Translations under genes and position numbers: made by a program
Notes under the pieces: model-generated
Database searches by the model: none
Told to the model about the DNA's origin: nothing
What the model saw: the letters and a program-made list of their open reading frames with translations, nothing else
NCBI GenBank assembly: GCA_028867785.1
Contig: JAGWFS010000012.1
Coordinates: 1-58,910, forward strand
Length of the DNA: 58,910 nt
Reading direction: 5' to 3'
Origin: Nitrososphaerota archaeon
GTDB taxonomy: Archaea > Thermoproteota > Nitrososphaeria > Nitrososphaerales > Nitrosopumilaceae
Shown here: positions 1 through 58,910 of the stretch, piece by piece
How positions within the stretch are numbered: the stretch's first letter is position 1
How the letters are laid out: each line of letters starts with the position of its first letter

Positions 1-2076
1 AAGGTGATTACCGAGGATCTCTCAAAAGCAGTTTTGAAAAAATATGGAATCAAGGTTCCCGGATATGCTCTTGTAAATAGCGCAAAAGAGGCAGCAAAGG
101 CGGCAAAGAAACTAGGATTTCCCCTAGTCATGAAGGTGGTATCTCCACAGATACTACACAAGACAGATGTCGGAGGAGTAAAAGTCGGGCTTCAAAACGA
201 AAAAGAGGTAAAGAAAGCGTTTACCGACATGTATTCAAGATTATCCAAGAAGAAGGGAGTACACCTAAAAGGAATATTGCTTGAAAAAATGGTCCCTCAA
301 GGAGTCGAGCTTATTGTCGGATTGCAAAACGATCCGCAGTTTGGTCCTGTCATAATGGTAGGACTTGGAGGAGTTCTCACAGAGATATTCAAAGACGTTT
401 CATTCCGAATGCTCCCAATAACGGTAGATGACGCAAAGTCAATGCTTGCAGAGCTCAAAGGCGCCAAGATACTCCAAGGATACAGAGGAAGTAAGCCAGT
501 TGATTTGAACATGCTTGCAAAGGCACTTGTACAGATAGGAAAGATCGGAGTAGACAACGCTGTATACTTTGACAGCGTTGACTTTAACCCAATCGTAGTC
601 TATCCAAAATCATACTATGTCGTAGATGCAAAGATAATTCTCAGAAAAGAGGTAAAAAAGGATGCAATCTCAAAGGCGCAGCCCAACATAGAGTTCATGG
701 AGACATTCTTCACCCCCCAGTCAGTTGCACTGGTTGGCGCTTCTGCAACCCCGGGCAAGGTTGGAAACTCTGTCCTTGACAGCATAGCAAAGCACGATTA
801 CAAAGGCAAGGTATATCCAATAAATCCAAAATCAGAAGAGATTCTCGGAATCAAATGCTATCCAAGCCTTGAGGCAGTACAAGATCCAATTGATCTTGTT
901 GTCGTATGCGTAGACCTCTCCATCACCCCGCCCGTTCTTGAAACATGCGCAAAGAAAGGAATCCACAATGTAGTGATAGTCTCAGGCGGTGGGAAAGAAC
1001 TCGGAGGAGAAAGGGCAGGATTCGAAGCTGAGATCAAGAGACTCTCCGAGCAACACAAGATCAGAATCATCGGTCCAAACTGCATCGGCATGTTCAACGC
1101 AGCAAACAGACTTGATTGCGCATTCCAGGGTCAGGCAAGAATGATTCGCGCAAAGCAAGGCCCGGTAGCGCTATTATCTCAGAGCGGAACAATGGGAATC
1201 AGCTTCCTAGAGACAGCAGATTCCTTCGGACTTTCCAAGATGGTGAGCTATGGCAACAGGTCTGATGTAGACGAAGCCGACATGATATGGTATCTAGCAA
1301 ACGATCCTCAAACCAAGGTCATTGCACTTTATGTTGAGGGATTTGGCGACGGACGCAAGTTCATTGAGACCGCAAAACGCGTGATGAATGAGAAGAAAAA
1401 GCCAGTCGTAATATGGAAGAGCGGAAGGACTACGCTTGGAGCAAAGCAGGCAGCATCTCATACAGGCTCGCTTGGAGGCTCTAACGCAATAATCATGGAT
1501 GCATTCAGGCAAGCTGGAATAATCTCGGTAGATAGCTACCAGGAGCTTGCATCGGTTGTCAAGGCGCTTGCTTGGCAGCCATCTGCTGGTGGTCCCCGAG
1601 TCGGACTGGTAAGCAACGGTGCAGGCCCAATGATCGGGGCAATTGATCAGTTCGAAAAGTTCAAGCTCGAACTTGGCAAGGTTGCCGAGTCCACGCTTGC
1701 AGAAATGAAAGCACACTATCCTCCGACATACGTAATAGGAAACGGCAACCCTGCCGACGTCACGGGCGGTGCCAATGCAGACGACTACAGGTATACAATA
1801 CAAAAGTTCATGGACGATCCAAACATCGATATCGTAATGCCATGGTTCGTCTTCCAGGACGACCCGCTGGAGGAGACAATCATCGACTATCTTGGCGAGT
1901 TTTCAAAGCAAGGGAAAAAGCCATTGCTTGTCGGAGGAAACGGTGGGCCATATACACAAAAAGTATCCGCATTAATTGAAAAGCACAATGTTCCAGTGTA
2001 TGATGACATTAGAAACTGGGTAGCTGCAGGCGCTGCACTATACCAGTGGGGAAAGCACAAGCCAGATAAGGTTTAA
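1..2076 (+). CDS. ADP-forming acyl-CoA synthetase, probably 3-hydroxypropionate--CoA ligase
   Basis: Activates a hydroxy acid to its CoA ester with ATP, releasing ADP and phosphate. About 690 residues are visible. The order is ATP-grasp first (about 1-215, with the phospho-His candidate H52 in ILHKTDVGG), then a CoA-binding Rossmann domain (from about 230, [14 protein letters not shown]), then succinyl-CoA-ligase-like domains with the catalytic-loop histidine H486 in SHTGSLGG. The neighbouring crotonase reproduces the N. maritimus Nmar_1309/Nmar_1308 arrangement, where these enzymes act in consecutive steps of the 3-hydroxypropionate/4-hydroxybutyrate cycle. That is why 3-hydroxypropionate is preferred over 4-hydroxybutyrate as substrate; this is inference. 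The frame is open at the window edge. GTG at 4 is a possible start, but the true start may lie just outside. Confidence 0.88.
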
Positions 2077-2101
2077 TTTCCTGATAATCTGGAGTTTTGA
2101 C

Positions 2102-2863
2102 ATGTCACTTGTTAACGTTTCAAAGTCAGACGGAATCTGCACTGTAAAGATAAACAGGCCAGATAAGCTCAATGCCATGAACATGGATGTTGCAAATGAC
2201 ATCATCAAGACATTCAAGGAGATAGAAACGGATGATTCCGTAAAGGTCGTAGTTCTTACAGGCGAGGGGGACAAGGCATTTTCCGCAGGAGCCGACATTG
2301 CCTACATGTCAACAATCACACCGATAGAGGCAGAGGCCTACGCAAAAGTTGGCCACTTGCTTACATATACGGTAGAAAACTGCAGTAGGCCGACAATTGC
2401 CGCAGTCAACGGATTTGCACTTGGCGGCGGATGCGAGCTTGCTCTTGCATGCGATATCAGAATAGCTGCAGACACTGCAAAGATGGGCCAGCCAGAGGTA
2501 ACAATAGGGGTCTGCCCCGGATGGGGTGGCACGCAAAGGCTCCAGAGAATAATAGGAATATCACAGGCAAAAGACTTGATCTATACCGGAAGAATTGTAA
2601 AATCAGATGAGGCAAAAGAGATGGGTCTGGTAAACAAGGTTGTAGAGATTTCAAAACTAATGGAAGAGACCGCAAACACTGCCAAGATGATTGCGCAGAA
2701 CTCTGCCATGGCAGTGAGAATGTCAAAGGTTGCAATAAACAAGGGCAGAAACTCTGACATTGACACCGGACTTGCGCTAGAGCTTTACACGTGGGGACTG
2801 TGCTTTACACATCCAGACAGGACCGAAAGAATGACTGCCTTTGTGAACAAGTCAAAGAAATAA
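2102..2863 (+). CDS. 3-hydroxypropionyl-CoA dehydratase / crotonyl-CoA hydratase (crotonase family)
   Basis: A 253-residue enoyl-CoA hydratase. Both catalytic glutamates are present: E112 in [11 protein letters not shown] and E132 in GQPEVTIG. Their 20-residue spacing is the one expected for hydratases. The oxyanion-hole segment (FSAGADI, about 60-66) is intact. In thaumarchaea one bifunctional enzyme of this type dehydrates 3-hydroxypropionyl-CoA and hydrates crotonyl-CoA in the carbon-fixation cycle. The position 25 bp behind the CoA synthetase, with a GGAG ribosome-binding site about 10 nt before the ATG at 2102, suggests a two-gene operon. A poly-T stretch at about 2868-2880 follows the stop and may end the transcript. 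Confidence 0.9.
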
Positions 2864-2949
2864 AGATCTTTTTACCCTCTTGCCCCCATTCGATTCCGAA
2901 TATGCCCGGTATGAAAAGATTATTATAATTTAAGGCATGAATCTGACTT

Positions 2950-3300
2950 ATGAGCAATACACAGGCAACAAAGATGATCACAATCACGCCAAAGGCTGCA
3001 GAAAAGGTATCTGCCTTCATGAAAGAAGAGGCAGAAAAGCCAGAGTTTCTGCGAGTTTATGTACAGGGCGGAGGATGCTCCGGATTGTCTTACGGGATGG
3101 GCTTTGAGAAAAAGGCCGAGGAAGACGATCTCTTGATCGAAGAAAACGGCGTAAAGATGATTGTCGACAGTTACAGTGCCGAATATCTTAAAGGCGCAAA
3201 TATTGACTATATCGAGAGTCTAATGGGTGCAGGATTTAAGATAAACAACCCAAACGTGACCAAATCATGCTCTTGCGGTCACTCGTTTAGCACATCCTAA
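2950..3300 (+). CDS. HesB/IscA/ErpA-type iron-sulfur cluster assembly protein
   Basis: 116 residues with the complete A-type carrier signature: C43 in GGGCSGLSYG and the C-terminal pair C107/C109 in SCSCGHSF. These three cysteines hold a transferable Fe-S cluster for delivery to apo-proteins in the cytoplasm. The length is typical of the family. A TATA-like stretch (ttataattt, about 2924-2932) lies about 20-25 bp before the ATG, so the message is probably leaderless and separate from the upstream carbon-fixation pair. U-rich sequence after the stop (3309-3325) is a likely archaeal terminator. Confidence 0.93.
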   Translation: MSNTQATKMITITPKAAEKVSAFMKEEAEKPEFLRVYVQGGGCSGLSYGMGFEKKAEEDDLLIEENGVKMIVDSYSAEYLKGANIDYIESLMGAGFKINNPNVTKSCSCGHSFSTS

Positions 3301-3349
3301 ACCCGGATCTTTTAATTTTTATTTTCCAGTACTTACTGCAAAGTCTGCC

Positions 3350-3577
3350 CTAGACAGTGATGAGAGTCATCGTAGAAAGTACGTGCGGCACCCTGCGAAT
3401 ATGCCCTGTTATGATTTTCTCCAAAATTGTCGAGTCTGCGCTTTCTATCTCAACTATAATGTCGTACAGTCCAAGAACTCCTGTGACATTTTTTATTTCC
3501 TGCACCTCAGAGAGTTTTCGTATTATCTGCGACTCTTTTCCAGTCTCGCAATGAATAGTCACAAATGCTTTGGTCAT
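3350..3577 (-). CDS. Stand-alone Lrp/AsnC-type ligand-binding (RAM) domain protein
   Basis: 75 residues corresponding only to the effector-binding, oligomerising half of Lrp/AsnC regulators (beta-alpha-beta-beta-alpha-beta, with the typical GLYDIIVEIE strand and GHIRRVPHVLST). There is no helix-turn-helix. Such single-domain proteins are common in archaea and may sense amino acids or tune full-length Lrp partners by mixed oligomers; that role is inference. It starts with ATG at 3577 and lies 26 bp beyond the stop of the glutamate dehydrogenase gene, on the same strand. This suggests co-transcription with an amino-acid enzyme. Confidence 0.85.
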   Translation of the reverse strand: MTKAFVTIHCETGKESQIIRKLSEVQEIKNVTGVLGLYDIIVEIESADSTILEKIITGHIRRVPHVLSTMTLITV

Positions 3578-3603
3578 GTCAGTTACAGTACAGCAAACCG
3601 TGT

Positions 3604-4851
3604 TTACGGCCAGAGGCCTCTTGCGTCGTACGCCTCTAAGACCCGGCCTACTGCAAGCACCATGCTTGCTTTTCTCATGTCCACGTTATGTTTTTTAGAT
3701 AACGCGTATGTGTCATGGAATCCCTTGATAATGTGATGTTCCATCTTGGAGGCCACTTCGTCAAATGACCAATAGTATCTCTGCAGGTTCTGCACCCATT
3801 CTAGGTACGATATGCACACTCCTCCAGAGTTTGCCAGAATATCAGGTATGACCATAATCTTGTTCTTGAACAAAATCTCATCTGCTTCCGGAGTGGTAGG
3901 CCCGTTTGCCGCCTCTCCGACTATTTTGCAATCAATGTTTTTTGCAATCTGTGGAGTAATCTGGTTTTCAAGAGCTGCAGGCACAAGCACATCACATGGG
4001 GTAGTGAGCAGTTCTTCTGTTGAGATCTTTTTGCTTCCCGGATATCCCACTACGCTTCCTGCCTTGTTCTTGTAGTCAAGCACCTTTTTGGTGTCAAGAC
4101 CCTTGGTGTTGATTATAGAACCCTTGGAATCGCTTACTGCAATTATCTTTCCGCCCATCTTCTCGATATATTCTGCCGCAAATGTACCTGCGTTGCCATA
4201 TCCTTGGACTACCACCTTTGCTCCCTTTAACTTCAGTCCAACCTTTTTGGCCGCCTCTCTCACACAGTAAGAGACGCCAAGACCTGTTGCGACGTTTCTT
4301 GCCTGCGAGCCTCCGATTGGAATCGGTTTTCCTGTAATCACTCCAGGCTCCCCCTGGCCGTGCATTATGCTGTAGACATCCATTATTTGTGCCATCTCTT
4401 TTCCAGTCGTATACACGTCGGGAGCTGGTATGTCCTTCCCAGGTCCAATTATTTCTGAAATAGCATATGCGTATCTTCTAGTGAGCCGCTCCTTTTCTCC
4501 GGCAGAGAGTCTTTTTGGATCACAGATGATTCCACCCTTCCCGCCTCCAAATGGAACATCAACTATCGAACACTTCCATGTCATCCACATTGAAAGCGCC
4601 TTTACTTCTTCTATTGTTACGCCTGGGTGGTATCTTATTCCTCCCTTGAATGGGCCTCTAAAATCATTATGCTGTGAACGGTATCCAGTGAAGACTTTGA
4701 TCCTTCCATCGTCCATTTTTACAGGAAGTGAAACAGTCAAAACTTTTTTCGGGTTTGCAAGCATCTCGTGTACGCCTGGATCAAGCTTCAGAATTTTTGC
4801 GGCAGCTGCAAGTTGCTTTAGTGCGTTCTGCCACGGATCTATCTTATTCAA
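3604..4851 (-). CDS. gdhA: Glutamate dehydrogenase (Glu/Leu/Phe/Val dehydrogenase family)
   Basis: 415 residues. Interconverts glutamate and 2-oxoglutarate plus ammonium with NAD(P)H, and so assimilates ammonium. Visible landmarks are the substrate lysine region PFKGGIRYHP (K69), the catalytic lysine K105 in VDVPFGGGKGG, and a Rossmann nucleotide-binding loop GYGNAG (about 217-222) in the second domain. The length is normal for archaeal hexameric enzymes. The start is TTG (4851). A TATA-like tattTAAAtt about 30 bp upstream supports a short or absent leader. The next gene on the strand is the RAM-domain regulator. Coenzyme preference cannot be read safely from the sequence. Confidence 0.94.
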   Translation of the reverse strand: MNKIDPWQNALKQLAAAAKILKLDPGVHEMLANPKKVLTVSLPVKMDDGRIKVFTGYRSQHNDFRGPFKGGIRYHPGVTIEEVKALSMWMTWKCSIVDVPFGGGKGGIICDPKRLSAGEKERLTRRYAYAISEIIGPGKDIPAPDVYTTGKEMAQIMDVYSIMHGQGEPGVITGKPIPIGGSQARNVATGLGVSYCVREAAKKVGLKLKGAKVVVQGYGNAGTFAAEYIEKMGGKIIAVSDSKGSIINTKGLDTKKVLDYKNKAGSVVGYPGSKKISTEELLTTPCDVLVPAALENQITPQIAKNIDCKIVGEAANGPTTPEADEILFKNKIMVIPDILANSGGVCISYLEWVQNLQRYYWSFDEVASKMEHHIIKGFHDTYALSKKHNVDMRKASMVLAVGRVLEAYDARGLWP

Positions 4852-4910
4852 ACCCTACCCATATTGCTCCTTAGATATTGTATTTAAATTTGTTGAGAAT
4901 GATCGCGGTT

Positions 4911-5270
4911 TTACTTGGTAGCCTGTCCGGATTCCTGATTTGAGTTTTGCCCGCCTCCAAGTTTTGACGAGATCTGATTTCGTAGATCATCGTCTGTCTT
5001 GTTTGCAGAATCAATTCCCAGAGTCTTTGCCATAATCTCAAGCTTTTGCCTTTCAGATGTTGCTGGACCCTCCACCGGTATGCTGAAAGCTCCTTTGGCC
5101 GCCTGGATCTCTTTTTGTACTGTTCCCTTGGTTTTGTTAAATTCCCCTACAAGTTTGCCTAGCTTGCGTGATGCTTCTGGCATGCGTTTTGTCCCAAGCA
5201 GCATCACTAGTGCGACAAACGCTATGACTATCCAATCATTGCCCATTATCATGAGGGAAAAATCCGTCAC
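4911..5270 (-). CDS. tatA: TatA/Hcf106-type Sec-independent translocase subunit
   Basis: 119 residues with the TatA layout: a short N-terminal transmembrane helix (about 9-25), a TKRMPEASRKLGK hinge and amphipathic helix, then a charged, disordered tail rich in Q, S and K. Subunits of this kind form the pore that exports folded proteins with twin-arginine signals. No tatC lies in the window. The start is GTG (5270) or an ATG a few codons in. The gene has only short gaps to its neighbours and may be a single transcript. Confidence 0.88.
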   Translation of the reverse strand: MTDFSLMIMGNDWIVIAFVALVMLLGTKRMPEASRKLGKLVGEFNKTKGTVQKEIQAAKGAFSIPVEGPATSERQKLEIMAKTLGIDSANKTDDDLRNQISSKLGGGQNSNQESGQATK

Positions 5271-5310
5271 GTGGTAATTAATACAATTTCCAAAATTAAA
5301 GCTTTAGACT

Positions 5311-6000
5311 TTACTTGTAGGCCGCAACTATCACTGCCCCTCCCATCATACCAGTGTCAAACTCGACCCGTGCGAATTTTTCAAGCAGCAAGGACTCTAG
5401 TTTTTTGTTCTGCGGCCAGAGCCTGTACGTATCGTATAGTGTAGCAAACTTCAGCCCTAGCTTCCCACCCGCCATCAGGGCAATAATTGGCAGAACGGCT
5501 CGCAGATAGAAAGAGACGCCAGACCTTATCATGGAATTGTCTGGTTTTCCGAGATCCACTATGACAAACCTGCCTCCCTTTTTTAGCACCCGGTGTATCT
5601 CAGATATTGCAATGCGCAGGCTTATTGCATCGCGCAGCGAATATCCACAAAGAACCGCATCAAAGTTTTCGTCCCTGAACGGAATGTGCTCAAACACACC
5701 GCATGTAAGAGACGGGGTTTTTGCAAACAGCCTTCCAGTGTTTTTCAGCATTGGTCTTAGCGGATCGTATAGTGAAACCTCAAGATCATCATCACAAATC
5801 TTCATTGCAGTCTTGGACATGTTCCCAAATCCAGAGCCTGCATCAAGAACCTTGTCTCCCTTGTTTACCCTGTTACGAATTCCACGCTCCCGAAATTCCA
5901 GGTCTTTTCCAAGCGAGATGAACGAGTTGACCTTGTCATATACAGGAATTATTTGTTCGAGAACATCCAGCACCTGCCCCCAATTGCTTCCAAGACCCAC
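5311..6000 (-). CDS. Class I SAM-dependent methyltransferase, UbiE/COQ5-like
   Basis: 229 residues. The SAM-binding motif I is VLDAGSGFGNM (51-61), followed by DLEVSLYDP (acidic end of strand 2), DAVLCGYSLRDA (motif II region) and VLKKGGRFVIVDLGKP (motif III). The region around NSFISLGKDLEFRERGI resembles the N-terminus of UbiE/MenG enzymes, which C-methylate quinone precursors. A menaquinone-ring methyltransferase is a reasonable guess but not proven. Start GTG at 6000. The epimerase gene lies directly upstream on the same strand with a 34-bp gap. Confidence 0.8.
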   Translation of the reverse strand: MGLGSNWGQVLDVLEQIIPVYDKVNSFISLGKDLEFRERGIRNRVNKGDKVLDAGSGFGNMSKTAMKICDDDLEVSLYDPLRPMLKNTGRLFAKTPSLTCGVFEHIPFRDENFDAVLCGYSLRDAISLRIAISEIHRVLKKGGRFVIVDLGKPDNSMIRSGVSFYLRAVLPIIALMAGGKLGLKFATLYDTYRLWPQNKKLESLLLEKFARVEFDTGMMGGAVIVAAYK

Positions 6001-6034
6001 ACGAATCTAAAAAGAGTCACATATTATATGTCAA

Positions 6035-6925
6035 TCAGGATTTCATTTCTGATACAACGGCACTTACGCCATCCTGATACGATGCATATGCCAGATTGCA
6101 TATCTTTGATATCTTTGAATTCGAGGTTCTAGTTGATGCAGTCAACAGTGTTACAAAGTCAGAGCCAAGAACTGTTTTTGCAATAAATGCCGGTATCGTC
6201 CCAGGCTGCTTGACGCCCATCTTGGTGCACACAAAATTTACAAACTCTGAGAACATGGCAGGAGTGGAATCTGTCACTAGAAAGGATTGGTCTGTCTGAT
6301 TTTTTTCTGCAATCGAAACAAGTGCAGATACAACATCGTCTACATGGACAAAGCTTCGATAGTATTTTCCAGAACCCGGGATCTTAAACGAGTTGTTCTT
6401 TAGCCTTTCTACCATCATCGATTTGAACCAGCCTCCATTGCCATACACGTCTCCAAGATACGCCACAGTAAATGGAATTCCGTATTGTTTGCAGTTTTCT
6501 TCAAGATATCTTTGAGCCTCCAGCCTAATCTTGGCATATTCCGTATTTGGTGCAGGGTTTGTGTTCTCGTCTATAATGTTTCCCTTTGCATCCCCAAAGG
6601 TCCCAAGCCCTGAGACATAAATGAAAAACTTGGCCTTGTCCTTTATCTTGCTGAAAAGATTCACGGTTCCGTCATAGTTTACCCTTTTTTGCAGTTTTTT
6701 GTCTTTCTCGCCAGGCCAGGCAGCAGCCAGATGGTACACAACATCATAGGAATCGCCTGGAAAATCAAAGTCAGGATAGGCAAGGTCTCCCGTAACGACG
6801 TTAGCTTGAGGATGTGCAGTCTTTCCGTCACGTACAAGTGCAGTCACCAGGTCTCCCCTCTGAACCAGCCTATCAACTAGCCTTGTACCGATAAACCCAG
6901 TGGCACCCGTTACAAGCACCGCCAA
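6035..6925 (-). CDS. NAD(P)-dependent epimerase/dehydratase (extended SDR)
   Basis: 296 residues. The N-terminal dinucleotide-binding motif is VTGATGFIG (5-13). VVYHLAAAWPG, the YVSGLGTFG strand and the active-site Tyr/Lys in NTEYAKIRLE (about Y131, K135) follow. Proteins of this family modify nucleotide sugars or act as sterol- or flavonoid-type reductases; the substrate is not evident. It shares a divergent intergenic region (6926-7022) with the helicase gene and runs towards the methyltransferase, so the two may be co-transcribed. Confidence 0.82.
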   Translation of the reverse strand: MAVLVTGATGFIGTRLVDRLVQRGDLVTALVRDGKTAHPQANVVTGDLAYPDFDFPGDSYDVVYHLAAAWPGEKDKKLQKRVNYDGTVNLFSKIKDKAKFFIYVSGLGTFGDAKGNIIDENTNPAPNTEYAKIRLEAQRYLEENCKQYGIPFTVAYLGDVYGNGGWFKSMMVERLKNNSFKIPGSGKYYRSFVHVDDVVSALVSIAEKNQTDQSFLVTDSTPAMFSEFVNFVCTKMGVKQPGTIPAFIAKTVLGSDFVTLLTASTRTSNSKISKICNLAYASYQDGVSAVVSEMKS

Positions 6926-7022
6926 CGAACAAGTTAGAGTTTTCTTGCTTTAAAGGCTTGACCTCAAGTGGAATTTTACCTGCAACCAAAAATTAAATCA
7001 GACATGATATTTTTGTGATCTA

Positions 7023-9533
7023 GTGCAAACGTGTCCCAAGTGCAAGTCCAAGATAGACGTGCAAAAAACTTTTAATCAAAAAATTCTGTTTAGCTGCACC
7101 AAATGCAAGATAGAAGACGTCATAGATTACAAGAAAAACATAGACGAGGCATACCTAGAGTTCCTGCTAAAGTTTGACAGCGGAGAGGTTCCAACCAAGA
7201 AGGAATCACAGAACTCACTTGAAAAGGAAGGCCTTTTGCAGAGCGAAGACGAGATAAAAAAAATGATAGGAAAAGCCAAGATAGGCGAGGTTACCAAAGA
7301 AGTTCTTTTTTCAAAAAAGCACTATGTGTCGCATTTCAGATCAATTGAAGAGCCAGACCCAGAGGCTGGCTCGACAGTAGAAGATTCTGGACTGGATGAG
7401 AGGATAACCAAAGTTCTGCAGTCAAAAGGAATTTCAAGTTTTTACAAGTTTCAAGAGGATTCCATTCATGACGTGTTGTTTGGAAAAAACATAGTCATAA
7501 CTGCACCCACAGCGTCTGGCAAGACAGAGGCCTTTGTCATACCAATACTGCAGAAGGTGTCAGACTCGAGAACGCCCGGACACAGCGTGCAGGCACTCTT
7601 TGTCTACCCGACAAAATCCCTCTCGCGCGACCAGCATCCAAAGATAAGGGACATTGCAGACAAGCTGAACCTAGGTGTTTCTGTTTTTGACGGAGACACC
7701 AAAGAGGACGAGAGGAGAAAGATCATTGATGTTCCTCCTGAGATACTAGTAACAAATTTTGATGTCATACATTACCACCTGTTGCACAGGACAAGGTTTG
7801 CGTCATTGCTAAACTCGGTCAAGTTTCTGGCAGTGGACGAGGCGCACGTATATTCAGGAATTTTCGGCTCAAATGTTCATTACATCATAAAGAGGCTAAA
7901 ACGAGTCTGCCCCAGGGTGCAGTTTGTAGCATCTTCTGCCACGCTTGAGAACGCACTTTCTTTTTGCCAGGACCTGTTTGGAACCGACATGACACTGGTG
8001 TCAGGATCTGGAAAGAAAGGACGGATAGAATTCTGCATGCTGTTTCCCTCTCTTGTCACCCAGCGAGCCCTTATGATTGACATACTAAAGAAACTCGCAA
8101 CAAAAAAGCACAAGACGCTTGTATTCAACAACTCTCACCTAAACTCTGAACTTTTAGCCCTTCAGGCAAGAAGGCAGAAGGTAGACATCAAGGTGCACAG
8201 GGCAGGACTGATGGCAAACTATAGAAGATCAGTTGAAAATCTTTTCAAAAGCGACAAGCTGCTCTCAATATCTGCAACTCCCACGCTTGAGCTTGGAATC
8301 GATGTTGGAAATGTTGACGGTGTGATATCCTCCACCATCCCGGTGAATCGCCTAGTCCAGAGAATTGGCAGGGCTGCAAGAAAGGGGCAGGAAGGGTATG
8401 CGTTTCTGGTTCTTGGAAACGATCCAATATCGCAGTACTACAAGAATCATCCAGACGATTACTTTGAGGACAAGGAACAGATCTACGTCGATCCAAAAAA
8501 TCCATTTGTCGAAGAGTTTCATGTGCTTGCCATGGCATGTGACAAACCCATTGCAAAACATGAGCTGCCAGAACACAGAAGCGCGATTCAGAGGCACCTA
8601 GATACTGGAAATCTCGTCATGGTTGAAAATAGATACGTCCCAAACTTTGCACAAGTAAAAAACATCCTAGAAGACTACAGCATAAGAGGAATTGGCAAGT
8701 CCATCAACATCTTTCTCAACGGCAAAAAAGTTGGAGACAGGATACTTCCAATTGCGCTAGAAGAGCTGCATCCGTCAGCAGTTTATTTCCTTGCAGGAGT
8801 CAGGTACCGCGTCAAAGAACTTGGATACCCAGACAACATGTCAGCCAAGCTGGAAATACTGCCAAGAAAATACCCCTATTACACAAAGGCTCTCACAGAA
8901 GAATGGCCTACAGTTGAAACAACCTATGAAAAACGCAATGCAAATGGAATCGAGGTTGCCTTTTGCAAGCTGCACATACAAAAGCGCGTGTATGGCTATG
9001 TCAACATTGAGCTTGGACATGAAGTCACACAGGGACAGAAAGTCACTCTTGAAAGACCCCTTGACTATGATTTTGTCACAAAGGGATTGGTCTTCAAAGC
9101 ACCAAGGCCCCTGGTCGAGATAGGCCGGGCAGAAAACGAGGAATACACCGAGGCAAGTGGGTACCATGCAACAGAACATGTTGTCATAGAGGGCAGCAAT
9201 ATGATTACGGGCGGAGTCTCCCAAGACCTCGGCGGAATATCGCTTGGCATGTCTGGGTTGATTTTTGTGTACGATTCTGCAATTGGAGGAAACGGTGCAA
9301 GCAAGGCCCTGTATGACAGGCTGGAAAAGGCATTTGAGCGCAGCCTCCACATAGTAAAAGAGTGTCCCTGCAAAAATGAGGCAGGATGCCCCAGGTGCAC
9401 GTTTTCCTACAGGTGTGGAAATAACAATGAGTATCTCCACAAGCTTGCGTCAGCCGAGATCCTGCAAAGAATTGCCGACGGAGAGACAACAGAGATAACA
9501 GAGCCCTCAGAGGGAGACAAGCCCCTGGTATAG
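7023..9533 (+). CDS. DEAH-box superfamily 2 helicase with DUF1998 (MrfA/YprA-like)
   Basis: 836 residues. An N-terminal zinc ribbon (C4, C7, C25, C28) precedes the helicase core: Walker A APTASGKTE (about 162-170), DEAH motif in AVDEAHVYSG (about 270), SSAT motif III and the C-terminal RecA domain ending in QRIGRAARKG. The C-terminus carries the DUF1998 cysteine cluster (CPCKNEAGCPRC) that binds zinc in bacterial MrfA, a DNA-repair helicase for mitomycin-type damage. A repair role here is inference. Start GTG at 7023, preceded by AT-rich divergent promoter sequence. Confidence 0.88.
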   Translation: MQTCPKCKSKIDVQKTFNQKILFSCTKCKIEDVIDYKKNIDEAYLEFLLKFDSGEVPTKKESQNSLEKEGLLQSEDEIKKMIGKAKIGEVTKEVLFSKKHYVSHFRSIEEPDPEAGSTVEDSGLDERITKVLQSKGISSFYKFQEDSIHDVLFGKNIVITAPTASGKTEAFVIPILQKVSDSRTPGHSVQALFVYPTKSLSRDQHPKIRDIADKLNLGVSVFDGDTKEDERRKIIDVPPEILVTNFDVIHYHLLHRTRFASLLNSVKFLAVDEAHVYSGIFGSNVHYIIKRLKRVCPRVQFVASSATLENALSFCQDLFGTDMTLVSGSGKKGRIEFCMLFPSLVTQRALMIDILKKLATKKHKTLVFNNSHLNSELLALQARRQKVDIKVHRAGLMANYRRSVENLFKSDKLLSISATPTLELGIDVGNVDGVISSTIPVNRLVQRIGRAARKGQEGYAFLVLGNDPISQYYKNHPDDYFEDKEQIYVDPKNPFVEEFHVLAMACDKPIAKHELPEHRSAIQRHLDTGNLVMVENRYVPNFAQVKNILEDYSIRGIGKSINIFLNGKKVGDRILPIALEELHPSAVYFLAGVRYRVKELGYPDNMSAKLEILPRKYPYYTKALTEEWPTVETTYEKRNANGIEVAFCKLHIQKRVYGYVNIELGHEVTQGQKVTLERPLDYDFVTKGLVFKAPRPLVEIGRAENEEYTEASGYHATEHVVIEGSNMITGGVSQDLGGISLGMSGLIFVYDSAIGGNGASKALYDRLEKAFERSLHIVKECPCKNEAGCPRCTFSYRCGNNNEYLHKLASAEILQRIADGETTEITEPSEGDKPLV

Positions 9534-9590
9534 AATCAAGTCTTGTGCCACAACACACAGAACAATAGAAATTATTAGTGCGGTTTTGCA

Positions 9591-10424
9591 ATGATAACCA
9601 TGGAAAAGACTGCGATTGTGACCGGCAGCTCAAGCGGCATTGGATTTGAGACTGCGCTTGCACTTGCAAGGGAAGGCTATTACACATATGCCACAATGCG
9701 TGACACAAAAAAAAGCAGCGCAATACTTGAGATTGCAAAAAAAGAAGGCATGCAGATCGAGGTTTTGGAGCTTGACGTGGATAAGGAAGAGACCATACAA
9801 AATTCCATCAACAAAATAATTCAGGACCGGAAAAGGATAGACATACTGGTAAACAATGCTGGGTATTTTCTTGTCGGGTGCTTGGAAGACATTACAATAA
9901 AAGACATCAAGGCCCAGTTTGAGACCAACTTTTTCGGCATAGTAAGAACAATACAGCAGGTCCTGCCCACGATGCGCAGGCAAAAGTCTGGAATCATAGT
10001 AAACATTAGCTCCGTTGCAGGAAGAATCGGTTTTCCGGTAACACCTGCATATATTAGCTCAAAGTTTGCCTTGGAAGGGCTGAGCGAGTCAATGAGGTAC
10101 GAGCTTGCGCCATTTGGCATCAAGACGATAATAATAGAACCAGGGGTAATCAAGACCAACCTGTTTTCTTCTCTGAAAAAGTCCACCAAGTCAGATTCTG
10201 TCTACAATAACATCACGGAGAAGGTGATGCAGGGCCTTGTCATGATGTCCCAGATGGGAACCCCTGCCCAGGAGGTGGCAAGGACAATAATTGGCGCAAT
10301 CAAGTCCGAAAATCCGCTGCCAAGATATCCAGTGGGCAATGATGCAATGATGTTTCTTGAGGCCAAGAAGAACAAGACCGACATTGAGTTTGAAAATTAC
10401 ATAAAAAAGGAACTTTTTGACTAG
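9591..10424 (+). CDS. Short-chain dehydrogenase/reductase
   Basis: 277 residues, classical SDR. Cofactor loop TGSSSGIG (11-18), NNAG motif, the catalytic serine in NISSVAG, and Y154-x3-K158 in AYISSKFAL. The substrate is unknown; the tail (about 210-277) resembles other archaeal SDRs of unassigned function. The start could be ATG 9591 or, more likely from the compact N-terminus, ATG 9600 (MEKTAIVTG). A TATA-like aattatta lies about 25 bp before. Confidence 0.88.
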   Translation: MITMEKTAIVTGSSSGIGFETALALAREGYYTYATMRDTKKSSAILEIAKKEGMQIEVLELDVDKEETIQNSINKIIQDRKRIDILVNNAGYFLVGCLEDITIKDIKAQFETNFFGIVRTIQQVLPTMRRQKSGIIVNISSVAGRIGFPVTPAYISSKFALEGLSESMRYELAPFGIKTIIIEPGVIKTNLFSSLKKSTKSDSVYNNITEKVMQGLVMMSQMGTPAQEVARTIIGAIKSENPLPRYPVGNDAMMFLEAKKNKTDIEFENYIKKELFD

Positions 10425-10570
10425 ATTTTTTCCATATATCAGATATCATCAACACCTTGTCCATTATTACTCAAAAAATCTATGAATTTTTTACATTATT
10501 TTTGAATAGATTGATATAAGTCAGAAAGTCAATTTTTGTCAAAGTCAACAGATTTAGCCAGAAAAAGACA

Positions 10571-12148
10571 GTGATATTGAAAATGAAATGGAAGACACTA
10601 CAACACAATGGTATTGCATTCCCTCCCCCGTTTGAGTCAAAGGGGATAGCAGTCAGGATAAAGGGGGAAAAGGTTCCGCTTAGCCTAGATGCAGAGGAGA
10701 TGGCCTATCAGTGGGCAAAAAAGAAGGATACTCCTTACGTAAAGGACACAACGTTTCAGAAAAACTTTCTTTTAGATTTTGCAAAGATTCTTCCGGAAAA
10801 ATACAGAAAGATATCGTTTTCAGACATGGACTTTTCAGATGCGTTCAAGGTTGTCGATAAAGAAAACGATGCCAAGATTACAGTAACAAAGGAAGAGAAG
10901 AAAAAGATTGCAGCAACAAGAAAAGAGATCAAAGAAAAGATGAAGGGAGTGTACGGAAAAGCAATGATGGACGGCAAGGAGGTAGAAGTTGCAAACTGGA
11001 TGGCCGAGCCGCCAGGTCTTTTCATAGGACGTGGGGACCATCCCCTAAGAGGCAGATGGAAGCCAAGGATAACCGAGAAAGATGTCACGTTAAACCTAGG
11101 AAAGGATGCCAAGGCTCCTCCTGGCAAGTGGGGCCAGATAATCCACGAGCAGGACTTTATGTGGCTTGCAAGCTGGGAGGACAGGCTTACTGAGAAGAGA
11201 AAATATGTCTGGCTATCAGATACGTCTGATCTCAAGCAGGAACGTGACAAGATGAAGTATGAAAAGGCAACCAAGCTTTCAGAGCATATTGACAAGGTTC
11301 TTGATGCCATAGTCAAAAAGATGTCAGACAGGGACGACAGGGTCAAAAGCGTGGCAACTGTAAGTTATCTAATTTACAAGACAGCAATGAGAGTGGGAGA
11401 CGAAAAGGACCCAGATGAGGCAGACACCGTGGGCGCCACCACCTTGCGCGTAGAGCACATCAAGCTAAAACCAAATTCAATAGAGTTTGACTTTCTAGGA
11501 AAGGACAGCGTAAGGTGGCAAAAGCCGCTTACCGTTGAAGAAAAGGACAGGAACTTTTATGAGAACTTGAGAAAGCTTACAGAGAAGAAAAAACCTGGCG
11601 AGCTTGTATTTGACAGCATTACATCAAGACATGTAAACGAGTTTCTTGGAGGCGTTGTAAAGGGACTCACGGCCAAGGTTTTCAGGACTTATTTGGCTAC
11701 AAACGTGGTAAGAAACTACCTAAAGAAGGTGGACAGACTAGATTCCAAGTCAGAAAACATCAAGGTATACCATGCAAAGATGGCAAACCTAGAGGCTGCC
11801 ATAACGTGCAACCACAAGAGAACCATACCCAAGAGCTTTGAGGAATCGCTGCAAAAAAAGAGGGATGCGTTAAAGAAACTCAAGGAAGCAGTACCCAAGA
11901 CCGAGAAGCAGGCAGAAAAACAAAAGCAGCGAGAAGAAAAGATGAAGCTAACAATAGAGCTCACTGAAAAGACCAAGGATTACAATCTTGGTACGTCGCT
12001 GCGCAACTATATCGACCCAAGAGTTGTCAAGGCCTGGTCGGACGAGGTAGGATTAGAATGGGAGAAGCTGTACACTAGTGCGTTGCAGAAAAAATTCCAG
12101 TGGGTCTCAAAAGAGAACATCGACTGGAAAGAGATTGCCCAAAGCTGA
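10571..12148 (+). CDS. DNA topoisomerase IB, eukaryotic type
   Basis: 525 residues (GTG 10571; ATG 10583 is an alternative start that removes four residues). Relaxes supercoils through a 3'-phosphotyrosine link. It contains the N-terminal clamp (PPFE, MAEPPGLFIGRG, HPLRG), the core catalytic arginine region (KTAMRVGDEKD), a charged coiled-coil linker (about 420-465) and the C-terminal catalytic tyrosine Y480 in SLRNYIDPR. A type IB enzyme of this architecture is a marker of Thaumarchaeota among archaea. The 146-bp upstream region is AT-rich with a TATA-like ttgatataag at about 10510. Confidence 0.95.
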   Translation: MILKMKWKTLQHNGIAFPPPFESKGIAVRIKGEKVPLSLDAEEMAYQWAKKKDTPYVKDTTFQKNFLLDFAKILPEKYRKISFSDMDFSDAFKVVDKENDAKITVTKEEKKKIAATRKEIKEKMKGVYGKAMMDGKEVEVANWMAEPPGLFIGRGDHPLRGRWKPRITEKDVTLNLGKDAKAPPGKWGQIIHEQDFMWLASWEDRLTEKRKYVWLSDTSDLKQERDKMKYEKATKLSEHIDKVLDAIVKKMSDRDDRVKSVATVSYLIYKTAMRVGDEKDPDEADTVGATTLRVEHIKLKPNSIEFDFLGKDSVRWQKPLTVEEKDRNFYENLRKLTEKKKPGELVFDSITSRHVNEFLGGVVKGLTAKVFRTYLATNVVRNYLKKVDRLDSKSENIKVYHAKMANLEAAITCNHKRTIPKSFEESLQKKRDALKKLKEAVPKTEKQAEKQKQREEKMKLTIELTEKTKDYNLGTSLRNYIDPRVVKAWSDEVGLEWEKLYTSALQKKFQWVSKENIDWKEIAQS

Positions 12149-12244
12149 ACACAGCATATTTTTGAATCAAATTAGTTTTTGAAATTTTGCCGAACATTTT
12201 CTACAAGCTACATTTAATTGCAGTTGAAATGAGGCGTAATTTAT

Positions 12245-12337
12245 GCCGGGGTAGCTCAGCCTGGCCTAGAGTGCCAGTCCACATACAGGGTAATACTCAT
12301 AATCTGGAGGTCGTGGGTTCGAAACCCACCCCCGGTA
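12245..12337 (+). tRNA. tRNA-Met(CAU), elongator, with a 17-nt non-canonical intron
   Basis: The acceptor stem pairs 12245-12251 with 12330-12336 (first pair G-U). D arm GCTC/GAGT, five-base variable loop, T arm GTGGG-TTCGAAA-CCCAC (12313-12329). The anticodon loop CTCATAA (12296-12302) and 3' stem TCTGG need a CCAGA 5' strand. Only CCAG (12274-12277) is contiguous and the A at 12295 completes it, so 12278-12294 must be an intron lying in the anticodon stem, outside the usual 37/38 site. The spliced length is 76 nt. The body matches archaeal elongator tRNA-Met and lacks the initiator GGG/CCC anticodon stem. Exact splice points are inferred from pairing. Confidence 0.88.
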
Positions 12338-12348
12338 TACCTAATTCG

Positions 12349-12372
12349 GTTTAAAACCCACCCCGCCATATT
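12349..12372 (+). repeat. Degraded copy of the tRNA-Met 3' end (att-like)
   Basis: TTTAAAACCCACCCC resembles the tRNA T-arm/acceptor sequence TTCGAAACCCACCCCC at 12318-12333. It sits between the tRNA and the integrase gene, as expected for a leftover attachment site of a tRNA-targeting element. The match is short and the distal att site was not seen in the window. Confidence 0.4.
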
Positions 12373-12381
12373 ATAACAGGT

Positions 12382-13587
12382 TTGAGCCAGCAGCAGAGTT
12401 TCAAAAACAAGAGAATCGAGATACACAAGTACGATTTACACATCAAGTCTGTCTATAGTACAATGAGGCGGGAGTTTTCAGAGGAAAACTTTGAGCTGAT
12501 TGAAAAGTATGATAAGGAACTTGTCAGGCTCTCAATAGCCAAGTCAACCAGGCTTACACATCTGAAGACACTGCAGAGCATTACAAGATTGTTAAACAAG
12601 GACTGGAAAGATGTTACAAAGCCAGACATTGAGGAGCTGGTGTTTAGAATAATGGGACAGTATGCTGGCGATGTTGGTCAGGAGACTAATACCTCGTATG
12701 ACCACAAAAAGATCCTAAAGATATTTTTCAGGTGGTTCAAGCTTGGTTCCAGAGAATTCGTAGAGGTGGGAGATCCTCCGGAGACCAAATCAGTCAAGAT
12801 GAAAAAAGTAAGGGACAAGATAGTGCGTGAGGATCTGCTCACAGAAGATGAAAAAACAAGACTTTTGCACGCGTGTGGCGAGAATGCAAGAGACAGGGCA
12901 CTTCTTGATTGCCATCTAGAAGCCGGAACAAGACCCGGCGAGATTCTCAACTTGCTGATAAAACATGTAAAATTTGACAACTATGGAGCGGTCTTGCATG
13001 TGGATGGAAAGACAGGGGCAAGGCCAGTAAGGCTTGTGAGATCAACCCCTTCACTTGCATCATGGCTTGCAGTCCATCCCTTCAGAGATATTGCTGAAGC
13101 TCCGTTATGGATAAGGATTGACAAGCAAGGATACGGTCAGCCACTCACATATGCCGGTACAAGACAGATGGTAATCAGAAGATGTCAGATTGCACATATT
13201 TCAAAACGCGTCTTTCTCAATCTATTCAGGCATAGTGAGGCTACCGAATTGGCCAAGTTCATGACAGAGGCTCAGATGAAACAAAGACATGGGTGGTCAA
13301 AAGACTCCAAGATGCCGGGAAGATACGTACACTTGGTTAGTGCAGATGTCGATGAGGCAATCTTTGAGCATTACGGAATAGCCAAGAGCAAAGAGGAGGG
13401 ACCTGCAAAGATTCCTCGCAGGTGTCATGTCTGCGACAGGCCAAACCCTGCTTGCTCTCAAACATGTTCAAGATGCGGCAGGCCGCTTGATCTTACTACT
13501 GCACTGAAGATTGATGATGCAAACGAGGCCCGTCTTTCTGCAATAGAGGAGAAGCTGAACCTTTTATTGAACGCACTTCCGAGATAA
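12382..13587 (+). CDS. Tyrosine recombinase/integrase with C-terminal zinc ribbon
   Basis: 401 residues (TTG start at 12382; ATG 12463 is a possible later start). N-terminal SAM-like core-binding domain (about 35-125), then the catalytic domain: Arg in EAGTRPGEI (about R184), Arg-His in NLFRHSEAT (about 281), His-Gly-Trp in KQRHGWSKD, and the nucleophile Y315 in GRYVHL. A C-terminal zinc ribbon (CHVCDRPNPACSQTCSRC) follows, a feature of many archaeal integrases. It begins 45 bp behind tRNA-Met, which suggests integration at that tRNA. Whether the element is still mobile is unknown. Confidence 0.88.
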   Translation: MSQQQSFKNKRIEIHKYDLHIKSVYSTMRREFSEENFELIEKYDKELVRLSIAKSTRLTHLKTLQSITRLLNKDWKDVTKPDIEELVFRIMGQYAGDVGQETNTSYDHKKILKIFFRWFKLGSREFVEVGDPPETKSVKMKKVRDKIVREDLLTEDEKTRLLHACGENARDRALLDCHLEAGTRPGEILNLLIKHVKFDNYGAVLHVDGKTGARPVRLVRSTPSLASWLAVHPFRDIAEAPLWIRIDKQGYGQPLTYAGTRQMVIRRCQIAHISKRVFLNLFRHSEATELAKFMTEAQMKQRHGWSKDSKMPGRYVHLVSADVDEAIFEHYGIAKSKEEGPAKIPRRCHVCDRPNPACSQTCSRCGRPLDLTTALKIDDANEARLSAIEEKLNLLLNALPR

Positions 13588-13799
13588 TCTTCATTATTTG
13601 CTCACGAATCAGGTCAGAGTCCACCCCACATGATTTACATTTTACCATAGGTATTCGTCACCTCATCTCATTTTTTAATCAAGTACGGTACCTGAGATGA
13701 CACCAACGAAATGTACACAGCAAATATGTCTTGATATATTATCATAACTTGCAAGAAATGAAAATAATTTAAGGGGTTCGTATTGCTTGGCCTGTCCAG

Positions 13800-16274
13800 T
13801 CAATACTTTCTCCTCGATTCTGCCTCTCCATTTTTTACCGATACGTAATAACCTCGGTTCTCAAGAAGCTTCTTTGCATAGATGCCATACTTTTGATGCG
13901 TCACCAGATCCTTTAGTGCCCTGTCACTGAGTGCAGTAAAGTCAAAACCTTCCTTGAAGACATACTCTTCCTGAACATTTTTGTCATCGTGTTTATCTGA
14001 TGCCATCTTTTTCTCAACCATTTCCATTTTACTGTCTGCATTTGCTGCAGGTGAAGATTCAAGTTTCCTGCCTTCTTCTGTAGGTACAAAATATTCCTGC
14101 CTTTTGGTCTCGGTAACCTTTCTTCCCTCTCCTGAAACCTCCGTACTCTTTGTCTCGGCATATCCTCGTTCTGCTATACCTTTTTGTTCAAGCCTCCACA
14201 GTATTCCCATGACATCATATGATGAGAGATTTGTCCTTTCTGCAATCCACTGGCCTGTTCCACCTCCCTCTCGCAGTACGTTGTATACTTCAAGCTCCTC
14301 CGGTGTCAGGTGTTCTATAGAACCGTTCTGTATGTTGGAGAGACGTTCTACTGATTCCGGTTTTATGATTACAATGTCATAGAACTGCTCATCAATTCCG
14401 TTTTTGATCATTGCATCTGCAATGTACTGTTTGTGCTTTTGAGAGAACACGACAAACCAGATATAGTATCCAAGATCAAAGTTCTTCCTGAAATTTTCAA
14501 CCACCTGTGACTCGTGCTTTGTCGGGTCTGTCTCGACTTCGACTGCTATTACCTTCTCAGACCAGTAAAGGGGATCGTATGATAATACATTGCCGGAATT
14601 TTGTATCCGTTCTGGCTCAAATATCAAAAGGTCCGGCCTCTGGGCTGCCCTGTCTCCAAGGTCTGGAATGCAGAACTTGAAGGCCTTTTGCTGCATCCTC
14701 ATTATCATAAATATGGTACCGAGGTGGAGGTCAGAGCCTGCACGCCTCCCCGTGGCAGCGTTTGAGAAATAGCTGTTGTATGCAATAGGTGCCAGCACAT
14801 AACGCGTGGCACGGTTCTCATCGCCGTCACCTGCAGAGGCATTTTTGCGCTCGACCAGCCTGAGTTTGTTTACAAGCATGTTGTCAAGTTTTTCAAGTAT
14901 CTCTCTTCTTTGTACATGAAACATTTTGGAAACAAGATCACAGATCTCGTCCCTTGTCATGTCCCTGCCCTCGTTGTACAACAAAAGCAGGATTGCAGCT
15001 TCCAGTGGCGTTACCGGCGGTGTCTCGCCTTTTGTCTTTGTTGGCATGATATATTTTTCAAGCGATGTCGGCTCACCGTACCTTTCTATGCTGTATCTTG
15101 CAAGTCCAATCCAGTCTCTTTTTCTGTCAACTATTGGAAATGCCTTGAGGAGGCCTGACAGCGGTGTTTGTCCCTGCGAGTAGAACGCAAACCTGCCATG
15201 TGTCATTGATGTCAGGATCTCTACCGGTACTGGCATCACGGTCTTGAACATGCTTGCTGTTTCCGTATCAACCTTGAAGCAGATAATGGTACGTACAAGT
15301 GCCGATATCTCCTTTGCAAACTCTCTTGGAAACGTGTTGATTGTCTGTGACGTGATTGTAACCTTGACGTTTGCCTTCCTCATCGTATTTAGCAGCTCGC
15401 GGAGGGCAAACGGGGCAAAGAGGTGAGCCTCGTCTATATACATGAAAAAAGGTTTTGGGGTAACATCAGTCCTGCTAAATCTTTTTCTTGCTTCCACATA
15501 GACCATGTTGATAAGTATGGTTCCAACAAATGATATCACATCATCAGAGCCACCGCTTGATAAATCGATTACCACCCATTTTCCAGCCCGTATTATATCA
15601 GCAAAATCGATTGTAGACTGGGCAGTGTCAAGCATCGCTGCAACCTGCGGGGTTGATAAGATTTTGTCAAGCTTGTTGTATGCGGAGCGTCCGGCATCCC
15701 TCTGGTACTGTTGCGGAAAAAGTACACTCCAAAAGTGTCTAACATCACGGTTTGCAACCTTGGCCAAAAAAATAGAGCGCATCCTGTCATCTGTTATTAT
15801 CTTTACAAGGTCCCGAAGTGTAGAGCCTTCAATCTCGACCAGTGCATTTGCGCCGTTTCTCAGCAGTGCTTCAAGCTGAGGACCCCAAGAATCACGGTAA
15901 ATGTTTCGAAGCGCATTTACAAGATTCATGACAGCAACATATCTGTCGTCTCCTCCCTTGACCTCAAGAGGGTTTATCTTTACTGTCTTTCCCCAGAGCC
16001 TTACTGCATCAAGACTGATGTATATTACGCGGTCCTTTTTGGAATCAGGAATCATCCGCAAGACATCCTGGGCAAGCGAGCCGTGCGGGTCAAGTACAAG
16101 AAAACCTTCTTCCCGGTTTATGTTCTGGTTTATCATGATTGTATCAACTGTACTCTTTCCAGAGCCAACCTCGCCGAAGATTCCTGTGTGAATCTGCTCC
16201 TCCCTTGGTATGCCAACGGCTCTTCCGTTGTCATCAAACCCAAGTACTGTAATGGTGGATTTTCCAGAGTTCAT
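13800..16274 (-). CDS. VirD4/HerA-type ATPase fused to winged-helix and nuclease-like domains
   Basis: 824 residues from ATG 16274. This start is preferred over the longer frame because a TATA-like cttaaaaag lies about 24 bp upstream and a repeat occupies the extra 5' part. Walker A GEVGSGKST (34-42), a DPHGSLAQD segment typical of type IV coupling proteins, and Walker B FFMYIDEAH (about 275-285) define the motor. The C-terminal half has a winged-helix-like part, then RPDLLIFEP (about 545) and IAVEVETDPTKHESQ (about 575-590), resembling a PD-(D/E)xK or replication-relaxation fold, and a second winged helix (about 650-690). A role in DNA transfer or processing of an integrated element fits the nearby integrase but is inference. 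The nuclease call is weak because the usual ExK lysine is not obvious. Confidence 0.72.
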   Translation of the reverse strand: MNSGKSTITVLGFDDNGRAVGIPREEQIHTGIFGEVGSGKSTVDTIMINQNINREEGFLVLDPHGSLAQDVLRMIPDSKKDRVIYISLDAVRLWGKTVKINPLEVKGGDDRYVAVMNLVNALRNIYRDSWGPQLEALLRNGANALVEIEGSTLRDLVKIITDDRMRSIFLAKVANRDVRHFWSVLFPQQYQRDAGRSAYNKLDKILSTPQVAAMLDTAQSTIDFADIIRAGKWVVIDLSSGGSDDVISFVGTILINMVYVEARKRFSRTDVTPKPFFMYIDEAHLFAPFALRELLNTMRKANVKVTITSQTINTFPREFAKEISALVRTIICFKVDTETASMFKTVMPVPVEILTSMTHGRFAFYSQGQTPLSGLLKAFPIVDRKRDWIGLARYSIERYGEPTSLEKYIMPTKTKGETPPVTPLEAAILLLLYNEGRDMTRDEICDLVSKMFHVQRREILEKLDNMLVNKLRLVERKNASAGDGDENRATRYVLAPIAYNSYFSNAATGRRAGSDLHLGTIFMIMRMQQKAFKFCIPDLGDRAAQRPDLLIFEPERIQNSGNVLSYDPLYWSEKVIAVEVETDPTKHESQVVENFRKNFDLGYYIWFVVFSQKHKQYIADAMIKNGIDEQFYDIVIIKPESVERLSNIQNGSIEHLTPEELEVYNVLREGGGTGQWIAERTNLSSYDVMGILWRLEQKGIAERGYAETKSTEVSGEGRKVTETKRQEYFVPTEEGRKLESSPAANADSKMEMVEKKMASDKHDDKNVQEEYVFKEGFDFTALSDRALKDLVTHQKYGIYAKKLLENRGYYVSVKNGEAESRRKY

Positions 16275-16318
16275 GACTTGAAATGAGATGCATCTTAAAA
16301 AGATAGGAAGTGGCAGCC

Positions 16319-16372
16319 CGGGGGGACTAGGGTACCATCTTGGTACAATTTCCGGGCCCACACGTATAGAAA
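16319..16372. repeat. 54-bp intergenic repeat with inner palindrome, copy 1
   Basis: Contains GGTACCATCTTGGTAC (imperfect palindrome) followed by AATTTCCGG and ending in TATAGAAA. A close copy lies at 19993-20045. It sits upstream of the ATPase gene and downstream of the small membrane-protein gene at 16440. Function unknown. Confidence 0.6.
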
Positions 16373-16436
16373 ACTGAAGTTTCGTTTTGATTTATTGGAG
16401 AAATTTCAATTTCAAATTTCTTTAGGTCTTGAAGAA

Positions 16437-16676
16437 TTTTCATTTTCTGATGTTATTTTCCTTAAGGCGTCTGAATACAACAAATCCAACTCCTATCACG
16501 ATCATGACTACAACTATAGTTATGATGGTACTATCAAAAGAAATGAAGGTTATGCAGTTAGGCACAGGCGCATGTGGATTAAGCGTCAGATGTTCTTCAC
16601 AAGCAGCGTATGCTGATTTCAAAAAAGATACCATAGTAATACTAATTGCAATTATTGCAAGATGGCTAGTTTTCAT
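16437..16676 (-). repeat. 240-bp dispersed duplication, copy A
   Basis: Matches 49781-50020 with about six substitutions and no gap. The match covers the whole small gene and stops at its start codon. Same orientation, 33,344 bp apart. Confidence 0.9.
16440..16676 (-). CDS. Small secreted/membrane protein, duplicate copy A
   Basis: 78 residues: signal peptide (MKTSHLAIIAIS..., cleavage likely after AYA about 24), an external segment with two cysteines (CEEHLTLNPHAPVPNC), then a transmembrane helix (about 48-68) and basic tail RRLKENNIRK. No family recognised. Virtually identical to the gene at 49784-50020 (6 differences in 240 bp, 3 amino-acid changes). Last gene of the 19053-to-16440 minus-strand run, 22 bp behind the surface protein stop. 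Confidence 0.75.
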   Translation of the reverse strand: MKTSHLAIIAISITMVSFLKSAYAACEEHLTLNPHAPVPNCITFISFDSTIITIVVVMIVIGVGFVVFRRLKENNIRK

Positions 16677-16698
16677 AATTTAACAACACCTCATAATA

Positions 16699-18078
16699 TC
16701 ACTCAGACACAGAGATCTCTATTATGGCAGAACCTGAACTAAATGGAATTGTCAATGTATTGTTTGAAGCCGAAGTGGTCTGCACATATCGTACTGGATA
16801 GTTGTCTACCATGACAAAGAACTGGTATGGCTCTATGTGTTGTGGAGAATCAAGCAGTTGGCGCGGTATTGTAACAACTAGGTCCCCGTTGCCATTTGCC
16901 GTAAGATATATCTCAAGTGCTGCCCTTGTATTGTCATATTTTGCAGAATCCAACATGCCTCCTGTTATGTCATAGGATATTGTAAAGTTGGAGTTTTCCA
17001 CGTCCATTACATTTGAAGGAGTGGGTATAACACTTGGAACTGACTCGTTTGGTCCCTTTGGTTCCAGTGCCATCTCACGGTATATGTAAGATGTCTGATT
17101 TGCACAGTCACCAGCCAAGGGATAGGTTGCATTGATTACAGTTAGCATTCTTGTGTCTATTGCAATATCGGCATGCCATCCCTTGTCACATGATATCTTT
17201 GGACTGCCAGAATTAGGCGGGAGATAAAGCTGGAGCTGTGAAAAGTGAACCTTTCCAACATCTATCGAATTTCCTCCAACAAACTCCCATCCAGACTCTG
17301 ACCAGTTCTTTAACGGTGCAAGATTCATGATATCATAAAAGAACCTGTCCTGCTGCTCTTGGGTAGAGTATCCCTTATCAAGCAGGTGCGATATCGGGTT
17401 TACTGACCATCCTCTCAGGACAAGCTTTGGCAGATCGTCTGGGGTTATGCATGCTGGCAGACCGTTCTCTCTTTTGATTACAAGAGTGAATCCATCTGCA
17501 CATTTTACATCTTCTGCCTTGATTCCGGATTTGAACTGCTTCAACGGTGAATCAATTTGAGTTATGACAGGATGGTTCACATAGTTAAGAGACGGGATGC
17601 CAGTATCGTGGTTGTATATCATAAACTGGAACGATTTTGAAACTGTCTTTTCAACATTTGATTGTGATGTTTGATTCCATATATCATATCGGAAAGTTAT
17701 GGTCGCATTTGTATTTCCAATCTCTGCTGCATTATAAACAAGATCAATGTAAGGGCTTACCGCAGTAATATGTGCACCCGAGTCTATTTTCTCCAATTTC
17801 ATATCAGTGGTACAAGTGATGTTGTTCTCGTTGATATGAACATGATTATCAAAGGATGTAGAGAAGGGCGCCTCGCATACACCGTGTTCAACAAATATTG
17901 TGCTTGGGGAATAGTTGACCAAAGTTGCAGTAACTGTGAAGTTATCTCCAACTAGAATTGTAGTTGGTTGTACCTTGATATTTTGAACGTACATATCATC
18001 GTACGCGTGAGCCTGGCCAAGATTTAGGAATAGAAAGAAAACCACGATTATGATGAGTGATAGATGCAGTGTCTTCAT
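16699..18078 (-). CDS. Secreted surface protein with C-x16-C/RGW module
   Basis: 459 residues from ATG 18078, the start that matches paralogues (an in-frame ATG at 18084 adds two residues). Signal peptide MKTLHLSLIIIVV...QAHA. A beta-sandwich about 30-150 begins DDMYVQNIKVQP, like the protein at 46438. The module spans about 176-225 (C-x16-C, then LVLRGW). A PepSY-like central stretch (about 226-340, with GWHADIAIDT) resembles 56333. The C-terminal beta domain (about 365-459; FFVMVDNYPV, LTIPFSSGSAIIEI) recurs in 50745 and 52030 and resembles the domain before thaumarchaeal PEFG tails, but no tail is present here. Many N-x-S/T sequons. The gene lies 9 bp behind the Cdc48-N-like gene. Function unknown. 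Confidence 0.8.
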   Translation of the reverse strand: MKTLHLSLIIIVVFFLFLNLGQAHAYDDMYVQNIKVQPTTILVGDNFTVTATLVNYSPSTIFVEHGVCEAPFSTSFDNHVHINENNITCTTDMKLEKIDSGAHITAVSPYIDLVYNAAEIGNTNATITFRYDIWNQTSQSNVEKTVSKSFQFMIYNHDTGIPSLNYVNHPVITQIDSPLKQFKSGIKAEDVKCADGFTLVIKRENGLPACITPDDLPKLVLRGWSVNPISHLLDKGYSTQEQQDRFFYDIMNLAPLKNWSESGWEFVGGNSIDVGKVHFSQLQLYLPPNSGSPKISCDKGWHADIAIDTRMLTVINATYPLAGDCANQTSYIYREMALEPKGPNESVPSVIPTPSNVMDVENSNFTISYDITGGMLDSAKYDNTRAALEIYLTANGNGDLVVTIPRQLLDSPQHIEPYQFFVMVDNYPVRYVQTTSASNNTLTIPFSSGSAIIEISVSE

Positions 18079-18087
18079 ATCCAAAAA

Positions 18088-19053
18088 TTACGTCATCCTT
18101 CTCCACTTCTCGAGCACTTCAAATTCCAAGTTGTTTATCAGGTCGGCAGAGTTTACCCCTGTAGACTCGGCAAGCTTCCTGTTTGCCTCCTTGACTATCT
18201 CATCTGCCCCTTTTTTGTATCGTGATACAAGGTCCTGTATAGAAGAGTCCCTGCCAAGTCTTGCCTGGAATTGCCCCACTCTTAAGAACCCGCCGTGGTG
18301 CAGGTGGATCTTCAGCACGAGATACGTGTCCTCGCGGTCTTCCTTTCTTACTGCATGTTCCAGTACGAAGGAAATCTCTTTTCCATTGGAATAATACTTG
18401 AAGTCGCCTACGGCCCTCAAGGTTGTGCCCTGTGTAGTTATGGAAAATACGGTATTTTGTGTCACAACTGAAACGGTGCCAGGTGAGATGTCTGTCACAT
18501 TAAAAGTCAGCCTTCCTCCAAAGTATGGAACCATGATGTTGTCCCCTTTTGTCACAGGAATGTTTTCAAGGGCGTCTGACAGGTACCTTTCATCAATAGG
18601 AGGTATGTTCTCAAGAGGCACAACGGTCACCTTTTCTGCCTGCGTCGCAACTATCCTTCTTACCGATACCGCATCCCCGATTGCAATGCCCGCATTATTT
18701 CGGATCAACCCGTCGATTCGTATTGTCCTGCCAGACGGAATAGATCTCATTTCATGCACGGGGATTCCACTGCCTTCATATCGGAATGCCTTGTTGTGAA
18801 TCTCTTTTTTCGTAATGCCTGTTCTGTGATGCCCTTGCACGCCAAAACCAGGCTGTACCGGCTCTGTCTCCAGATCTTCCGGTGTAATGCCAGGTACGCA
18901 CCTTGCCGCAGTCACTCTCCTCCCCTTGATATCTATGATGTCCCCCTCTGACAGTCCGATATCTGCCATCGCCTGCCTCTCAATTCGCGCAATCCCGTGG
19001 CCGACGTCTCTTGTGTATGCCTCAACCACCACAAGCATGCTATTTTCGCTCAT
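18088..19053 (-). CDS. Orphan Cdc48/VAT N-domain-like protein without AAA modules
   Basis: 321 residues, cytoplasmic (no signal). VVVEAYTRDVGHGIARIE and GLSEGDIIDIKGRR (about 8-48) match the first half of the double-psi barrel of Cdc48/VAT. After a roughly 55-residue insertion (about 55-110, with HHRTGITKKEI) the barrel continues as IRIDGLIRNNAGIAIGD. The Nc-like domain follows (ENIPVTKGDNIMVPYFGG). The C-terminal part (about 225-321) is a basic alpha/beta region of unknown kind. No Walker motifs. It heads an operon with two surface-protein genes and uses the same promoter type as the genes at 31673 and 34708. It could be an adaptor or substrate-recognition factor; no direct evidence. Confidence 0.75.
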   Translation of the reverse strand: MSENSMLVVVEAYTRDVGHGIARIERQAMADIGLSEGDIIDIKGRRVTAARCVPGITPEDLETEPVQPGFGVQGHHRTGITKKEIHNKAFRYEGSGIPVHEMRSIPSGRTIRIDGLIRNNAGIAIGDAVSVRRIVATQAEKVTVVPLENIPPIDERYLSDALENIPVTKGDNIMVPYFGGRLTFNVTDISPGTVSVVTQNTVFSITTQGTTLRAVGDFKYYSNGKEISFVLEHAVRKEDREDTYLVLKIHLHHGGFLRVGQFQARLGRDSSIQDLVSRYKKGADEIVKEANRKLAESTGVNSADLINNLEFEVLEKWRRMT

Positions 19054-19077
19054 TTTTGATTCTTATTGGACTTGTAT

Positions 19078-19118
19078 CATTTAAAAAAATTAGGCAGATT
19101 TCCTCTAGAACAAAGATG
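19078..19118 (-). promoter_or_regulatory. Class B surface-gene promoter (Cdc48-N operon)
   Basis: TATA-like TTTTTTTAAATGATAC (minus strand, 19076-19090), about 30 bp before the start at 19053, preceded by the conserved AGAGGAAATCTGCCTAA. The same block is found at 31697-31738 and, diverged, at 34731-34778. Confidence 0.7.
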
Positions 19119-19232
19119 CTGGAAGTTTTCAGATCCAGGACCTGTAGGACCCTCTACCATTTTTAAATACAAATTAGACCCTGATATCATAGCTACAAAT
19201 TTGTATCATACAAATATGTATATATACAATGA

Positions 19233-19254
19233 TTTCCTATCTATAGATAGGAAA
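19233..19254. promoter_or_regulatory. 22-bp perfect palindrome, probable operator
   Basis: Half-site TTTCCTATCTA followed by its exact complement. It ends on the first base of the start codon of the winged-helix gene and lies about 10 bp after a TATA-like tatatata, so it covers the predicted transcription start. A 12-bp palindrome (tacaaatttgta, 19194-19205) lies just upstream. Autoregulation by the downstream protein is an inference. Confidence 0.7.
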
Positions 19255-19565
19255 TGAGTAAAGTTGTCTTGCAAAAGAAAGGATCTGGAAAACATGGCTC
19301 TAGAACTGCATCATCTCACATGCCCCGTCTTGACACCATCGAGATGGTAGAAGAGACAATTTCTGACAAAAAAGAGTTTAGTTCTAAAAACAGACTCTGG
19401 AGAGCATTACCAAAGCAGGTGCAGTATCCTACCTTGCTCACAATTCTGAATTATCTAGAAAAGTCAAACAAGATAATGTATGACAAGAAAGGTGCTATTC
19501 TCTGGATATTTGCGGATAATCCAAAGCTAAAGAAGCTACACAAGGAATCAACGGTACTTAGATAA
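19254..19565 (+). CDS. Small winged-helix-like protein, candidate antitoxin/regulator
   Basis: 103 residues. A basic, glycine-rich N-terminus (KKGSGKHGSRTAS) precedes a probable winged helix: KNRLWRALPKQVQYPTL then ILNYLEKSNKIMYDKKGAILWIF, the usual helix-wing pattern of archaeal DNA-binding proteins. The promoter carries a 22-bp palindrome. The stop is one base from the stop of the convergent RelE-like gene, so their 3' ends meet exactly. The antitoxin role is suggested by the neighbour only; it may simply be a transcription factor. Confidence 0.65.
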   Translation: MSKVVLQKKGSGKHGSRTASSHMPRLDTIEMVEETISDKKEFSSKNRLWRALPKQVQYPTLLTILNYLEKSNKIMYDKKGAILWIFADNPKLKKLHKESTVLR

Positions 19566-19566
19566 T

Positions 19567-19890
19567 TTAGTATCCAAATCTCTTTTCGTATTGCTTGTGA
19601 TCAAAGGCCTCCAAGACAGTACATGCCTTTTCATATTTTGTACCAGAAACGGTGTAAACTAATCTCCAGCCCGACCCCATCTTGTAACGAAATAAGGTAT
19701 GAATTTGATGTTCTTTGATATATTTTTTGGGCCAACGATCTCTTGGAATTTTGTCTCCTTTCGCATAATCTTTCTTGAGAAGATCCAATGCATCGTTGAT
19801 CTCTTTGTATAAGACAGTTTGTTTATCTAAGGAGTTGAAGAATTTCATAAAATCAGGAGCGCCACGTACTGATATTTTCATTTTCAACAT
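19567..19890 (-). CDS. RelE/ParE-superfamily toxin-like protein
   Basis: 107 residues (104 if the second ATG at 19881 is used; the TATA-like tatttaacc at about 19915 favours 19890). Pattern of a RelE/ParE fold: an N-terminal strand, a long two-helix hairpin (FFNSLDKQTVLYKEINDALDLLKKD), then basic strands HTLFRYKMGSGWRLVYTV and a C-terminal FDHKQYEKRFGY. R and K residues in the expected sites would suit mRNA cleavage, but toxicity is not shown. Convergent, not operonic, with its possible partner at 19254. Confidence 0.7.
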   Translation of the reverse strand: MLKMKISVRGAPDFMKFFNSLDKQTVLYKEINDALDLLKKDYAKGDKIPRDRWPKKYIKEHQIHTLFRYKMGSGWRLVYTVSGTKYEKACTVLEAFDHKQYEKRFGY

Positions 19891-19992
19891 AGGTCGGATC
19901 TGATTACAGAATTTATTATTTAACCATGATTCGTATGAGACTGTTCTGGCTCAGATACTATTCTGGTATAACCTCAGTACCATAATCTGCAT

Positions 19993-20045
19993 CGGGGGGA
20001 CTAGGGTACCATCATGGTACAATTTCCGGTCTCACATGTATAGAA
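19993..20045. repeat. 54-bp intergenic repeat, copy 2
   Basis: Same order as 16319-16372: CGGGGGGACTAGG, GGTACCATCATGGTAC palindrome, AATTTCCGG, TATAGAAA. A degenerate third copy may lie at 38147-38195 (GACTAGTG ... GGTACAATTT). Confidence 0.65.
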
Positions 20046-20146
20046 ATGTCAAAATCATTTTTGATTTTATAATATAATTACAATATCAAAAATTTATTCT
20101 ATATCAGAGAATTGTGTTACTCGGAAGGGATTGGGTACGTTTTGCG

Positions 20147-20176
20147 TTCTATTTTGGGATCCGTTTACGAACAAAT
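20147..20176. repeat. Short repeat shared with 53508-53536
   Basis: GTTCTATTTTGGGATCCG followed by a TTYRYGAAC-like end. Both copies lie directly downstream of a surface-protein stop (20251 and 53537, minus strand), so they may be part of the 3' untranslated region. Confidence 0.5.
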
Positions 20177-20250
20177 GTTTAGTCAACTGTCGAGCACGGG
20201 TCTAAATATCAAATCATTGTAAAATTCCACTAAGAAGATGGTTTTTGTTT

Positions 20251-21171
20251 TTACGGCACTATCTTTGAATTTTCAAAATCCAAAAAGTAGGCAGTTTTAT
20301 TATCTAAAGATGAAGATATCTCAATTTTCATATTGATGGTATCACCATAAGTCCATGTATGATTAGTATCTGAAAGCCCTATCTGAGTATAATTAGCAAT
20401 TTGAAGTTTAGTTATTGGTAACAAAACCGATAAAGTATTGTTTTTCACACAAAAATCTTTACCACAAATATCATAGCCCAACAAGTATGCGGTAGAGTTG
20501 GAAGTTATTTTTAGATAAAAATGATAATTTGGACCAGAATTCCAATTCATATTAATTGGAGCATATTCCACAAGGGCTGTTACTCCTAATGAATTATTGA
20601 TATTAGAATTTGTGTCTCCATACGGCAAAAATGTTTGTACTCCACGTAATGTTCCCCATTCTCGCTCTATCAAAATTTGAGCAGTGCCAGGTTTTACACA
20701 TGCTGGAGATCCGTCATGTGCCTCGATAATTAATTGAAGTCCTTGTTCACATACAACATCTCTTATCGCAATTCCAGTCTTGAGTTGCTGCAATGGCGCA
20801 GGTATAAAGTGATTGTCAGCTGTTAGTCCGCTTACAGAACTTCTAAAGAACGGTGCTTGATCATTTACATAATAATAACGCCATACGTCGTACTGTGCCT
20901 GGCCATGTGTAACCCAATCTTCTAGAGTACCGTTTCTCATTGCCTCAATCATTTGATCCTTCATCATGTTCATCCATGCCGCTCCCTTGTAGTCATAGTA
21001 AGGCGTCCAGTCTTCACGTTGTTTTTCCATTGATGGTGTACACATTGCGCAACCGTAACATGGAGCTCCTGGCCAGTCAGGATTTGGCATGCATATTCCT
21101 TTTGCCGTATTATTTGCTAAAATAGGAATTGACAACAAAACTGCTATGAGTACAAGATACAGAGTTTTCAA
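20251..21171 (-). CDS. Secreted surface protein with C-x16-C module
   Basis: 306 residues from a TTG start at 21171; the TATA box lies 31 bp upstream, as for the paralogues. Signal peptide MKTLYLVLIAVLLS, then a short cysteine cluster (CMPNPDWPGAPCYGCAMC, about 27-44) with five cysteines, unusual in this family. Module about 123-174 (ends LIEREWG, with E replacing the usual G). The C-terminal domain (about 190-306; TALVEYAP, YLLGYDICGKDFC, ITKLQIANYTQI) is shared with 21328 and the N-terminus of 26314. Single-gene transcript. Function unknown. Confidence 0.78.
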   Translation of the reverse strand: MKTLYLVLIAVLLSIPILANNTAKGICMPNPDWPGAPCYGCAMCTPSMEKQREDWTPYYDYKGAAWMNMMKDQMIEAMRNGTLEDWVTHGQAQYDVWRYYYVNDQAPFFRSSVSGLTADNHFIPAPLQQLKTGIAIRDVVCEQGLQLIIEAHDGSPACVKPGTAQILIEREWGTLRGVQTFLPYGDTNSNINNSLGVTALVEYAPINMNWNSGPNYHFYLKITSNSTAYLLGYDICGKDFCVKNNTLSVLLPITKLQIANYTQIGLSDTNHTWTYGDTINMKIEISSSLDNKTAYFLDFENSKIVP

Positions 21172-21197
21172 AATACGTTATTCGTTCCTTCTTCAAA

Positions 21198-21237
21198 CCA
21201 TAAAAAAGTGGCGCATATTTTCACTGTATCACTATTC
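21198..21237 (-). promoter_or_regulatory. Class A surface-gene promoter (20251 gene)
   Basis: Minus strand reads GTGATACAGTGAAAATATGC, then GCCAC-TTTTTTATGG. The TATA centre is 31 bp before the TTG start. Confidence 0.7.
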
Positions 21238-21250
21238 CTGCATTATTTCC

Positions 21251-21277
21251 CAGTCAACTGTAATCCAGTGGTCTAAA
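21251..21277 (-). repeat. Stop-associated intergenic element
   Basis: Minus strand TTTAGACCACTGGATTACAG then TTGACTG. Same element at 44768-44800, 45780-45813 and 49379-49410. Confidence 0.6.
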
Positions 21278-21327
21278 TGATAACGTGGCAAAGGGTATTC
21301 ATAAAGAAATGAGCAAGTCTTCATTTT

Positions 21328-22929
21328 CTATGAAACTATGGTCGAATTTCCAAGATCTATTAGTGATGCCGTCCTGTTATCAGCATTAGGTGATACTTCA
21401 AGTTGAATATTCACCATACCTCCATCAACCCACTTTAGATTCTCTGGTAACTCTATTCTAGCATAATTAGGCTTAAGAATTGTATTGATTGGCAACAAAA
21501 CAGACAAAGTATTGTTTCTGACACAAGAATCTTTGTCGCAAATGTTGTATCCTGTTAGGTATGCTGTAGCGTTTGAGTTTATCTTGAGATAGAAATTGTT
21601 AGGAGGGCAATCAGACGAAAGGCAGCCTAAAAATGGGTGATAAATAACAAGAGCCGTAATTCCAAACGGATCGTTATTTTGTATATTTGTCCTACTAGTT
21701 TGTGATATTCCACTGGTTCTGGATTCTGCCCATCCACGTTTAATCAAAATATTTGCAGTATCAGGCTTTACACATGCAGGAGAACCACCTGTAGTTTTAA
21801 AGATCAGGGTGAGATTAGGTTTGCAGAGAGTGTCATTAGGAGATATTCCAGACCAAAACTGGTCCAAAGGTGGAATTGATTCAGATTTGAAGTGAATGCC
21901 TTGAGACAGAGTACCTCCTCCTACAGTTGTAGTAAGCCACCAGCTTCTGGCAGTAGTGTCAAATGGGATTGTAAAATTCGCATAAAAGGTACCGTTTTTG
22001 TTGATTGGAATGTCTTTGGTTATTACTGGGATTTTGCCATTTTTTTCAAGGCTAATCTTTGCATCAGTATCATTCAAGTAAGATTTTCCTTTGATTGATA
22101 CAACGTCACCAGGCATGTAGACGTATTTGTCTGTCAACACGGAAACTAGTTTGAGTCCGCAACAATTGCCCCTGATGCCAGCAGTGTCGGATACCTCTAC
22201 CAGCTTGCCTGATTCGTCTCTAAAGTAATAGCTGGCCTTGATGTTCATGCCATTCACTACTGTCGAGACGCCGGGTCCGCCAGTTGTTCCTGCAGGAGCC
22301 AGACAGACGCGATCTGGAATCTCAAATGTGCCTTGGAAGACACCCGAGCCTGCAGCAGTCTCAGCTAGGAAGAATCCTGAGGCTGCAAGGCCTGTTGCAA
22401 ATCTTTTCGGAGTGCCTGTGTTAGAGTTAGCACCTCCCCAGCAAGAGGCTGTGATCTTGTTGGTAGGTACATCAGAGTTGGACCATCGCCTGTCCTGCTG
22501 ACCCCACTGTATATCAAACATCATGCCAATTGGAGTACCATCAGAGTATGTGCCAAGTCCTGCTTGACCTATCGTATCAGTTGCTGGATCTTGTGGATTA
22601 CTCAACGTACCTACAGGAGGCACTGACGAGTATGTCACAACGAGGTTGTTGTCGGTATCTAGGTTTGGATCATTAACGGTGATTGTAGCAGTATCTCCTA
22701 CCTTGTATGTATTCTGGTCAAATGATACGGTTGCGGTGTCAGTTGGGACGCCTTGTTCTATTTCAAGATCCAAGGATCCTCCATTGGCTGAAAGAATCTG
22801 TATTGGAGGAACCGGTATTTGATCATAGTATCTTACCAGCCTACCCATGTCGAGGGCAAAAACTTGGGGAGATGTTGCAAGTACTGATAATACCATGATG
22901 ATAATTATTGCAAGATGTAGATTTTTCAT
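21328..22929 (-). CDS. Secreted Ig-like surface protein with C-x16-C module
   Basis: 533 residues from ATG 22929, which overlaps the TGA of the upstream gene (ATGA). Signal peptide MKNLHLAIIIIMV...VFA. An S-layer-type Ig domain (about 45-240; VSFDQNTYKVGDTATITV, NDPNLDTDNN) and a second Ig-like repeat (about 265-340; TDKYVYMPGDVVSIKG) precede the module (about 351-401, IKRGWA). The C-terminal domain (about 415-533; GYNICDKDSC, MVNIQLEVSP) is paralogous to that of 20251. The only member that joins S-layer-like repeats to the module. Probably an envelope component. Confidence 0.8.
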   Translation of the reverse strand: MKNLHLAIIIIMVLSVLATSPQVFALDMGRLVRYYDQIPVPPIQILSANGGSLDLEIEQGVPTDTATVSFDQNTYKVGDTATITVNDPNLDTDNNLVVTYSSVPPVGTLSNPQDPATDTIGQAGLGTYSDGTPIGMMFDIQWGQQDRRWSNSDVPTNKITASCWGGANSNTGTPKRFATGLAASGFFLAETAAGSGVFQGTFEIPDRVCLAPAGTTGGPGVSTVVNGMNIKASYYFRDESGKLVEVSDTAGIRGNCCGLKLVSVLTDKYVYMPGDVVSIKGKSYLNDTDAKISLEKNGKIPVITKDIPINKNGTFYANFTIPFDTTARSWWLTTTVGGGTLSQGIHFKSESIPPLDQFWSGISPNDTLCKPNLTLIFKTTGGSPACVKPDTANILIKRGWAESRTSGISQTSRTNIQNNDPFGITALVIYHPFLGCLSSDCPPNNFYLKINSNATAYLTGYNICDKDSCVRNNTLSVLLPINTILKPNYARIELPENLKWVDGGMVNIQLEVSPNADNRTASLIDLGNSTIVS

Positions 22930-23951
22930 CCCCTGACCTCCAGTGATGTCTTCAGCGAGTTGGCAAGTGGTACGGGATAACTTGTAAAGTTGCCCCACAC
23001 AAACGCTTCAACTGTATAGTTCCCTGCTCTGGAAGGGGTCCAGGTGTTATAGAGTTCGGTGCTTTGCAGCGGGTCCAGCTGCTGGTTGTGCCACTGGATG
23101 CTCTCAACGCTGCCCTGGTCGTCAAAAACCTCCGTAATGTAGGAAAAATGTTCCCACTGCGGCGAGATGTTTTCTGCATAGGCCTGAATGGATATGGGCT
23201 TTCCCACCTCAAGAAAATCAAATGGGGGAGAATTTCCCGAAATGGGCCTGAAATTTTCAACCCTTATGGGAGGTGGATGAGCAGAACCGATGATGAGGGT
23301 TTTGTTCAAATCCTGTATGCCAAGTAAAAGGTCAAAGTTGGGCACGCTGTAGGGATTGTCATTGTCAAAGATATTGTTGTCACGGTCTATTGACGACATC
23401 TGAATGCTGAGGTGGTATTCAGTTCCTAGGTCGTTGAAGACGGGTGCCTGCACTACTATTGGCTCATCATCCTTGTATGGCACCCACCCGTTTAGAATTG
23501 GTTCATGGGATGCCGTGACATTCCATTGTGGGCCTGCAGTAGAGATAACCTTGGCATTTAGGATGCCCGTATGGGTATGAAGAAGCTCCCTGAACAGTGT
23601 CTGATCTTGCTTTGTTATTGTGATGAAGAATGAGACATGGTGCATGGTTTGATTTGTGTTTTTGTCAAAGAACCGAAACCAGAGGTAGTGTGTACCGTCT
23701 GACACAGTTGAGTTTGAGTAGAGTTTTATGGCAAGTTCTATCGTTCTATTACCCACAGAGGCAGAAGGAAAATTTTCTTCGGGTTGTCCACAGCCAGGGA
23801 AACAATCACCATAAGCGTATTGAAACGATTTCTCATTTGAATATGATTTGATGCTGAATATGGCGGGTAGGGTTGTAAATTGGTTTGGGGCAATAGATAA
23901 AATTACAATGCATACGGGAATTATGATTATTACAAGTTGTGAGGTTTTCAT
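22926..23951 (-). CDS. Secreted beta-rich protein, no module
   Basis: 341 residues. N-terminal hydrophobic segment MKTSQLVIIIIPVCIVIL, then beta-rich sequence with a CFPGCGQ motif (about 50-56) and a C-terminal CARDB/Ig-like domain (about 235-341; VGKPISIQAYAENIS, RAGNYTVEAFVWG). Genes of this kind bind or space other surface proteins, but no specific role is visible. Its start ATG overlaps the TGA of the 23948 gene and its own stop overlaps the start of 21328, so three genes are translationally coupled. Confidence 0.75.
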   Translation of the reverse strand: MKTSQLVIIIIPVCIVILSIAPNQFTTLPAIFSIKSYSNEKSFQYAYGDCFPGCGQPEENFPSASVGNRTIELAIKLYSNSTVSDGTHYLWFRFFDKNTNQTMHHVSFFITITKQDQTLFRELLHTHTGILNAKVISTAGPQWNVTASHEPILNGWVPYKDDEPIVVQAPVFNDLGTEYHLSIQMSSIDRDNNIFDNDNPYSVPNFDLLLGIQDLNKTLIIGSAHPPPIRVENFRPISGNSPPFDFLEVGKPISIQAYAENISPQWEHFSYITEVFDDQGSVESIQWHNQQLDPLQSTELYNTWTPSRAGNYTVEAFVWGNFTSYPVPLANSLKTSLEVRG

Positions 23952-25273
23952 TTTTCAATTCCAACATACTGGGGATCTATTCCTTCAAACCCTACAATCT
24001 TGTATTGCAGCAACGAGACCGGGCATCTTAATCCTGAGAGCGATGGCTGGAGATCTGTTTTTGTAATCTCGGAGTTGTCAAGATCCACTACAATAGGAAC
24101 AAACCCACATGCATCAAGAGAGAGCCAATAGACCCCCTTTGTTTCATGTGATATAATAGTGTAAACAACAGTAGTATTGGAGTTACCAGAAATGATGCTG
24201 GGATTTACTTGTGCTTCTATGATGGATGGTTGAATTTGGGACATTGAACCCCCGTTGTAGATTCTCGCATTTAGAACCGATTGTTCATGTGATAGTGCCA
24301 AATTATATTCTACGGTAAGCTTGCCTGTAGAATTTGATTTCATAAAATATACAATTTCCCCATTATGTGATTGACGAGCCCAGCCGTGTAAAATTAGAAC
24401 AGCGGCACTCCTTGATTTGACACATGCAGGAGAACCATCTTCTGATTTTATTACAAGAGTAAACCCATCAGAGCATTTGACATCTTCTGCCTTGATTCCT
24501 GATTTGAACTGCTGTAATGGAGACCGCAAGACATACTTGACATCTGCGTGAAGAACTGGATGGTTGTTAGGCGTTGAGTTCGTAATCTGCTCATGTGATG
24601 TGTTTCCAGTTGTTGGCCAAATTTGCATGAATTCAACATCCATAGGAAGGTCTCCTACCAGTCCCTTGATTTTTTCCTCATATCCTGCTTTTGTCAAAGC
24701 GGCTTTGGAGCTATCTATTCCAACATCAAGGGTAGCGTTTAGGACATCGACCCCAACCATGTTAAATGGTATCCCTGAGGTATTGTGGCTTCCCATCATG
24801 GCTGATATTGCATCCTTGGCATTCTCCAATCTTTTTATCATTGATTCTTTTGCCGATTCTTCCGACTGGAATTGTGTATCATTGTACACAGAAATGAAAT
24901 CTTGTGCTTCAGTAAATGGTTTTGTAAGAACTAGATCAAGAGATGGCGGTGAACCGTTTGCAAAAACCAGATACTTTTCATCCTTGACAAGTGAATACCC
25001 GCAAGCTTGGAGACTCCCGGCTGTTAATGTTATTTTGGTCGTTTGTGCACCCTTCCATATCTTTTCTGCGTCAAACTGTATTTTGTACTGTTGATTTGTA
25101 TAGTTGTTAATTTCAGATATTGTTCCAACAAACACCACGTCTGAGACACGATAGAATTGTTGGGGTGTAGTCAGGGTTGTCTGCTTGACGGCACACGTAC
25201 TTGCATAAGCGTGACTAGAGACAGATACCATAGCCAGAAAGGCGACAATCACAATAGGATACCAGATATTCAT
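23948..25273 (-). CDS. Secreted TIMP/NTR-like protein with C-x16-C module
   Basis: 441 residues. Signal peptide about 1-25 (ends SHAYAS). TIMP/netrin-like OB-fold domain about 26-115 (DVVFVGTISEI, EKIWKGAQTTK, ACGYSLVKDEKYLVFANG). A short thaumarchaeal-type segment (VGIDSSKAALTKAGYEEKI, about 185-205) follows. Module about 249-299, ending HGWA. The C-terminal domain (about 305-440; YFMKSNSTGKLTVEY, KGVYWLSLDACG) recurs in 56333 and 45808. First gene of a three-gene coupled operon with its own class A promoter. Confidence 0.8.
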   Translation of the reverse strand: MNIWYPIVIVAFLAMVSVSSHAYASTCAVKQTTLTTPQQFYRVSDVVFVGTISEINNYTNQQYKIQFDAEKIWKGAQTTKITLTAGSLQACGYSLVKDEKYLVFANGSPPSLDLVLTKPFTEAQDFISVYNDTQFQSEESAKESMIKRLENAKDAISAMMGSHNTSGIPFNMVGVDVLNATLDVGIDSSKAALTKAGYEEKIKGLVGDLPMDVEFMQIWPTTGNTSHEQITNSTPNNHPVLHADVKYVLRSPLQQFKSGIKAEDVKCSDGFTLVIKSEDGSPACVKSRSAAVLILHGWARQSHNGEIVYFMKSNSTGKLTVEYNLALSHEQSVLNARIYNGGSMSQIQPSIIEAQVNPSIISGNSNTTVVYTIISHETKGVYWLSLDACGFVPIVVDLDNSEITKTDLQPSLSGLRCPVSLLQYKIVGFEGIDPQYVGIEK

Positions 25274-25297
25274 TTATGCCCGTACTGGACAGACATA

Positions 25298-25322
25298 GTT
25301 TAAAAAAGTGACGTGTGTTTTA
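25298..25322 (-). promoter_or_regulatory. Class A promoter (23948 operon)
   Basis: Minus strand ACGTCACTTTTTTAAACT, TATA centre 30 bp before ATG 25273. The upstream half of the conserved element is shorter than in other copies. Confidence 0.65.
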
Positions 25323-25412
25323 TAGGAACCTGCTCTATCATCTTATTTCGATCGTACACCATTGACGGAGTTTTTATTACATGCATAAACTTCCGATCGA
25401 AACACGCCTTGA

Positions 25413-26237
25413 TCATCCTCCGCAGTCTACCCAAACCCATGCCATCCACGATAATTTGTCTGGATTTAAAAACTCAATTTCCATTCCTTGCTGGCCACTG
25501 CTTCCAATTATTCTTGTCTCATTGAGTATTCTGATGGGAGAACCATTTTGTAATTGATATCCACCATCTATCATAGTCTCGTTTTCCTTACAATACGAGG
25601 TTCCTTTTGTAATAGCATTTGGAGATACATTCCACATATTGGGAGAAAAATTGCCCTCTGCCCATCCTCTCTGTATGAGCATGTGGGCAGTATCAGGTTT
25701 TACACATGCTGGAGAGCCATCTTCTGCTTTTATCACAAGAATGAGTTCATCAGAGCAATGCACATCCTTTGCTGCAACACCTGATTGGAACTGTTTTAAA
25801 GGTGAATCGATCGAACTTGATGTTTTCGATGGACCTGCTTGAACTCCGTGAGAGTTTTTTATACAACACGATGTCCCCGGAAAGTAAAACAACTTTTCAG
25901 ATAGAACTTGAGGGGCAGATGTCAACTTTGCAGTATAGTTTCCCGGTTCAGACCAAAGTGTATTTGATGTCAGAATACTTTGGGAAAAGGTACCATCCTG
26001 TGACAGTTGCAGTTGAGATACTTCTACCAGACGCCCTTCTGGATTAAATATTGTAAGAACATAATTTTGTGAAAATGTCTTGTATACGATGCCTGTAATC
26101 TCAAGTACATTTGTACTTTGGTGATATGTTACATCAATTTTTGCGAACGATGCAGTATCTTCTGCAAAGGCTGCATAATTGAGGGCAAAAAGACCAAGAC
26201 TGATAGTTACAGTTATTGCAAGACGTGTTGTTTTCAA
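25413..26237 (-). CDS. Secreted surface protein with C-x16-C module
   Basis: 274 residues if started at TTG 26237, chosen because a TATA box lies 26 bp upstream and the sequence KTTRLAITVTIS aligns with other signal peptides; the longer frame would run through the promoter. An Ig-like domain (about 30-115; VLEITGIVYKTFSQNYVLTI, typical of thaumarchaeal surface proteins) is followed by a CC pair (about 122), the module (about 143-193, IQRGWA) and a short C-terminal region ending VDCGG. Monocistronic. Function unknown. Confidence 0.75.
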   Translation of the reverse strand: MKTTRLAITVTISLGLFALNYAAFAEDTASFAKIDVTYHQSTNVLEITGIVYKTFSQNYVLTIFNPEGRLVEVSQLQLSQDGTFSQSILTSNTLWSEPGNYTAKLTSAPQVLSEKLFYFPGTSCCIKNSHGVQAGPSKTSSSIDSPLKQFQSGVAAKDVHCSDELILVIKAEDGSPACVKPDTAHMLIQRGWAEGNFSPNMWNVSPNAITKGTSYCKENETMIDGGYQLQNGSPIRILNETRIIGSSGQQGMEIEFLNPDKLSWMAWVWVDCGG

Positions 26238-26259
26238 TTTGTTGATACTGGACAAATAT

Positions 26260-26286
26260 GGTTTAAAAAAATGGCGTATCTTTGTT
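26260..26286 (-). promoter_or_regulatory. Class A promoter (25413 gene)
   Basis: Minus strand TACGCCATTTTTTTAAACC, centred 26 bp before TTG 26237. It overlaps no other gene and decides the start. Confidence 0.65.
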
Positions 26287-26313
26287 CTAAACTTCATGCG
26301 ACACAAATCCATC

Positions 26314-27957
26314 TTATGGAAGAGGATTTCCAAAATCTATCCTGTAAATTCCTCTTCCCTGAATCTCACTTCCATGATAATCTGTATCTATTCCAAAGAT
26401 GATTGATTTCTGGTCGGGGCTGATTGCAAGGCCCTTGGGGGTTGGTGCATAAGGTTTGGTCTGCAAACCGTACAGGACGGTTTGATTTTTTGGATCCGAG
26501 GCTGGTATAAGCGTCACAACTCCTGCACTAGAGTACGCTTCTGGTTTTACCTCTACCATCTCAGACGAAAACAACTTGTCAGCCATTATGTAGTTACCAT
26601 CGTTTGTCCATCTAAAGTTGCCATACACGTAATCAGTCGAGCTGTCAAGTATGGTAAAATTCTTCTGCGATATGCTAAACAATGCAAGATAGACAGGTTT
26701 TGGGCCGGGTATGCCTCCTCCCGGAAGATTGTATTCCATGTATGTGCCATTGTCTTCCGGACGGACTGGATTGTCCCGGTCAAAGAAGACCATACTGTTT
26801 CCGTCAGGACTAAGAGACATGCCTGAAAACGTCTGCGTGCCGTTGAAGAGTAATTTCTGCTTTTTTCCGTCCAGGTCCGAGAGCCAAAGCAGGTTGTAGT
26901 GCCTCACAAGAAACGTAAAGCTTCTGACAAAGGTAGTGTTAGAGTGGTTCTCGACAAAGACAAGGCCATTTCCTGATGGTATAAAATCAAAGGCCCCTAT
27001 CTTTGAGTGGAGTGTAAGATCCTGACAGTTGTTGCTGTCGTTTTCAAGCCCGCACCTGTAGATATCCTGATACCACGTACCGTTCTGACTGTATCCTCCA
27101 ATGTAATAGACAGACCTGTTGTCGGGGGAGATGCGCGGACTGTATATCGAGTCTGCCTTTGGAGTGGATATTATTCTGGTTTGTTTGCCGTCAGAGCTCA
27201 TAACCCACAGGTATGAGGGGGGATTGCCAGCGTTGGTACTAAATACCAGGAACTTGCCGTCATGACTCCAGTCAAACGCTCCAAAAATTATCCCCACGAA
27301 ATTATCGATGGGCCTTTCCGCAAGAGTCCTGTTTAGCTGTGCCAGGTCTACTATCTTTCTGATGCTTGCTTGATTTATCTGCCTGAGATCTTGCTGTTCT
27401 GTAGCTCCAAGGCCTGTTATTTTCGATTCTCCAAGGTCAACTACTGCAGTCCTTTCTGGCTGGCGAACCAGGATGTCGTTTGGTTGCAGGGCAACGGGAA
27501 ATGCCTTTACTATGACATGCACCGTATCACCAACCTGCCAAGGCAGATCCCCCAGATTTATGTCGCTTGGGGTCAGGCCAGTGGGACCGGAATAGTTTTG
27601 CGGAATGCTTTCCAAACTTGCATTTATGGAATCAGATAATCTGCCGGTCTTGCAGGAGCCTCCATCACATACTCGGTATCCGACAAACTCTGCACCGCTG
27701 TGCGATCTGAGAACCAGATGAGGAGTGGGCGAAATGGTGCATTTTACAGGGCACATCATGGACGTGTCTTGCTCCACAACAACAGAGGCTGTAATTCCCA
27801 AGGGGTTATCTGTGGTGGGGCCTGACAGGTCTAGAGCATTAGATTCTGCATGCTGATATGTACCTGGCATTGCAGATGGGAAGAAAAATACTGCGGTAGG
27901 AATAATGATGGCTACAATCCCGGCCGCTGTGATTATTGCAAGATACAATACCTTCAT
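26314..27957 (-). CDS. Secreted TolB-like beta-propeller with extra N-terminal domain
   Basis: 547 residues. N-terminal hydrophobic anchor MKVLYLAIITAAGIVA. A domain (about 48-185; GITASVVVEQ, GYRVCDGGSC, VVDLGESKI) is homologous to the C-terminal domain of 20251 and 21328 but is placed N-terminally. A propeller (about 220-547) follows, with repeated PD40-type blades: WSHDGKFLVFSTNAG, ISPDNRSVYYIGG, LSPDGNSMVFFD, ISPDQKSIIFG. The partner is unknown; propellers of this type usually bind proteins. Last gene of a three-gene run started at 31673, 6 bp behind its neighbour. Confidence 0.82.
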   Translation of the reverse strand: MKVLYLAIITAAGIVAIIIPTAVFFFPSAMPGTYQHAESNALDLSGPTTDNPLGITASVVVEQDTSMMCPVKCTISPTPHLVLRSHSGAEFVGYRVCDGGSCKTGRLSDSINASLESIPQNYSGPTGLTPSDINLGDLPWQVGDTVHVIVKAFPVALQPNDILVRQPERTAVVDLGESKITGLGATEQQDLRQINQASIRKIVDLAQLNRTLAERPIDNFVGIIFGAFDWSHDGKFLVFSTNAGNPPSYLWVMSSDGKQTRIISTPKADSIYSPRISPDNRSVYYIGGYSQNGTWYQDIYRCGLENDSNNCQDLTLHSKIGAFDFIPSGNGLVFVENHSNTTFVRSFTFLVRHYNLLWLSDLDGKKQKLLFNGTQTFSGMSLSPDGNSMVFFDRDNPVRPEDNGTYMEYNLPGGGIPGPKPVYLALFSISQKNFTILDSSTDYVYGNFRWTNDGNYIMADKLFSSEMVEVKPEAYSSAGVVTLIPASDPKNQTVLYGLQTKPYAPTPKGLAISPDQKSIIFGIDTDYHGSEIQGRGIYRIDFGNPLP

Positions 27958-27963
27958 TTTTAA

Positions 27964-29130
27964 TCAACCAAAGTCCCTTAATGGACGATCAAAATCCATT
28001 TTGTATATTCCAGTCCCATCCATGTCCGAGTTGGAGAAATCAAAATTCATGCCAAAGAGTATAGATCTTGTGTCCGGGCTTGGCGCATAACCAAAAAATG
28101 GTGCGGTATATGGAGCTGCCGTATTGCCATACAAAAGCTTGACTGCGCCATCAGACGGTCTTACCATGCTGAGCAGGCCTGCAGGGCATGACTGTTCACC
28201 AACCTCCTTGTCCTGCACACATTGGTGAATCATTGTCTGGTAAAGGAGCGAGTCGTTTGAAACCCATCTCGGATTAGCGTAACTGTCATTTGCATTTTTT
28301 TCCAAAATTCTAAAGTTCTTGCCCGCAATATCGAACAACCCGAGATAGGAGATGCTTTGCTTGAATCCTCCTCCTAGGGAAAGGTTCACTATGTCTGTGC
28401 CATTACTGGTCGGGTGAAGCGGATCATCATATGAGACAAACGCAATCTTGGTACCATCCGGAGATTCGACCATATCTTGAAACAGCACAGTCCCATTGTA
28501 AAGCAGATTGATTTTATTGCCGTCAGCTGAAGCCAGCCACATCAAGTTGTAATGCCTCACGAGGAATGCGGGCCTTTCCTGTTGTAGTCTCGTAGAATTG
28601 TAATGACTCTCAACAAAGACAATATTTCCATCTGACCCTAGATCAAAACCCCTAACATGGGAGTCTTTTGTTATAAGGTGATACGTGGAGTTTCCAAGAT
28701 CGTATCTGAAGATGTCTTGGTATGTCTCTTTTTTATCGTTGTACTGACCTACAAAGTAGATTGAGGTGTTGTCAGGAGAGATATGGATGTTTTCGATATA
28801 GTTGAATTCTATTGGTATCTTTATCTCCCTAATCTCATTTCCATCCAAGCTTACCGTATACAAATAAGATACCGGAGCGCCTGCAGCCATACTAAAGGCC
28901 GCAAATTTTCCATCTTTGCTCCAATCAAAGTCATTGGTAGTGATGCCGTTATCACTTCCTAGATTGTCCGGAAGATGTATCTGCAAGATTGCATGATAAT
29001 CCACCAATTTTTGGGTTTTTTCAACTGCAAAGCTGTCTGGTTGGAATGGGTTTGCATGCAACAACACGAAGGATCCTATGATAGCCAGTATCCCCGTTCC
29101 AGCAATTATTGCAAGATGGATGGTTTTCAT
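27964..29130 (-). CDS. Secreted TolB-like beta-propeller
   Basis: 388 residues. Signal/anchor MKTIHLAIIAGTGILAI, then a propeller throughout, closely paralogous to the second half of the 26314 protein (WSKDGKFAAFSMAAGAPVSY, ISPDNTSIYFVGQ, RHYNLMWLASADGNKINLL). It lacks the N-terminal domain and the module. Its ATG overlaps the TGA of the upstream gene (ATGA), so the genes are coupled. Tandem duplication of the propeller is the simplest explanation. Confidence 0.85.
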   Translation of the reverse strand: MKTIHLAIIAGTGILAIIGSFVLLHANPFQPDSFAVEKTQKLVDYHAILQIHLPDNLGSDNGITTNDFDWSKDGKFAAFSMAAGAPVSYLYTVSLDGNEIREIKIPIEFNYIENIHISPDNTSIYFVGQYNDKKETYQDIFRYDLGNSTYHLITKDSHVRGFDLGSDGNIVFVESHYNSTRLQQERPAFLVRHYNLMWLASADGNKINLLYNGTVLFQDMVESPDGTKIAFVSYDDPLHPTSNGTDIVNLSLGGGFKQSISYLGLFDIAGKNFRILEKNANDSYANPRWVSNDSLLYQTMIHQCVQDKEVGEQSCPAGLLSMVRPSDGAVKLLYGNTAAPYTAPFFGYAPSPDTRSILFGMNFDFSNSDMDGTGIYKMDFDRPLRDFG

Positions 29131-31673
29131 TTTTTACAATCAGATACTGTAATCAGCACTAGTGGACCTCCCACGCAGTTTCCTGGAGTTAGTACCAACC
29201 AATACGTCCCAGGAGGCACGTCTTTTGATGCGGTGACAGTTGCCTTGAGCGTGACTGTCTGGTTATCCTGCATAGACTCTGATTGCGGCTCGTATGTTAC
29301 GTCAAGCCCATCATGGGAGTGCAACATTTCATTTCCTTGACGGTGTATGAACTCGCCAATGTTTGTTTGGTTTACCACGGTAGGAAACGTTATACCTGGC
29401 GGGCAGCTGCCTGCACATCTCCCAACGTGCAAGGTGAGTTGGTATGTTATGGTTCCATTATATCCTGGCTCTAGGACAAGGTTTGCCTCCATTCTGTCAT
29501 TTCCATCCTTGTCGATCTGTTCTTGCAATGGATTGGTGTATGTAGATGGTCCAACAACTGAGCTGTCGCTTATCGTATGATATACGCCAACAAAGCCTGA
29601 AAAGTTTAGTATCTTGCTATTCATGTAATATTGCATGGCAGGACAGCTCAATGATCCTGCGTATCCTGCAAATACACTCTGATGTGGAATATTGGAAGCA
29701 CAGGATGGGATTATCTGAGATGTTGGGTTTACCACTGGCACGCTTGTTGAGTTTACCACAGTAAAATGTCGTATTATCACATCGCCCCACTCGTCTCCCC
29801 CTACTATGGTATAGTTGCCGTTTTGGAAGGAGGTTTCAATACCGTTGCCTGTAAGATAACTGCTAATTGCAAGACTCCCTTCAATTGTAATCGAATCATG
29901 GCAGGAAAAGGGTAGGCTGCACTCCCTTGTAGCTACATTGCTCATAGGCTGAAACGTATAGCCTGTGGTTCCAACTGGAGAAGGGCATGGCAGGTTAGGA
30001 TAAAGCCAAAGTGAACTGGCGCCTGACATGTTCTGCAAAGTATAGTATCCCCTCAGGATGGATATCCCAATTGGAAGATTCGAGCATGAGCCAAGACTCA
30101 TCCCGTCAATCGGCCAATGGTCCTGGTCTTTGAGGGAAAATGACCCAGAAGCTGTATTGTTTAGTGATATGCCTATTCCAATTGCATGGCCTGATTGAAT
30201 TGAGCTTGAATTTGTTGAAAAGCTTAACTTTAGATTATGAGATTCATCCATGCTGCTTGAGGCAATCTCTTTTGCCCATCCTCTCTCAATCAGCTTTTGA
30301 GCCGTGTCAGGTTTCACACATGCTGGAGAACCGTCTTCTGTCTTGATTACAAGAATGAGTTCATCAGAGCAATGCACATCCTTTGCTGCAACACCTGATT
30401 GGAATTGCTTTAAAGGTGGTACAATATTTTGCCGAAAAGGAGGTATAGCAGGTTGCGGTACTGCAGTGCCTCCGGTATTTTCTTGATTAAAAAACAGTAT
30501 GCTACCTCCGGTATTTTCAAAACCAGTTCCAGCCACAGAGAGTGCGCCATCATAGGATACTGCAAGCGAGTCAACGTCCCTTGCATTGCTGTTCCAGAGC
30601 ATGTTTCCCTTTTTGTCCAAAAAGAAAAGTGTTGGCCCCCCATTGTGCTCAATCCCTCCAAGCACAAACAAGCCGTTACCTGAGACTTTGGCCCTTATCT
30701 CTCCAGGATAGGACCAGAGAAGGGTTCCATTTTTATCATAAAGATATGTTGCACCTGGGTCAGACTCGCCCCACTGCTGGGCACTTGCCGCAATAAATGA
30801 TCCGTCATATGACATGGACTCGTAATAGAAATGCTCGCCTGTGCTTTTTGCAAGTTTTATTTTGCCACTATCATCGAAAACCAGTATGCCGTCGATATAG
30901 TCGCTTGTTATGATATATCTGCCGTCAGGAGACATTGTAATGTACAGACTTCCTGCTGAGGTGTTCTCTTGGGTACCGTGACCCGCCGTATAGCTCCAGA
31001 GAAGGTTTCCATGGTTGTCAAGAAACTCTACCACCGCCTCATCCTTGGTTGCAACATGGGATCCATCAGGAGAGATAGAGACAGTATGATCGTTAGAGCG
31101 GTCCACTTTATGGCTCCACAGGAGATTTCCTTCTCTGTCAAAGTAAAGAATTGACTTGTCTGAGCCTACTGCCACATGGGAGCCATCTGATGATACCGCA
31201 ATGCTTGTTACTGCAACAGAGCCTGTTCCGTTGTACTTCCAGAGAAGGTTTCCAGACGCATCAAAATAGTAGACCTCGCCGTTATTCCAGCCAGCAGGAC
31301 CGTGTGTACCGTAGTGGTAAAATTGTGACCCTGCCGCTGCAAGATATTTGCCATCCGATGATATGGCAACCTGGAGGATCTGCCTGTCTGCAGTATAGTT
31401 CCAAAGTGGCGTGCCGTTTTTATCAAAAAAGTAGACCAACCCCTCCTTGTCGCCTGCTTGGGTTCCCGCAGTAACATATCTGCCGTTGCTAGATACATCA
31501 ACGGTATCCACCGCGCCATCTGTGGTAAAGTTCAGGAAAGGCTTCTTGTCTTGTTCAAGAGGTACCAGGTGGTATATGTCATTAGAATTGTCTGCCAGGA
31601 CCCGGTCTTGGGTTGAAAACAAGAAAAATATACATGATAAAAATGCAATTATTCCAAGATACAAAACTCTCAT
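29127..31673 (-). CDS. Secreted PQQ/WD-type propeller with C-x16-C module and GDEWG domain
   Basis: 848 residues, the longest member. Signal peptide MRVLYLGIIAFLSCIFFLF. An eight-bladed-looking propeller (about 45-400) has repeated GNLLWSY/GTPLWNY strands, each followed by SSDGKYLAA-type turns. Module about 419-467 (IERGWA). A beta domain (about 470-640) ending VVGGDEWG-x-VIIRHFTV is shared with 46438. The C-terminal Ig-like part (about 700-848; PGTYWLVLTPGNC) has several cysteines. Head of the operon 31673 to 26314, with a class B promoter. Function unknown; it could be a large adhesin. Confidence 0.82.
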   Translation of the reverse strand: MRVLYLGIIAFLSCIFFLFSTQDRVLADNSNDIYHLVPLEQDKKPFLNFTTDGAVDTVDVSSNGRYVTAGTQAGDKEGLVYFFDKNGTPLWNYTADRQILQVAISSDGKYLAAAGSQFYHYGTHGPAGWNNGEVYYFDASGNLLWKYNGTGSVAVTSIAVSSDGSHVAVGSDKSILYFDREGNLLWSHKVDRSNDHTVSISPDGSHVATKDEAVVEFLDNHGNLLWSYTAGHGTQENTSAGSLYITMSPDGRYIITSDYIDGILVFDDSGKIKLAKSTGEHFYYESMSYDGSFIAASAQQWGESDPGATYLYDKNGTLLWSYPGEIRAKVSGNGLFVLGGIEHNGGPTLFFLDKKGNMLWNSNARDVDSLAVSYDGALSVAGTGFENTGGSILFFNQENTGGTAVPQPAIPPFRQNIVPPLKQFQSGVAAKDVHCSDELILVIKTEDGSPACVKPDTAQKLIERGWAKEIASSSMDESHNLKLSFSTNSSSIQSGHAIGIGISLNNTASGSFSLKDQDHWPIDGMSLGSCSNLPIGISILRGYYTLQNMSGASSLWLYPNLPCPSPVGTTGYTFQPMSNVATRECSLPFSCHDSITIEGSLAISSYLTGNGIETSFQNGNYTIVGGDEWGDVIIRHFTVVNSTSVPVVNPTSQIIPSCASNIPHQSVFAGYAGSLSCPAMQYYMNSKILNFSGFVGVYHTISDSSVVGPSTYTNPLQEQIDKDGNDRMEANLVLEPGYNGTITYQLTLHVGRCAGSCPPGITFPTVVNQTNIGEFIHRQGNEMLHSHDGLDVTYEPQSESMQDNQTVTLKATVTASKDVPPGTYWLVLTPGNCVGGPLVLITVSDCKK

Positions 31674-31696
31674 GCGTTAACCGTACTGAATTTGTA

Positions 31697-31738
31697 TCAT
31701 TTAAAAATTAGGCAGATTTCCTCTATAACAATAAGCTG
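31697..31738 (-). promoter_or_regulatory. Class B promoter (29127 operon)
   Basis: Minus strand ATAGAGGAAATCTGCCTAAT then TTTTAAATGATACAAAT. TATA centre 30 bp before ATG 31673. Almost the same as at 19078-19118. Confidence 0.7.
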
Positions 31739-31745
31739 CAATTAC

Positions 31746-33215
31746 CTAACCCAGCCAAAACCTGATCCTGTAAAATACAATCAATGATACAACACCTATC
31801 AACAAAACTGGAACTGCAAATGGAAATTCTGGAATTACATTAGTTCCTACGATGTTGAAGGTCGATAAAGATGTCGAGGTATCGTTATCCGAAGCATTTA
31901 CCTGCGTCCATTCTCCAAAGTTTTCTTCACTTGCTGTCTGCTGGCACTTCTTGGTAAAGAACAGTAACGCAGTACCACAGTTATTTGATGCCGGATAAGA
32001 CTGCTTGCCGTTAATGAGGACAGTCACGTTTCCATTCAAGTCCTGTGTAGGGAAGAACAGGATAATACTGCGAGGCTTTCCTTGGTTCTCCAGAACAAAG
32101 CTGAGCGTTTTGTTGTCCAAACCGTAGGTTACCTGTTTCTCCGTAGAATCCCCACTGTCATAATATAATTCGACGGATCTTCCCGGACCTAAGTACAGGT
32201 CACGGCTAGTCTGAATTGGCGGCAACAACGGAATAGACCTGGAAACGGCAATACAATTACTGCGTAAACATTTGTTTGTGTGAGCAAGGTATAGTCCCTT
32301 GTTCAGGGGGTTGAACTTGCCGTTGTACTCTACTCCGCCATACCCTTTGAAAAATGCGATCATCGTTTGATCTTTGTTGATCCTGGCAGAACCAATGCAT
32401 GCAGGATCCTTGTTTGCCCGGTATACCAGAGGACGATCATTGCTGTCGTCAAGCGTGACGGCATTTACCTGGCAATCCCCGGAACCGTATATGATATAGG
32501 ACTCGTCAGGAGACCATCTGGGGTCCCACTTGTAGGTATCAGTCTTTGCAACCTCTGCAACCTCCTTTTTTGATTCAAGGTCATATACAAAAAGATGGTC
32601 AAAGCATCCTGCCCCTGGCTCGCCCGAATGCGAGCAGTTGTTAGAGTAATTTTCCGATACCACGAGCCTCTTTCCATCAGGGGAGACATCAAGGCCGTGC
32701 AGGTTGTAAACAGAACCAATTAAGGTTGACGTCAAGTTGTTCTTTATGTCCAGTTCCAAGACCTGTGAGGAGGCCGACGGGAATAATCTCGAGTAGATTA
32801 TCTTGTCGTCAGGAGTCCAAGAGACCCAGCCTATAGTAATTCCGTGTATTAGTTGATGCAGGTGTTTTGTTGAGAGATCAAGAACGTCAAGGTTGACTGG
32901 CCTTCCTTCAGAATTCACGATAACAAACTCGATCTTGCTGCCGTCGTGGTTAAACCTAGGCATATCCACGGTAAAATTTGCCTTGTAGATTGGGGCGAGT
33001 TGGCTACCGTTTGCAGCAAAGGAAATCAGGGTATCATTGTCTGTCATGACAAGAGTGTTTGAAACAGGGTTCCAATCCACATTGCCCGAGTCAAAGCTTA
33101 TCTTGTAGGTATCATTGAGATCTACCTCTGGAATACTTGGAACCATTCCAAATGAGTCTGAACCTTGCAAAAAACTCAGCCCGATTACCATTCCAAGCAA
33201 AAGGAGGATTTTCAT
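31746..33215 (-). CDS. Secreted TolB-like propeller with PEF-type C-terminal anchor
   Basis: 489 residues. Signal peptide MKILLLLGMVIGLSFLQG. Six-bladed TolB-like propeller (about 30-330; ISFAANGSQL, SWTPDDKIIYSRL, VSPDGKRLVVSEN, WSPDESYIIYGSG). A C-terminal beta domain (about 350-450) ends in VIPEFPFAVPVLLIGVVSL, IVFYRIRF: a PEF motif, transmembrane helix and basic end. This tripartite tail matches the general plan of archaeosortase targets (PEF/PEFG-CTERM), so the protein may be processed and lipid-anchored; no sortase gene is in the window. Two bp behind the 33218 gene, same operon. Confidence 0.82.
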   Translation of the reverse strand: MKILLLLGMVIGLSFLQGSDSFGMVPSIPEVDLNDTYKISFDSGNVDWNPVSNTLVMTDNDTLISFAANGSQLAPIYKANFTVDMPRFNHDGSKIEFVIVNSEGRPVNLDVLDLSTKHLHQLIHGITIGWVSWTPDDKIIYSRLFPSASSQVLELDIKNNLTSTLIGSVYNLHGLDVSPDGKRLVVSENYSNNCSHSGEPGAGCFDHLFVYDLESKKEVAEVAKTDTYKWDPRWSPDESYIIYGSGDCQVNAVTLDDSNDRPLVYRANKDPACIGSARINKDQTMIAFFKGYGGVEYNGKFNPLNKGLYLAHTNKCLRSNCIAVSRSIPLLPPIQTSRDLYLGPGRSVELYYDSGDSTEKQVTYGLDNKTLSFVLENQGKPRSIILFFPTQDLNGNVTVLINGKQSYPASNNCGTALLFFTKKCQQTASEENFGEWTQVNASDNDTSTSLSTFNIVGTNVIPEFPFAVPVLLIGVVSLIVFYRIRFWLG

Positions 33216-33217
33216 TT

Positions 33218-34708
33218 TTACACCATCCTAAACTTTATCCTGTAAAATACAATTACTGAAACGACGCTAATCAACAAAACTGGAACTGCAAATGGAAATT
33301 CTGGAATTGCAGTGGTTCCAATCACTTCTATGGCAGTATGGTTTTCCTGACCCGGCCATGGGGAGAAGGAGGTGTAACCCTGATGCTTTTGGATATCACC
33401 GTCCCTTTCCTGCCCATTTACTAAAACAGTGAACTTGCCATCCAGGAGCTCGTTTGGAACAGTAAAGTCAACGCGCCTGAACGAGTCAGAGCTGTCAAGG
33501 TCAAGTGTGAGTTTCTTGTCCTGCCTGTCAAAGGCGGCATTTAGCGGTATGAAATCCCAGCCATCCACTGATACGGTGAAGTTTTTCCCAAGTTCAGATA
33601 TCGTGAAGTTTTTTTTATTGTGGTGGTCCGCGATGCCAAACGTCTCATTTACTCCCGGATAGTGCGACGTCACCAGTACGGTATAGTCACCTGCCCTGAG
33701 GCCTACAGGATCAAACGTTACGCTAAAGGTGCCGTTTTTGTCAGACGTCACGTTCTTTGTTTGCAGCGTCTGAATATATGTTGATTTTTGAAAGTCATAC
33801 CTTTTCATTTCAGCCGTTATTGGAACATTTGGAATGATATCGCCGCAGTCATCATATGCGGTAAAGCTGTGAACCCGTATTGGTTGCCCTGCAAAGAACT
33901 TGTTTTTATCATAATCAACACCTAGCGGGGCATGTATTACCGAGAAGGGCGTTGGTTTGTCTGGATTTTCGGTGACCTCGTAATGAATGGTTGCATTTGA
34001 GGTCTGATACCCATCTATCTCACTGCCTGCTCTCAGGGTAAGATCATATGATCCTGGTTTTGCATAAGGCATTATCAAAATGGTACCGTTTACGGTTCCA
34101 TCGGTCCAGTACATTGGCTGGTTTGAGTTTGTTGGCGAAAGGTCTGGATAAATTGGAATTTTGTCGGCGCAACTGATTTCAGGAATTTCACCCAACCCAA
34201 TGACCCTCAGTCCATGAATCTTGTTGCCAAGACCATCCAGGACTTTGACCTCAAGTTTTAGCTGCTCTCCCTGCATTACTTTCGGGGTTAGAACTTTTAC
34301 ATCAGAGATCACTATCTTGCTTGCATCTTTTTTGGTAAAGAAGAGCTTTGATTTTGTAATGTGCTGGGATTGTGCTGTTACCAGATAGATGTACCTATCA
34401 GGGGACTGCGGGGCCTTGAATTCAAACTCAGCCTTTCCATTTTCAAACGATTTTTTGTCCTGATAAACAGTCTTCTCATTGCCCTGTCCGTAAGTAACAT
34501 CGTATATAGTGATCGATACTTCTCCACTTGAATTTGCAATATTATCTGATTCCATGACCGTGATATTTACTGGATCTCCTGGATTGTACTCTGTTTTGTC
34601 GAGGTTTATGTTGAGACAGCATGGGATCATGCCGCTCTCGTATGATGGAGCAAGTGAAAATGCCGATATTGCTGCAACTGCAAAAAGTAAACAGAGTAGA
34701 ATTTTCAT
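33218..34708 (-). CDS. Secreted multi-Ig protein with PEF-type C-terminal anchor
   Basis: 496 residues from ATG 34708; a TATA box 30 bp upstream rules out the longer frame. Signal peptide MKILLCLLFAVAAISAF. Three Ig/macroglobulin-like domains follow: about 20-125 (LDKTEYNPGDPVNITV), 130-245 (VMQGEQLKLEVKVLD) and 255-370 (RAGDYTVLVTSHYPG). A C-terminal thaumarchaeal beta domain (FTVLVNGQERDG) precedes the tail AIPEFPFAVPVLLISVV, nearly identical to that of 31746. It probably presents a stalk at the cell surface. First gene of a two-gene operon. Confidence 0.82.
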   Translation of the reverse strand: MKILLCLLFAVAAISAFSLAPSYESGMIPCCLNINLDKTEYNPGDPVNITVMESDNIANSSGEVSITIYDVTYGQGNEKTVYQDKKSFENGKAEFEFKAPQSPDRYIYLVTAQSQHITKSKLFFTKKDASKIVISDVKVLTPKVMQGEQLKLEVKVLDGLGNKIHGLRVIGLGEIPEISCADKIPIYPDLSPTNSNQPMYWTDGTVNGTILIMPYAKPGSYDLTLRAGSEIDGYQTSNATIHYEVTENPDKPTPFSVIHAPLGVDYDKNKFFAGQPIRVHSFTAYDDCGDIIPNVPITAEMKRYDFQKSTYIQTLQTKNVTSDKNGTFSVTFDPVGLRAGDYTVLVTSHYPGVNETFGIADHHNKKNFTISELGKNFTVSVDGWDFIPLNAAFDRQDKKLTLDLDSSDSFRRVDFTVPNELLDGKFTVLVNGQERDGDIQKHQGYTSFSPWPGQENHTAIEVIGTTAIPEFPFAVPVLLISVVSVIVFYRIKFRMV

Positions 34709-34730
34709 GTTTTGAGTCTTGTTCAAATGT

Positions 34731-34778
34731 ATCATTTAAAAAACTAGTGCAGGTTTACTCTATAACAATAAGATGCAG
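34731..34778 (-). promoter_or_regulatory. Class B-like promoter (33218 operon)
   Basis: Minus strand ATAGAGTAAACCTGCACTAG then TTTTTTAAATGATACA. The sequence up to about 34830 also resembles that before 19053 (TTTAGATCCGAGACCTG versus TTCAGATCCAGGACCTG), so the repeat is about 90-100 bp. Confidence 0.65.
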
Positions 34779-34910
34779 GGAGTTTTTAGATCCGAGACCT
34801 GAGGGCCCAGCCACAATCTTGGTCATGATTTCATCCTGCTCTAAAATTCACTTTATCAAACTGCACTTAAATACAAACTTTGCAAAGAAGGTCTGTCCGA
34901 TTGTGGTAAG

Positions 34911-34938
34911 AAAGGCTAGGAATTTTTACCTAGCCTTT
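34911..34938. terminator. 10-bp perfect stem-loop at the end of the 930-residue gene
   Basis: Arms AAAGGCTAGG (34911-34920) and CCTAGCCTTT (34929-34938), loop AATTTTTA. The plus-strand side is followed by a long T run that is itself coding on the minus strand. The stop codon of the minus-strand gene (34930-34932) lies in the stem. A terminator is plausible; direction is uncertain. Confidence 0.5.
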
Positions 34939-37722
34939 TTTCTTTTTTTGCCAAGTTGATATGAGTTGTTTTATTTTATCTTCCAATTCTTTCACATGCC
35001 AAGTGATATCGTTACGCTTTTTTAGAACAAAAAATCCCGTAACCGGTCCAGCAATTGCAAGCATCAGGTATGTGAAATCCTGTCGGTATACGGCAGTTAC
35101 AAAGAGATTGTCCTTTACAACAAAACTCACATTGTTTGCACTAGAAGCAAATGGTAAATCATTTCCTTCCCAGTGGTCAAAGACATCACGTACAAGAAAT
35201 GATAGCTGCCATTTGTCTGGCGCATGCAGTGTTACCGTTGTCCCATATGGATAAGGACCGCCTCCATCAGCATTGTTTGCATTGATGTATATCATACGGT
35301 AATAGTTTGCCTGGATCCTCGAGTCATCTGCAAGAAACAGATCTATCTTTGAGCTTATAAATTTCTGACCCGAGATGTCCACGTTATCTAGAACATAATT
35401 TTTACCAGTCTCGTTAAACTGCAGAGGTACCTCGATGTGTGCAAATCCTGTATCTGTGTTAGCATCAAACGGAATGTTTCCAGTCAGAGTTTGGTTGTGA
35501 ATTGATATTACAGGAGCGACATAAAGATCCGAACCATCATTTCCTTTTGCAGAAAATGTAAGCTCGATTATTTTCTTTGCAATAAAGTGAAGTGTATCAG
35601 TTATCGGTCTAAAACCATCCTTGTTTGCAAACATTGTAACATCAAATTCTCCTTCTCTACTAGGCGATATGGAATATTGATTTGTACCTGTCTGCACAAC
35701 CTGAAATGGAGACTGGAAGCTGTAGCTTGCGTTCTCGATATCTGATGTAATATCAAAAAGATTCTGCTTTCCTACTTTGAGTATCGTATTGTTTGCATTG
35801 ATACCAACATGCATTGTATTGTAAAAAGATTCAGTCGGCTCCATTACAGCTCCGTTTGATGATAGTATTGCTATGGTATCATTGCCCTCTCTGGATATAG
35901 TCATGTACTTGCCTGAAGAGTCCAGTGTCACTCCTGATAATGCTGATAGCTCTTCTGGTGTATCAATTTGCAGTGGTACCCCAAGAGAGTTGGTCTTGTA
36001 TACAACAAATGGAAATTTCTCTCCAACGTGTACTTTGGACGGCAGATCAAACTCTACATTTGTTGCAATGTCTCTTGGAATGAGAAAAGAATCAGTTGAG
36101 GGAAGACCTGCAATAGATGTAGAAACTTCTGTCTTCTGAGATATAGATCCTGAAAGTATAACATTGGTAGAATCAAACTGGAGTTTGTCTGGAATATTCT
36201 TTATTGCACTCTTGATTGTAATATCAGGAGGTTCTGCAAATACAGTTGATGGATCTACCATTGCACCTGAGCTATCGTAGATGTACATTATTCCAAGGTC
36301 CTGTGTTATTCCAGCTCTTGCAGGTAGAGGAGTTATTCCAACGTGGTACGAATCATAATATCTTGGCATGATGCTTACCTGCGCAGATCCTGGCATCTTG
36401 CCGGGTCCAGCTGCGGTAACGGTGAAGTTACCTGTTCCACCTGCGATAACATCAAACTTTACCGAGCTTGCAAGACCGTCATCTTGATTTGTTCCAGGGA
36501 TACGTTCTGGAACCATCTCCAGCTCGTTTGGATACTTGAGATCCGAGCTGTCAGATGATATTCCAACTATACTACCATCTGCTGGCAGTGGAATCAGGAT
36601 ATCATTTCCAGAGTCATTTACCTGCCTGTATAACCCTACAATACCATAACTGGTACCGTCAAACGTAGGAGGGTAAACCCATAACTTGATCAAGTTCGGA
36701 TTGCATGAGAAATTACAAGGACCAGTCTGGTTTCCTAAAACAAGCGATTGATTCTGCCCGCCTCCAACAGCAAGTGTTGCAGTAGAAGAACCAAACCCAT
36801 CAACGCTAACTGATATTGTAGAGTTACCGGAGTTTAGTGTATGTAAAATGCCGGTTGCTACTCCGTTACTCAGTGTAGTAGAATACAGTATATCATTGAA
36901 ATGCTCGATATCATAATTGGTGCCAAATCTTGCTACATCAGTATCGCTTGATGTTAATACCGCATGTATTCCGTATGGAGGCTTGAATGGTTTTCCTTCC
37001 TTTTCTAGCCAGATGAAATAATGTGTGATTGAATTTGGAGTGACTAGATCAGGTGCTAATGCAAATCTTACCTGAACATCATCGTTTGTCTTGGTAACTG
37101 TTGCTGTTGCCGTACCAAGACCTTCTGCCGAGACTGAGATCTGGCCTGTTCCCCTTGTCACAAGAGGCAGCTGGGTATAGTACTGACCTTTTGGTATTGT
37201 TACAGTTTGTGGAGCCTGTATCATGGATGAAGTTGTCACATAGATCTCTGTATCCTGATTTACTGGAGTAGGCTGCCCAAATTCGTCTTGGGCAAAGATG
37301 TAACCTAACATGTTCTGGGCTTTAGTGGTATTATCTGGAAGAATTATCTCAAGCGAGGTTGGTTGAGAATTGGATTGATATACAGTTGTATTTGATTCCA
37401 TTAGATTTCCGCCAAATGCAGCAAAGACTGTTGCATTGCCTTCCTTCAGTGGTTTTATATCAAATATGCCATGGTTTGAAAAAGCAGGTATGATAACGGA
37501 ACTCGGAACTTGGATTGTAGATTTGTCACTAGTTGACAAGAAGAAAAGATTATCCACATTTTCTGCCTGGTCAAGTACAACAAGACCCTGGTAATCCTGT
37601 CCTGCAATCATCTTTTTTGGTACCCATACCGAATAACCTACAGTATCTTGTGGCTGACCAAAGATTGGTAGCATGGAAAAAGGTACAAGAAACGCTAAAA
37701 GTAAAAGTGATGTTTTTTGCAA
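34930..37722 (-). CDS. Large membrane-anchored surface protein with Ig-like repeats
   Basis: 930 residues. TTG start at 37722, supported by a TATA-like aatttaaag 24 bp upstream. Signal peptide MQKTSLLLLAFLVPF differs from the MKTL type. Repeated beta-sandwich units follow (VVLDQAENVDNLFFLSTSD, TISVSVDGFGSSTATLAVGG, FDITSDIENASY). Near the C-terminus DHWEGNDLPFASSANNVSF is a typical bacterial-repeat-2-like motif. A transmembrane helix (about 883-903) and a basic, coiled-coil cytoplasmic tail (KELEDKIKQLISTWQKKKK) end the protein. No C-x16-C module. Monocistronic. An S-layer-like or adhesive role is a guess. Confidence 0.8.
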   Translation of the reverse strand: MQKTSLLLLAFLVPFSMLPIFGQPQDTVGYSVWVPKKMIAGQDYQGLVVLDQAENVDNLFFLSTSDKSTIQVPSSVIIPAFSNHGIFDIKPLKEGNATVFAAFGGNLMESNTTVYQSNSQPTSLEIILPDNTTKAQNMLGYIFAQDEFGQPTPVNQDTEIYVTTSSMIQAPQTVTIPKGQYYTQLPLVTRGTGQISVSAEGLGTATATVTKTNDDVQVRFALAPDLVTPNSITHYFIWLEKEGKPFKPPYGIHAVLTSSDTDVARFGTNYDIEHFNDILYSTTLSNGVATGILHTLNSGNSTISVSVDGFGSSTATLAVGGGQNQSLVLGNQTGPCNFSCNPNLIKLWVYPPTFDGTSYGIVGLYRQVNDSGNDILIPLPADGSIVGISSDSSDLKYPNELEMVPERIPGTNQDDGLASSVKFDVIAGGTGNFTVTAAGPGKMPGSAQVSIMPRYYDSYHVGITPLPARAGITQDLGIMYIYDSSGAMVDPSTVFAEPPDITIKSAIKNIPDKLQFDSTNVILSGSISQKTEVSTSIAGLPSTDSFLIPRDIATNVEFDLPSKVHVGEKFPFVVYKTNSLGVPLQIDTPEELSALSGVTLDSSGKYMTISREGNDTIAILSSNGAVMEPTESFYNTMHVGINANNTILKVGKQNLFDITSDIENASYSFQSPFQVVQTGTNQYSISPSREGEFDVTMFANKDGFRPITDTLHFIAKKIIELTFSAKGNDGSDLYVAPVISIHNQTLTGNIPFDANTDTGFAHIEVPLQFNETGKNYVLDNVDISGQKFISSKIDLFLADDSRIQANYYRMIYINANNADGGGPYPYGTTVTLHAPDKWQLSFLVRDVFDHWEGNDLPFASSANNVSFVVKDNLFVTAVYRQDFTYLMLAIAGPVTGFFVLKKRNDITWHVKELEDKIKQLISTWQKKKKG

Positions 37723-37817
37723 CGATTCACAAAACTGTAATTAATTTAAAGTGAGATTTTTACTGGTCTGAATATACAGATTTCTGCAAGGCTAGATTCT
37801 TGGAGCAGGTTACAGCA

Positions 37818-38051
37818 TCACTGCAACTTTTTTTCAAGCTCTGCAATATACTGCCTGTATGAATTTAGCAGCCTATCGTACAGGTCAAGTAATCGCGAGG
37901 CCGAAGGTCCCAAAATTGCTGCACTTATCTCGGGATCATTTATCATGTTTTCGGGCTGGCGCAGCTTCTTTAAAAAAGCGGTCTGGCTTTCCAGCTCTTT
38001 CTCATACAGCACAATGGAACCTTTCAGGCTTGCAAGATCACTGTCTGTCAT
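37818..38051 (-). CDS. Small coiled-coil protein, unknown
   Basis: 77 residues, strongly charged, two heptad-rich helices (SIVLYEKELESQTAFLKKL and LLDLYDRLLNSYRQYIAEL). No signal, no recognised family. ATG at 38051 with an AT-rich stretch before it. Cytoplasmic by composition. Transcribed in the same direction as the 930-residue gene but separated from it by that gene's own promoter. Confidence 0.6.
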   Translation of the reverse strand: MTDSDLASLKGSIVLYEKELESQTAFLKKLRQPENMINDPEISAAILGPSASRLLDLYDRLLNSYRQYIAELEKKLQ

Positions 38052-38278
38052 ACTTGCAGATTAGCAACATGTTGTTAAAATTTTGATTGGTTGTTTTGCC
38101 TTGCAACAGTATCAGGAGTATAACAGGTAGTTCTAGCTCTAGTCCTGCGAGACTAGTGAATCATCACGGTACAATTTTTGGACTCGCGGAAATTATTTCT
38201 ATTGCTTTAATCTAAGAACCACAATTTTAAAACGACACCACTTTTAGATACGAATTGAGGGTTCTAGGGTTTAGAATA
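38052..38278. other. Intergenic stretch with a possible third 54-bp repeat copy
   Basis: About 38147-38195 has GCGAGACTAGTGAATCATCA, then CGGTACAATTT and ACTCGCGG: the same order as the repeats at 16319 and 19993 but diverged, with outer arms GCGAG/CTCGC. No gene seen. Confidence 0.4.
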
Positions 38279-38494
38279 TTACTGTATAACTTCTGCCACA
38301 TCAGGAGAACGTTTTAGCGCTTCTTCGACTTCAGGAGTATTTTTAATAAATAGAACTTCTAGGCCTATTACTTCTCCTTTTTCGTTAATATCCAAAAATC
38401 TATCGTCTCCCAAAGGAATGGTTTTGGCTACGCTGTCTTTTCTTACTTTGATATACATTGCACCGGCATCTTTATCGTATCTTATCAAACTCAT
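38279..38494 (-). CDS. DUF2283 family protein, candidate antitoxin
   Basis: 71 residues: IRYDKDAGAMYIKV, LDINEKGEVIGLEVLFI pattern of DUF2283. Its 5' end overlaps the DUF4258 gene by 23 bp, so the two are co-translated. Such pairs are widespread in archaea and bacteria on accessory DNA and are suspected toxin-antitoxin modules; here this is inference from the pairing. Confidence 0.85.
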   Translation of the reverse strand: MSLIRYDKDAGAMYIKVRKDSVAKTIPLGDDRFLDINEKGEVIGLEVLFIKNTPEVEEALKRSPDVAEVIQ

Positions 38495-38762
38495 ATGATC
38501 TCAGCGTTCCTTTGTCTGCCCACATTACCGTAATAACCTTCACAGAGGTATTAACCTTATCATGGATTACAATGAGATAGGGCATTTCCTCTCGTAATGG
38601 ATTATTCACTATGCCACATGTCTTGTAGTTCTGCCTTTTTTCATCATGGTAACTGTCAAGGGGATTGTTGAATACTGACTCGATTTGCTCTATCGTTATC
38701 TCCCTCATTATCATTTGTTCATTACAATGCCTTGAAGGAATTACTTTGATTCGATCAACCAA
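38472..38762 (-). CDS. DUF4258 family protein, candidate toxin
   Basis: 96 residues: SRHCNEQMIMREITIEQIE, the HxxxRxx helix of DUF4258, followed by strands YLIVIHDKVNTSVKVITVMW. The fold is thought to be BECR/RelE-like. Upstream gene of the DUF2283 pair, with AT-rich promoter sequence just before its start (TATA-like catttaac at about 38787). Toxicity not shown. Confidence 0.85.
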   Translation of the reverse strand: MVDRIKVIPSRHCNEQMIMREITIEQIESVFNNPLDSYHDEKRQNYKTCGIVNNPLREEMPYLIVIHDKVNTSVKVITVMWADKGTLRSYEFDKIR

Positions 38763-38940
38763 ATATTTTGTAGTACAGATCCTATCATTTAACCCTGTTC
38801 AGCGTTACTGTGGGAGCAGGCATCTATAGTGTTCTTATCCAGGATATATTTTGCGTAACCAAAGTTTATTTGAATGAGCGTGTCAGATGGAGCCTGAAAA
38901 CAGTTACCCGCAATTCAAGGGATGAGCTCACGTCTTGTAT

Positions 38941-39303
38941 CTAGAATTCTGCCCTTTTCATTTTAGAGCCGCATCTTGGGCAGATGGCTCCCCTGAACCG
39001 GTTGCTGCATGCAAGACAGACATATTTGAAACCCTGACCAAAGGATCCTCCGCCCATGCCAATGTTTCCCATCCTCCTCATTGCCCTGTTTCTCAAGAAA
39101 AGTGGATAGACTGTAAAGACTGCCAGAGCTGCAATCAGGCCAAACGGAAACGGCAGGATCATCTGCAACCCTATGCTTATTGCAAGTGACACAAAGATCG
39201 ATATGATATAAGGCCTGTAATTTAACAATGCTATACCATTACTGTAAAAACAGGAATTTAAGGCATTGCCATGATTCTTATGTGTTCTGTCTTGTTTTTT
39301 CAA
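38941..39303 (-). CDS. Membrane protein with C-terminal zinc ribbon
   Basis: 120 residues. The N-terminal 25 may be too long (TTG start at 39303). Two transmembrane helices (about 31-50 and 52-70) form a hairpin, followed by a glycine-rich linker and a four-cysteine ribbon (CLACSNRFRGAICPRCG, about 95-111). Both helices cross, so the ribbon and N-terminus face the cytoplasm. Common thaumarchaeal small membrane protein; role unknown. Divergent from the micro-gene at 39366. Confidence 0.7.
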   Translation of the reverse strand: MKKQDRTHKNHGNALNSCFYSNGIALLNYRPYIISIFVSLAISIGLQMILPFPFGLIAALAVFTVYPLFLRNRAMRRMGNIGMGGGSFGQGFKYVCLACSNRFRGAICPRCGSKMKRAEF

Positions 39304-39365
39304 CCTGCGGTATCAAAAAAATTGTTCTCGTGCGCTAAATTGTAAAAAGGATTTCATCAATTGAA

Positions 39366-39530
39366 ATGTCGGGCAGATCAATAGCGCAGCTTGTCAGGAC
39401 CGCAGATGACATCACCATAGACGAGATTCGGGGCAAGAAAGTCACCCTGAAGATAAGATGGTATGACATCAAGGGTACAAGAAAATCAGAAAAGTTTTCG
39501 CTGACAGAAAAGGACAGAATCGAGTTCTAG
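39366..39530 (+). CDS. 54-residue conserved-looking basic protein
   Basis: ATG 39366 to TAG 39530. Starts MSGRSIAQLVRTADDITIDE and ends KFSLTEKDRIEF, with alternating charged/hydrophobic strands (KVTLKIRWYDIKG) consistent with a small beta-barrel or swapped hairpin. No signal peptide. Divergent from the zinc-ribbon membrane protein. Codon pattern looks coding (A/G-rich first positions), but there is no homologue I can name. Confidence 0.55.
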   Translation: MSGRSIAQLVRTADDITIDEIRGKKVTLKIRWYDIKGTRKSEKFSLTEKDRIEF

Positions 39531-39579
39531 TTACTTTCCCCCATTCCTATTTTTTCATTTTTAGGTGTCACATATTTTT

Positions 39580-41916
39580 CTAGCCTGTCAGGATATATCC
39601 CTCGTCAAGGCTTACAGTAGCTGATGCCTCGCTGAGATGGGCCGTAGGATTGTATCCGTAAGTATAACAGCCCTCCTTCCCTGTATTGATATTCATTCCC
39701 ATCCATCCGTTACAATAACTGTTATACGCTGTGGTTATCATGGCACTCTGTGCGTTCTCACCAGCATATACCTCAAACTCTACCAAGTCTCCTGTATGAG
39801 CAGGTACGGTAACTGTACCAGAGACCTGCTGGTTTGATATGTTAAACGAGTCTACCGAGTAGGGATATGGATTTGTTTGTGTGATGCCGTACGAGCCATA
39901 CTGGGTAAAGCTTGGCGATATCGTATAGCTTTGAATGGTCTGCGACGAATATCCTATTGGTGGCTGTGATGTGTATAACGTCTTGGTACCAGCAAGGTTC
40001 CCGTTAACATATGTCTTGACATAGACTGCAAGAGTTGACGAGCCAGAATAATAATTGGCATTTGCTGATACGGTAACAGAGATGATTCCGTTGAGGATAC
40101 CATCATGCGTTGCAATTGCGGTCACCTCGCCATCAACACCGGCATCGGCCGAGACTGCTGTTGTAAGGCTGTAGTGAGAGTCGGATGCACTCTTTCCTGA
40201 GAGTACTGTCACGCCTGCATCTCCAATGACATCGGATATTGCAATCTTCATCGGGGTGCCGTTTGCAGAGAATTCCACATTTTTCATTGACGGAATGGTG
40301 GGTATTAGCAGTGCGGTGCCTGACTCGTACTGTCCTGACAGGTATGGCACCTGGATTGTACCATCATCTATTGATACCTTGCTGATGGCAACATTTGTCG
40401 GGATTGGTACTCGAACAAACGCAAATGGAATATGGATCTGCGATGGTCCGTCATAGTTAAACGAGTTTTTGTTTATTGTATCAAGTACTAGGCTCGTGAT
40501 GGTGCCACGATACCACAAGGAGTTTGGATACAGTATCAACAGGCCTCCAAGCAGCTGGTCTCCAGCCTGAAATCCTATCTGGGACACATCAAACATCATG
40601 GGACTGCCATCAGATGGCGTAAGCCCAGCTGCTCCCACCATGCCGTTCTTTACTATCTCGTACGGAGTGTCTGGAGGAAGGCCGTTTATCTTGAGATAGG
40701 AGAACATGTTTGGATCATACTGTTGCGCAGAAGTCGCAATTACACCCGCATTTGGCTGAGTTGATATCAGGTATAGTTGCCTGTTATCGTTTGGAAATGT
40801 GTAGGTCTGCTCAAAGTTGCTGTCAAAGTTGAGGAGCTGCAAGTATGGTGTCTTGTTATATATGACAAAGATTGCACTGGAGGGTGCCGATACCCCGTTG
40901 TAGTTTGAACTCGAATAACTTATTCCTGTCACATGAAACCCGTTGCTTGTCTGATAACCGCTGATTGAGGCAGGGGTGTCACTAGTGGAATAGTCTGTGC
41001 GCCATGTGCAATCGTAGCGGGCGTAGCAGTATTTGTAGCTGTGGGAACTTGTTGCTTGAAGATATGCAACCAATCCCTTTGCGTCAGGTACTGTGAAATC
41101 AAGCTGCACTGACGCACTCATCGATGTTGGAACAGACCCAGATTGATACTGCCAGCACTCCCAATAACCAGGCCACCACGGATAGCGCGGGTAGTACGGA
41201 TTAACATATCCGCAAGTCCAGCTGTATGTTGCCCTGTAATTGGAATAAGAAAATGACGCAGGAGAGTCTGCCAGAGTCCAGCCATTGGCGGTACCATATG
41301 GCAGCTTTGTAAGATCAACTGACGGATCTGCAAGTACGTACTGAAGATCGTCTCCACTTGGTATGGTACCGCGAAGTATCACCTGCCTTCCTGCCAGACT
41401 GTTCATCTTCATGAGTATAGTTCCAGACGGACTGGCAGAGATTTGCACGTTGTTTGAGCTAATTGTTGGAGAGACATTTCCGCTTAGCAACTTGGTATCA
41501 GTAAATGACAGTATGTTTGGAGGACCTGGTTCCTGTACTAGCTGGCCGTTTGAATAATCATATGTGCTGTAAAATTCTGGCATGGATGATGAAATAGAGC
41601 TGTCATTTTCTTGTATCAATGCGGCAAAGTTTGTCCCCTGTGGTATTGAGACATATGGCTGGATGGGCGTGGTGGTTCCGATATAGCCTGAACCATAAAC
41701 AAGTGTTCCCTGGGGCTGGACTGTCTGGATTCTTGCCGCAGTTCCAAGCCCGGCTCCCAAGACGGCATCATTGCTGGTACTGTTAAGGGATGACGGTGTC
41801 TTTTGTGCTGTAAAGACATTGCCAAGGTCTGTTACAATTTGAATCTGTGTTGCAAACGCATCACTGGGTATGGTACTTGCCACAAGAGCCAGAAAAAGCA
41901 GCGCTAGTTTTTGCAC
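39580..41916 (-). CDS. Large secreted beta-rich protein with aromatic segment
   Basis: 778 residues. GTG start at 41916 with a TATA-like ttttttaag about 24 bp before it. Signal peptide MQKLALLFLALVAS...DAFA, similar to the 930-residue protein at 34930 and unlike the MKTL group. An unusual run rich in Y and W (YPRYPWWPGYWECWQYQ, about 237-253) lies in an extended region. Cysteines are few; a CNGWMGMNINTGKEGC pair sits near the C-terminus. No anchor seen. Function unknown; it could be an exopolymer- or surface-binding protein. Confidence 0.78.
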   Translation of the reverse strand: MQKLALLFLALVASTIPSDAFATQIQIVTDLGNVFTAQKTPSSLNSTSNDAVLGAGLGTAARIQTVQPQGTLVYGSGYIGTTTPIQPYVSIPQGTNFAALIQENDSSISSSMPEFYSTYDYSNGQLVQEPGPPNILSFTDTKLLSGNVSPTISSNNVQISASPSGTILMKMNSLAGRQVILRGTIPSGDDLQYVLADPSVDLTKLPYGTANGWTLADSPASFSYSNYRATYSWTCGYVNPYYPRYPWWPGYWECWQYQSGSVPTSMSASVQLDFTVPDAKGLVAYLQATSSHSYKYCYARYDCTWRTDYSTSDTPASISGYQTSNGFHVTGISYSSSNYNGVSAPSSAIFVIYNKTPYLQLLNFDSNFEQTYTFPNDNRQLYLISTQPNAGVIATSAQQYDPNMFSYLKINGLPPDTPYEIVKNGMVGAAGLTPSDGSPMMFDVSQIGFQAGDQLLGGLLILYPNSLWYRGTITSLVLDTINKNSFNYDGPSQIHIPFAFVRVPIPTNVAISKVSIDDGTIQVPYLSGQYESGTALLIPTIPSMKNVEFSANGTPMKIAISDVIGDAGVTVLSGKSASDSHYSLTTAVSADAGVDGEVTAIATHDGILNGIISVTVSANANYYSGSSTLAVYVKTYVNGNLAGTKTLYTSQPPIGYSSQTIQSYTISPSFTQYGSYGITQTNPYPYSVDSFNISNQQVSGTVTVPAHTGDLVEFEVYAGENAQSAMITTAYNSYCNGWMGMNINTGKEGCYTYGYNPTAHLSEASATVSLDEGYILTG

Positions 41917-41964
41917 AAAAATAATGAGAGATTGTTTTTTAAGCAGTTGTACATTCAGGTCTTG

Positions 41965-42744
41965 CTATTTCATTGCGTTGGTTACAATCTCAAGAACTTT
42001 TTTTGAAACAATATCAAATGGTGGCGGATTGCTTGGTAAAAGAGGCCGCAAGTCTTTTTGCCAGTTTTTCTTCTTTTCTTCTATGCTGTCTCTGAATTTG
42101 TCAAGATCAAATTCATCACCGTAGACTGTTTTTATCTTTGTACGAACCATATCAGCCTTGAAACTTACGTTCTGTTCGTGCAGATACCAAAGATCATGAA
42201 GATGTCTTGGATGTTTGGTGTAGATTATGGCCCTTATCTTCTCAGCCATGATCTCCTCCAAAGACATGGCATTGACCTCAAAGTCATGTGTAAGAGCATC
42301 GTAGAAATGCAAGATAGGCCTAGTCACAGCATCAGTGAGTACATCCTCACGCAGGCTCAAATCCAGTCTTACACTGGCAGTTACTCCGTTAAGCTGGGCG
42401 TATTTAGCTTTGAACTTGAAGCTTTCGCCTTTTCTTTCCTTTTCTGCTATTTCCGTAAATTTTACGTCAAGGGTTTTCATCTCTTTTTCTATGAAATCTG
42501 CAAATTCCTCAGAAACGTCCCCTGAGCAAGTAAAATCAAGGTCTTCTGAAAATCTGAATTGCTCAAAATAAATTTTCTTTATCGCTGTGCCACCTTTGAA
42601 TACCATTGAATCCAGTTTTGGAAAACGAGCTATGATTGAAAGCAGGTTAGTAATTGCATAATCTTTTTCCAGTGTCCCCAGGTATATCTGATGCTTGTCT
42701 GCTAGATTTCTGAGCTCTTTCTGATCCACTAGTAATCCCTCCAT
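41965..42744 (-). CDS. AbiEii-type nucleotidyltransferase toxin
   Basis: 259 residues of the AbiEii/AbiGii family. Nucleotidyltransferase motif FKGGTAIKK (49-57) and metal-binding pair D68/D70 in RFSEDLDFT are intact. Later KIRAIIYTKHPRHLHDLWYL (family box 3) is present. Enzymes of this kind stop growth, for example by blocking tRNA 3' ends, during phage infection. The start overlaps the end of the AbiEi gene by 16 bp. The AbiEi neighbour is the expected antitoxin. Confidence 0.9.
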   Translation of the reverse strand: MEGLLVDQKELRNLADKHQIYLGTLEKDYAITNLLSIIARFPKLDSMVFKGGTAIKKIYFEQFRFSEDLDFTCSGDVSEEFADFIEKEMKTLDVKFTEIAEKERKGESFKFKAKYAQLNGVTASVRLDLSLREDVLTDAVTRPILHFYDALTHDFEVNAMSLEEIMAEKIRAIIYTKHPRHLHDLWYLHEQNVSFKADMVRTKIKTVYGDEFDLDKFRDSIEEKKKNWQKDLRPLLPSNPPPFDIVSKKVLEIVTNAMK

Positions 42745-43550
42745 CCAAGCAATTCATTTTTTGTTATGTTAATTATCAACCCATAATCATTAGAGTACTC
42801 GATTTTCTTTTTGATGTGTGTTGGGTCAAGATAATGATATGGATATTGTCTTATTTGTTTCATTATTGATTTTGAGATCCCTGTTTCTATTTCAAGAATT
42901 TGTAACAGATATCCAAGCCTTCTTAAAACAACGCTAATGCCTGTCTTTTGTGCCATTTCTAGAACTGTTTTCCAGTTTACCTCTTTTCTTGCATTCCACA
43001 TTGCCTTGGTTACTTCAGGGATTCCGCCACAATATTGCGGGTGCATCAGGCCGTCAACTATTGTCTTTTCTTTAGATGATATATTGAAAAATTCTTTCTT
43101 GTCTGCCTTTTCTTTAACGAATCCAAAGAATTTCTTCTTTGATAAAGTAACAAACTCGTATCTTTGGTTTCCAAATTCCATACTGCGTTTTCTTTTTGTG
43201 GTTGCTACAAAGACTGTATGTGGTATTTGCTCTGTCATTGCCCAGTAATTCATGGCGGTCCAAAATCCCACGTAATAGACATCGATTAGGTGCGGTACTA
43301 TCACCCAGGCATATTCAGCCCAATTCCCATCGATTCCTGCTCTTGCAGGTACAAGCAGGTACTTTCCTTTCTCTATCTGCCTGATTCTTCCTTTTTTCTT
43401 AAGACCGCTAATTACCAGCAGTGATGACGCAGGCCCTGAGCCAAGGATCCTCTTTGCATCATCTGCAGTAAAGACGCTCATTTCCTTCTCTTCAAGTGTG
43501 AAAAGGAGTTTAGTTTCTTGAGGACCAAGTTTTATATTTCGTGTAACCAT
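42729..43550 (-). CDS. AbiEi-type antitoxin/transcriptional regulator
   Basis: 273 residues. N-terminal winged helix (VFTADDAKRILGSG, SLLVISGLKKKGRIRQI) and the AbiEi middle domain (WVIVPHLIDVYYVGFWTAM, NYWAMTEQIPHTVFV). It represses its own operon and neutralises AbiEii in known systems. ATG at 43550, followed upstream by an extremely AT-rich promoter (43560-43595). Cotranscribed with the toxin gene. Confidence 0.88.
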   Translation of the reverse strand: MVTRNIKLGPQETKLLFTLEEKEMSVFTADDAKRILGSGPASSLLVISGLKKKGRIRQIEKGKYLLVPARAGIDGNWAEYAWVIVPHLIDVYYVGFWTAMNYWAMTEQIPHTVFVATTKRKRSMEFGNQRYEFVTLSKKKFFGFVKEKADKKEFFNISSKEKTIVDGLMHPQYCGGIPEVTKAMWNARKEVNWKTVLEMAQKTGISVVLRRLGYLLQILEIETGISKSIMKQIRQYPYHYLDPTHIKKKIEYSNDYGLIINITKNELLGWRDY

Positions 43551-43606
43551 CCTGTCTCTTAAAGATAATATGCTTACATAAAATATATATAATTTATGAT
43601 ATCATT

Positions 43607-43855
43607 CTATCTCTTAATTGAATCAGATTCTATATCATCTGCAGCCTTGAGTGCATCCTTTAGACTGCCTTTAATCATAGGTGGTGCGTCCTCAGACACG
43701 CTCTGAAGCCTTTGAAGTTCATTTAGAATCTCTGGAACCAGCTTTAATCTAGATTCTATATACTCTGAATAGTTCATCTTTTTACGAGTAGCCAAAAGGC
43801 CTATCACACCGTCTAGTTCTGCTGAAAGTGCGATCGTGCGTCTCTGCTTCGTCAT
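43607..43855 (-). CDS. Ribbon-helix-helix-like small protein
   Basis: 82 residues. RRTIALSAELDGVIGLLATR then MNYSEYIESRL fits an RHH DNA-binding fold (one strand, two helices), followed by a charged helical tail. Lies 56 bp before the AbiE pair on the same strand. Might be an extra regulator or the antitoxin of a missing partner. Start ATG 43855; TATA-like atataatat about 20 bp upstream. Confidence 0.65.
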   Translation of the reverse strand: MTKQRRTIALSAELDGVIGLLATRKKMNYSEYIESRLKLVPEILNELQRLQSVSEDAPPMIKGSLKDALKAADDIESDSIKR

Positions 43856-43915
43856 ACTATATTATGAATATAATATGATATAAAGATGTATGGTACGTGG
43901 AGGCCAAGAACTTGA

Positions 43916-44254
43916 TCATTTTAGGTATTGTAATGGAATAACACCAGTAAGGTTCAGAGTAGAATTGGAAAACGGCTTGATCTGAGCGTTGTATGGAATT
44001 CTCTGTATTAGATTTCCTTGGTCGTCTAAGATCCTTATGTATTTGATATTGATTGGATTGTTTTCTTGGTTCTTGATATCAAGTGTGTTCCCTGTGTAGG
44101 AAGCTACCGCAGTCTCTTTTTCCTTGTTGTTGCGTATGGTATCAATCGTGTTTGCCTTTTGCATGTAGGATACATTCTGACTCTCGACATACAGTATCAT
44201 CGCAACGCCAATGATCACGATTATTGTTACCGCAATTGCAAGTGGAAGAGACAC
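43916..44254 (-). CDS. Small anchored protein, pilin/archaellin-accessory-like
   Basis: 112 residues. An N-terminal hydrophobic helix (SLPLAIAVTIIVIIGVAMIL, 2-21) with almost no signal n-region, then a polar external beta domain (LDIKNQENNPINIKYIRILD, ITGV near the end). The layout resembles archaeal type IV pilin-like proteins, but no clear class III cleavage site is visible. Divergent from the PH-like gene; their longest frames overlap, which argues for a later start of the other gene. Confidence 0.65.
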   Translation of the reverse strand: MSLPLAIAVTIIVIIGVAMILYVESQNVSYMQKANTIDTIRNNKEKETAVASYTGNTLDIKNQENNPINIKYIRILDDQGNLIQRIPYNAQIKPFSNSTLNLTGVIPLQYLK

Positions 44255-44324
44255 GATTCCAAATCATGGCACATCATTTAAGGAATTGAGAAGATCCTTT
44301 TATGATATTCAAATCTGTAAATGC

Positions 44325-44621
44325 GTGATAGGCCTATCAAAAGGACAGGAGATTTCTGCCAAACTCAAAGTTTGGAGCAAGATGGGTTCAGGAATACTGT
44401 ATTTGCTCAATACCGGAATTTCCTTTGAAATCTCAGGAAAAGGTATTGCCCTTGAGCTAAACTATGACGAGCTAACACTTGTAAAAGAAATTAAAAAAGA
44501 ATCGATCTTGATCTCGTGGAAAGAGAACACAGAGACATATGATATAGAGTTTAATCTCAAAAATGCAAGTGAAGTTGCTCAGAAAATAATCAGATATCAA
44601 AATGAAAGGTTAGCTCGTTGA
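44325..44621 (+). CDS. PH/GRAM-like small cytoplasmic protein
   Basis: 98 residues from GTG 44325, chosen because a TATA-like ttttatgat (about 44298-44306) lies about 22-25 bp upstream; a longer frame from 44211 would overlap the divergent gene. Strand pattern GSGILYLLNTGISFEISG, ELNYDELTLVKEI, SILISWKEN, then a helix NASEVAQKIIRYQNERL, matches a PH/GRAM fold. Function unknown. Followed by a clear stem-loop terminator. Confidence 0.68.
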   Translation: MIGLSKGQEISAKLKVWSKMGSGILYLLNTGISFEISGKGIALELNYDELTLVKEIKKESILISWKENTETYDIEFNLKNASEVAQKIIRYQNERLAR

Positions 44622-44657
44622 ATTTATGAAATTGTCAACCAGTGAGATTAATCGAAC

Positions 44658-44705
44658 GTTGCATAACAGGCACAAAAATGAATCCTTATGCAACATTTTT
44701 TAATT
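44658..44705 (+). terminator. Stem-loop plus T run terminator
   Basis: Arms GTTGCATAA (44658-44666) and TTATGCAAC (44686-44694), a perfect 9-bp stem, followed by ATTTTTTAATTTTT. 37 bp behind the PH-like gene stop. Confidence 0.75.
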
Positions 44706-44767
44706 TTTATAATTTTTTGGTAAACCTTTTATTTTCTGCCTTGTTGCTAGTCAACTCTAATCCTAAT

Positions 44768-44800
44768 GTTTTTTAGTCAACTACAATCCAGTGGTCTAAA
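44768..44800 (-). repeat. Stop-associated intergenic element
   Basis: Minus strand TTTAGACCACTGGATTGTAG then TTGACTAAAAAAC. Lies 8 bp downstream of the stop of the frameshifted gene at 44808. Confidence 0.65.
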
Positions 44801-44807
44801 CTTGAAA

Positions 44808-45679
44808 CTATGAAGTAATGGAAGACGTGGAATTAAAACAAGCAAAAACTTCCCTCATACTTGCATGATATATAGGAGACGCATCGGTTCCACAATAAAG
44901 TATTCTCCCTATGTTTCTGTTTTCAGAATCAAATTTGTCTACAATGATTATCTGGTTGTTGATTCCTCTGCCCATGGCTAGATATTCTACATCATTTTTG
45001 CTACTAGGAAAGTTTGGATCTTTCTTGAGGTACCAATCAGTGGGAAACGAATTGACGCATACATGGCTATACATATGCATCATCATCGATACTTCTGGAA
45101 AGTTTTGCGTCTTGTTGATTAATTCAAACTCTGCTTCGTTTCCAAGAAAAGTGCCTTTGAGTGTTGGGTCGACATAAGACATTTTTCCATTTGTCAATAC
45201 TACATAGTAGACCAAGTAAACTATTTCATGTCCATTGTTTGATTGTTCGTGACCTCCTAGTGGACAATCGGCAATGGGAAAAATATTACCAAGTCTTGTC
45301 CGCTCGATGCATCATAAATTGTACTGCCGACTTGCCCTCCAGCACTTGCCTCTTCTGTGAGCGGTACTTTCCACACGTATTGGTCATGTGGATAGTTCGG
45401 TAGATTCTCTTGGTACAAATCTGTATCTCGGAGTGTGTTTTGGTTAACTACATAGACTTGGCCTGTTTTATGTATGTGTAACAATTCCATGTTGTTGAGA
45501 TCATAGCTGGACAGATTAGGGTCAAATTTTTTCATCATTATGATAAGAGTGTCCTTATCTACAAGTTCTGGAATCGGTCCTTGGCTTGAGGTTCTTACAT
45601 AAATTAACAAGAAAGCAAAGACTACACCAATCACAAGAAGTGACAACGTAGAAATTCGAACAATAGTTTTAGTTTTCAA
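44808..45679 (-). pseudogene. Secreted/anchored protein gene split by a frameshift
   Basis: Frame 1 (TTG 45679 to 45257) begins with a signal anchor (MKTKTIVRISTLSLLVIG) and ends FFPLPIVH. Frame 2 to 44808 continues naturally: adding one T to the five-T run at 45279-45283 (A on the plus strand) gives ...VIFFPIADCPLGGHE and then an uninterrupted path into the second frame (YYVVLTNGKMSYV...). The rebuilt protein would be about 290 residues with three to four cysteines. No recognised family and no C-x16-C module. The break may be a real mutation, a switch, or an error in the sequence. Class A promoter upstream. Confidence 0.72.
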
Positions 45680-45703
45680 AATATGTTATCAATCAACCTA
45701 CAA

Positions 45704-45745
45704 ACTTTAAAAAAGTGGTGTAGATTTTCACAGTAAGATTCTTCC
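45704..45745 (-). promoter_or_regulatory. Class A promoter (44808 gene)
   Basis: Minus strand GGAAGAATCTTACTGTGAAA, then ATCTACACCACTTTTTTAAAG. TATA centre 31 bp before TTG 45679. Best-preserved form together with 49302. Confidence 0.72.
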
Positions 45746-45779
45746 AAAATCAAGCCTACTCATGCATTTCCGAACAAAT

Positions 45780-45813
45780 GTTTTTTAGTCAACTGCAATC
45801 CAGTGGTCTAAAT
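45780..45813 (-). repeat. Stop-associated intergenic element
   Basis: Minus strand TTTAGACCACTGGATTGCAG then TTGACTAAAAAAC; the TAG is the stop codon of the 45808 gene. About 115 bp from here to the next promoter are shared with 49302-49410. Confidence 0.7.
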
Positions 45814-46434
45814 ACGAATTTTTATCTTATAAAATACAATTAGTGATGTAATGCCTATTAATAAAACCGGAATTGTGAGAGGAAATTCTTGTACGGTTTG
45901 CGAGTTAGATTCAGGTAATGAAAAAGTTGCGTATAAGCTACTAGATAACTCTGCTCTTATTGGCGGAGGATATATTGTACAGCCATGGTCTACAAATCCA
46001 AACAATAAGACAGATGGATTGATTTGAGAGCTATTAAGCCCTACCACAAGAGGATATATTCCACATGTATCTGGGAGGGAAAATTCAAAGAGTCCTTTTA
46101 GATTGTTCTTTGCAGTTATGGTATAGTCTATCACAGTACTATTGTTATCAAGCACAATGGAAGTTTTATTTGGTATCATCGATATATCGGGTACGTTATA
46201 GTGCAGATTGGATTCTGTTTGATTTGTATCAAAGACATTTAACGGTGCAAGTATCATGGTTTGATTGTGTAGACTCGTACTGAATGTTACGTACAAGTGT
46301 CCTACAGAATTAGGTTCCATATACAATATTCTTCTGGTATGTGATGACAGTCCATATACCGGAGATATCAGCATAAAAGATAGTAGTATGATTCCAATAC
46401 TGATTGAGAAAATTGAAAGGTGTAGTATTTTCAT
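45808..46434 (-). CDS. Secreted single-domain protein with QEF-type C-terminal anchor
   Basis: 208 residues. Signal MKILHLSIFSISIGIIL. One domain (about 30-160; LYMEPNSVGHLYVTFS, YTITAKNNLKGLFEFSL, CGIYPLVVGLNSSQINPS) is the same as the C-terminal domain of 23948 and two copies in 56333. The tail VQEFPLTIPVLLIGITSL, IVFYKIKIRI is homologous to the PEF tails of 31746 and 33218, with Q in place of P. Third gene of the 49277-to-45808 operon, 3 bp behind 46438. Confidence 0.8.
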   Translation of the reverse strand: MKILHLSIFSISIGIILLSFMLISPVYGLSSHTRRILYMEPNSVGHLYVTFSTSLHNQTMILAPLNVFDTNQTESNLHYNVPDISMIPNKTSIVLDNNSTVIDYTITAKNNLKGLFEFSLPDTCGIYPLVVGLNSSQINPSVLLFGFVDHGCTIYPPPIRAELSSSLYATFSLPESNSQTVQEFPLTIPVLLIGITSLIVFYKIKIRI

Positions 46435-46437
46435 TCC

Positions 46438-47691
46438 TTAACCTCCGGTAGAGTTGGTAACTGTAAAGTGTCGTATTGCGACATGTCCCCATTCATCCCC
46501 GCCAACTACTGTATAAACGCCAGAATTGAAGGGCTGGAAATTTCCATTTTCCAAGACATGACTGTATGCTACATTATATCTCATTTCTATCATTTTAGGA
46601 CATGAAAACACATAGGAATCTGTTGACTCGCATTCTGTGATAGCCCTACTGCCCAGTGACTGGAATGCAAAGCTCTTGAAAGAGGCGTTGAAAGGACCAC
46701 ATGGAGGTTGGAAATAAAATGATAGTGACTTTTTGTCTGTCATGTTTTGCTCGGTATAGTAACCATCCAGTATTGTAATACCAATTGGTAGAAAGGAGCA
46801 GCCGCCAGAACCCAGACCATTTATTGGCCAGTTATCCTGCACAGGCAAAGTTAGTTGCTGAGGACTAGTGTTGTTAAGTGAGACATCTATTCCTATTGCC
46901 TGTCCAGATTGTATTGAGGTAGAATTTGTAGAAAGATACAGTTTGAGTGCAGATAACGAGGTTTGATTTGTAGTTACTATTTCCTTTGCCCATCCTCTAG
47001 CCATTAATTTCTGAGCCGCATCAGGTTTCACACATGCAGGAAAATCATCCTCTGATTTTATTACAAGAGTTAATCCATCTGCACACTTGACATCTTCAGC
47101 CTTGATTCCTGACTTGAACTGCTGTAGAGGATCAAGAGCAATCCTAGCAACAGTGCCACCCCCGCCATAGGCATTTTCGGGTTTAGACCCAGTCTGATTT
47201 GAAATTGCAAACTGGAATGGTTGCGATATTTTCCCATCGTAGCCAGGTTGGGCAGGATCGGTCAGGTTGAATATGTGATACGAAAATCTAATTTTTCCAT
47301 TGGCCGTTCCGGACTCTGTTGCTATAAAAGTAGCAGTATAATCAGGAGCCGTCGTAGTAAAGTTCTGCCCGGGATCTAATTTTTGGTACCAGCCTACCCC
47401 GGCACAGAACAAACCGCTTTTTGTTTTTATTTTGGCATGATAATCAAAGGTTACAGTCAAAATTTCCGCTTGTTTATCTGTAGCGGAGCATTTGCCCCCT
47501 TCCACCCATATTGGGCCAGTTGAATTGTTTACAAGTGTTGCCGTAACAGTGAATGTATCTCCGAGTTTAACAGCAGATGGTTGTACTTTGATATTTTGAA
47601 CGTACATATCATCGTCCGCGTGAGCCTGGCCAAGATTTAGGAATAAAAAGAAAACCACGATTATGATGAGTGAAAGATGCAGCGTTTTCAT
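46438..47691 (-). CDS. Secreted surface protein with C-x16-C module and GDEWG domain
   Basis: 417 residues. The first 55 residues (MKTLHLSLIIIVV..., DDMYVQNIKVQP) are nearly identical to the 16699 protein, also at DNA level (about 110 bp), but later parts differ. Beta-sandwich to about 165, module about 186-235 (MARGWA), then the GDEWG domain (about 240-417; QSGQAIGIDVSLNNT, VVGGDEWGHVAIRHFTV) shared with 29127. Middle gene of a tightly packed operon (2 bp and 3 bp gaps). A clear example of domain exchange between paralogues. Confidence 0.83.
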   Translation of the reverse strand: MKTLHLSLIIIVVFFLFLNLGQAHADDDMYVQNIKVQPSAVKLGDTFTVTATLVNNSTGPIWVEGGKCSATDKQAEILTVTFDYHAKIKTKSGLFCAGVGWYQKLDPGQNFTTTAPDYTATFIATESGTANGKIRFSYHIFNLTDPAQPGYDGKISQPFQFAISNQTGSKPENAYGGGGTVARIALDPLQQFKSGIKAEDVKCADGLTLVIKSEDDFPACVKPDAAQKLMARGWAKEIVTTNQTSLSALKLYLSTNSTSIQSGQAIGIDVSLNNTSPQQLTLPVQDNWPINGLGSGGCSFLPIGITILDGYYTEQNMTDKKSLSFYFQPPCGPFNASFKSFAFQSLGSRAITECESTDSYVFSCPKMIEMRYNVAYSHVLENGNFQPFNSGVYTVVGGDEWGHVAIRHFTVTNSTGG

Positions 47692-47693
47692 TT

Positions 47694-49277
47694 TTATGGC
47701 ACGTTCCAGTTTAGTATAATTTTTTGAGGCACAACAAAGTGCTTTCCACCAACATCTTCACTTACCAAGATGTGGTACGTACCAGAATGCGGTGCGCTGT
47801 GAGTCAGCACTCCAACAGGAATGTAATAGGGCTGTGTGGCATTTAGTAGAAAACTTGGAGTTGGTATTATTACAGAAAGCCAAGGCGGTAGTGGAGTTGT
47901 GGAGTTTCCCTCAAAGCTTCCAAGTACAGCCAGTCTTACTGGAAGGCTTCCGCTGTTGTTAGCTGGATCATATACCACTATTCCCATCGTAGACAGCATT
48001 CCTCCGTTTCCGCCAAGTACATTCTGATCATCTAAAGAAATTGGACTTGCGCCCTGAAGCACTGTAGAATTATTGTCTACCTGCACTCCCAAAATCTTTG
48101 TCATATGAATGCCATCTGCAGATGCTGTAATTACAAGCGGGTCTTTTGCGCCAGCATTTTCCTTTGGGTTATCCGAAATTGAAACACCTGCAGTCATAAC
48201 CCTTGCAACGGTGCCATCAGGTCCTGCAGTTATGATGCTTGGAAATGCCTTTGCCCATACCCCCTTGGGACCATTAACACTCAAGATGACTCTGGTTTTT
48301 TGCGCAGATGACAATGTCGTATCAAGATAATCATTTGTAGGACCAGATGCACAGTTGTTCTTCTCAACACAGAAAGATCTGAAATTATGCTCTATGCCAC
48401 CAAGATGCATGCCAATGCCACTATACGGTTTTACTGTAAGATGCACTTCTGCAAGTGTAGTATTTTCAAACAATGTCTTTGTGTTTGTGGTATAGTCTTC
48501 TACCCATCCATCCCCGGTTATTGGGATCACGTACTCGCCTGGTTTTGCATCAGGGCTTGTACTAATTCCAAGAGCAATTGTTCTTGACAGGTTCCCTTCA
48601 AGTTGTGGAGGAAATACCCATGTTGTGATTCCGCCAGGCACTGCTCCATGCAGTTGAAGTAGTTGTGTATAATATGTGCCACTGAATCCAAGTGGAGCCT
48701 GAAGCAGAGTTGCGTTACCTTGCTCTAGAGTGACATACATCTTGGTTACGTTTTCAAACATTTGTGCCGATGGCGGCATTGGTAGTACGGAGGGGTCAAA
48801 ACAGTTGTTTCTTTGGATAGTATCCAAAAGAGTCTGGCTCGAGTTGCTAGTTGGATACAACTGATAGTTTATTCCATTATTTTCATCATAGGATAATATT
48901 GTACAGCGCATCTTGGCGTCATTTTCATAGACGGTAAAGTTAGAAACACTTACTGGAATTTGGAGGTCTATTGTCCTAGAGGTTGGAGGATACTTTGTAT
49001 CATTGTATATAGCGCGCGGAGGAGAAAAAGACACCAATTGTTCCCCCTTTCCTCCATAGTATTCTATTTCATCTTGTGAGTTTGGGTATTTTTCAAGAAA
49101 TATTTTTACCGCTTGTACGTTTTTGGCAGCATCAATCAATTTTTTGTTTACATCATTCCTCGGCATGTTTTGGACCGCAGAGTCGTGGAAAACAGGGTTC
49201 AAAATTATGTATGTGCCAAATACGGTTAGCGTTGCCATTCCTCCAATGATTATCATTACAACATGTAGAATTTTCAC
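47694..49277 (-). CDS. Secreted multi-domain beta protein
   Basis: 527 residues. GTG start at 49277 with the TATA box 30 bp upstream. Hydrophobic N-terminus MKILHVVMIIIGGMATL, then a helical AVKIFLEKYPNSQ motif (about 55-67) also found in 50017. Beta domains follow. One (about 340-410; VWAKAFPSIITAGPDGTVAR) is shared with 55171 (VKIVQSTVEAGPEGATAK). A C-terminal Ig-like domain ends SGTYHILVSEDVGGKHFVV. No C-x16-C module. Heads a three-gene operon. Confidence 0.8.
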   Translation of the reverse strand: MKILHVVMIIIGGMATLTVFGTYIILNPVFHDSAVQNMPRNDVNKKLIDAAKNVQAVKIFLEKYPNSQDEIEYYGGKGEQLVSFSPPRAIYNDTKYPPTSRTIDLQIPVSVSNFTVYENDAKMRCTILSYDENNGINYQLYPTSNSSQTLLDTIQRNNCFDPSVLPMPPSAQMFENVTKMYVTLEQGNATLLQAPLGFSGTYYTQLLQLHGAVPGGITTWVFPPQLEGNLSRTIALGISTSPDAKPGEYVIPITGDGWVEDYTTNTKTLFENTTLAEVHLTVKPYSGIGMHLGGIEHNFRSFCVEKNNCASGPTNDYLDTTLSSAQKTRVILSVNGPKGVWAKAFPSIITAGPDGTVARVMTAGVSISDNPKENAGAKDPLVITASADGIHMTKILGVQVDNNSTVLQGASPISLDDQNVLGGNGGMLSTMGIVVYDPANNSGSLPVRLAVLGSFEGNSTTPLPPWLSVIIPTPSFLLNATQPYYIPVGVLTHSAPHSGTYHILVSEDVGGKHFVVPQKIILNWNVP

Positions 49278-49301
49278 ACCTGACTAGTGCGGTACAACCA
49301 T

Positions 49302-49345
49302 GGTTTAAAAAACTGGCGTATATTTTCACAGTAAGATTCTTCGAA
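49302..49345 (-). promoter_or_regulatory. Class A promoter (47694 operon)
   Basis: Minus strand CGAAGAATCTTACTGTGAAA, then ATATACGCCAGTTTTTTAAACC. TATA centre 30 bp before GTG 49277, consistent with a leaderless message. Confidence 0.75.
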
Positions 49346-49378
49346 AATCAAGCTTATTCGTGTATTCCCGGACAAATG

Positions 49379-49410
49379 TTTTTTAGTCAACTGCAATACG
49401 ATGGTCTAAA
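49379..49410 (-). repeat. Stop-associated intergenic element
   Basis: Minus strand TTTAGACCATCGTATTGCAG then TTGACTAAAA; contains the TAG stop of the 49406 gene. Confidence 0.65.
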
Positions 49411-49689
49411 CATGAGTATGCCTGAAACTAGCATTTTTTGGTTTTCGCAACCAATGGATCAAGAAACCTATGCTACCAATTGTCATCACAATTCCGCCAT
49501 AAATTGTTAAATAAATAAGAGATACAATCTGCCCATCAGCGCATCCATATGGCAATCCCCTTGGAGGAAACAGTTGTGGAAGAATTCCATGTACACATTC
49601 TAACAGACTGTGCTCGTATAGATTATACCCATATGTTGTAAAAAAAGAACCCCTATTATCGAAATTATCAAAAGATACAAAGTTTTCAA
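49406..49689 (-). pseudogene. Small membrane protein gene with a frameshift in a T7 run
   Basis: From TTG 49689 the frame reads MKTLYLLIISIIGVLF, the usual signal sequence, but stops after 29 codons. One extra T in the seven-T run (plus-strand A at 49640-49646) joins it to the other frame, which reads TTYGYNLYEHSLLECVHGIL, then a transmembrane helix (LIYLTIYGGIVMTIGSIGFL) and HWLRKPK. The rebuilt protein has about 94 residues, two membrane helices, similar in plan to 50487. A class A promoter 31 bp before TTG supports this start. Could be inactivation, slippage control or a sequencing error. Confidence 0.7.
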
Positions 49690-49713
49690 AATACACCATC
49701 ATTCATCCTTCAA

Positions 49714-49752
49714 ACCTTAAAAAACTGACGTAGATTTTCATCGTAATTCATC
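49714..49752 (-). promoter_or_regulatory. Class A promoter (49406 gene)
   Basis: Minus strand ACGATGAAAATCTACGTCAG, then TTTTTTAAGG. TATA centre 31 bp before TTG 49689. Confidence 0.7.
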
Positions 49753-49780
49753 ATATAGAGTAAAATGTAGTCAATCGTCA

Positions 49781-50020
49781 TTTTCATTTTCTGATGTTAT
49801 TTTCCTTAAGGCGTCTGAATACAACAAATCCAACTCCTATCACGATCATGATGACAACTATAGTTATGATGGCACTATCAAAAGAAAAGAAGGTTATGCA
49901 GTTAGGCACAGGCGCATGTGGATTAAGCGTCAGATGTTCTTCACAAGCAGCGTATGCTGATTTCAAAAAAGATACCATAGTAATACTGATAGCAATTATT
50001 GCAAGATGGCTAGTTTTCAT
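49781..50020 (-). repeat. 240-bp dispersed duplication, copy B
   Basis: Partner of 16437-16676; six mismatches. The match covers the small gene from its start codon through its stop. Confidence 0.9.
49784..50020 (-). CDS. Small secreted/membrane protein, duplicate copy B
   Basis: 78 residues from ATG 50020, which overlaps the TGA of the 50017 gene. Same signal peptide, two-cysteine external segment and transmembrane helix as the copy at 16440; the changes are I to F, T to A and V to I, all conservative. Here it is the last of four minus-strand genes. The operon context differs from copy A, so the gene was copied without its neighbours. Confidence 0.8.
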   Translation of the reverse strand: MKTSHLAIIAISITMVSFLKSAYAACEEHLTLNPHAPVPNCITFFSFDSAIITIVVIMIVIGVGFVVFRRLKENNIRK

Positions 50021-50490
50021 TTTAAGCACCTTTGTCGGTCCAACGCTGTCTCAAACGGAACCAGACTCTGATTATTCTTGTAATATGCCTGCCAGTATAG
50101 AGCCCCCATTGAAGAAATCCCTGCCGTCGTCGTACATACGAGTCTTATTTTATCAACCTGACGCAGGCTTGAATTCATCGGAATAACAAGCATGAGAGTG
50201 GAATATTGGGAGGATTTCAGACTGCCACCTCCGATAACGGTAGAATTAACCGAATAAAGTACCGCAGTGTAGGGTCCGTATTGATTTGAAACAGAAACTA
50301 CTGCATTTGGATACTTTGCAAGAAATGCCTTTACAAAATCAAGATCGGCCGTAGCACCAATCACGTCTTCTCCCGCAGGGGCGGAGTGGTGAATATTGGA
50401 TGGTGTGGATGTAAGAGACAATGCTAGAAACAACGCAAGGGCGGCAACAATACCACCTCCTGCGATTAAAGAAAGACGTATAGGTTTCAT
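50017..50490 (-). CDS. Secreted small protein with KYPN motif
   Basis: 157 residues from ATG 50490 (overlaps the TGA of 50487). Signal anchor MKPIRLSLIAGGGIVAALAL, then LDFVKAFLAKYPNAVV (about 50-65), like 47694, and a beta-rich domain ending in DRQRCLK. Two cysteines. No module. Coupled with its neighbours through ATGA on both sides. Confidence 0.75.
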   Translation of the reverse strand: MKPIRLSLIAGGGIVAALALFLALSLTSTPSNIHHSAPAGEDVIGATADLDFVKAFLAKYPNAVVSVSNQYGPYTAVLYSVNSTVIGGGSLKSSQYSTLMLVIPMNSSLRQVDKIRLVCTTTAGISSMGALYWQAYYKNNQSLVPFETALDRQRCLK

Positions 50491-50735
50491 TTCCTTTTTT
50501 GAATCTGCCCTGATGCCATGAGGTATATTCCAAGTAGGGTTAAAACCAAACCTGGAATTCCAAAAGGTAGAAGAGACCACGGATCCTCGGTAGGACAACT
50601 GGTTCCTGGCTTGCTACATGTTTTTTCCATATATTCTTCATGTTGAAAATTTCCAGCAAGGTAAATTCCAGTCAATGCCAGAAAGAAACAACCTGCAGAA
50701 AGAATTGAAATGGTTGAAAGATGTAAAATTTTCAT
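50487..50735 (-). CDS. Small two-helix membrane protein
   Basis: 82 residues: MKILHLSTISILSAGCFFL helix, an external loop with two cysteines (CSKPGTSC, about 40-47), a second helix (PGLVLTLLGIYLMAS) and a KRK end. Similar plan to the frameshifted 49406 gene. Between 50745 and 50017 in the operon, ATGA overlap downstream. Confidence 0.72.
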   Translation of the reverse strand: MKILHLSTISILSAGCFFLALTGIYLAGNFQHEEYMEKTCSKPGTSCPTEDPWSLLPFGIPGLVLTLLGIYLMASGQIQKRK

Positions 50736-50744
50736 TGTTCCAAG

Positions 50745-51878
50745 TCATATACTTGCAGGGGCAATTATTTCGATCTTTTCTGCTCCATCCGTAAATGGTA
50801 TAGTGATGATTCGTGCAGTTATTGATTTTATTTCCGTATACTTGACTTCTTTTCCATCCATTAATACAATAAATTGAGCATCTTGATTGTCATAGGCATT
50901 TTTTGAATCAATTAATGCTCTGGGCACGATTACTGCTAATGTTCCATTATTTGGAGTCGCCAAAGATAATGTAAGAGATTTGGACGTATCAATCTTTGCA
51001 GCAAGAAGTTTGTTACCGTCTCCACTAATGGTGTAGTTTATTGTAAAACCAGAAAAGGTTCCATCACTATGGGTTACGTTAATCTCTTTATTGTATGGCA
51101 ATAGAAAATTTGAATAGGATAAAACGGTGAATCTTTCTGATATTGTTTTTTTGTTGTATGAGACAGTCATGGCATATTCTCCGGGCTTTTCCATTACCGG
51201 TGGTCCATTTATCTGACCCTCTTCGTTGCCCAATTCTGATGATGTAAAGTTCCTATTTATCTGGCCCAATTCTGGCACACAACATAATATGACCCCGACA
51301 TGGGTTTGCCAGATCTTGCTACCTGTGTTGTTGTAGATTGTTACATCTGGTTCCTCGCCGCCATTGACTATCCCATATGCCTTTACCCAGATTGTAAAAT
51401 TCATGGGATGATCGGCAAGATATGCATGAGGGCCTACTACTTGGATGTCTGTGTAAAGTTTCGGATGGTCGGGGTTTGGATATACGAGAAACTCCTTTTC
51501 GACAGACTTGGATCCAACAGAACCTACAATAACATATTTTTGTGGGTGGTTTATTATCCAATCCTCGTTTACGCCAGCATAGAAATCTGTCCCAAAGTGG
51601 TTGTTACAGGTTACATATTTGGCAGTTACATTATAGATAGCCTGAGACCTGTTTGTTGCATTCAATAACGTTATTTTTGGAGTGTTGCACCCCTGGGACT
51701 GGTTGCTGAACCTTAGAACCGGCTGAACCATGTCTCCTGCTTTATACTGCAAGTCAATTCCATCCAATGCCATATTTGAACCGGAAGGATTTGGCCAAAA
51801 GCTTGCAAAGACAAGGGCAACCACAACAGTACCAGCAATTCCTAATCCAGTTATTATTGTCATATAGAGAGCTTTCAT
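50745..51878 (-). CDS. Secreted Ig-like protein with thaumarchaeal C-terminal beta domain
   Basis: 377 residues. Signal/anchor MKALYMTIITGLGIAG. Two Ig-like domains (about 40-130 and 135-255) contain CC pairs (VILCCVPELG). A C-terminal domain (about 275-377; VIVPRALID, FIVLMDGKEVKYTEI, TIPFTDGAEKIEII) matches that of 16699 and 52030 and the domain found before PEFG tails in thaumarchaea. Here it ends without tail. First of four genes; class A promoter. Confidence 0.8.
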   Translation of the reverse strand: MKALYMTIITGLGIAGTVVVALVFASFWPNPSGSNMALDGIDLQYKAGDMVQPVLRFSNQSQGCNTPKITLLNATNRSQAIYNVTAKYVTCNNHFGTDFYAGVNEDWIINHPQKYVIVGSVGSKSVEKEFLVYPNPDHPKLYTDIQVVGPHAYLADHPMNFTIWVKAYGIVNGGEEPDVTIYNNTGSKIWQTHVGVILCCVPELGQINRNFTSSELGNEEGQINGPPVMEKPGEYAMTVSYNKKTISERFTVLSYSNFLLPYNKEINVTHSDGTFSGFTINYTISGDGNKLLAAKIDTSKSLTLSLATPNNGTLAVIVPRALIDSKNAYDNQDAQFIVLMDGKEVKYTEIKSITARIITIPFTDGAEKIEIIAPASI

Positions 51879-51902
51879 TTTCGGTTGGTACTGGACATGT
51901 AT

Positions 51903-51945
51903 GCTTTAAAAAACTGACGCATATTTCCACAGTATCATTCTTCTA
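51903..51945 (-). promoter_or_regulatory. Class A promoter (50745 operon)
   Basis: Minus strand AGAAGAATGATACTGTGGAA, then ATATGCGTCAGTTTTTTAAAGC. TATA centre 29 bp before ATG 51878. Confidence 0.75.
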
Positions 51946-52029
51946 AGAAATTGCCAGTTTACCATAAAGACTTTTTAAAGTATGTTTTTTGTGGTTTAAA
52001 ATAGAATATCGCAAGATTAGTTTCCGTCC

Positions 52030-53385
52030 TTACATAATAACGATGGATGCGACGATTATCTGTTTTGTACCTTTTATAATTGGAATAGTAATACTATGAA
52101 TCTTATCTTCTGTTTCATTATAATTAATTACTTCTTTTCCATCAGACAGAACTACCAGTTGAGCACCTTTATTGTGTATCATATCATCCATTATATGTGG
52201 AATAACTAGTGTCATAGATCCATTACTTGGCGCATCTAATGATATGGCAAGGGATATGGTGTTTGTGTCATTAGTAATATTAGTGTCAAGTATTCTGTTG
52301 CCTTCTGTGATGCTATAATTTATCGTAAAATTACTGTTTGATGTGTTAGTACGAAAAGCGGAAATTTCTGCATCGTTGATTGCTGATTTTGTCCATCCCC
52401 TTTCTGCCAGTATATGAGCAGTATCAGGTCTTACACATGCAGGAGAGCCGTCTTCTGCTTTTATTACAAGAGTAAACCCATCAGAGCATTTGACATCTTC
52501 AGCCTTGATTCCTGATTTGAATTGTTGCAATGGCAAAAGAAAAGGACCTTTTACTATTACTGGGCCTCCAGTATTTTCAAGCACGGTAAAGCTGGTGCTC
52601 ATCGGACGTTCAGAAAATAGAATGGTCGTTCCTTTTCCAAGTTCATAACTGCCGCTCACATTGACCTCTGTACTATATTGTCCACTTGTGTCAGGCGTAA
52701 AGGTCCACCTCATTGGAATCTGTCCATTGCAAGCAGGAACTATCACGTCTTTTTTATCATCCATAACCGTTCTTGTATCATTATTCGTCTTTACAATTAA
52801 TTCGACAGTTGCACTCTTTACAACGGGTAACGCATTCAATTCGTTGAAATTTATTGTTATATTGTTACCTATGTGAAAAAATTCCTGCGTATTTCCTTCA
52901 GGATCAGACAGATAGAAATCATGCCCAAGCGCGGGGGAGGATATTGCGGGAGATTCAAAAGGCAAAGTGGCCAGCGGGATCATGGTACGAGCATTACAGT
53001 CATTGTCTAACTTGAACGAATTAGATTGAATCTGATAGTATCCGTTTTCCTTGTTGACGTATAGAAATAATCTATCGCCTACATTGTAGGTAGGATCATT
53101 TGAAAAATAGATTCCTTTAGCATAGCCATAGACAGTGATGAGTTTGGCTGACTGTGGATTCTTGTAATATTGTTCCACTTGGATATCATAACGTGTCTGG
53201 TTTGGATATTGCGATGACGAGTTGGTGGTAGCTGGAACTTGGGATAATGAAATCACTTTTCCTACAAGAACCATTTCACTATTGTTGTACCAATCAAGCA
53301 ATGGTTGGCTAGCATATGCTACATGAATTTCAAGGAGGCATAGGATTATCATACTAGGCATTATTAGAAGACGTAAAGTTTTCAA
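52030..53385 (-). CDS. Secreted TIMP/NTR-like protein with C-x16-C module and C-terminal beta domain
   Basis: 451 residues from TTG 53385. Signal MKTLRLLIMPSMIILC. An NTR-like domain (about 28-130; EMVLVGKVISLSQV, YNVGDRLFLYVNKENG) is analogous to 23948. An Ig-like region, the module (about 282-332; LAERGWT) and the C-terminal beta domain (about 350-451; LVVLSDGKEVINYNET) follow. This protein combines parts seen separately in 23948 and 50745. Monocistronic, with its own class A promoter. Confidence 0.82.
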   Translation of the reverse strand: MKTLRLLIMPSMIILCLLEIHVAYASQPLLDWYNNSEMVLVGKVISLSQVPATTNSSSQYPNQTRYDIQVEQYYKNPQSAKLITVYGYAKGIYFSNDPTYNVGDRLFLYVNKENGYYQIQSNSFKLDNDCNARTMIPLATLPFESPAISSPALGHDFYLSDPEGNTQEFFHIGNNITINFNELNALPVVKSATVELIVKTNNDTRTVMDDKKDVIVPACNGQIPMRWTFTPDTSGQYSTEVNVSGSYELGKGTTILFSERPMSTSFTVLENTGGPVIVKGPFLLPLQQFKSGIKAEDVKCSDGFTLVIKAEDGSPACVRPDTAHILAERGWTKSAINDAEISAFRTNTSNSNFTINYSITEGNRILDTNITNDTNTISLAISLDAPSNGSMTLVIPHIMDDMIHNKGAQLVVLSDGKEVINYNETEDKIHSITIPIIKGTKQIIVASIVIM

Positions 53386-53409
53386 AATATGTCATTTCTC
53401 ATTCTTCAA

Positions 53410-53440
53410 ACCTTAAAAAAGTGGCGCAACATTCTTCCGG
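53410..53440 (-). promoter_or_regulatory. Class A promoter (52030 gene)
   Basis: Minus strand CCGGAAGAATGTTGCGCCAC, then TTTTTTAAGG. TATA centre 30 bp before TTG 53385. Lacks the ACTGTGAAAAT part, like 58500. Confidence 0.7.
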
Positions 53441-53507
53441 TTTCATAACATCATCTTTTTGTCATAAATAAAAATTATCTGGATGAGAGAGATGTGCTAC
53501 CTACCAG

Positions 53508-53536
53508 TTCTATTTTGAGATCCGTTCGTTCGTAAA
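53508..53536. repeat. Short repeat shared with 20147-20176
   Basis: AGTTCTATTTTGAGATCCG then TTCGTTCG. Follows the stop of the 53537 gene on the minus strand. Confidence 0.5.
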
Positions 53537-54976
53537 TTATCCGTTATTTCTAACACAGGAAGACGTATGACCGGCCAAACATGATATGCTATCAAGCGGC
53601 ACAACTGCATCAGGCCAATCATTCCAGTTTCTTGGCTTGAGATACATATTCAATGTATATCTCCAGCCACTACCAAATTCGGCATGATTCAGGTACGTGT
53701 TGCCCCGAAAAGTTATCTTGACTGGATGATCCGGTGGAATCTCATACCGGGTGTAGTTATCCGCGCTGCCAGTTATCGATACTGTCTTGTTATCGTTAGC
53801 AATTCCCTCAAGTGCAAAGTAACTGTCATCTACATGGATTGGTTTTTCGCGCAGACTCTGTGCAATCATGTTTACAACCACTTGTACGCCTCCTTTTGTT
53901 ACATTGTCTGCATCTGAAAAGTTGAGGCTAGCACCGGTAACATTGAACATGACGCCCCCCGCTTCAAAAAATTTCCCAAATTGTGGAACGGAGGAATTGT
54001 ATATCTCGGCAGCTGTTCTTGCCCTTGATGCCCAACCTGATTCAACAAGTCTTGACTTGTTTTCTGGGAACACACAGGCGGCAGAACTGTCTTCTTTCTT
54101 TATGATTATGACAAGGCCAGATGGGCAGATCGTATCAAATGGAGAGATCCCGTGCTTGGATTGTTGTAGTGGCAAGTAAATCAAATGACCATTTGGTGAT
54201 ATGTTCTTGTCTTCAGTAACATTGATTTGGTTTACATTTGCAGGATATGTAAAATTAAGAATTACTAATTGCTGGTTGTCTTCAAGATGTTGATTAATAG
54301 GTATCTTCAAGCCATTTGCATAGACTGACAGATTTTTCCCCATCATGTCAGAGTGCAGCTGCAGTTGCATAAAATCAGGCTCCAAGTCCGGTCGCATTTG
54401 CAAAGATAGTGTCTGCGTATTTACATCAAAAGAATATCCGCACATCCTGCCCTCAGATTCCACATCGATAGGCCAATTGGCAGGCCTTATGCTTTCTAAA
54501 GTTGTTCCAGCAAGTGAATGCAATGTAGGACCGCCTGGACCAGTATAGTAACTCATGATGTCGTCAAAGACAATCTCACGAGTCGTAGGGGAAAATTCTG
54601 CTTTTACTGTATGATAGCTGCAATCAAAACTCACCTCGGTTTGATTCAAAACTCCCGGTATGCTATTCGTAAAATCTGCGAGGCCTACTGCTCCGTGTTC
54701 GAAGATATCTCTTGGAAGCTTGATCTTTACAATCCCGCTTCCATGCGGTGTTATCTGTAGATTGAGTTGTTCCCCACTTGGGTATAATTTGATGCCCGTA
54801 ATTTTTCCATTTGTTATCCACGCAGGAATTGAGTAGTTATTTCCTTGCCATGTTGCTGAATAATTATAGAACCATGTATTTTCTGTCGCTACTGGCAATA
54901 TTTGGCCATACGCCGTATTTATTCCGATGATACATGTGATCATAGTTAATGCAACTATTACAAACAGAGGTTTCAC
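53537..54976 (-). CDS. Secreted surface protein with diverged C-x16-C module
   Basis: 479 residues from GTG 54976. The ATG at 55003 lies inside the TATA box, so it is rejected. Signal MKPLFVIVALTMITCIIG. An N-terminal beta domain (about 40-145; WITNGKITGIKLYPS, VKIKLPRDIFEHG) resembles the family's C-terminal domain, a possible circular re-use. A second copy (about 190-245) follows. The module (about 267-315) ends VESGWA and keeps the C-x16-C spacing with most other positions changed. The C-terminal domain (about 330-479) is unmatched. Monocistronic. Confidence 0.78.
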   Translation of the reverse strand: MKPLFVIVALTMITCIIGINTAYGQILPVATENTWFYNYSATWQGNNYSIPAWITNGKITGIKLYPSGEQLNLQITPHGSGIVKIKLPRDIFEHGAVGLADFTNSIPGVLNQTEVSFDCSYHTVKAEFSPTTREIVFDDIMSYYTGPGGPTLHSLAGTTLESIRPANWPIDVESEGRMCGYSFDVNTQTLSLQMRPDLEPDFMQLQLHSDMMGKNLSVYANGLKIPINQHLEDNQQLVILNFTYPANVNQINVTEDKNISPNGHLIYLPLQQSKHGISPFDTICPSGLVIIIKKEDSSAACVFPENKSRLVESGWASRARTAAEIYNSSVPQFGKFFEAGGVMFNVTGASLNFSDADNVTKGGVQVVVNMIAQSLREKPIHVDDSYFALEGIANDNKTVSITGSADNYTRYEIPPDHPVKITFRGNTYLNHAEFGSGWRYTLNMYLKPRNWNDWPDAVVPLDSISCLAGHTSSCVRNNG

Positions 54977-55001
54977 TTGTGATGTGAACTGTACGCCAAT
55001 C

Positions 55002-55043
55002 ATTTAAAAAATTGACGTATATTTTCACAATATCATTTTTCTA
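55002..55043 (-). promoter_or_regulatory. Class A promoter (53537 gene)
   Basis: Minus strand AGAAAAATGATATTGTGAAA, then ATATACGTCAATTTTTTAAATG. TATA centre 31 bp before GTG 54976; it fixes the start. Confidence 0.75.
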
Positions 55044-55092
55044 TGAAATGTAAAACTGCTGTTTTCTCCAAAAAAGACTCTTTAAAAATGGT

Positions 55093-55107
55093 AGGCAAAG
55101 TTTGCCT
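55093..55107. terminator. Short inverted repeat behind the 55171 gene
   Basis: AGGCAAA-G-TTTGCCT, a perfect 7-bp arm pair with one centre base, about 65 bp after the minus-strand stop at 55171. T run poor; could be a terminator or protein site. Confidence 0.35.
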
Positions 55108-55170
55108 TATCGGTCTTTTCGGTCTAAGAATAACCTGCGCCTTATAAGATACCAAGGTGCAACCCAAGAA

Positions 55171-56322
55171 TTAAGTGATGGCGTGTAAGTGAACCTCTGG
55201 CACGTATGCCAATCTTGGACTACTTCCCATTTCGTCTTCGCTTACGTAGAGTTGAGCAGTATAATTGCCAACCACAGTTGGTATCCATTGTAAAGCACAA
55301 TTTGACGAGTTTTGTTTCTGGTTACTGTTGATTATTACCTTGGTCCCAAAAAGTAAAGGGGCTGGGGAATGCAACACGGTTACATTCTGGACTACCCTTA
55401 TTGGAACAAAGACATCGGCCTTGCTGCCGTCGTCAGATATTGCCTGCACCTCCATGGCGTGGGTAACAAGAGGATTAATTCCTGGAGGTCTTTCTGCCCC
55501 CGCCATCATAATTTTAGCAGTTGCGCCTTCTGGGCCTGCCTCAACTGTACTTTGGACAATCTTTACCCATCCACCGTTTGGCAGTTGCGTTGCGACAAGA
55601 CGAACATGGGTTTTAGTTGGAGAAGTAATTGTAAGAGGAATTTCCTGATGCGTGATAAAACCAAGCCATGGTCCATTGCCATCCTTGCCCTTGGCACAAT
55701 ATTGGCCATAGCTTTGCTCCAACTTGCCTGCACTCATCGATATGTCACTCTGGCTTTTTTCCACCACAAGAGAGAAGGACCCTAGAGTGCCGCTCTGCTC
55801 TGCTTGCTCTCTCCAATATTCTTTCAGGTTTGCAATGTTTTGTTGAACAGGAGAAGGGGTAGCTACTCCGGCAGCAGGATTCATGACCTGTATGTCTTTT
55901 CCAGTGGCAAGATCTTTGATTGCCCCGCGTCCAGCTATTTTTATCGTGTATGTACCAGGCTGTGCACTAGAATCAACATAAATGTAAAGTGTGCCATTAA
56001 TTTGGTTGATCTTGTATATCGAGTCGTCTATAACATCTGGAGCGACCCATCCCTGTACGCCATCCGGTTGACCTGTAAGCATAACCTGTGTGATTGATTC
56101 CATTGCGTATCCTTTGCCTAGCTTGACAAGTATTGGAACTTCTACAGAACCTCCCTGTCCTACTTTGACCGATATCTGGTTTCCATCAATGGATGTGAAG
56201 GCAAGTGGAGGGTTTTGCAGTTGGTTGTAGTAAGTCATTTCATTATCTGCATGCGCATCTTGGATGCACATTGTTATGATTATTGCAGAAATACCAATTA
56301 TTGTAAGATGTGAAATTTTCAT
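55171..56322 (-). CDS. Secreted beta-rich protein
   Basis: 383 residues. Signal MKISHLTIIGISAIII...HADN. A beta domain (about 40-150; VEVPILVKLGKGYAMESI) is followed by a domain (about 240-330; AGPEGATAKIMMAG) matching 47694 and a C-terminal Ig-like domain (TVVGNYTAQLYVSEDEMG). No C-x16-C module. Last of the three-gene operon from 58476; 10-bp gap to 56333. Confidence 0.78.
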   Translation of the reverse strand: MKISHLTIIGISAIIITMCIQDAHADNEMTYYNQLQNPPLAFTSIDGNQISVKVGQGGSVEVPILVKLGKGYAMESITQVMLTGQPDGVQGWVAPDVIDDSIYKINQINGTLYIYVDSSAQPGTYTIKIAGRGAIKDLATGKDIQVMNPAAGVATPSPVQQNIANLKEYWREQAEQSGTLGSFSLVVEKSQSDISMSAGKLEQSYGQYCAKGKDGNGPWLGFITHQEIPLTITSPTKTHVRLVATQLPNGGWVKIVQSTVEAGPEGATAKIMMAGAERPPGINPLVTHAMEVQAISDDGSKADVFVPIRVVQNVTVLHSPAPLLFGTKVIINSNQKQNSSNCALQWIPTVVGNYTAQLYVSEDEMGSSPRLAYVPEVHLHAIT

Positions 56323-56332
56323 CTCTTATATC

Positions 56333-57991
56333 CTATGGAATCGGTTGTCCAATCCTGTATTCTGCAGTGCCTCCGGATATTCCAAGAATCTTGGCGTCAA
56401 GCATCTGGGCTGGGCAGCTTCTTGATCCGGTGAACACTGGAATATCAGACGGACTCAAGTGAGAACTGTCAATGTCTATTGCAATTGGCATCAGGCCGCA
56501 AAACTGGGCCAAAGACAGCCAGTAGACGCCCTTGATACCTTCTTTTGCAGTTACAGTATAAACAACAGTAGTATCAGAACCCTCTGTCAATGGAATCGAT
56601 AAGGGGCTGCCAGAGATGGCAACATCAGATGTAGTAAGTGGAGTATAATTTGTTGCATTGACAATGTAGACCCTTGACCAGCTATTCATGGTTCCAGTGT
56701 TGGGCAAACGCGATGTATACTCGACAAATATCTTCGCAGAGGAATTGGATTTCATGAAAAATACCAATTGGTGTGGCGCAAGCCTTAACGTATCAGGACC
56801 TATCTTGAAATCTGGAACATCACCACTAGTTTGATTGGAATTTGCCTGTGACACAGTTTCCGTAGTTAGGATCTGTGATGCCCAACCGCGCAGGATTAGA
56901 GCAGACGCAGTCTCTTTTCTCACACATGCTGGCGAACCGTCTTCTGCCTTGATTACTAGAGTGAAACCATTTGCACATTTGACATCTAATGCAGAGATTC
57001 CTGACTTGAATTGTTTTAATGGTAACTTGATAACTGGCATAATATTGCCAGATGTTCCCGGCCCTCCACCCATGGCAACTTGACATTGATGTGACTCCAT
57101 TGTAGGATAGGTTGCCTTTACTACTTTCATTGTTGTCATGTCTATCTCTATCCATGCCCACCAATCATTGTCACATGGTATTGGTGCACTATTTGAAGGA
57201 GATTTTAGATTGACAATGGCATACTGCCATTCAAAGCCCCCAGTTGCAAGTTTATTGTTTCCAAGAAACCCCACATCCACATAATGCCAGTCATGTGACC
57301 ACTTTTGCAGCTCTGGAATATCCAGTGCTATTTTGACTAGTGACTGCGTCTCTGATGGCGTCAATGTTGGCGATGCTGAACGAAGTATAGAATATGGAAT
57401 GGGTTGTATTTGATTTGTAGAATTTTTTAATATAGTATTATTTGTAAACTGCCCCTCAGTCTGTACACTTTTTATTGTATTGTTTGAGTCAATGTTGATT
57501 CTCTTGTACAGCATGTTAGAATATCCAATCAAACTCATCTTTGGGGTAAAGTCAAACATAGCAGGACAATTGTACCCTGCCGTAAAGAATTGTTTGTAAA
57601 TATCTGGACTTACCTCAGATTCGTTTAATCCTACTATCAATGGAGTTTCACCACAATAGTACAAGAAAAGTGCAAAAACTCCTTTTGTGTTGTTTTTTGC
57701 AGTTATGGTATATGTCACAGTTACATTGTCTTTTCCTGCTTTGAATGAATTCGGATCAGTTATGATAGTCATGTTATTAGAGTCTGCTTGCACCGGTGAT
57801 GCAGCAGACGGAAGGTAAATTCCCGGCGAGAGGTTCCAAGTTTTGTTATTAGGTACAGAGAATGTGAAATTTGCGTATATTTTAGAAGTAGAGTTTGTTT
57901 TCATGAAAAATGCAGTACCGCTAATTCCGTGCACAGATGGGAACATGGAGAACAGCAGGACCGCAATTATTGAAAAATACACAGTTTTCAT
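56333..57991 (-). CDS. Secreted surface protein with two FMKSNS domains flanking a C-x16-C module
   Basis: 552 residues from ATG 57991 (ATGA overlap with 57988). Signal MKTVYFSIIAVLLFS. First FMK domain about 25-165 (FFMKTNSTSKIYANF, YTITAKNNTKGVFALFL). A PepSY-like middle (about 200-310; WAWIEIDMTTMKVVKATYP) resembles 16699. Module about 319-370 (ILRGWA). Second FMK domain about 395-540 (FFMKSNSSAKIFVEY, KGVYWLSLAQFCG), closest to 23948. The most composite member. Confidence 0.82.
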   Translation of the reverse strand: MKTVYFSIIAVLLFSMFPSVHGISGTAFFMKTNSTSKIYANFTFSVPNNKTWNLSPGIYLPSAASPVQADSNNMTIITDPNSFKAGKDNVTVTYTITAKNNTKGVFALFLYYCGETPLIVGLNESEVSPDIYKQFFTAGYNCPAMFDFTPKMSLIGYSNMLYKRINIDSNNTIKSVQTEGQFTNNTILKNSTNQIQPIPYSILRSASPTLTPSETQSLVKIALDIPELQKWSHDWHYVDVGFLGNNKLATGGFEWQYAIVNLKSPSNSAPIPCDNDWWAWIEIDMTTMKVVKATYPTMESHQCQVAMGGGPGTSGNIMPVIKLPLKQFKSGISALDVKCANGFTLVIKAEDGSPACVRKETASALILRGWASQILTTETVSQANSNQTSGDVPDFKIGPDTLRLAPHQLVFFMKSNSSAKIFVEYTSRLPNTGTMNSWSRVYIVNATNYTPLTTSDVAISGSPLSIPLTEGSDTTVVYTVTAKEGIKGVYWLSLAQFCGLMPIAIDIDSSHLSPSDIPVFTGSRSCPAQMLDAKILGISGGTAEYRIGQPIP

Positions 57992-58476
57992 TTTTTCTTG
58001 ACACTTGCATATTTCGCAAGTCCTATCACGCCAAGCAGCCACAAGGCATTTGAAGATACAAAAGGCAGGCTGGCATACATGTAGGGGGTAGCGTCAAGCA
58101 TGTTGAAGACAAGGGTAGTTGCCTGATCATGCACGTTTAATATTCCAGTATGAAAATCTGAGCTCCAAGACGGAGCATGTGCAATATTGTTTGCAGTTCC
58201 AAGCATAGCCTGCAAGTCATTTTGCATCAATCCAAAGTCTGTGTCATCTGTAGGCGATATCCAGACAGGGTTGCCAGATGCTGGCAAGAGTCTTTTCACT
58301 GTCACAAGTTCGTTTTGTATTGTTTGAGGATCTGAGGTGGCCTGCACTTGAATCAGTATGCCTCTTGCCCTGTCTATGGGATGTATGAAATTGGTGTGAA
58401 ACTGGTTTGTAAGTGTGATGCCAAGAGCTATTGATGAGAGGCATATTGCAATTATTGTAAGATTGTAAATTTTCAC
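57988..58476 (-). CDS. Small membrane-anchored protein
   Basis: 162 residues from GTG 58476 (TATA box 29 bp upstream). N-terminal helix MKIYNLTIIAICLSSIALG, a helical external domain (ARGILIQVQATSDPQTIQNE..., HTGILNVHDQATTLVFNML) and a C-terminal helix with basic end (LWLLGVIGLAKYASVKKK). No family recognised. First gene of the operon 58476-55171. Confidence 0.75.
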   Translation of the reverse strand: MKIYNLTIIAICLSSIALGITLTNQFHTNFIHPIDRARGILIQVQATSDPQTIQNELVTVKRLLPASGNPVWISPTDDTDFGLMQNDLQAMLGTANNIAHAPSWSSDFHTGILNVHDQATTLVFNMLDATPYMYASLPFVSSNALWLLGVIGLAKYASVKKK

Positions 58477-58499
58477 TTTGATACGTACTGGATAGGTAT

Positions 58500-58530
58500 G
58501 GTTTAAAAAAGTGGCGCAACATTCTTCTGT
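58500..58530 (-). promoter_or_regulatory. Class A promoter (57988 operon)
   Basis: Minus strand ACAGAAGAATGTTGCGCCAC, then TTTTTTAAACC. TATA centre 29 bp before GTG 58476. Confidence 0.72.
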
Positions 58531-58649
58531 TTTTGCAATCAGTTGCAACTAGATTCTAGATTCGGAGATGTTAAGTTTTATTCAATGTTGCATAATAGAC
58601 ATAAAATCACTAAAAAATCAACCCAGTGACTTGCCCCCTTTTGGATCTA

Positions 58650-58910
58650 TCACTTGCTTGTAACATTGAACGGTTGCGTATAGTTCTGGCCAAATGTTGC
58701 CGTATTGTTTTGTAGAGTCATATTGTCTGGCAGTATAATACCTGTCCGGTTTATCGGTAAAGCCTGTAGCTGTGTCTGGCTGGCACTGTTTGTATTCTGT
58801 GACATGGTATCGTTGGAAACCGGACCGTAAAAAAGCGGATTAGGACACGATGCGTTTACTTTCATTCCTTGATATACATTGTTCTGCATGTTGCCTGTTT
58901 GCATTAGCCT
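58650..58910 (-). CDS. C-terminal part of a secreted protein (open at window end)
   Basis: At least 84 residues, reading through the right edge without a start. Rich in N, Q, T and S (SNDTMSQNTNSASQTQLQAL), with several N-x-S/T sequons and one cysteine. Probably the extracellular end of another surface protein. Family unknown. Confidence 0.5.
   Translation of the reverse strand, partial: RLMQTGNMQNNVYQGMKVNASCPNPLFYGPVSNDTMSQNTNSASQTQLQALPINRTGIILPDNMTLQNNTATFGQNYTQPFNVTSK

Follow-up and report, generated by a model that had tools for sequence, protein, structure and literature searches.

A probable recent frameshift in a two-helix membrane-protein gene belonging to a leader-linked gene set of a Nitrososphaerota archaeon

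Introduction

Genes that are split between two reading frames have been described under at least three headings that are pertinent to the locus considered here. First, lone frameshifts validated by homology are expected to reflect sequencing errors more frequently than genuine indels (PMC3711429). Second, phase variation by means of homopolymer tracts in the 5' region has been proposed for prokaryotes generally, in an analysis that includes 18 archaeal genomes (PMC2831843). Third, -1 frameshifting on the heptamer A-AAA-AAT is established for fucA1 of Saccharolobus solfataricus, where it is accompanied by a stem-loop and rare codons; this is described as evidence of -1 frameshifting in archaea, its use by other genes not being known apart from reports on archaeal viruses (PMC8211752).

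Here we analyze a small gene in a window of 58,910 nucleotides, i.e. the entire stretch of contig JAGWFS010000012.1 (assembly GCA_028867785.1) under study; the reading frame of the gene breaks in or close to seven consecutive T. In the literature on Nitrosotalea, judging by the entries listed, there is nothing relevant on frameshifts, and searches for leaderless, or for genome together with surface, paralog and pseudogene, returned nothing.

Results

Architecture of the focal gene and its shared leader

The coordinates of the focal gene and of the elements around it are collected in Table 1. A TTG-started signal, corresponding to helix 1, followed by a frame break is indeed found on the minus strand, as the preliminary description had it, with the break at or near the T7 run. 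Beyond this run frame B continues for 79 codons free of stops.

Table 1. Features of the focal gene and its surroundings in the window
Feature	Coordinates	Strand	Remarks
Focal gene, a small two-helix membrane-protein gene		-	Frame break in or close to the T7 run
TTG start codon	49687..49689	-	Predicted first codon of a putative leaderless transcript
Frame A: LKTLYLLIISIIGVLFLQHMGIIYTSTVC, helix 1	49600..49689	-	29 codons, then TAG; stop at 49602-49600
T7 run	49640..49646	-	A7 on the plus strand; likeliest site of the frame break
U-UUU-UUA heptamer	49639..49645	-	In the X-XXY-YYZ phase of frame A; a -1 slip into frame B would be possible in principle
Frame B: Cys-containing loop, helix 2, C-terminus	49406..49702	-	Open frame; 98 aa
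TATA-like box TTTTTTAAG of the shared leader	49716..49724	-	26 nt before the TTG
112-nt stretch from gene stop over 3' end to the next gene's promoter	49304..49415	-	87% like 45706-45817
Second broken leader gene (sister gene)	44808..45679	-	Three relatives have it intact; gap of one base between 45300 and 45299

The leader upstream of the TTG recurs in the window and elsewhere in the genome in a characteristic arrangement: a box of the form TTTTTTAA(A/G), followed by a start codon and then by a Lys or Arg codon. This TATA-like box is common to about two dozen genes of the genome. We detected 28 such boxes in 790 kb of the genome (window included), and in 15 of them the start codon with its Lys/Arg codon lies exactly 26 nt from the box, which is also precisely the distance of the focal TTG. 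More generally, start codons with an adjacent Lys/Arg codon are counted 21 times at 23-27 nt from a box versus 4 times at all other distances between 5 and 80 nt. A spacing of 26 nt is what would be expected where a TATA box directs leaderless transcription in archaea, and transcription of the focal gene is accordingly predicted to be leaderless, starting from the TTG. A leader and TTG start of the same kind are present in an intact homolog, L070 from genome G024.

Frame B has an ATG of its own at 49702, 13 nt upstream of the TTG, which is not conserved in the other leaders. Translation of frame B from this codon was considered and rejected: the ATG is upstream of the TTG, it is missing from the TTG leaders at 45679, 53385 and 21171, and the N-terminus that it would add has no match among the homologs. 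Given the fixed 26-nt spacing, the ATG would lie upstream of the predicted transcript and the start would be the TTG.

Both halves of the gene belong to a single family of two-helix proteins

The family to which the gene belongs comprises, in the genus of the window (37 genomes), proteins of 70-110 residues with an MKTL start, helix 1, a GYGxYE-like motif, a Cys-containing loop and helix 2. A profile built from eight homologs, with the window left out, recovers the loop, helix 2 and C-terminus of the focal gene in frame B with E=6.9e-8, over model positions 15-79, the match starting where the T run lies; as gauged by this profile, the two frames as one gene are more than a chance pairing. When frame A is placed before frame B, the score of 31.9 bits rises to about 43 (43.4 at best), although any MKTL-like hydrophobic start would probably supply a part of this gain. 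The expectation that reading across the break yields a two-helix protein thus holds. A break at or near the T7 is likewise supported. The more specific claim, that the gene breaks exactly in the run, is likely but falls short of proof: the best junction lies anywhere in codons 12-21, and the profile scores for the T7 and for a neighboring G4 are indistinguishable.

Comparison with 23 tabulated homologous loci shows that helix 1 and the loop share one frame in all of them and that both helices do so in 22, the remaining one (L012) being interrupted by an assembly N. The focal gene, unlike these 22, does not hold helix 1 and helix 2 in one frame, i.e. its frame is disrupted relative to intact homologs. 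Homologs sharing the stop of the focal gene, which the preliminary description named as a refuting observation, do not occur among the 23 loci. The tabulation sets aside weak or partial matches (L016, L030, L038, L054, the second ORF of L064, L073-L076 and L084), second copies (L056-L058, L066 and L077-L081), further fragments of L012, weaker places such as those in G010:C257, G033 and G006, and L083, a degenerate copy in G024 with three stops (two TAG and one TAA). The same genome carries the intact L070, which is 30% identical to the focal read-through.

The remaining 36 genomes of this genus yielded no close ortholog; even G031, the closest genome (91% DNA identity over 7023-9533), is devoid of a focal-gene match. 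As a consequence, comparison does not tell whether a base is missing or extra. Within a sample of 151 genomes of the taxonomic family, covering 22 genera, the two-helix proteins occur in this genus only, in 12 of the genomes. Searches for plasmid relatives and for viral contigs carrying the surroundings of the T run found none. A short match in Klebsiella indica (L184), the only hit in the scan of genome contigs, was taken for chance and left unused. Neither Pfam nor NCBIfam has a family for frame B of the window, in contrast to the leader-bearing intact homolog L070, which passes the cut-off of DUF3185 (PF11381) with 35.4 bits against 25.3; the two other relatives scanned remain below it with 15.6 and 17.7 bits.

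The stop-free course of frame B over 79 codons, and its fit to the family up to near the C-terminus, imply that the break is young or that the product is still made somehow, which counts to some degree against a silenced gene.

A second broken gene and the leader-linked gene set

The preliminary description placed a second break in another T run nearby and considered on/off switching by slippage across the pair. The sister gene does carry a break, but alignment with three intact relatives locates it at a one-base gap situated 16 nt before a T5 run (45279-45283) that has five T in all four aligned sequences, which rules it out as a second break in a T run. The intact one-frame homologs of its second half, in G028, G033 and G031, have 98, 90 and 90% protein identity and open frames of 299, 343 and 299 codons, respectively. 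Because the sister lesion is a one-base difference outside any T run, ordinary indels evidently occur in this cluster.

In a separate observation, the broken sister gene (44765-45679; L186, L187, L188) is 91% identical at the DNA level in G033, where the core gene at 7023-9533 is only 74% identical, and the match extends approximately from the start codon to behind the stop. This pattern of sequence identity suggests that leader-linked genes may be exchanged between species.

Both genes are situated in a stretch of the window (16429-58910) with genes for exported or membrane proteins that have one promoter box in common, always spaced 26 nt from the start, together with an MK(T/I)LxL N-terminus and an element conserved in the 3' or intergenic region. 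A small membrane-protein gene with Cys residues is present twice (49780-50025 and 16436-16683), the copies being 97% identical in DNA with both frames intact. Two larger genes of the set are 95% identical over 92 nt at their 5' ends (47600-47691 and 17987-18078), for which gene conversion or duplication is a possible source.

Of the 24 leader genes that the 790-kb sample contains, four are broken, namely those at 49689, 45679, C222:81331 and C272:68094; contigs were sampled for leader hits, and the 24 genes per 790 kb do not represent a genome-wide density. The latter two (L098-L099 and L121) are broken soon after the signal, and C222:81331 retains remnants in several frames. The corresponding figure among conserved ORFs is one frameshift candidate in 257, a rough contrast as the criteria differ.

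Sequencing error

Systematic sequencing error, raised in the preliminary description as the other explanation for breaks in T runs, finds no support when 1182 ORFs with a minimum length of 100 codons, taken from 1.2 Mb of the relative G032, are compared with 790 kb of this genome. The 257 ORFs with judgeable matches (69,898 aa, 209 kb) contain a single frameshift candidate, whose junction has no run of at least five bases nearby. The compared 209 kb include 116, 31 and 4 A/T runs of 7, 8 and 9 bases, respectively (151 in total), and none of them is broken. A general run-length error in the assembly is therefore unlikely; the survey is blind to breaks within about 25 residues of gene ends, and read depth at the T7 site is outside its reach.

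A local error, confined to the T7 run of a gene that is intact in the organism, has to be weighed separately. Homopolymers are the usual place of sequencing errors, the gene is otherwise open to its end and its homologs are intact. To this may be added the tendency of lone validated frameshifts to be errors (PMC3711429), which also counts against a silenced gene. Against it stand the intact state of all 151 A/T runs of 7-9 bases, the single candidate of any kind in 209 kb, and the window's other runs of at least seven bases, which include an A8 at 7256 within an intact ORF of 836 codons. On balance, we consider a local error unlikely.

Phase variation and recoding

That the T7/U-UUU-UUA site is a working point of slippage, be it in replication, transcription or translation, which would make this a phase-variable or recoded archaeal envelope gene, appears rather improbable when the evidence on its different versions is taken together.

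With respect to replication slippage, the locus resembles the proposal of PMC2831843 in that an envelope-type gene carries a T run in its 5' region, yet a run of at least five T in the first 75 nt is found in none of the 23 homologous loci. Only three of the 24 leader genes have a T6 or T7 in this region, and the other leader gene with a T7, C222:81331, stays in frame through that run (located in its signal) and is broken further down. Seven bases are moreover a short tract for a phase switch. Coding DNA has fewer long T runs than 20 synonymous shuffles of 622 ORFs would predict: T7 runs number 38 against 53.8 expected, and those of T8 or more 7 against 23.6. It thus looks as if such runs were being avoided, not exploited. 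Among A runs in the 790 kb sampled from this genome, A6 (709 versus 480 expected) and A7 (265 versus 170) are in excess, and A8 or more (65 versus 88) are in deficit. With the sister break lying outside a T run as well, the idea of on/off switching across two T-run breaks is not sustained, and a contingency gene switched by slippage in the T7 alone is very unlikely.

As for -1 slippage on U-UUU-UUA, by the ribosome or by RNA polymerase, the heptamer, a feature that the preliminary description does not mention, has the canonical X-XXY-YYZ phase relative to frame A, and a slip would enter frame B; an archaeal precedent is provided by fucA1 of Saccharolobus solfataricus, most relatives of which are full-length (PMC8211752). 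Among 747 long ORFs, some of which are possibly shadow frames, this heptamer is found 22 times in that phase, such that it is not special alone, and it is the natural by-product of a T run in such a phase. Downstream folding is no better than that of shuffles (z 0.07), with z ranging from -1.03, the best value at a 5-nt spacer, to 1.00 over spacers of 4-10 nt, for folds free of pseudoknots. The heptamer is in addition absent from all 23 homologous loci. Expression of the gene as it stands by such slippage is the least probable of the readings considered.

Discussion

A single recent frameshift, silencing a dispensable member of a fast-changing gene set and leaving a young pseudogene copy, would account for all of the observations, and we assign it a probability of roughly 0.68. 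The shared leader and the position of the TTG, the homology of both halves, the intact frames of the relatives and the want of a general frameshift error in the assembly are the observations on which it builds. A slip of one base, most likely in the T7 run, would have broken the two-helix gene, such that from the TTG only a 29-residue peptide with helix 1 could be produced. Loss of function is thus predicted from the sequence, and the break would presumably be fixed in the population. The silenced copy would then be one of several broken members in a fast-changing cluster of leader-linked genes for exported or membrane proteins.

In its present form the focal gene is a frameshifted gene of the ordinary kind, and the notion of a switch formed by two T-run breaks in the cluster falls away. 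Slippage at the T7 site would, if true, be a rare archaeal case. A by-product of the analysis may be worth more, namely a group of genes linked by their promoter, in which the spacing is fixed at 26 nt and the share of broken members is raised.

Among known systems, archaeal fucA1 (PMC8211752) is comparable in the correctly phased slippery heptamer at an overlap of two frames and in its full-length relatives; it differs in that the focal heptamer is U-UUU-UUA instead of A-AAA-AAT, lacks a stem-loop signal, is unconserved and is known here from sequence alone. The genes with 5' tracts proposed to vary in phase (PMC2831843, which cites swrA of B. subtilis and flhA of C. coli) resemble the focal gene, an envelope-type gene whose 5' region has a poly(T) followed by a frame break, whereas the focal tract is not conserved in homologs and T runs are depleted in the genome. 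The lone validated frameshifts and pseudogenes of PMC3711429 have in common with it a single homology-validated transition of frame, the lack of a conserved frameshift site and intact relatives. What sets the focal gene apart from that class is its place in a leader-linked set with other broken members, in an assembly whose error rate was measured to be low.
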